Below are positions 1-20,051 of a DNA stretch of 20,051 bases, piece after piece. Position numbers and translations under genes: made by a program. Numbering within the stretch: the stretch's first letter is position 1; every line of letters begins with the position of its first letter. Below the pieces are notes generated by a model. That model did not search any database and was not told where the DNA came from. It saw only the letters and a program-made list of their open reading frames with translations. The stretch spans positions 1-20,051 of the IMG/VR virus record IMGVR_UViG_3300042520_000060; one strand, 5' to 3'. This DNA comes from a virus.

Positions 1-186
1 ATCAGCGTAAGGCGTGAAAACCTCGCCCTGCACGACGGGAAACGAACAGGTCGAGTAGACGCTGCCGTTGTATTGGCCGTCTACGCCGTTGCACTGCCAG
101 TGCGCCGTGACGACGTAATCCGCGCCCTCTGCGGTTTGCGGGATGCAGTTAAGAACCGAGATGTTCCATGTAATTACCGTAGACAT
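1..186 (-). CDS. Small phage protein, truncated by window edge (DUF7936-like)
   Basis: An open frame starts at ATG 186 and runs off the left edge without a stop; 62 codons are visible. It begins MSTVITWNISVLNC and continues with a DYVVTAHWQC stretch and an FTPYAD end. From memory this pattern (ITW..., then VxxAHW, then a short strand and FTPYAxL) matches the small DUF7936 family of phage proteins of about 100 residues found near tail fibre genes; function is unknown. A good ribosome site (AAAGGAG, nine bases before ATG) lies in the end of the fibre gene, whose stop is only four bases upstream, so the two are probably co-translated. It may be a virion or fibre accessory protein, but only the position suggests this. 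Confidence 0.72.
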   Translation of the reverse strand, partial: MSTVITWNISVLNCIPQTAEGADYVVTAHWQCNGVDGQYNGSVYSTCSFPVVQGEVFTPYAD

Positions 187-190
187 TTAA

Positions 191-2773
191 TTATGCTCCT
201 TTCAGCAAAGCCATTTCGGCTTCCAGTTTCTCAATACGGGCCATTGCTTCTTGCAGGGCGACGGCGGCTTTCATCAGCAAGATGGACGATTTAACCGATT
301 TGGTAGTGGTGCCAAGGTCGTTGCCCTCTGCGTCACGGTCGGCGTGTTCGTCCACCAACCCCGGCGAGGTCTGCTCAAGTTCCTGCGCCACAACACCCAA
401 CTGCGTGATTTGCTGCGGGTCATCCTTCATCTTGAACTTGCGGAACCGCACAGCCTTCAAGTCATCCCATTGTGAGCCTGCGTCCACAATGTCGGTTTTC
501 ATCTTGGCATCAGAGATGGTGCCGTATGAGCCGTTTGTATTCGTGACGTTGCCAGAGTCGGCTACTTGGAATTTATAGGCTGCCGCTCCGTTGTTGTAAT
601 AACGAATAGCATAGAAAGTATTATTAGTCGTGTTTCTCTCGGCATATACCTGCAAAACTTCTTCTGTCAATGAAGCATTTGCAGATGAAAGCCTTAATGA
701 ATAATCATTCGCAGTTTGTCTAAGTTCGTGATATGCGCCAGTTGATCCAAGATATGCGCCGCTGTCACTCGCCTTGAAATACCCCCCGCTCGTGATGCGG
801 GCGCGTTCGGTAACAGACGCCCCGGTATGGAAACGAATGTCGTCTGCGTTTATACGAAAACTGTAGTAAGCCGCAGTTGATCGGTTATAGATCTCAAGTT
901 GCGCCAACCCTGAAGCATTAGGATTGAACTCAAATCCTTGAGCACCAGCATTAGAAACAACAAGTTTTGTGGAAGGACTTGTCGTCCCCAACCCCAAATT
1001 CCCACTCGCATTCAGCGTCATCATCTGATCGAAAGCGTTTGCTCCGGTGATTTGATTTCCTGCGGTGCCAGATGGCGCTGTATGCCAAGAATGAATACCG
1101 TTGTATTGCTGGTAGCGAAGCGCATATCCGGTGTTTTGATAAATGCGCTGGTTCGATGAATTTATGTAATTGTTGTATGAAACCTCTGTTGTAAGTCCAG
1201 AGTCCGTAAACAACCCCATCCACGAGCCAATTTGAATTGCTTTTTCGGTGCTTCTCCACAAACTCGGCGAGACGCCCAAGCCGAGGTTGCCGGAGGAGTC
1301 GAGAAATAGCGAATCAATACCGCCATTACGTACAACAAGATTTCCGGTAGTAAGTCGTGAAATTACTGCCGCGTTGTTGTCCGTTGCCCGAACATAAATA
1401 CCGCCAAGGCTTGTGTCAGTTGTTTGCTTTACGTCAAGTTTTCCAGACGGCGAACTAGTCCCGATGCCGAGGTTGCCACTCGCATCCAGCGTCATCGCCT
1501 GCGTGAACGAGATGTTCTGAGATACCGTTCCGCTCGACAGCGTTCCGCTTGATGTCGCGGTGAACACCGTCCCGACGTTGTTATTAGCCGCACCGAACGC
1601 CGTCTGATTTCCCGACGTAATAATGGTGTACGAAACGCCGTTTGTGATTGTTGTCGTGTTGGCGGTGCCGGAGGGGGCGGTGAACCACAAGTGCTGTCCC
1701 GACGATTGTGCGTACCGGGTTGCCACATTCGATGTGGAGTATATGTAGTTGGAGCCGGTGAAATAGTTGTTGGCCCCTACCTGCATGGAAGTTGCGCCGC
1801 TGTTGCCAACATAGCAACCAGCGTTATTGAACTCCATCGTTTTTCCAAAACCACTCCACGCACTCGGCGTGACGCCCAAGCCGAGGTTGCCGGAGGTGTC
1901 AATGGTGGCGCGAATTGTTGTTCCAGTTTGAAAATCTAACCCAACATCACTTCCATAAATGGCGGCTTTCTGTGTTGCTGCCCCATTTGCACGGAAAGAT
2001 ATTTGAGAACCGTTATCTGATGCGCGGCCAAACAATGAAATAGCGCCACCGTTACTTTTTGCCGCAACTTCAAGAGAATCGCCTTGAATGGCGGCCGCTA
2101 AATTAACAAGAACGCGATTACTGGAAGTATCCACCTTAAATGTGGTGGTGCCAGCCCCAAACGTCGTCCCATCAAACGTCAGCGCACTCCCCGAAGTCGC
2201 CACCTTGCTGCCGTTCAAAAACAACACGCCGTTGGCGGTGCCGCCGGAGAAAGTAGGATTGTTAGTGAGAGTGGTGATGCTGGCGGAAGTGGCAATCAGG
2301 TTGGTGATCGTGGCCGAAGCAGAAGTTAGAACTGTGATATTTGCGCTGGCCGCGCTGATGTTCCCAATATAGTTCGTCGCGTCAACTACATCCGTGCCGT
2401 TGCTGACCAGAATGATCTTGGCCTTATTCGGCACCGACACGCCGGTTTGACCCGAAACCTTGACGGTAACTTGGCCGGACGAAGTGTTATTGAAGATGAA
2501 GTAGAGTTTCTTGTTGGCAGGAACAATAAGGTTCGTGCTGGCCCCACCCGTACCCGTCAGTTCAATGTACATGTTACGGGCGACACCGGTCGCGCCGTTC
2601 GGGATGGTGATCGTGGTATCCGTTCCCGTGGAAACGGCTTGAGTGACGTAACCTGAAATCGCCTGTTCGATCAAGGTTCCAAGGTTGGTGTTCGTGGTAT
2701 TACCCCACGTACCGGCTTGGTCGCCCGTTCCGATCAGTTCAAGAGCAAGGTTAGTGCTGTATGTACTACTCAT
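191..2773 (-). CDS. Tail fibre/spike with C-terminal S74 intramolecular chaperone
   Basis: This 860-residue protein is a receptor-binding tail fibre. The N-terminal 140 residues (MSSTYSTNLALELIGTGDQA..., then GTWGNTTNTNLGTLIEQAISG) look like the virion-anchoring and shaft start seen in many aquatic phage fibres. The middle is Gly/Ser/Thr-rich with four short turns of type SGNLGLG or SGNLGIG followed by SP (near residues 294, 442, 494 and 600), typical of trimeric beta-structured shafts. The C-terminus is a peptidase S74 chaperone: GTISDAKMKTDI with the expected self-cleavage Ser at 754, then AVRFRKFKMK, QLGVVAQELEQ, and a closing helix IEKLEAEMALLKG. In the family this domain drives trimer folding and then cuts itself off. 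The start is preceded by GAGGT. Residues 291-371 and 491-571 are an internal duplication. Confidence 0.93.
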   Translation of the reverse strand: MSSTYSTNLALELIGTGDQAGTWGNTTNTNLGTLIEQAISGYVTQAVSTGTDTTITIPNGATGVARNMYIELTGTGGASTNLIVPANKKLYFIFNNTSSGQVTVKVSGQTGVSVPNKAKIILVSNGTDVVDATNYIGNISAASANITVLTSASATITNLIATSASITTLTNNPTFSGGTANGVLFLNGSKVATSGSALTFDGTTFGAGTTTFKVDTSSNRVLVNLAAAIQGDSLEVAAKSNGGAISLFGRASDNGSQISFRANGAATQKAAIYGSDVGLDFQTGTTIRATIDTSGNLGLGVTPSAWSGFGKTMEFNNAGCYVGNSGATSMQVGANNYFTGSNYIYSTSNVATRYAQSSGQHLWFTAPSGTANTTTITNGVSYTIITSGNQTAFGAANNNVGTVFTATSSGTLSSGTVSQNISFTQAMTLDASGNLGIGTSSPSGKLDVKQTTDTSLGGIYVRATDNNAAVISRLTTGNLVVRNGGIDSLFLDSSGNLGLGVSPSLWRSTEKAIQIGSWMGLFTDSGLTTEVSYNNYINSSNQRIYQNTGYALRYQQYNGIHSWHTAPSGTAGNQITGANAFDQMMTLNASGNLGLGTTSPSTKLVVSNAGAQGFEFNPNASGLAQLEIYNRSTAAYYSFRINADDIRFHTGASVTERARITSGGYFKASDSGAYLGSTGAYHELRQTANDYSLRLSSANASLTEEVLQVYAERNTTNNTFYAIRYYNNGAAAYKFQVADSGNVTNTNGSYGTISDAKMKTDIVDAGSQWDDLKAVRFRKFKMKDDPQQITQLGVVAQELEQTSPGLVDEHADRDAEGNDLGTTTKSVKSSILLMKAAVALQEAMARIEKLEAEMALLKGA

Positions 2774-2784
2774 CTTTAGTTACC

Positions 2785-3687
2785 TCACGCCGCAATCTGC
2801 GTCCAATTTGGGTTTTGCGTCGTACTAATATCCGTCCAAGTCGCGCTTTGCGCGTTGTTAATTCCTGTCCAATTCGCGTTCTGATTGGTATTAATCTGTC
2901 CCCAGATGTTGACTACCCCAACCGCGCCGGTTCCGGCTACCCCAGAGACTACAACATTTGAGCCTGACGATGTAGTGACTGTACCAACGGCTCCGTTAGC
3001 CGAAACACCCGTGACAAAAACCTTGATTTCAAGCCGTACATCGACCGTTCCAACTTCCCCTGTACCCGAGACTCCGATGACCGAGAGGTTCTGATCGGTG
3101 ACAACAAAAACTGTCCCAACCGCCCCGGTCGCAGCCACTCCGGTAACAGCAGCAACCGCTGCCGCTGCAACTAGGACATCCCCGACTTCGCCCGTAGCAG
3201 AAAGCCCGGTAACAGGAACAATAGCCGCTGCCTGTACCGTAACGGTGCCGACCGCTCCCGTCCCCTCAACGCCGGTAACGGCAAGGACTTGATCCGTTTT
3301 AACGAATACGGTGCCAACGGCACCCGAAGCCTCAACCCCGGTAACAACCGCAACTGCCGAGGCCGCAACGACGACATCCCCTAACTGCCCGGTGGCTTCA
3401 ACACCCGTGACGGAGATAACTTGGTCGGTAACGACAACAACTGTGCCAACGGCACCCGAAGCCTCAACGCCCGTAAGAAGGACATTGGCTACGCCAACAA
3501 CCGTGACCGACCCAATCTGGCCTGTGGCTTCAACGCCTGTAACGGGGATATTTACGGAGCCCGTGACAACAACAGATCCTACCGCACCCGTTGCAGTAAG
3601 ATTGCCAACACCTTCGCCCCAACCTTGTTCGCCCCAGCCTACGCCGGAAGCGTTCCAACCGTCGAAGGCGACTATGACGCCTGCCAC
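2785..3687 (-). CDS. Repeat-built phage structural protein (eleven 22-residue repeats)
   Basis: Not a family I can name. After a Trp/Gly-rich start (residues 1-28, including GWGEQGWGEG), a G-[AQE]-[VIL]-G core recurs at residues 34, 56, 78, 100, 122, 144, 166, 188, 210, 232 and 254, an exact 22-residue period. The consensus is roughly VTGVxATGxVGTVxVxxxxx. The tail (about 265-298) switches to three 11-residue units with Trp at 273, 284 and 295 (N-x-x-W-T-x-I). Such short, valine-rich repeats suggest a beta-solenoid or fibrous shaft. Lying directly before the fibre gene, it is probably a virion fibre or appendage protein. The start is GTG: an in-frame TAG lies three codons upstream, and AGGCAGGGG precedes it. 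Confidence 0.85.
   Translation of the reverse strand: MAGVIVAFDGWNASGVGWGEQGWGEGVGNLTATGAVGSVVVTGSVNIPVTGVEATGQIGSVTVVGVANVLLTGVEASGAVGTVVVVTDQVISVTGVEATGQLGDVVVAASAVAVVTGVEASGAVGTVFVKTDQVLAVTGVEGTGAVGTVTVQAAAIVPVTGLSATGEVGDVLVAAAAVAAVTGVAATGAVGTVFVVTDQNLSVIGVSGTGEVGTVDVRLEIKVFVTGVSANGAVGTVTTSSGSNVVVSGVAGTGAVGVVNIWGQINTNQNANWTGINNAQSATWTDISTTQNPNWTQIAA
2908..3597 (-). repeat. Tandem 66-bp coding repeats
   Basis: Eleven in-frame units of 66 bases encode the 22-residue repeats of the structural protein. Period and register are kept without insertion or deletion, although the bases have diverged, so the array is visible mainly at protein level. Confidence 0.85.
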
Positions 3688-3694
3688 GGCCCCT

Positions 3695-3711
3695 GCCTAA
3701 TTAAATTAGGC
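3695..3711. other. Palindrome over stop codon and leader
   Basis: GCCTAATT and AATTAGGC are perfect 8-base arms around one central base. On the coding strand it spans the TAA of the upstream gene and ends just before the AGGGG ribosome site of the GTG-started repeat protein gene. It could fold as a small hairpin in the mRNA leader or be a protein site; no T-run follows, so it is not an ordinary terminator. Confidence 0.5.
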
Positions 3712-4161
3712 GATACGGAGGATTGCGGTTGATGCTGCAGCAGCCGGGAACTGGATAGTGAAGTTGCCCGCCGTCGAGGTTTTATCCCCGCCGAACGCCA
3801 GCACCGCCACCGCCTTGTTACTTTGACTGCTGTTGTAGATCAACGCGCCATTTGCCGTAATTGTGGCCGAGTCCCACGTAATGTCGTCAAAATCCAAATA
3901 CGCCGTCGTGCTGCTTGAAGTCGGTACTTGCGAGATCGTCAACGTCTTACCGCCAGCAGTGTAGTTCGTACCAGACGAAGAAACTTCGTCCGTAGTCGTA
4001 TATGCCGTAGTAGACGCACTCAACGTAGCAGACGAGGTGTACAAAGCGATCTTGAAGACATCCGCAGCCGTCGAAGCCCGGATTACGCCGGTCCCAAAGT
4101 TGTGGATTCCGTCAAGAATCTCAACCTTAAACGACGTTGCCATTGCCTGAGTAATAGCCAT
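3706..4161 (-). CDS. Phage protein of unknown function, probably structural
   Basis: This 151-residue protein starts MAITQAMATSFKVEILDGIHNF and is rich in Ser, Thr and Ala with alternating hydrophobic residues, the look of a beta-sandwich. A TTDEVSSSGTNYTAGG segment (about 60-75) and an AVLAFGGDKTS segment (about 117-127) recall proteins often found in the tail or adaptor block of uncultured aquatic phages, but I cannot name a function. It has no Cys, no signal peptide and no membrane segment. The ribosome site is AGGAG six bases before ATG, and its start region is identical over 20 bases to that of the gene at 5243-5425. Position between adaptor and fibre genes suggests a minor virion protein. 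Confidence 0.85.
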   Translation of the reverse strand: MAITQAMATSFKVEILDGIHNFGTGVIRASTAADVFKIALYTSSATLSASTTAYTTTDEVSSSGTNYTAGGKTLTISQVPTSSSTTAYLDFDDITWDSATITANGALIYNSSQSNKAVAVLAFGGDKTSTAGNFTIQFPAAAASTAILRIA

Positions 4162-4173
4162 CTCAATCTCCTA
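4154..4173 (-). repeat. Translation start region, copy 1 of a 20-bp exact repeat
   Basis: The plus-strand string atagccatctcaatctccta occurs here and again at 5418-5437. On the coding strand it holds TAGGAG, a six-base spacer and ATGGCTAT, so both copies are the ribosome site and first codons of a gene. Confidence 0.8.
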
Positions 4174-4408
4174 AATGCTCTATAGCATTCATAAAACCGT
4201 TTTCAATCAATATGCGCCGCAGGTTCATCCGCTCGGATTCCTGTGCTTCCTTGAAGTACTGCGCCAGAACACGTTTAAGTTCTGAACGGTTATTAATGCG
4301 AAGAAGGCGATCAACAGCACGATCTGCCATCTCGTCTGGCGTAAATCCACGACTGTCCGTGGTAAACACCTTTACCGTACCAAGTTCTAATCCACCTTCA
4401 AAACTCAT
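4163..4408 (-). CDS. Small phage protein, unknown function
   Basis: An 81-residue protein starting MSFEGGLELGTVKVF. Residues 25-75 are predicted helical and charged (DEMADRAVDRLLRI, then SELKRVLAQYFKEAQESERM), giving a helical bundle look with no enzyme motif. Its ATG overlaps the TGA of the adaptor gene (ATGA, 4405-4408), and its stop lies just before the next gene, so it is translated within the same unit. It could be a chaperone or minor component for the adaptor encoded before it, but only the coupling supports that. I do not recognise a named family. Confidence 0.82.
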   Translation of the reverse strand: MSFEGGLELGTVKVFTTDSRGFTPDEMADRAVDRLLRINNRSELKRVLAQYFKEAQESERMNLRRILIENGFMNAIEHLGD

Positions 4409-5043
4409 GTGACCGGAATCCTCGCTTGTCCTGAACGGTACGCATCCTGACGATCCAGACCATCGCCCAGACGCTTCAATTGAGCAAGGGCTTCCTGATA
4501 CTTCTGCTCGTAGTACTGCATCATATCGGCTTCGCCCTTGAGATAAGTGTACGCCTCGCGGAGCGATCCGTAGAGCAACACGGTCTCAAAGTTGTCCCCA
4601 AGCCACGATGTTGAATTAGTAACAATAGAAACCGGGTAATAGTAGTAATGCAGTTCGGCCGTGTACGCAACGTCTGGGGTCGGCCCAAGAATCATGCTGG
4701 AGTTATTCCAGATAGCGTAGTACTTAGGCTTCCCATACGAGTTGGGTGGTGGATACGCAGCGCGGATGTAGTTCACATCCTTGTTTAGTAGGTACTCGTA
4801 CTCACCCGTAGTCGGGTCAATCACCGCAAGCGAGAACGTCGAGAGCCAATCAGACGGCAGGGAGAAATACTGAAATTGCGCCGTCATCGTACCGGTGACG
4901 TTCTTACGAATCGCCGGGATCTGGACTGAGTTATAAATCCGCTCTTCAGCCAACTGCACAAACGTAGGGATATTCGCTACAAAAGACGTTTCCGTGCTTT
5001 CGCAGTAATCCTGAATCAACGTTGAGAGTTGACTGTAGTTCAC
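4405..5043 (-). CDS. Head-tail adaptor/connector protein (T7 gp11 / P22 gp4 / SU10 adaptor type)
   Basis: A 212-residue protein starting MNYSQLSTLIQDYCES. The layout fits phage adaptor proteins that form the ring below the portal: an N-terminal helix, a segment TFVQLAEERIYNSVQIP (27-43), a beta-rich middle (about 50-140, with LPSDWLSTFSLAVID, PKYYAIWNNSSMILGPTPD and ELHYYYYP), and C-terminal helices NFETVLLYGSLREAYTYLKG and YYEQKYQEALAQLKRL. In related short-tailed phages such proteins join portal to tail nozzle. The match is by pattern, without a search. The start overlaps the stop of the upstream small gene (ATGA). A second adaptor-like protein lies at 5812-6537. Confidence 0.82.
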   Translation of the reverse strand: MNYSQLSTLIQDYCESTETSFVANIPTFVQLAEERIYNSVQIPAIRKNVTGTMTAQFQYFSLPSDWLSTFSLAVIDPTTGEYEYLLNKDVNYIRAAYPPPNSYGKPKYYAIWNNSSMILGPTPDVAYTAELHYYYYPVSIVTNSTSWLGDNFETVLLYGSLREAYTYLKGEADMMQYYEQKYQEALAQLKRLGDGLDRQDAYRSGQARIPVT

Positions 5044-5237
5044 GGAGACCAGCCAGACCGGTACTTGCTGTTGTTCTCAAGATTGATCTGAGACACGAAC
5101 TTCGTGCCCTTGGTCGCAGCGCCAGCACCCTTCATTTTCATGTGGGTAACGCCCTTGTTGACATCCTTCTCAGGATAGCCATTACGACCCGTCGAATCCG
5201 TGTTCGGCCTAATCTTGCCGGGGTTCAGTTCTTTCAT
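5040..5237 (-). CDS. Small basic phage protein, unknown
   Basis: A 65-residue protein starting MKELNPGKIRPNTDSTG. The middle holds a GAGAATKGTKF element that, from memory, recurs in small proteins of uncultured aquatic phages. It has no predicted membrane segment and few hydrophobic residues, so it may be disordered on its own. GAGGT precedes the ATG at good spacing, and its TGA overlaps the ATG of the adaptor gene (ATGA), so it is expressed together with the adaptor. Function is unknown; a small virion-associated or assembly protein is possible. Confidence 0.78.
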   Translation of the reverse strand: MKELNPGKIRPNTDSTGRNGYPEKDVNKGVTHMKMKGAGAATKGTKFVSQINLENNSKYRSGWSP

Positions 5238-5242
5238 GATGC

Positions 5243-5425
5243 TTACCTCGGGCCAGAAGACTTACGCATCGGGCTGCGCTGGTTCATCACCTTCGCCATA
5301 TTCCGACCGTACTTCTTCATGTCGCTGTTGGTCTTGCCACCAGCACGCATGTTCTTGACCCGACCCGGACCGTGAGCCTTGCTCGCCGGGAGAGCCGCGT
5401 GTTTTTCAAGTTTACTCATAGCCAT
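5243..5425 (-). CDS. Small basic phage protein, unknown
   Basis: A 60-residue, strongly basic protein (about 14 Lys/Arg) starting MAMSKLEKHAALP. The second half holds GGKTNSDMKKYGRNMAKVMNQ, of a kind I recall from small proteins of uncultured aquatic phages. It is low in large hydrophobic residues and probably binds nucleic acid or packs inside the virion; this is inferred from composition alone. The ribosome site is AGGAG with a six-base spacer to the first of two in-frame ATGs, identical to that of the gene at 3706-4161. It is one of three short genes between the two adaptor candidates. Confidence 0.75.
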   Translation of the reverse strand: MAMSKLEKHAALPASKAHGPGRVKNMRAGGKTNSDMKKYGRNMAKVMNQRSPMRKSSGPR

Positions 5426-5437
5426 CTCAATCTCCTA
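5418..5437 (-). repeat. Translation start region, copy 2 of a 20-bp exact repeat
   Basis: Identical to 4154-4173 over 20 bases. It covers the AGGAG site, spacer and first codons of the gene at 5243-5425 and also the TAG stop of the gene upstream. Confidence 0.8.
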
Positions 5438-5812
5438 GGTCGTAACGACCGTTACCGTCCCGACTTCACCTGCCGGGGCTAAATCATTTGGGGTTAACCC
5501 GGCATCGTCTGCTCTAGCCCCTCCTACGGGAGCCCAGCCCCATTGTATCTGACGACTGCCATTTGCGCCGTCATTACCTACCGCAAAATAACTCGTATCC
5601 GGTCGTGGATTCCGCAACGCCTGCGGGTCGTCCACGGGGTACAAACCAAGCGATAATTGAGGCTGATCCGGCTCCCAACACTCCGAACATACCAAGATAT
5701 TTACGTTCTTGGTCTTGATCACGAGCGACTTTAACTGCTTCAGTTTGTACTGAAACCCGCAGCGGTCGCACATGGCGATAGCGTTTTTGCCACTGGCAAA
5801 CCTGTTTGGCAT
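5435..5812 (-). CDS. Zinc-ribbon phage protein with a GEVGTVTV tail
   Basis: A 125-residue protein with CDRC at 15-18 and CSEC at 42-45, two knuckles 23 residues apart that should bind one zinc ion as a ribbon. A YPVDDPQALRNPRPD stretch follows (58-72), then a Trp-containing segment (QWGWAP). The last 15 residues (LAPAGEVGTVTVVTT) match the repeat unit of the 22-residue repeat protein at 2785-3687. Function is not known; the ribbon could hold protein to protein in the virion or bind DNA. The ATG overlaps the TAA of the gene upstream (TAATG), so it is coupled to the adaptor-like protein. Confidence 0.85.
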   Translation of the reverse strand: MPNRFASGKNAIAMCDRCGFQYKLKQLKSLVIKTKNVNILVCSECWEPDQPQLSLGLYPVDDPQALRNPRPDTSYFAVGNDGANGSRQIQWGWAPVGGARADDAGLTPNDLAPAGEVGTVTVVTT

Positions 5813-6537
5813 TAGTAGCCACCCAAGAAACTCTCACGTGGGACAAAGCGTACTGCGGCTTTCTCACGATCCTCGCCAGAAGCCAAATCCCAAGCCTCGT
5901 CATACTGAGCCTTCAAGACCTGAGTACGACCCTCTGCACCCGGAATCTTTAGCGACAGCATATAGGCCAGCCCAGCAACCATGCAGGGCAGGAAGCGGAA
6001 CGGGATATCCTGACCATTAACGCCTGTACCGGGGTCAAACATACGACGCAGACGGGTGTAGTAAAGAATCCAAGTAGTGCTGTTATCGGGCTTCGGCCAG
6101 ACCGTAAACTGAGGGTAAACAATTACGTTATCCGCACCCGTCGCGCCCGTGCGGCGATTAATCCAAATCTGAATCGGTCGGCCTGTCGCATTCTTGTTCG
6201 GTATTGATACGTAGGTGCTGGATGAAATACGCGAGATATTGATGTCCTGCTGATTGGTACCAGACCCAGTACGGATTACATGGTCAAGCAGGTCTACCGT
6301 ATCCACCGGCAAATCATAAGTACCGACGTTGTAGGTCAAAGTGTGGGTGCCCTGCTCCAGCGTCCACAAGTTCACGCCACGATTAGCCCAGTCCATCAGA
6401 AGCAGGGCAAGACTACGCTTCGACGTACGGAAATCATAACCCGTACGCAATTCAGCCCCACAACGCTCAAAAGCCTCTTCAATAATAGTATTGAGGTCGA
6501 GGTTGAAGTCTGTCGTTGCTGTAGTTTTATCGACCAT
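5812..6537 (-). CDS. Second adaptor-like structural protein
   Basis: A 241-residue protein. The segment NLDLNTIIEEAFERCGAELRTGYDFRT is followed by KRSLALLLMDWANRGVNLW, a helical N-terminus that I recall from phage proteins near the head-tail junction. Then come beta-rich stretches (YNVGTYDLPVDTVDLLDHV, NVIVYPQFTVWPKPDN, WILYYTRLRRMFDPG) and a helical C-terminus (PCMVAGLAYMLSLKIPGAEGRTQVLKAQYDEAWDLA). The fold order, helices then beta then helices, is that of T7 gp11 or P22 gp4-like adaptors, so I call it a second adaptor or stopper candidate. The start is ATG with a weak GAG ribosome site; the stop overlaps the next start (TAATG). Confidence 0.78.
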   Translation of the reverse strand: MVDKTTATTDFNLDLNTIIEEAFERCGAELRTGYDFRTSKRSLALLLMDWANRGVNLWTLEQGTHTLTYNVGTYDLPVDTVDLLDHVIRTGSGTNQQDINISRISSSTYVSIPNKNATGRPIQIWINRRTGATGADNVIVYPQFTVWPKPDNSTTWILYYTRLRRMFDPGTGVNGQDIPFRFLPCMVAGLAYMLSLKIPGAEGRTQVLKAQYDEAWDLASGEDREKAAVRFVPRESFLGGY

Positions 6538-6555
6538 GAATATTATGCTCGTTTA

Positions 6556-7692
6556 CTATTCAAAATTAAGGCCGAAATCAGAAGGTGAGCGATAAGATTT
6601 AAGTGCGTCATCACTATAATCTATATTCTTCTCTTTTAAAAAGTTCATTACTGTATTCGGATCAGTAGCACCTTCCCCTACTCTGTTATACCCTTTATTG
6701 GCTGCAAGAGTGTACATAGCCGAATTTCTTTGGGCGTCGGTTATTGGGGTGTTTTTTAATTCTTCATATCTAGCGGTTGTGTTTTTATTCCTTTCTAAAC
6801 GGCTTTCATAATTTTTCAATTCTTCTGGATTTATGTATTCATTGTCGCCAAATTGGACATCTGCAGTGCCATACGCACCATTAGCAAACCGGTTATAGTA
6901 GTACGGATTCTTTACCTTGCCAGCATTAGGGTCCACCCACTTAGGGCGAGGTTGCACATCAGGCTGGAGAAGCGGCTGATTACCCACCCAGCCCGGACTT
7001 TCCCCCGCCCAGCCCGGACTTCCCCCCGCCCACGCATACTTAAATGGGTCCGACGACGGCTGGTTCGCTCCCTCATCAGGAATAAACATCTGCCTAGTCC
7101 TGTCGTCGAGGCGAACATCTGTAAGCATAGAACGCCCGACATTAAAGTCCGGGTTCAATTTCATGCCCGGAGGTGGGGCGTTGGGGTCTCTATTTCCCCC
7201 TTGAACAGCGCGCAACTGGCCGAGCAGTGCAGCAATACCGCCGCCCATACCACCGAAGCCACCCATCATTGGGTTAAAGCCGCCGAAACCGCCTAAGCCG
7301 CCCATCATGGGGTTAAAGCCGCCCATACCGCCGAAGCCGCCATAACCGCCCATCATGGGGTTAAAGCCGCCCATACCGCCGAAGCCGCCATAACCGCCCA
7401 TCATGGGGTTAAAGCCGCCCATACCACCGAAGCCGCCTAAGCCGCCCATCATGGGGTTAAAGCCGCCCATACCGCCAAAGCCGCCATAACCGCCCATCAT
7501 GGGGTTAAAGCCACCCATACCACCGAAGCCGCCAAAGCCGCTGACATTAAACGGCGCACCATAGGCACCGCCAAAACCACCCATGCTGCCAAAACCGCCT
7601 AGTCCGCCACCCATTCTGTTGCCTATCTGGGGCGCAGAGACGGCCGGAGAGGGTTTCGGCTGTAAGCCTTGTTGGGTAGATACGTTGTTCAT
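6556..7692 (-). CDS. Gly-rich repeat protein, unknown
   Basis: A 378-residue protein. Residues 27-60 are Gly/Phe/Met-rich; from about 53 to 152 a 16-residue unit GGFGGMGGFNPMMGG[YL] repeats, with NPMM at 63, 79, 95, 111, 127 and 140 (the last unit is three residues short). Then follow a short helix (IAALLGQLRAVQGG), two SPGWxG units (about 228-240), a Pro/Trp linker, and a Tyr/Asn-rich C-terminus with a helical end (ELKNYESRLERNKNTTARYEEL..., KSYRSPSDFGLNFE). No enzyme motif, signal peptide or membrane segment is seen. Composition resembles self-associating Gly/aromatic proteins, so an assembly or flexible virion protein is possible but unproven. GAAGAAG lies before the ATG. Confidence 0.82.
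   Translation of the reverse strand: MNNVSTQQGLQPKPSPAVSAPQIGNRMGGGLGGFGSMGGFGGAYGAPFNVSGFGGFGGMGGFNPMMGGYGGFGGMGGFNPMMGGLGGFGGMGGFNPMMGGYGGFGGMGGFNPMMGGYGGFGGMGGFNPMMGGLGGFGGFNPMMGGFGGMGGGIAALLGQLRAVQGGNRDPNAPPPGMKLNPDFNVGRSMLTDVRLDDRTRQMFIPDEGANQPSSDPFKYAWAGGSPGWAGESPGWVGNQPLLQPDVQPRPKWVDPNAGKVKNPYYYNRFANGAYGTADVQFGDNEYINPEELKNYESRLERNKNTTARYEELKNTPITDAQRNSAMYTLAANKGYNRVGEGATDPNTVMNFLKEKNIDYSDDALKSYRSPSDFGLNFE
7237..7536 (-). repeat. 48-bp tandem coding repeats
   Basis: Six in-frame units, five of 48 bases and a last one shortened by nine bases, encode the GGFGGMGGFNPMMGG repeats. Units are nearly identical in DNA (the plus-strand string cccatcatggggttaaagcc recurs), unlike the diverged 66-base repeats further left, so this array is recent or kept uniform by recombination. 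Confidence 0.92.
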
Positions 7693-7693
7693 G

Positions 7694-7948
7694 TTACTTC
7701 TTCAGGCCACGCAGCGTTTGCGCGAGACGGGCACGTTGACCCATCTTGCCCGGAGCCTTTGCGGCTTTAGCAAGTTTAGCAGCGGGAATCTTTTGCCCCG
7801 CCTTGACGCCAAGGCTGCTACGTAGCGCACCGGGCTTTTTAATGGCTTCTTTAATCCAGCCGCCTTTCTTCAACACGCCTCGCCCTTTAAGGACATCAGC
7901 GCGAGTTACGCGACCATCACCGGTCAAATCAGGAAAATTTTTAGCCAT
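7694..7948 (-). CDS. Small basic phage protein with dockerin-like EF-hand start
   Basis: An 84-residue protein. Residues 5-18 (FPDLTGDGRVTRAD) match the Ca-binding loop of dockerin and EF-hand units (D-x-T/N-G-D-G-x-V-T-x-A-D). The rest is basic: GWIKEAIKKPGALRSSLG, then IPAAKLAKAAKAPGKMGQRARLAQTL. From memory the KKPGALRxSLGV...IPAxKLAKAA...GQRARLAQTL block recurs widely in small proteins of uncultured aquatic phages; its role is unknown. A single Ca loop plus a basic tail may tie the protein into the virion, an inference only. AGGGG lies before the ATG; the stop is one base ahead of the Gly-rich gene. Confidence 0.82.
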   Translation of the reverse strand: MAKNFPDLTGDGRVTRADVLKGRGVLKKGGWIKEAIKKPGALRSSLGVKAGQKIPAAKLAKAAKAPGKMGQRARLAQTLRGLKK

Positions 7949-7949
7949 G

Positions 7950-8195
7950 TCACATACCCCTACGTCTGTACGGCCTTACTTTTTCTTTAACACCCTTGGG
8001 CTGCGAGACAAACTGCTTGCCTTGGGCCTTGCCTTTCCTTTTGGCAGCGGTGGTACGGGCATACTCAGAAGGGCTGAGAGCCTTGATCGCAGCCTCTGGT
8101 AGATACCTTTCGCCCGTGTCAGAAGATCGTTTACCACTCTTCGTTCTCCACTTCTGCTGCGTCCACGCTTTAAGAGACTGTTGAGGAGCCTTCAT
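7950..8195 (-). CDS. Small basic phage protein (second half of a DUF5872-like domain?)
   Basis: I place the start at ATG 8195, whose ATGA overlaps the TGA of the gene before it, giving 81 residues. A longer frame opening at 8261 would add 22 residues that only shadow the preceding gene. The protein reads MKAPQQSLKAWTQQKWRTKSG, then TGERYLPEAAIKALSPSEYARTT, then GKAQGKQFVSQPKGV and a basic end. From memory the WTxQKWRTKSG...TGERYLP...ALxxxEYAxTT pattern occurs in small phage and giant-virus-like proteins, often on the same chain as a QWSARKAQLLAxxY block, which here ends the upstream gene. Function is unknown. Confidence 0.8.
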   Translation of the reverse strand: MKAPQQSLKAWTQQKWRTKSGKRSSDTGERYLPEAAIKALSPSEYARTTAAKRKGKAQGKQFVSQPKGVKEKVRPYRRRGM

Positions 8196-8488
8196 CCACG
8201 ATACCCGCCGCCTTTGGCCTTGTACTGCTTCGCCAGCAACTGAGCCTTTCTTGCGCTCCACTGCCCTGCTGCAGTACCCTGTACGGCCCGGCCCTTGATT
8301 GACTCAAAGAGCCGCTTACGCATACCGGGCTTCGTATAATTTCCCGCCTCGTTCACGCGGCTCTCGCCTCCCTTGGCGTAGGTTTTTATCGGTTTCCCAG
8401 TCCCAATTACGGGTTTTTCGTCCCCCCGGCGTTTTGCTCGGGGGACTTTTTTGGGATTGATATCACCCATGCCTCGGGACGGTAGCAT
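8192..8488 (-). CDS. Small basic phage protein with GQWSARKAQLLA motif (DUF5872-like)
   Basis: A 98-residue basic protein. The N-terminus carries INPKKVPRAKRRGDEKPVIG and TGKPIKTYAKGG; the C-terminus is YTKPGMRKRLFESIKGRAV followed by GQWSARKAQLLAKQYKAKGGGY. The last block is one I recall as DUF5872, found in phage and viral metagenome proteins with no known activity. The start used is ATG 8488, overlapping the TAA of the gene before (TAATG); ATG 8470 is a possible alternative, giving MGDINPKK as N-terminus. Its TGA overlaps the next ATG, so the two partial domains are co-translated and may assemble together. Confidence 0.82.
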   Translation of the reverse strand: MLPSRGMGDINPKKVPRAKRRGDEKPVIGTGKPIKTYAKGGESRVNEAGNYTKPGMRKRLFESIKGRAVQGTAAGQWSARKAQLLAKQYKAKGGGYRG

Positions 8489-8976
8489 TAGACAAACTTC
8501 CCTCTGGTTTTACCTTTCTTAGCGATGCCATCACCGCGACTTGCGGAGGACTTTATTGTACCCCCTTTAGCCTTCTTCTCTTCGGCAGACTTAACCACAT
8601 ATGGTTTGCCCCGCCACAAGAAAGAACCACCTTCGCCCAGTTCTTTACGCCTAATCCCATAGGCTTTCTTAAACGGCATTTCGTCAAAACTTTCAGGCTC
8701 TGGAATAATGTACGGCCCTGCCGCTTTTACATTGCCCTTGTACGGAGATCTGCCGCGTTCTTCAATCTTACGCTCGCGGAGCATTTCCTTTACTTCGCGC
8801 TCCCATTCTGGATCACGCTTCATATCTTTTACGTCTTGAAGTCGCCCACCTTCCGTAAACTTCTTAACTCGCGGCTTAGGCGGTAACGGCAAACGGGGCT
8901 TCTTGATAGCAGATGCGCCAAAACGCGGCATCTTCTTTTTAAACATCCCCGCCGTGTATTTAGGAATGCGATCCAT
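8488..8976 (-). CDS. Basic phage protein with DGIAKKGKTRGKFV tail
   Basis: A 162-residue, strongly basic protein starting MDRIPKYTAGMFKKKMPRFG. Pro/Lys-rich to about 40 (LPLPPKPRVKKFTEGG), a charged helix follows (KDMKRDPEWEREVKEMLRERKIEERG, about 50-75), then GGSFLWRGKPYVVKSAEEKK (about 116-135), a motif I recall from small proteins of uncultured aquatic phages. It ends SSASRGDGIAKKGKTRGKFV, the tail shared with the next two genes upstream. No named function. There is no clear ribosome site before ATG 8976, so a start at the second Met (residue 11) is possible. Confidence 0.82.
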   Translation of the reverse strand: MDRIPKYTAGMFKKKMPRFGASAIKKPRLPLPPKPRVKKFTEGGRLQDVKDMKRDPEWEREVKEMLRERKIEERGRSPYKGNVKAAGPYIIPEPESFDEMPFKKAYGIRRKELGEGGSFLWRGKPYVVKSAEEKKAKGGTIKSSASRGDGIAKKGKTRGKFV

Positions 8977-8985
8977 AATGGAGTC

Positions 8986-9237
8986 TTAAACAAACTTCCC
9001 GCGAGTCTTACCCTTTTTAGCAATCCCGTCAGCACGCTTGGAGGCAGAGGACTTCACAGAGCCGCCCTTTTTCATGCCGGACATGCTACGTCGCTGCGTC
9101 TTTTCGTACGCTTCGCGCATCTTCTCAGCCATATCTTCTTGGCGGGCCTGTTCAAGTGCCTCACGTTCTTTTCGTGCTGCCGTAGCCTGTGCGGAGGACC
9201 GACGCGGCCCTTGCGGACCTTTTGACATAAAGTTCAT
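8986..9237 (-). CDS. Small basic phage protein with DGIAKKGKTRGKFV tail
   Basis: I place the start at ATG 9237, which overlaps the TAA of the gene before (TAATG) and has GGGAAG upstream; a GTG six bases earlier is also open but less likely. This gives 83 residues. The middle (about 15-50) is one charged helix rich in Ala, Arg and Glu (AARKEREALEQARQEDMAEK); the end is KGGSVKSSASKRADGIAKKG followed by KTRGKFV. The tail is almost identical to that of the next gene and close to that of the previous one, whereas the N-terminal parts differ. Confidence 0.82.
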   Translation of the reverse strand: MNFMSKGPQGPRRSSAQATAARKEREALEQARQEDMAEKMREAYEKTQRRSMSGMKKGGSVKSSASKRADGIAKKGKTRGKFV

Positions 9238-9470
9238 TAGCACTTCCCGCCCATCATCATTTTGACGATCTTGCCCTTAGTCTTGCCCTTCTTGGCAATA
9301 CCGTCAGCGCGGCTGGAAGCAGAACCGCCCTTGGAGTAGGCCATACCGCCCATCCGCATGTTCTTCATGCCTTTCATTTCGGCCTCTTCGTGCCGAACCA
9401 TGGACTTCGGGGCGCCCTTCTTTTTCATAAAGGACACTTCTTTACGCATCATCGCCTTTGACTCTTTCAT
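9237..9470 (-). CDS. Small Met/Lys-rich phage protein with DGIAKKGKTKGKIV motif
   Basis: A 77-residue protein. The N-terminal half reads MKESKAMMRKEVSFMKKKGA and PKSMVRHEEAEMKGMKNMRM, a helical, Met-rich pattern I recall from small proteins of uncultured aquatic phages. Residues 47-69 carry KGGSASSRADGIAKKGKTKG plus KIV, the tail motif of its two downstream neighbours; here a short MMMGGKC end follows. No named function. The ribosome site is TTAGGAG with nine bases before the ATG, and the 36-base gap before it holds a 14-base palindrome. Confidence 0.82.
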   Translation of the reverse strand: MKESKAMMRKEVSFMKKKGAPKSMVRHEEAEMKGMKNMRMGGMAYSKGGSASSRADGIAKKGKTKGKIVKMMMGGKC

Positions 9471-9483
9471 TTCAATTCGCTCC

Positions 9484-9497
9484 TAATTTGCAAATTA
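9484..9497. other. 14-bp perfect palindrome in the leader
   Basis: TAATTTGCAAATTA is its own reverse complement. It occupies the 36-base gap between two small genes and ends at the AGGAG ribosome site of the downstream one. It could be an operator or an AT-rich leader fold, or chance in an AT-rich gap. Confidence 0.35.
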
Positions 9498-9506
9498 ATA
9501 AAAGGC

Positions 9507-9761
9507 TTAGCAGTTCCAAGCCCTCAACGATTTGTTGATCCGGCTATTCGGGTCGTTTGCCGTCTTGGCGCTCGTCAGTTTCTTCTTCATGCCTGTCATA
9601 CGGGCACAGAATGACTTCTTGCGAGGCCCACCTTCCGGTTGAGGACGCTTCAGCCCCGGCTTACCCGGATTGGCACGGTTGTAAGAAGCCCTGCCTTTTG
9701 CGTTGAGTCCGCCAGCAGGGTTTTTCCCCTCTTTCCGTTGCCAAGCAGGGGTCTTAGCCAT
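9507..9761 (-). CDS. Conserved small basic phage protein (DUF6321-like)
   Basis: An 84-residue protein: MAKTPAWQRKEGKNPAGGLN, AKGRASYNRANPGKPGLKRP, then RKKSFCARMTGMKKKLTSAK, then DPNSRINKSLRAWNC. From memory this is a well conserved family (AWQRKEGKNPxGGLNxKGRASYN ... SFCARMxGMKKKLTSxKTAxDPNSRINKxLRxWxC) found in many aquatic phages and possibly listed as DUF6321; its function is not known to me. Cys residues at about 52 and 84 are part of the conserved frame. ATG 9761 lies eight bases inside the end of the gene upstream, so the two overlap. Confidence 0.88.
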   Translation of the reverse strand: MAKTPAWQRKEGKNPAGGLNAKGRASYNRANPGKPGLKRPQPEGGPRKKSFCARMTGMKKKLTSAKTANDPNSRINKSLRAWNC

Positions 9762-10059
9762 AGATCACCATCGTCGAAATAACGGCTGACGGGACGATGT
9801 AGATGCTGGTCTGGAAAAGCAGACCCTCACCGGGCAACAGTACGTAGTCCGGCGCAGTGGAACTTGCCTTGGTGTTCACTGCAATCTTAACCGGGCCGCT
9901 TGCCCCACCGTCATAGAACGTCACGGTGCCTGCGCCGCTATCTGGCACGATATAGATCGCCTTTACGCGAGAACGGCCGATAACGAGGCTATTTTGATCC
10001 AGCAGGTCGCCAGCAGAAGTGGCGACCTTACTAGCAAGGACATCTGTTTGCATACCCAT
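9754..10059 (-). CDS. Small phage protein, probably virion-associated
   Basis: A 101-residue protein starting MGMQTDVLASKVATSAGDLL. From residue 25 it is beta-rich: SLVIGRSRVKAIYIVPDSGA, GTVTFYDGGASGPVKIAVNT, LLPGEGLLFQTSIYIVPSAV, a compact single-domain sandwich pattern without Cys. It lies after the capsid gene, so a decoration or minor head protein is likely, but I cannot name a family. The ribosome site is AGGAG seven bases before ATG. The leader just upstream contains a GC-rich hairpin with a GTAA loop. Confidence 0.84.
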   Translation of the reverse strand: MGMQTDVLASKVATSAGDLLDQNSLVIGRSRVKAIYIVPDSGAGTVTFYDGGASGPVKIAVNTKASSTAPDYVLLPGEGLLFQTSIYIVPSAVISTMVIYG

Positions 10060-10083
10060 CCTGAGTCTCCTGTAATGGATGAA

Positions 10084-10099
10084 GGGGGCTTACGCCCCC
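10084..10099 (-). terminator. GC-rich hairpin with GTAA loop, possible attenuator
   Basis: On the coding strand a perfect six-pair stem GGGGGC/GCCCCC closes a GTAA (GNRA-type) loop between two small structural genes. Only TTCATCC follows, with no T-run, so full intrinsic termination is doubtful; attenuation or protection of the transcript end are alternatives. Confidence 0.55.
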
Positions 10100-10108
10100 C
10101 ACGAAATC

Positions 10109-10342
10109 TTACGGGACGAGACTGGCGTACAGACCGATGTAAAGCGTGGTGCTGCCGATGAGAACCGGGATGCGACCTGCCTGAACCGATACCGTGCCCG
10201 ACACCGAACCCGTGGTCAGTTTGGTGCTGCCAATCGTGAGCGTGGTGCAAAGCAGGTTGGTGATGACGGCAGAATCGCCAGCGATAGAGCCCTCAAAGCC
10301 GTTGTCAGACTTAACCGGGCCAGAAAATGTAGTACGACTCAT
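10109..10342 (-). CDS. Small phage protein, probably virion-associated
   Basis: A 77-residue protein beginning MSRTTFSGPVKSDNGFEGSI. The remainder is Ser/Thr/Gly and Ile/Val/Leu-rich with short alternating strands (AVITNLLCTTLTIGSTKLTT, GTVSVQAGRIPVLIGSTTLY), suggesting a small beta protein. The opening TTFSGPVKSxNGF is like the start of head or fibre proteins I recall from aquatic phages. It follows the HNH gene and precedes another small virion candidate. GAGG lies eight bases before ATG. Function remains unknown. Confidence 0.8.
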   Translation of the reverse strand: MSRTTFSGPVKSDNGFEGSIAGDSAVITNLLCTTLTIGSTKLTTGSVSGTVSVQAGRIPVLIGSTTLYIGLYASLVP

Positions 10343-10387
10343 TGAAAATACCTCACATGCGAGTCAAGCCTGCCAGTCTGCATGTCG

Positions 10388-11038
10388 TCAGTCGGGGCTG
10401 TCTGGCAAGCGGATTTTTCCCGATGACTCTATATACGCCGTGACTTGGGGGGTGTCAACAAGTTGGTTTGACTTTCTCAAATTCTCTTCCCGCGTGATAA
10501 CTCGCAGGTTCCAAGGCACGTGCAGCCCACATACAAACTCAGATCGAAGCGGCACGATGTGGTCTACGACGTACTGCTCTCCTGTAGTTTTCGTCATAGT
10601 TATGGCTATTTGATACAACTGCCGTATTTCACTTTTCTGTTTGCGGGAGAGCCAACGTGGAGTTGCTTGTCTATGTTTACGCCGCCTAGCCTTAGTATCC
10701 GCACGGATTTGCAGCAAATTATTGCGTTTCCACGCATTACGATATTCGCGTAACACTGCTTTGGGGCGGGTAGCCGCTGCTTGGATCACCTTTTCACGGT
10801 TAGCGGTGTACCAGTCGTTTTTTCTGTCTTTAACGTCTTCTCGTTTGTTGTATTGCCGAAAGTATTCGGCACGGGCGACGTTGCCCTTTTCCCATTCAAT
10901 CTTTAGGCACTCCACGCAAGCCCCTTTGGTCTTACGCGGAGCGATGTGGCCGTGCGTACACGGCTCCCCTGTGAAGTAATACTTGGCACCTTTGGCTTTA
11001 GCCTCGGCGCGGGATTTAGGCAGCGTTGAAGTATCCAT
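10388..11038 (-). CDS. Free-standing HNH homing-type endonuclease
   Basis: A 216-residue protein. The C-terminal HNH core runs VVDHIVPLRSEFVCGLHVPW and NLRVITREENLRKSN: D159-H160 of the first strand, the middle Asn at 177, and the closing N186/N191 region. The N-terminal part has Cys27, His29/His31 and CVEC at 41-44, a likely zinc knuckle for DNA binding, joined by a long basic helical middle (about 45-130). Family members nick or cut DNA and often spread as homing genes between phage genes. Here it sits just after the capsid gene's terminator and before small head genes, and is not inside an intron. GGAG precedes ATG at six bases. Confidence 0.9.
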   Translation of the reverse strand: MDTSTLPKSRAEAKAKGAKYYFTGEPCTHGHIAPRKTKGACVECLKIEWEKGNVARAEYFRQYNKREDVKDRKNDWYTANREKVIQAAATRPKAVLREYRNAWKRNNLLQIRADTKARRRKHRQATPRWLSRKQKSEIRQLYQIAITMTKTTGEQYVVDHIVPLRSEFVCGLHVPWNLRVITREENLRKSNQLVDTPQVTAYIESSGKIRLPDSPD

Positions 11039-11066
11039 CGTGTACTCCGTAACTTAGTTACAGGTA

Positions 11067-11095
11067 ACGATACTTGGCTTAAACTTAAAAGGCAA
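11067..11095 (-). promoter_or_regulatory. Weak sigma70-like promoter candidate for the HNH gene
   Basis: On the coding strand TTGCCT (11090-11095) and TATCGT (11067-11072) are 17 bases apart, each matching four of six consensus bases. It lies between the capsid terminator and the HNH start, where a new promoter would be needed. A nearby GTAAC/GTTAC inverted repeat is at 11049-11061. Chance matches of this quality are common. Confidence 0.25.
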
Positions 11096-11099
11096 GAAC

Positions 11100-11127
11100 A
11101 AAAAAGAAGGGGGCCGAAGCCCCCTTC
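11100..11127 (-). terminator. Intrinsic terminator after the capsid gene
   Basis: On the coding strand a perfect nine-pair stem (GAAGGGGGC with GCCCCCTTC) closes a TTCG loop and is followed directly by six T residues. The UUCG loop and U-tract are the classic form of a rho-independent terminator. It begins about 23 bases after the capsid stop codon, so most late transcripts should end here, with genes further left depending on read-through or new promoters. Confidence 0.92.
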
Positions 11128-11150
11128 CCAAGCAGCAAGTGCTTGATTTA

Positions 11151-12059
11151 TCAGGACGAACCCGGCGAACCGAACATACCCAATGGGTCCGACCACCCAA
11201 ACGAGTAACGCTCACGGCTCTTATACCGGACATTCCCGGTGTCGAAATCACCATCCATGGAGTTCTGCAGCGGCGTACGGACAAAGTGCTTCATGCCGTT
11301 CGGAACGTCGGTCGTCAAGAACCAAGCGTTCGTGTCCGTCAGGTAGTGGTTGACCGTATATCCGCCCGGAATCGAACCCATCGCCTTGAGGGCGTTGATG
11401 TCGTTGTCAGCGGTCGCAACACGGAGTTCCGTGTCGAGGAGTCGCTTGGCAGTGAACATCAGCGCCGGGGGCACGATGAGTTTACCGGGTTTCGCCGCGA
11501 TGAGCAGTCCACGCTCGTCGGTCCAACCAGCAATCTGGATGACAGCCGCTTCCAACGAAGTCTCGTTGAGGTCAGAAGCCGTCAGACGGTTGCTGTTGGT
11601 GCCACCAGAAACAAGCGGGTGATTCGCACTGAACAGAGCCACACCGTCGCCACCAACGTAGGACGACGAGAAGCCATTGTTCAGGACAGAAGCCGCCTTG
11701 ACCTGCTTCGTGTACGCCATCGCTCGGGCGAGCGCCTTGGTGTATCGCTTGGACAGCGAATCGTACAGGTTGTCTTCAACCGCTTCTTCCGTGATGGAGA
11801 AGCCGAGAGCGATGGTCTCGTGGTTGTAACGAGCAGTCCACGCTTCCTGTGCGTTGTCATACGCAATTGCAGCGCCTTCCGACTTAACCGGAGCAGCACT
11901 GAAACCAGAAAGTTTGGTCTCCTCTTCAAACGAGCGTTCGGAGGTCTCAGTTTCGTAGATCTCCTTGTGCTCTTCGCCATAGTTTTTGTACTCAAGGCCA
12001 AACAGGGCGTTCAAACCCGGAAGGAGTTCCTTGAGCAGTTGTGCGCGTGAAATAGCCAT
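11151..12059 (-). CDS. Major capsid protein (Mu gpT-like family)
   Basis: A 302-residue protein that builds the capsid shell. It starts MAISRAQLLKELLPGLNALF and continues with GLEYKNYGEEHKEIYETETS, the entry seen in Mu gpT-like capsid proteins. Typical segments follow: ALGFSITEEAVEDNLYDSLS (about 84-103), a helix RYTKALARAMAYTKQVKAAS, ALFSANHPLVSGGTNSN (141-157), then GLLIAAKPGKLIVPPALMFT (184-203) and GGYTVNHYLTDTNAWFL near 232-248. No protease-cut prohead arm is visible; a separate scaffold gene at 13213-14187 fits that. AGGGAG lies nine bases before ATG. The closing stop is followed by a strong terminator, as expected for the most abundant virion protein. Confidence 0.93.
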   Translation of the reverse strand: MAISRAQLLKELLPGLNALFGLEYKNYGEEHKEIYETETSERSFEEETKLSGFSAAPVKSEGAAIAYDNAQEAWTARYNHETIALGFSITEEAVEDNLYDSLSKRYTKALARAMAYTKQVKAASVLNNGFSSSYVGGDGVALFSANHPLVSGGTNSNRLTASDLNETSLEAAVIQIAGWTDERGLLIAAKPGKLIVPPALMFTAKRLLDTELRVATADNDINALKAMGSIPGGYTVNHYLTDTNAWFLTTDVPNGMKHFVRTPLQNSMDGDFDTGNVRYKSRERYSFGWSDPLGMFGSPGSS

Positions 12060-12076
12060 GTCTTAGAACTCCCTTA

Positions 12077-12739
12077 TTAAACGCCGACGGGGCAGTTGTA
12101 AGCGTGACCACCAACAATCAACGAAACGCTCGTGAGGTACGGTGCATTGAACTTCACGATAACTTCGGGATAGTAGGTAGTGCCGCTCGAAACAAACGCC
12201 GTGTCTTCGACTACATCGACGATACGCATCGGCAGAGACCGGGTGGTCGCAACCGAAGACAGCAGGAGACCCCGCTGCGAGTCGTTCGTCGTCGTGTTCA
12301 GCGCCTCGTCAACCAGTGCAACGTTGGCACCGATATCCTCGTACGTGAACCCGCTCGTGGTCGAAACCACAAGCGAAGCCGATACGCCCACAGCCTTGAA
12401 CAGGGTGTTCGGATCATCAGCCACATACGCCGTAACGTACGTACCAGACTTCACCGCCGTACCCGAAATCCAAGCCTGCGAGAAGGTCGGCTGACCCGTC
12501 ACAGTGGACACGAACGAGCAGCCCAAGAACACACCGGCAAAGCCAGCGTCCGGGGGCGTCGTCGTCGAGGTGGAAACAGAAATAGTGCCGCTCGAAGTCA
12601 ACTGAACCGGATCGCCGTAGCCAATGCTCGAAGCACTGGACGCAATACGACGCTGGCGAGTTGCCCCGGCAAACACCTGCCCGCCGATCAAGTTGATCGG
12701 CTTCAAGCCATACGGCTTGTCAACAGTAGGATATGCCAT
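12077..12739 (-). CDS. Probable head decoration/structural protein
   Basis: A 220-residue protein starting MAYPTVDKPYGLKPINLIGG and QVFAGATRQRRIASSASSIG. The remainder is Thr/Ser/Val-rich and strand-forming: YGDPVQLTSSGTISVST, DAGFAGVFLGCSFVS, GTYVTAYVADDPNTLFKAVG, ending in APYLTSVSLIVGGHAYNCP. From memory proteins of this type (PYGLKPxNLxGGQVxAGxTR near the start) stand beside the capsid gene in aquatic phages and are abundant in virions, which suits decoration of the shell; I could not confirm a named family. GGAG lies six bases before the ATG, and only 17 bases separate its stop from the capsid start. Confidence 0.85.
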   Translation of the reverse strand: MAYPTVDKPYGLKPINLIGGQVFAGATRQRRIASSASSIGYGDPVQLTSSGTISVSTSTTTPPDAGFAGVFLGCSFVSTVTGQPTFSQAWISGTAVKSGTYVTAYVADDPNTLFKAVGVSASLVVSTTSGFTYEDIGANVALVDEALNTTTNDSQRGLLLSSVATTRSLPMRIVDVVEDTAFVSSGTTYYPEVIVKFNAPYLTSVSLIVGGHAYNCPVGV

Positions 12740-12761
12740 TGATCACTCCAAAGATAAAAAG

Positions 12762-13211
12762 TTATTTGCCCTTGCCAAACGAGACCGTAGTTTTCCTCTC
12801 GGTAAAGAGGGGCATACGCTCATCGTTCAGCCTCATAAAGTTGTTATCTACAGATTGCACCTGAGCCTTGGCCTGCTCTGCGTAATACGCATCGCGTTGA
12901 TCCATTAACTCTTTCGGTGCCTTGCAGAGCAACAACCCGCCGATTTCGATATTTCCCTTAAACCGGGAATTCGGGTCGGCTTGCATCATCAGTTTGGGCT
13001 GGTCTTCGGCCTTTACGGGCTCCCAACCTTCCCGAAATTTAGCGGAAGTATTCGATGGGTCAGCAACACCCATAATACTGGTCCGAATCCAGCGGAAAAC
13101 CCAACCATTTTGCGGCTCCGGTTCAGGGAGCGTCTGAGGGGGTTTCCACGCCATTTTGCGTTGCGTTGATTCTCGATTTTCGAGTTCACGTGCGAGTCTA
13201 TTCTCAGCCAT
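12762..13211 (-). CDS. Phage protein of unknown function in head gene block
   Basis: A 149-residue hydrophilic protein. It starts MAENRLARELENRESTQRKM followed by AWKPPQTLPEPEPQNGWVFR, then WIRTSIMGVADPSNTSAKFR with EGWEPVKAEDQPKL, and NSRFKGNIEIGGLLLCKAPK then ELMDQRDAYYAEQAKAQVQS. The order, a charged helix, a Pro-rich linker, a central Trp-rich segment and a C-terminal helix, is that of a protein I recall between scaffold and capsid genes in aquatic phages. It may aid capsid assembly, but no function is established here. A GGAGG site lies eight bases before the ATG, inside the scaffold gene's end. Confidence 0.82.
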   Translation of the reverse strand: MAENRLARELENRESTQRKMAWKPPQTLPEPEPQNGWVFRWIRTSIMGVADPSNTSAKFREGWEPVKAEDQPKLMMQADPNSRFKGNIEIGGLLLCKAPKELMDQRDAYYAEQAKAQVQSVDNNFMRLNDERMPLFTERKTTVSFGKGK

Positions 13212-13212
13212 T

Positions 13213-14187
13213 TTAGTTAGCCTCCAGTTTCATAAGTTCTTTTGCGTACTGTTCATTGCTCAGCCCCAATTTCTTGGCGATAGCAACTTGAGTCGGTGTC
13301 AGGCGGACCTGACGAGGCGCGGTTCCCCGCGTTACCGGAGCCACTACATTTGCTGGCTTTGTGCGAACAGGTTTTTCAACCTGCCTCGTTTGAGGCTTAT
13401 CGTCGTCCTCTTCAGCATCCTCAAATGCCTCTGGATAACGCTTCCTCATGGTTTCATCAACTCTACGATAATACTCGTCTGAATTCGGATCAACTCCGCT
13501 CCGGACCAGTTTTTCATGCAGGCCAAGGGCAAGGGCGGTCATTTCCTCGTCCTCACCAAACCAAGTATTTTTCTCTTGCCAAGATTTCGCTTTAGGGTCT
13601 ACCTTTGGCTGAGAAAACTCTTGGGGCACCTGAGCCTGTTGTGCCTGTTCTACTCTACCTTCGTTCTGTTGTAAAGAAGGTTTTACACGAGAGATAGTCT
13701 GGATTTTAAGTTTAGCGTCTGTAAGAAGTTCTTGGGCTTCAGCAATCTTTTCCGAATCCCCGGCTTCATAAGCCTGCTTTAAGCGTTCTTTAGCCGAACT
13801 AAGGTCAAAATTGGCATACTTCTGGGCTTCCTTAATAAACGCCTGCTCATTCTGACCTAAGCGTTCCCGAAGTTGTTTTGCCTCCTGATCCCGCATTTGG
13901 GCGAAACGCAAGGCTTCCTCACGTTCACGTAAAGCCCGTTCTTTTTCCCGGCGCTCGTCGTGCCAAACACGTTTCATCTGGGAGAGGCGCTTTTTTACCT
14001 TCTCCGAATACTCATCCAAATCCTCGTTTTCAAGTTCCTCTACTGTACGTTTAGACAGTGGTTTACGGCCCCGATCTTCTTCAGGGGTGTCGTCTTCAAT
14101 CTTGACCTCAAATTCAGGTTCAGGAGCCGCTTTAACTTCAACCTCCTGTTCGTCAGGAAATTTAAACTCTTCTCGCTCAATAGCCAT
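13213..14187 (-). CDS. Capsid assembly scaffolding protein
   Basis: A 324-residue, very charged protein of the kind that fills the prohead and guides capsid assembly before leaving. The first 60 residues are acidic (EEFKFPDEQEVEVKAAPEPE, then IEDDTPEEDRG). Residues about 55-165 form a long charged helix or coiled coil (KRLSQMKRVWHDERREKERA, REREEALRFAQMRDQEAKQL). A Gln-rich linker (about 175-200) and a region SWQEKNTWFGEDEEMTALAL to YPEAFEDAEEDDD follow, then a basic C-terminus with TPTQVAIAKKLGLSNEQYAK. A short basic helix-turn at the C-terminus is where scaffolds bind the shell in P22-type phages. It lies between the chaperonin and capsid genes; AGGAG precedes ATG. Confidence 0.86.
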   Translation of the reverse strand: MAIEREEFKFPDEQEVEVKAAPEPEFEVKIEDDTPEEDRGRKPLSKRTVEELENEDLDEYSEKVKKRLSQMKRVWHDERREKERALREREEALRFAQMRDQEAKQLRERLGQNEQAFIKEAQKYANFDLSSAKERLKQAYEAGDSEKIAEAQELLTDAKLKIQTISRVKPSLQQNEGRVEQAQQAQVPQEFSQPKVDPKAKSWQEKNTWFGEDEEMTALALGLHEKLVRSGVDPNSDEYYRRVDETMRKRYPEAFEDAEEDDDKPQTRQVEKPVRTKPANVVAPVTRGTAPRQVRLTPTQVAIAKKLGLSNEQYAKELMKLEAN

Positions 14188-14196
14188 GGTTTACTC

Positions 14197-14574
14197 CTAT
14201 GCGCGACGGATTCCACGGGGGTCTTGAACCACCGCTTCTACCGTGTCGTCGTTAATGATGCGGAACTCCCTACCGTGGATGACCACGCGGGTGCCCGAGT
14301 ACGGACGGGTTAGAACAAAGTCGCCTTCCTTGCACCATGGGCCGGTGGGGAAACGTTCCTTGTCTGCATAGCAAAGGTCACCCATCTTGACGACGAACAG
14401 GACAACGGTTGTCTGCTCCTCGGCACGAATGGTGTTGTCAGCCTTGATAATGCCGCCCTCAAACTCTTCCTCTACATGCGGGACTGCACAAAGCAGCCGA
14501 TAGCCTTTCGGCTCTGGCAGGAGTTTGGCCTTAGCGGCCTCTTCCTGAGTTTTCTCTACGTTGATACTGCTCAC
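14197..14574 (-). CDS. GroES-like co-chaperonin
   Basis: A 125-residue protein of the Cpn10/GroES fold, which caps the host GroEL cage during folding; T4 gp31 is the known phage example, used for the capsid protein. After a charged 20-residue leader, PKGYRLLCAVPHVEEE (22-37) matches the first strand, and EGGIIKAD (39-46) sits where GroES has its GroEL-binding mobile loop GGIVLTG. Then come the roof and barrel strands VVLFVVKMGDLCYADKERFP, CKEGDFVLTRPYSGTRVVIH, and the end strand EFRIINDDTVEAVV. Its place between portal and scaffold genes points to folding of the capsid protein. The loop residue Lys44 replaces the usual Leu. The start overlaps the upstream stop (ATGA). Confidence 0.87.
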   Translation of the reverse strand: MSSINVEKTQEEAAKAKLLPEPKGYRLLCAVPHVEEEFEGGIIKADNTIRAEEQTTVVLFVVKMGDLCYADKERFPTGPWCKEGDFVLTRPYSGTRVVIHGREFRIINDDTVEAVVQDPRGIRRA

Positions 14575-14759
14575 TCTTCCTCCATCCTTTTTGCAAGGTC
14601 TTTAATGTGGATTACTGCGAGATCAAGACCTTGTAATACCCCGCAGAGTCTTTTGTACTCACCTTCATCAAGTTTGCCCTGAATCAGATTTTCCACGATC
14701 GATGTGCGCTCCTCCTTGAGTTTAGTTTCAAGGTACTCCAGAGCGTTTGAATAACCCAT
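14571..14759 (-). CDS. Small helical phage protein, unknown
   Basis: A 62-residue protein beginning MGYSNALEYLETKLKEERTS; the remaining sequence is helical and charged (IVENLIQGKLDEGEYKRLCG, then LQGLDLAVIHIKDLAKRMEE), a short helical hairpin. It has TAATG overlap with the portal gene and ATGA overlap with the co-chaperonin gene, so it is translated between them. Proteins of this size at the portal-scaffold junction are common in T7-like and pelagic phages; a role in portal or prohead assembly is a guess from context. Confidence 0.8.
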   Translation of the reverse strand: MGYSNALEYLETKLKEERTSIVENLIQGKLDEGEYKRLCGVLQGLDLAVIHIKDLAKRMEEE

Positions 14760-17296
14760 TACTCACTCCTTTTTGGCGGCGCCATCCGACGCTGTTGTGC
14801 CTGATCTTTAGCCTTGGCGATATCAACGCCAAGTCGGACTCCTTCAGTCTCCATCCGATTCGATTCTTGCGCCTTGTGCTTCTCAATATCCGCACCAAGC
14901 CGTGCTGCATCAAGTTGCTGACGACCAGAGATCTCCGCTTCGCGCAACCGAAGTTCATCTTCCTTAGCAGCAGCGTCCATAAGAATCTGCTGTTCTTTAA
15001 GTTGGAGTTCTTTCTGCTTAGCCTGCATCTCCATCTGCACCTGCATCTGCTTGGTCTGGGCCTGCATCTGCTTGATCTGGAGGTCCATCTGCTGCAACTG
15101 CATGAGCGGATCTTGTGCCTGCTGCGCCATCTGCTGAGCCTGTGCTTCAGCCTGATCCTTCTGAAGAAGTCGTGCAGCGGCAAGGGCGCTAACCTGAGCG
15201 ATTTGAACCTCAAGTTCAGGCTGCAAATCGTACTGCTCGTTGTCGTCTTGCGGCAGCGGAGGAAGCGCCACACCAAGTTGTTTCTCAATATCCCGACGAT
15301 ATTGATAGGCTATGTGCTCCATAATATGCGCCTGAAGCGATGCAGTAATCTGCTGCGCCATCGGATTCTGCCCAATGACAGCCGCCATTTTGGGGTCTTG
15401 CCCAAGCGCCATGTGAACCTGAATATGGGCCTCGTGGTCTTGGTAAATAAACGCCTTGAGCGGCTTGCCCATCATTGCGTCCATGTTTTCAGTTACAGGA
15501 TCGCGGGGCTTTTGATCATCCGGCATTGGGACAATCTTGTCGGCGTTACGAACACCTAAAACCTCAATCATCTGCCGGTGCAAGTACGGCAGGTTATATA
15601 ACTGTGGTGCCCCTTGAGCCAACTGCATAACGGCTTGGTACTGCACGACCTTCTGCGACATCGTTGCCGCGTTCGGGTCTGAGACCGGGATAACATCCAC
15701 ATCGTCGTAGTCAGACTTCTTAGCCTTACGGCTACCGACTTCCGGTTCGTACGAATACTCATCCGGGGTGTTGTCACGGATAATGGCAGCGAGAAGTTTG
15801 AACTCCTGCTTCATCGCGTAATACACGCGAGCCTGCACCGCCGACATTACCTTCAAAACGCGCTCTAGGATGGCTAGGGTAGTACCTACCGGCGCTTGGT
15901 TCGACATATCGGAGATCTTGAGATCCGACACCGCAGCGAAGCGACGGCCATCCTCGACCACCTTGTCCATGAGCATGGCAAGGGTCTGGCTCGGCTCCTT
16001 GTACGGCAGCGGCAGGATGTTGTCGCGTACCGCACCCGAAGGTACGTCTACGTCTCGCCACTCGCCGGGGGCGATGGGGGTGTCGTCTCCCTTGATACGG
16101 AGACCACGTGATTTGAGACCACCCGGAAGGTTGCTAAGAGTTCCTGCGTCGATAAGTTGGCGAAGCAGGGAGGTTGCCGCTTTGGAGTGCCCGCCGATAA
16201 GGTGGATAAGTCCGAAATAATAAAAGCCAAAGCCGGGGATATATCCGTAATGGACAAAGTGCTGCCGCTTTGATTTGAGTTTGTCATCTTCTTGCCAGTT
16301 GCGGCGTATCGCCAGAACTGTCCCCGTCCCCTTCTCAATCGTCACCACGTAGGGTAGTGCGATGCCTGTCTCATTGTTGTCCTTATCGACATCGGGATAC
16401 CCCGGTAGGTCGATGTTCACGTGCATCTCAAGCAACTGGAACCGATCATCCATGCTGGCTGAGAAGCCTTGATCCTCTGCCTTCTGCTTCTCTACCTCGT
16501 CCATCGTGCGAATCGGATCGCCAAGGTCAACATCGCGATAGAAGCCTGCGTACTGCAGTCTGATCAGTTCGTTCTTGGTCTTACGCATGCGATGCGTAAC
16601 ACGGTCTGCGGTCTCAAGATTCGCCGCGCCATACGGAACTACAATATCTTCCGCCGGGATATAGATCGCTGTCTGCCGATCAAGCGATGGGTCAAAGTAG
16701 ACCTTCTTGAACGCGTTACCTGACAGAGCCAAACTCAGCAACATGCGCTCATGCTCTGGGCGGTATTCCTTCATCACCTCGGTCAATTGGTAGTTCATGT
16801 CATCAGCGACACGCACAGCCGAGTCTTTCTTCTCTGGAGTCTCCTTACCAACGATCTTGGCTTTGACCGGCCCTGCGGCAGGGAAGGTCTCCATGATGGT
16901 CTCGGACTGGAACTTGACGGCTGACTCCATCAAGAGCGGGTGGTATAAACCACAGGCACCGGGCCAAGGCTCAGTACGCTCTTCGTAGCGAATGCCCAGA
17001 ATCTTCAAGCCTTTGACGTAGGTATCCAGCCAGTCTTTACGGCTAGAAAGGTCTTGTTCATACTGTCCGATTAAATCCCCGGCCAAACTCTGCAACTCGC
17101 CCTCGCTCATAAACTCCGCGAGGTTAGAGTCAAAGTCCTCAGCGCGAGGCTCATCCTTCATCAATTCTATAACGGCCCCGTCTACGCCAATCGATACGCT
17201 CTCGGGGTCTTCGATCATAATCTCAATCGGGGCTTCATCAGCAGCGAGGGCTTCAAGACCCATCGGAGCCTGCATTAAACTTTTATCGACGGCCAT
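14759..17296 (-). CDS. Portal protein (P22/SU10-like)
   Basis: An 845-residue portal, the twelve-fold ring through which DNA enters the head and to which the adaptors bind. An acidic N-terminus (20-60) leads into LIGQYEQDLSSRKDWLDTYV and an EPWPGACGLYHPLLMESAVK segment (109-128), then KFQSETIMETFPAAGPVKAK, the typical clip and stem entry. Then DWL/DVDV-type strands, the central LIHLIGGHSKAATSLLRQLI helix (about 363-382) and LKISDMSNQAPVGTTLAILE near 459-478, the crown-proximal helix of P22-like portals. From about 703 to 835 runs a Gln/Met-rich coiled coil, unusually long and probably forming the barrel. AGGAG precedes ATG; stop overlaps the next gene. Confidence 0.93.
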   Translation of the reverse strand: MAVDKSLMQAPMGLEALAADEAPIEIMIEDPESVSIGVDGAVIELMKDEPRAEDFDSNLAEFMSEGELQSLAGDLIGQYEQDLSSRKDWLDTYVKGLKILGIRYEERTEPWPGACGLYHPLLMESAVKFQSETIMETFPAAGPVKAKIVGKETPEKKDSAVRVADDMNYQLTEVMKEYRPEHERMLLSLALSGNAFKKVYFDPSLDRQTAIYIPAEDIVVPYGAANLETADRVTHRMRKTKNELIRLQYAGFYRDVDLGDPIRTMDEVEKQKAEDQGFSASMDDRFQLLEMHVNIDLPGYPDVDKDNNETGIALPYVVTIEKGTGTVLAIRRNWQEDDKLKSKRQHFVHYGYIPGFGFYYFGLIHLIGGHSKAATSLLRQLIDAGTLSNLPGGLKSRGLRIKGDDTPIAPGEWRDVDVPSGAVRDNILPLPYKEPSQTLAMLMDKVVEDGRRFAAVSDLKISDMSNQAPVGTTLAILERVLKVMSAVQARVYYAMKQEFKLLAAIIRDNTPDEYSYEPEVGSRKAKKSDYDDVDVIPVSDPNAATMSQKVVQYQAVMQLAQGAPQLYNLPYLHRQMIEVLGVRNADKIVPMPDDQKPRDPVTENMDAMMGKPLKAFIYQDHEAHIQVHMALGQDPKMAAVIGQNPMAQQITASLQAHIMEHIAYQYRRDIEKQLGVALPPLPQDDNEQYDLQPELEVQIAQVSALAAARLLQKDQAEAQAQQMAQQAQDPLMQLQQMDLQIKQMQAQTKQMQVQMEMQAKQKELQLKEQQILMDAAAKEDELRLREAEISGRQQLDAARLGADIEKHKAQESNRMETEGVRLGVDIAKAKDQAQQRRMAPPKRSE

Positions 17297-17306
17297 TTAA
17301 ATTCTC

Positions 17307-18818
17307 CTAGTAATACGACTCGCGCCTATGGCTCTTAAACCACTTAGTCGGTGCAGGCTCATCGGTTGGCAGTTGAATAAACCCACCTTGCCGAAAGCGC
17401 ATCAGCGCCAAAGTAGTTGAGTCCACTAAGTCATCATGGGTGCCAGAGGGAAAGTCATTACACTCCTCCGCAACCTCCCACGCCCAACGTCGGTCAGGCA
17501 ACCACACAATACCTGAAGAAAACAGGTCCGTCACCGCGTTAACCCGGCTGATCTTGTCCTGTCCCTTGCCCGGCGTGAACTCGCTGACCGGAACTCCCAT
17601 ACGCCTCATTTCCTGATAAAGCGCAGCCCCGTTAGATTTCTTCTCCACAATGAACGTATCAGGGCGCCACTCTTTGTATTCGTTAAGCACCAACTCTTTT
17701 AACTCTGGAAACTCCAGTCGCTGTTTGATGCTATTTAAAAGGATTATGTTGTGGTTTTTAGTCTCTTCATTAAAGAAAATGCCCCATGTAGTCAGGGCAT
17801 TATAGTCTGACCGATTGGTTTTCTCTTGCGCGGCGTCAAGCGCCATTATCATAAACTCACAACTTGGCGGGTCTTCCTTCTCCCATACCTGCCACCATTC
17901 CCGTTTAATTAACGCGCCTTCTTCACTTGTCGGCTGCTGCATGTACTGGGCTTGCCAGTACCTCGGATCCATACCGGCTTTTTTAGCCAGCAGTTCGTCA
18001 ATGCCCCAGAAGTCAGGCCAGAGCGGTTTGTCATTCAAAATGGCAGGGAATTCCACTACTTCCCACTCATCGGCGTCGTCGTTCTTAGTCATGTGGTCAA
18101 TTATCTTGCCCGTCAAATCCATCTTGCTCCAACGGGTCATCACCACAATAATCGCGCCGCCCGGCATCAGTCGTTGGATCGGACCTGACTGGAACCACTC
18201 CCATGCTGGTTCAAAAACATCAGCGCGGCCCTGTTTAGCCTCCTGCTCAGAATGTGGATCATCAATAATAAAGAGGTCGGCACCGCGACCAGCAAGAGCA
18301 CCGCCCACACCAATAGCGAAATACTCGCCGTTAAAATTTGTACCCCAACGAGAAGCACTTTTACTATCAGCCTGAAGTTCCACGCTAGGAAAAATGTCAC
18401 GATAGGACTCCGAACCGACCAAGTTACGCACCCGACGACCGAAATTCACCGCCAAATCAGCGGTGTGTGAGGCCATAATGACCTTTTTGTGCGGAAATTT
18501 GCCTAAAAACCACGCCGGAGCGAGGTAACTGATCATCTCTGACTTGCCATGGCGGGGGGCGATGTTGACAATCACCCGTTTCTTCTTCCCTTCTGCAATC
18601 TCCTCAAAAATCTTGGCAAGACGACGGTGGTGCGGCCCCACTTTGTAGCCCGAATACACGTGATTGATGAAATCTAGGAAAGAATCCTTGCCCAGTTTTT
18701 GAGTTATTTGGCTTTGGTAGGTCTTTAGGAGTTCGGCAACGCGCCGTTTCTCCTTTTCGGGCATCTTAGGCAGGGATGCCTTGAGTTTTTGCAGGTTTTC
18801 AGGGGAAAGTTGCATCAT
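17307..18818 (-). CDS. terL: Terminase large subunit (DNA packaging ATPase/nuclease)
   Basis: A 503-residue motor that pumps DNA through the portal. The ATPase half has IVNIAPRHGKSE (83-94) as Walker A (G91-K92-S93, with the unusual lead PRH), DLFIIDDP (181-188) as Walker B where D187 takes the place of the usual Glu, and VVMTRW (225-230) as coupling motif. The nuclease half carries D328 in IMALDAA, E392 in FIVEKKSNGAAL, and D462/D463 in GTHDDLVDS, the acidic set of an RNase H-like terminase nuclease. Length is typical for the family. Two Met codons begin the frame; no strong ribosome site is visible, so coupling with the gene before (one-base gap) is likely. It stands next to the portal as usual. 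Confidence 0.96.
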   Translation of the reverse strand: MMQLSPENLQKLKASLPKMPEKEKRRVAELLKTYQSQITQKLGKDSFLDFINHVYSGYKVGPHHRRLAKIFEEIAEGKKKRVIVNIAPRHGKSEMISYLAPAWFLGKFPHKKVIMASHTADLAVNFGRRVRNLVGSESYRDIFPSVELQADSKSASRWGTNFNGEYFAIGVGGALAGRGADLFIIDDPHSEQEAKQGRADVFEPAWEWFQSGPIQRLMPGGAIIVVMTRWSKMDLTGKIIDHMTKNDDADEWEVVEFPAILNDKPLWPDFWGIDELLAKKAGMDPRYWQAQYMQQPTSEEGALIKREWWQVWEKEDPPSCEFMIMALDAAQEKTNRSDYNALTTWGIFFNEETKNHNIILLNSIKQRLEFPELKELVLNEYKEWRPDTFIVEKKSNGAALYQEMRRMGVPVSEFTPGKGQDKISRVNAVTDLFSSGIVWLPDRRWAWEVAEECNDFPSGTHDDLVDSTTLALMRFRQGGFIQLPTDEPAPTKWFKSHRRESYY

Positions 18819-18819
18819 T

Positions 18820-19011
18820 TTAGTCGGCTACAAGCGACTTTAGACCAGATTCTTCTGGTCCCCATGCCCCAATTGGGCACTTTTGGTTTGCTAAACGAGT
18901 CTTACCCTGTATGACGCAGCCGCATTTCTTGCAGATGCCGAATTTATTGTGTTCGCAGAGGCCACAAGAGGCGAGCCGATCTTCTACCGTACCTGCTCTA
19001 GCCAACTTCAC
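18820..19011 (-). CDS. Small Cys-rich zinc-binding protein (DUF6171-like)
   Basis: A 63-residue protein with CGLC (16-19), His21, CKKCGC (27-32) and Cys45 in KCPIGAW; the spacing C-x2-C-x-H ... C-x2-C-x-C ... C-P suits one or two zinc ions. I recall this pattern (CxxCxH...CxxCGC...KxxxxxxxCPxxxW) as DUF6171, also found in phages next to terminase genes. A packaging or DNA-binding accessory role is an inference from position. The start is GTG 19011, overlapping the end of the terminase small subunit by 14 bases; AGAGGGA lies eight bases upstream. Confidence 0.82.
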   Translation of the reverse strand: MKLARAGTVEDRLASCGLCEHNKFGICKKCGCVIQGKTRLANQKCPIGAWGPEESGLKSLVAD

Positions 19012-19552
19012 GAGGCGGTCCCTCTTCTAATACGCGGTATTCAATGCCTTCCAGCACCGACAAGAGTTCTTTTTCAACTTCTTCAATCGGCTTAACGATA
19101 TGCGTAGTTTCACTGCGCTTTTTAAAGGCATCTACGCCATCTACTTCGCCCAACTTTGACAGGGCTTGGATGCGGGTTTTGCTGCTATCGGCGTGTTCTA
19201 CCTCATAAACTAACTTATTAACGACGTACAACTTCAACTCAGACAAGTCATCTACTAACGCGCAGTTGCTCTGCGCCACAAGACCGGCAAGGTACGCCAT
19301 GGTCTCGTTCGGATACTTGCTGTAATCAAGCCGGGTTTTGGGATTGGCAAGGTGGGCAGTGGCAATTTCTTTAGCCACGCTGATGTCATTCTCGTCTGGG
19401 CAGAGTGGGGTGCCGGTTAGGTCGGATATAAGTTTGATAGTTCTTGCCCGCATCTCAATTTCAGCCTCGGGAGTGAGGTCTGGCAGGGCATCAGCCGCGT
19501 TAGCAGGCAGAGGGATGTTTTCGTCAATCTCAGGTATGAGGATATCTTGCAT
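18998..19552 (-). CDS. terS: Terminase small subunit candidate
   Basis: Start ATG 19552 gives 184 residues; an in-frame TTG at 19570 would add six, and neither has a convincing ribosome site. The protein is acidic and helical: SDLTGTPLCPDENDISVAKE, LDYSKYPNETMAYLAGLVAQ, a helix DDLSELKLYVVNKLVYEVEH, then RIQALSKLGEVDGVDAFKKR followed by SETTHIVKPIEEVEKELLSV. The last two blocks, with LGEVDGVDAFKKRSE..., resemble terminase small subunits recalled from aquatic phages; in that role it recognises phage DNA and loads the large subunit. The position at the head of the packaging genes agrees. No helix-turn-helix is obvious, so this is a contextual call. Confidence 0.72.
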   Translation of the reverse strand: MQDILIPEIDENIPLPANAADALPDLTPEAEIEMRARTIKLISDLTGTPLCPDENDISVAKEIATAHLANPKTRLDYSKYPNETMAYLAGLVAQSNCALVDDLSELKLYVVNKLVYEVEHADSSKTRIQALSKLGEVDGVDAFKKRSETTHIVKPIEEVEKELLSVLEGIEYRVLEEGPPREVG

Positions 19553-19588
19553 GGGCTTTACTGGGGCCAAGTTCCCTAGTCAACACAA

Positions 19589-19618
19589 TATATACGAAGT
19601 AAAACAGCATGGTACCAA
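19589..19618 (-). promoter_or_regulatory. Candidate promoter of the packaging/head operon
   Basis: On the minus strand TTGGTA (19613-19618) and TATATA (19589-19594) are 18 bases apart, each with four of six consensus matches; shifting by one base gives the better -10 TATATT at a longer spacing. It is the only AT-rich stretch close before the terminase start, so it is the best visible candidate, but weak. Confidence 0.3.
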
Positions 19619-19804
19619 AAAGACAACCGGGGGGGTGTTATAAACGAGGGGGTGGGGGTCTAGTCAGCCAGATTTTGGAAAAGTGCGTGGTGTTTGTGTG
19701 AGTTCAAGTGTAGGTAGGACTGATAGGAGTCCCAACGCTGCAGTGGGGGGTCGGGTACCGGTGGGGTCTCGGTCTGGCCGATTTCACCCTGCGGAGCCGC
19801 CCCC

Positions 19805-19822
19805 GCGTATCAATTGATACGC
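19805..19822. promoter_or_regulatory. 18-bp perfect palindrome, operator candidate
   Basis: GCGTATCAATTGATACGC reads the same on both strands. It stands in the divergent region about 110 bases before the plus-strand ORF. Its length and symmetry suit a dimeric helix-turn-helix repressor or activator site; with no gap between the arms it is unlikely to form an RNA hairpin terminator. Confidence 0.55.
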
Positions 19823-19931
19823 TGTCCTAGCCAAAAAAAGTTTATAGGAATGCGGAACTATCGGGAACCGGGCCGGTCTAATTCCATGAAGGCGGCGCAC
19901 TCCGCGCCGACCATGCCAAGAGGACTAGACC

Positions 19932-20051
19932 ATGAAGAAAATCACACTTGTTATGCTGACCACGCGTGCCGCTGATGAAGTCATTGCGACGGACAAGGCG
20001 AACGCGGTCATAGAATCGGGCGCATCTGGCACTGCCGATATGCTGCGGGAC
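19932..20051 (+). CDS. Plus-strand ORF, truncated by window edge, unknown
   Basis: ATG 19932 opens a frame of 40 codons that stays open to the window edge: MKKITLVMLTTRAADEVIAT, then DKANAVIESGASGTADMLRD. The ribosome site AAGAGGA lies at good spacing. The residues (Ala, Ser, Thr, Asp and a KANAVIESG helix) do not identify a family. It is the only gene on the plus strand, so it begins a divergent transcript, perhaps of early or metabolic genes. A Met-start in another frame at 19885 closes after 29 codons and is not favoured. Confidence 0.6.
   Translation, partial: MKKITLVMLTTRAADEVIATDKANAVIESGASGTADMLRD

Follow-up and report, generated by a model that had tools for sequence, protein, structure and literature searches.

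A phage Cpn10-fold protein with a lysine at a GroEL-contact position of its mobile loop

Does a co-chaperonin encoded among phage head genes still serve the host GroEL when one of the residues expected to grip it is charged? The window considered here, a stretch of 20,051 nucleotides from the viral record IMGVR_UViG_3300042520_000060 of IMG/VR, raises this question through a Cpn10/GroES-like protein whose mobile loop has a lysine where E. coli GroES has L27. Contact between GroEL and GroES shows high conservation, and in E. coli one substitution at L27 is enough to break it. Since the lysine is fixed at this position in the near clade of the window protein, a simple gp31-like service to host GroEL is an unsafe assumption without an assay. 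We hold it slightly better than an even bet that the protein is a genuine co-chaperonin of an SU10-related podovirus, which would act in head morphogenesis by capping host GroEL with a grip that has been weakened or re-routed.

A Cpn10 gene among the head genes

The gene starts with a GTG codon preceded by GGAGG (Table 1), and its product was matched to the Cpn10 family by several routes. The Pfam model PF00166 was only just passed (21.5 bits, the cut-off being 21.1; E 2.4e-4), while PHROG 3188, "co-chaperonin GroES", matched at E 1.2e-9 and a sequence search of the PDB found Thermus Cpn10 at E 2.5e-5. A profile of 81 sequences, the window protein included, retrieved ten PDB sequences whose names all denote Cpn10 types (best E 4.9e-10). 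The single-chain AlphaFold2 model (pLDDT 88.8, pTM 0.78) has the Cpn10 barrel, and the 16 PDB entries ranked highest by VIA-align are all Cpn10s (Z 7.3-10.0), the entries for T4 gp31 among them (Z 7.5 and 8.0). The rows that follow are oxidoreductases, from Z 6.4 down. Foldseek returned 27 chains at E <=0.001, every one a Cpn10. The GroES fold proposed in the initial annotation is thus borne out by the Pfam, PHROG, PDB profile and structure searches, and the structural comparison it had suggested places both GroES and gp31 among the closest matches.

Table 1. Coordinates of the co-chaperonin gene, its parts and its neighbours in the window
Feature	Position	Strand	Basis or remark
Portal protein	14759..17296	-	phrog_1216; SU10_portal just below its cut-off
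62-aa ORF	14571..14759	-	stop overlaps Cpn10 start by 4 bases
Cpn10/GroES-fold protein, 125 aa, GTG start	14197..14574	-	profile, PHROG, PDB and structure searches
N-terminal leader, residues 1-18	14521..14574	-	length comparison among relatives, and model
Mobile-loop region, residues 33-52 (HVEEEFEGGIIKADNTIRAE)	14419..14478	-	alignment with relatives
Codon AAG, K44, aligned with E. coli GroES L27	14443..14445	-	alignment
Next head-module ORF, scaffold by position only	13213..14187	-	phrog_28737, no known function
Major capsid protein, 302 aa	11151..12059	-	PF25209, phrog_371

The marginal Pfam score speaks for a chance resemblance to some other small beta-barrel, as does the failure of the same model in two of 14 records from relatives in which the gene is present. 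Against this, the profile, PHROG and structure searches all rank Cpn10s first, above other barrels, and in alignment A1, a set of 26 that includes the window protein, 25 members match PF00166 at E <=0.01. Homology to Cpn10 is therefore beyond chance, the fold assignment is sound, and a chance barrel is refuted for practical purposes, with next to no probability left to it. The bacterial proteins (E. coli GroES, Thermus and Mycobacterium Cpn10) resemble the window protein in their barrel fold and in where the loop lies. In structural alignments the window protein is 17-29% identical to solved bacterial Cpn10 chains, and the bacterial proteins differ in their loop flanks, in having isoleucine, leucine or valine as third tripeptide residue, and in having no long variable leader. 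The extra leader of about 20 residues that had been noted came to about 18-20 residues ahead of the barrel. It forms a low-confidence helix in the model (residues 6-17), and its length differs widely among relatives.

The gene had been placed between portal and scaffold genes. The head-gene context of this placement held up; the direct adjacency did not, since a 62-aa ORF lies between portal and Cpn10 genes, and neither did the scaffold label, which goes by position and look alone, PHROG 28737 being of no known function. Downstream of Cpn10 come this ORF, two further ORFs and then the capsid gene, and an adaptor ORF (4405-5043) matches SU10_adaptor well above its cut-off. The capsid protein had been called Mu gpT-like, which PF10124 supports (E 1.2e-8), though PF25209 (Phage_capsid_4) fits better (E 3.7e-15). 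A portal gene upstream and the next head ORF downstream occur together in 162 of 171 fetched relatives' loci; 157 of these loci left room on either side, and there the pair was seen in 155. The small upstream ORF recurs as well: of 84 relatives, 82 have an ORF of about 60-76 aa directly ahead of the Cpn10 start (phmmer E <=0.38; no match in L062 and L087), overlapping it in 78 and stopping just short in four. This set of 84 proteins leaves out L060 and L080, which have no start codon and are kept in the ORF-based set. The phmmer matches are weakest in the most distant phages, and the window's own 62-aa ORF has only weak family matches, below every cut-off. Because the small ORF overlaps the Cpn10 start, the arrangement suggests translational coupling.

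Phage GroES in this head-gene slot is already known. Homologues 29-55% identical to the window protein, annotated as GroES, are found in HTVC023P (Pelagibacter), Pag-Yong1 (Planktothrix), DSL-LC04, RW (Caulobacter) and CRP-901 (Roseobacter). In all five, as in the window, a small ORF directly precedes the GroES gene and three homologous ORFs separate that gene from the capsid gene. The portal comparison covered the five except CRP-901; HTVC023P, RW and DSL-LC04 differ from the window by two or three additional ORFs that separate the portal gene from the small ORF. Co-chaperonin GroES is listed among 13 core genes of HTVC023P-type pelagiphages (PMC9599517), and GroES is named in the genome figure of CRP-901 (PMC10149686). 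Among papers listed in a search on virion proteomics of relatives, one on a jumbo phage contains the term co-chaperonin GroES.

Distribution and conservation of the loop lysine

Escherichia coli GroES contacts GroEL through I25, V26 and L27; Ile and Leu predominate at positions 25 and 27, with Met at times (PMC5575113). The window loop reads G40-G41-I42-I43-K44, with G41-I42 equivalent to G24-I25, and thus contains the changed stretch GGIIKAD (residues 40-46) exactly as the initial annotation had it. Its contact tripeptide is I-I-K in place of the hydrophobic tripeptide usual in the Cpn10 family. That tripeptide is a usual trait lying outside the profile definition, so its lack leaves Cpn10 kinship intact; a non-hydrophobic third contact lowers the claim of ordinary GroEL binding. 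The register is secure, because G41 is present in 129 of 129 distinct close viral sequences and the alignment is gap-free through position 44.

Among the matches listed in two window-centred viral scans, position 44 is K in 128 and M in one of these 129 sequences, a count that describes the near clade and not all relatives, as the scans (with the window protein and with A1) cover the 80 loci nearest the window. Position 42 is I or L in all 129, and position 43 varies (I 80, L 26, V 17, A 3, F 2, Q 1). Lysine is absent from the HTVC027P-centred set (n = 75; L 57, F 9, I 8, M 1) and from 14 other phage Cpn10s, T4 gp31 included (L 8, I 5, V 1). It is equally absent from 75 sequences from bacterial genomes, three of them phage-like, which all have I, L or V: I 19 and L 4 of 23, I 31 and L 1 of 32, and L 11, I 8 and V 1 in 20 further genomic sequences. 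The last group consists of 17 sequences picked as lower-scoring bacterial GroES, added to balance the 30 bacterial GroES loci taken as best-scoring, and three distant phage-like hits. A genome_contigs group of 38 distinct rows (rows of the genome_contigs scan together with five loci found in the genome search) spans both loop types, with K 13, R 2, M 6, I 6, L 9, V 1 and one gap. Merging identical sequences took 285 ORF matches and the window to 269 rows. Among the named phages, HTVC023P, DSL-LC04, RW and CRP-901 have L at the third tripeptide position and Pag-Yong1 has R. The new element is not the gene but its loop, in which the near clade has fixed a lysine at the L27 position; among the titles and abstracts listed in full-text searches of open-access PMC papers, which do not take in subscription papers, none dealt with a charged contact tripeptide of phage GroES.

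Column 44 has an entropy of 0.07 bits in the near clade, against 1.5-3.0 for its loop neighbours 43, 47, 49 and 51. It ranks 25th of 100 core columns (residues 19-118), and is thus strict for the loop and not exceptional for the protein, many barrel columns being its equal. The codons mapped at this position in 73 sequences were AAA 43, AAG 29 and ATG 1. Compared with the window in 47 same-length relatives, dN is 0.003-0.23; dS is 0.085-3.5 in 45 of them, many near saturation, and was incomputable in two. The dN/dS ratio is below 0.2 in all 45 computable pairs, with the same reservation on saturated dS. The Cpn10 gene is under purifying selection, and the strict column, the use of both lysine codons and the low dN/dS together indicate that the lysine is maintained and not drifting. 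A quick tree built without the loop columns (81 columns; 63 of 110 forks open) gives five changes between K/R and hydrophobic residues, and these are clustered (none of 500 shuffles was as low), with a branch of support 97 putting 23 bacterial GroES on one side. The wider clade counts against a strict lysine reading: the window's tree group includes M in L055, L235, L236, L241 and L286, R in L082, L238 and L240, and a single L in L246, on a long branch.

It is conceivable, if rather improbable, that the protein is an ordinary gp31-like lid for host GroEL in which lysine is tolerated without special consequence, either because the aliphatic part of the side chain suffices or because other loop residues compensate. 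Fold and gene neighbourhood are indeed the same as in canonical-loop phages, and all five named phages carry the GroES annotation. Neutral tolerance, however, leaves unexplained both the near-total fixation of lysine with either codon and its absence from the 75 + 75 + 14 other sequences.

In the model the loop lies where a Cpn10 has it. Its confidence is high (block pLDDT 87-90), but this was rejected as proof of order, as a control model of L146, an HTVC027P-type protein with a leucine tripeptide, gave loop blocks of 81-85, also without a disordered stretch. A helix after the tripeptide (residues 46-54) was likewise dropped as a feature of the lysine clade; the control has the same helix at 76-84.

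Possible consequences for GroEL binding and head assembly

Mutational work on E. coli GroES offers a scale for such a change. I25A, I25D, L27A and L27D abolish the interaction with GroEL and V26D does not; the alanine changes I25A and L27A lower affinity more than 1000-fold (PMC5575113). The tolerance of the near clade, strict at 42, loose at 43 and strict at 44, echoes this map of I25D and L27D versus V26D. A loop that still docks would be expected to look like this, strict at positions 41 and 42 and loose at 43. On the other hand, since L27A alone costs E. coli GroES more than 1000-fold in affinity, the lysine might abolish binding rather than tune it. On the sequence comparisons, GroEL binding is most likely retuned and probably weaker.

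We propose that the Cpn10, encoded alongside portal and capsid genes, serves head morphogenesis, most likely as a ring, presumably a heptamer, that would cap host GroEL during the folding of phage head proteins. The loop retains the conserved glycine and a hydrophobic residue for the first contact (G41-I42), and the fixed lysine as third contact should loosen or re-route its hold on GroEL. The lysine perhaps pairs, through a putative salt bridge, with an acidic GroEL residue beside the hydrophobic groove, and the outcome may be a faster-cycling or more selective lid.

The GroEL partners of the GroES loop are L234, L237 and V264 (PMC3514286). In the 48 of 60 loci in which a groove motif was found, position 234 is L or V and position 264 is V or L; the 60 include five phage-like loci where no GroEL is expected. 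The motif prescribed both L237 and E238, which makes it biased at those sites. An acidic residue inside the groove of some lineage was also considered and appeared in none of the 48 of 60 loci, with the same bias. Because the motif itself required L237 and E238, an acidic partner for the lysine is here proposed and not observed.

No phage GroEL came to light. As the initial annotation had stated, the window shows none: PF00118 had no match in the 20 kb record, nor in any of 14 relatives' records (18.6-78.8 kb, several of them fragments), although none of these 15 records is known to be complete. The same search matched in 14 of 14 control genomes. By the same method Cpn10 was found at E <=0.001 in 12 of the 14 relatives' records, six above the cut-off, the gene being present in all 14. 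An attempt to name the host from relatives binned in MAGs was given up, as 37 genome_contigs loci were binned with many phyla. One such genome, the Maricaulis MAG of locus L225, has 11 Cpn10 matches, ten far weaker than the chromosomal one, which suggests that it holds several binned phage contigs.

Alternatively, the protein may have left GroEL altogether, its fold now serving head assembly as a ring or platform, for instance with the portal, the scaffold or the 62-aa protein, and the lysine marking lost binding or a new partner. We regard this as unlikely, although less so than the unaltered lid. It would account for a lysine fixed just where alanine or aspartate abolishes GroEL binding, for the place of the gene in a head operon, overlapping a conserved small ORF, and for leaders that vary among relatives. 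It sits poorly with the fixation of G41 and I/L42 while 43 drifts, as expected of a loop docking in a GroEL-like groove, with sister phages of the same downstream order and related capsid that keep the canonical tripeptide, and with several wider-clade members carrying M, at times used by GroES too. More broadly, we put at about even the chance that a large clade carries a GroES with a charged contact, be it a low-affinity lid with an electrostatic latch or a GroEL-free head-assembly ring working with the 62-aa protein.

Mixed rings with host GroES would offer fewer strong grips per ring and quicker release. Linked GroES rings with two mutated modules did take part in folding by single-ring GroEL (PMC5575113), but with only 17-29% identity to solved bacterial Cpn10 chains such mixing is very improbable.

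A changed capsid substrate is an unlikely cause of the lysine, to judge from the sequences, because the window's capsid protein stays 66% and 64% identical to those of two leucine-loop phages, DSL-LC04 and HTVC023P (Pag-Yong1 74%, CRP-901 55%, RW 42%). The corresponding Cpn10 identities are 42%, 46%, 55%, 29% and 30%. T4 gp31 is, like the window protein, phage-encoded and of Cpn10 fold. The loop change had been likened to that of gp31, which is not borne out as put: gp31 keeps a hydrophobic tripeptide (G-L-I-I, hence L-I-I) where the third contact of the window is lysine. It also differs in gene neighbourhood and in its larger capsid substrate, and it is without roof loops; the idea that it enlarges the folding cage concerns a capsid protein of about 56 kDa (PMC6318259). 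In the window protein the roof stretch, modelled as coil only, has no deletion relative to Thermus Cpn10 in sequence. A gp31-like cage enlargement as the reason for the gene is not favoured, given a capsid protein of 302 aa and a roof stretch without a deletion.

Nature thus offers a comparison between the lysine clade and its leucine sister phages, which have a related capsid and gene order. From it one can learn what tunes the affinity of a co-chaperonin, whether phages can retarget or abandon GroEL, and why GroES stays a core gene in such phages.

Other ORFs of the window

Several further ORFs on the minus strand deserve mention. Beside the capsid gene, ORF 10388-11038 has by eye the look of an HNH endonuclease, with no Pfam match. 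Three consecutive small ORFs (8488-8976, 8986-9243 and 9237-9470) share a near-identical stretch near their ends, SAS..(A)DGIAKKGKTRGK, and the two of them searched against Pfam had no match. Repeats without a Pfam match also mark ORF 6556-7692, with Gly/Phe/Met-rich tandem repeats (GGYGGFGGMGGFNPMM), and ORF 2785-3687, with VTGVEATGxxGxVxV-like repeats. The small Cys-rich ORF 18820-19011 matches DUF6171 below the cut-off and phrog_13558 at E 1.7e-12. ORF 191-2773 encodes a probable tail protein of 860 aa with a C-terminal Peptidase_S74 intramolecular chaperone domain (E 1.5e-7).
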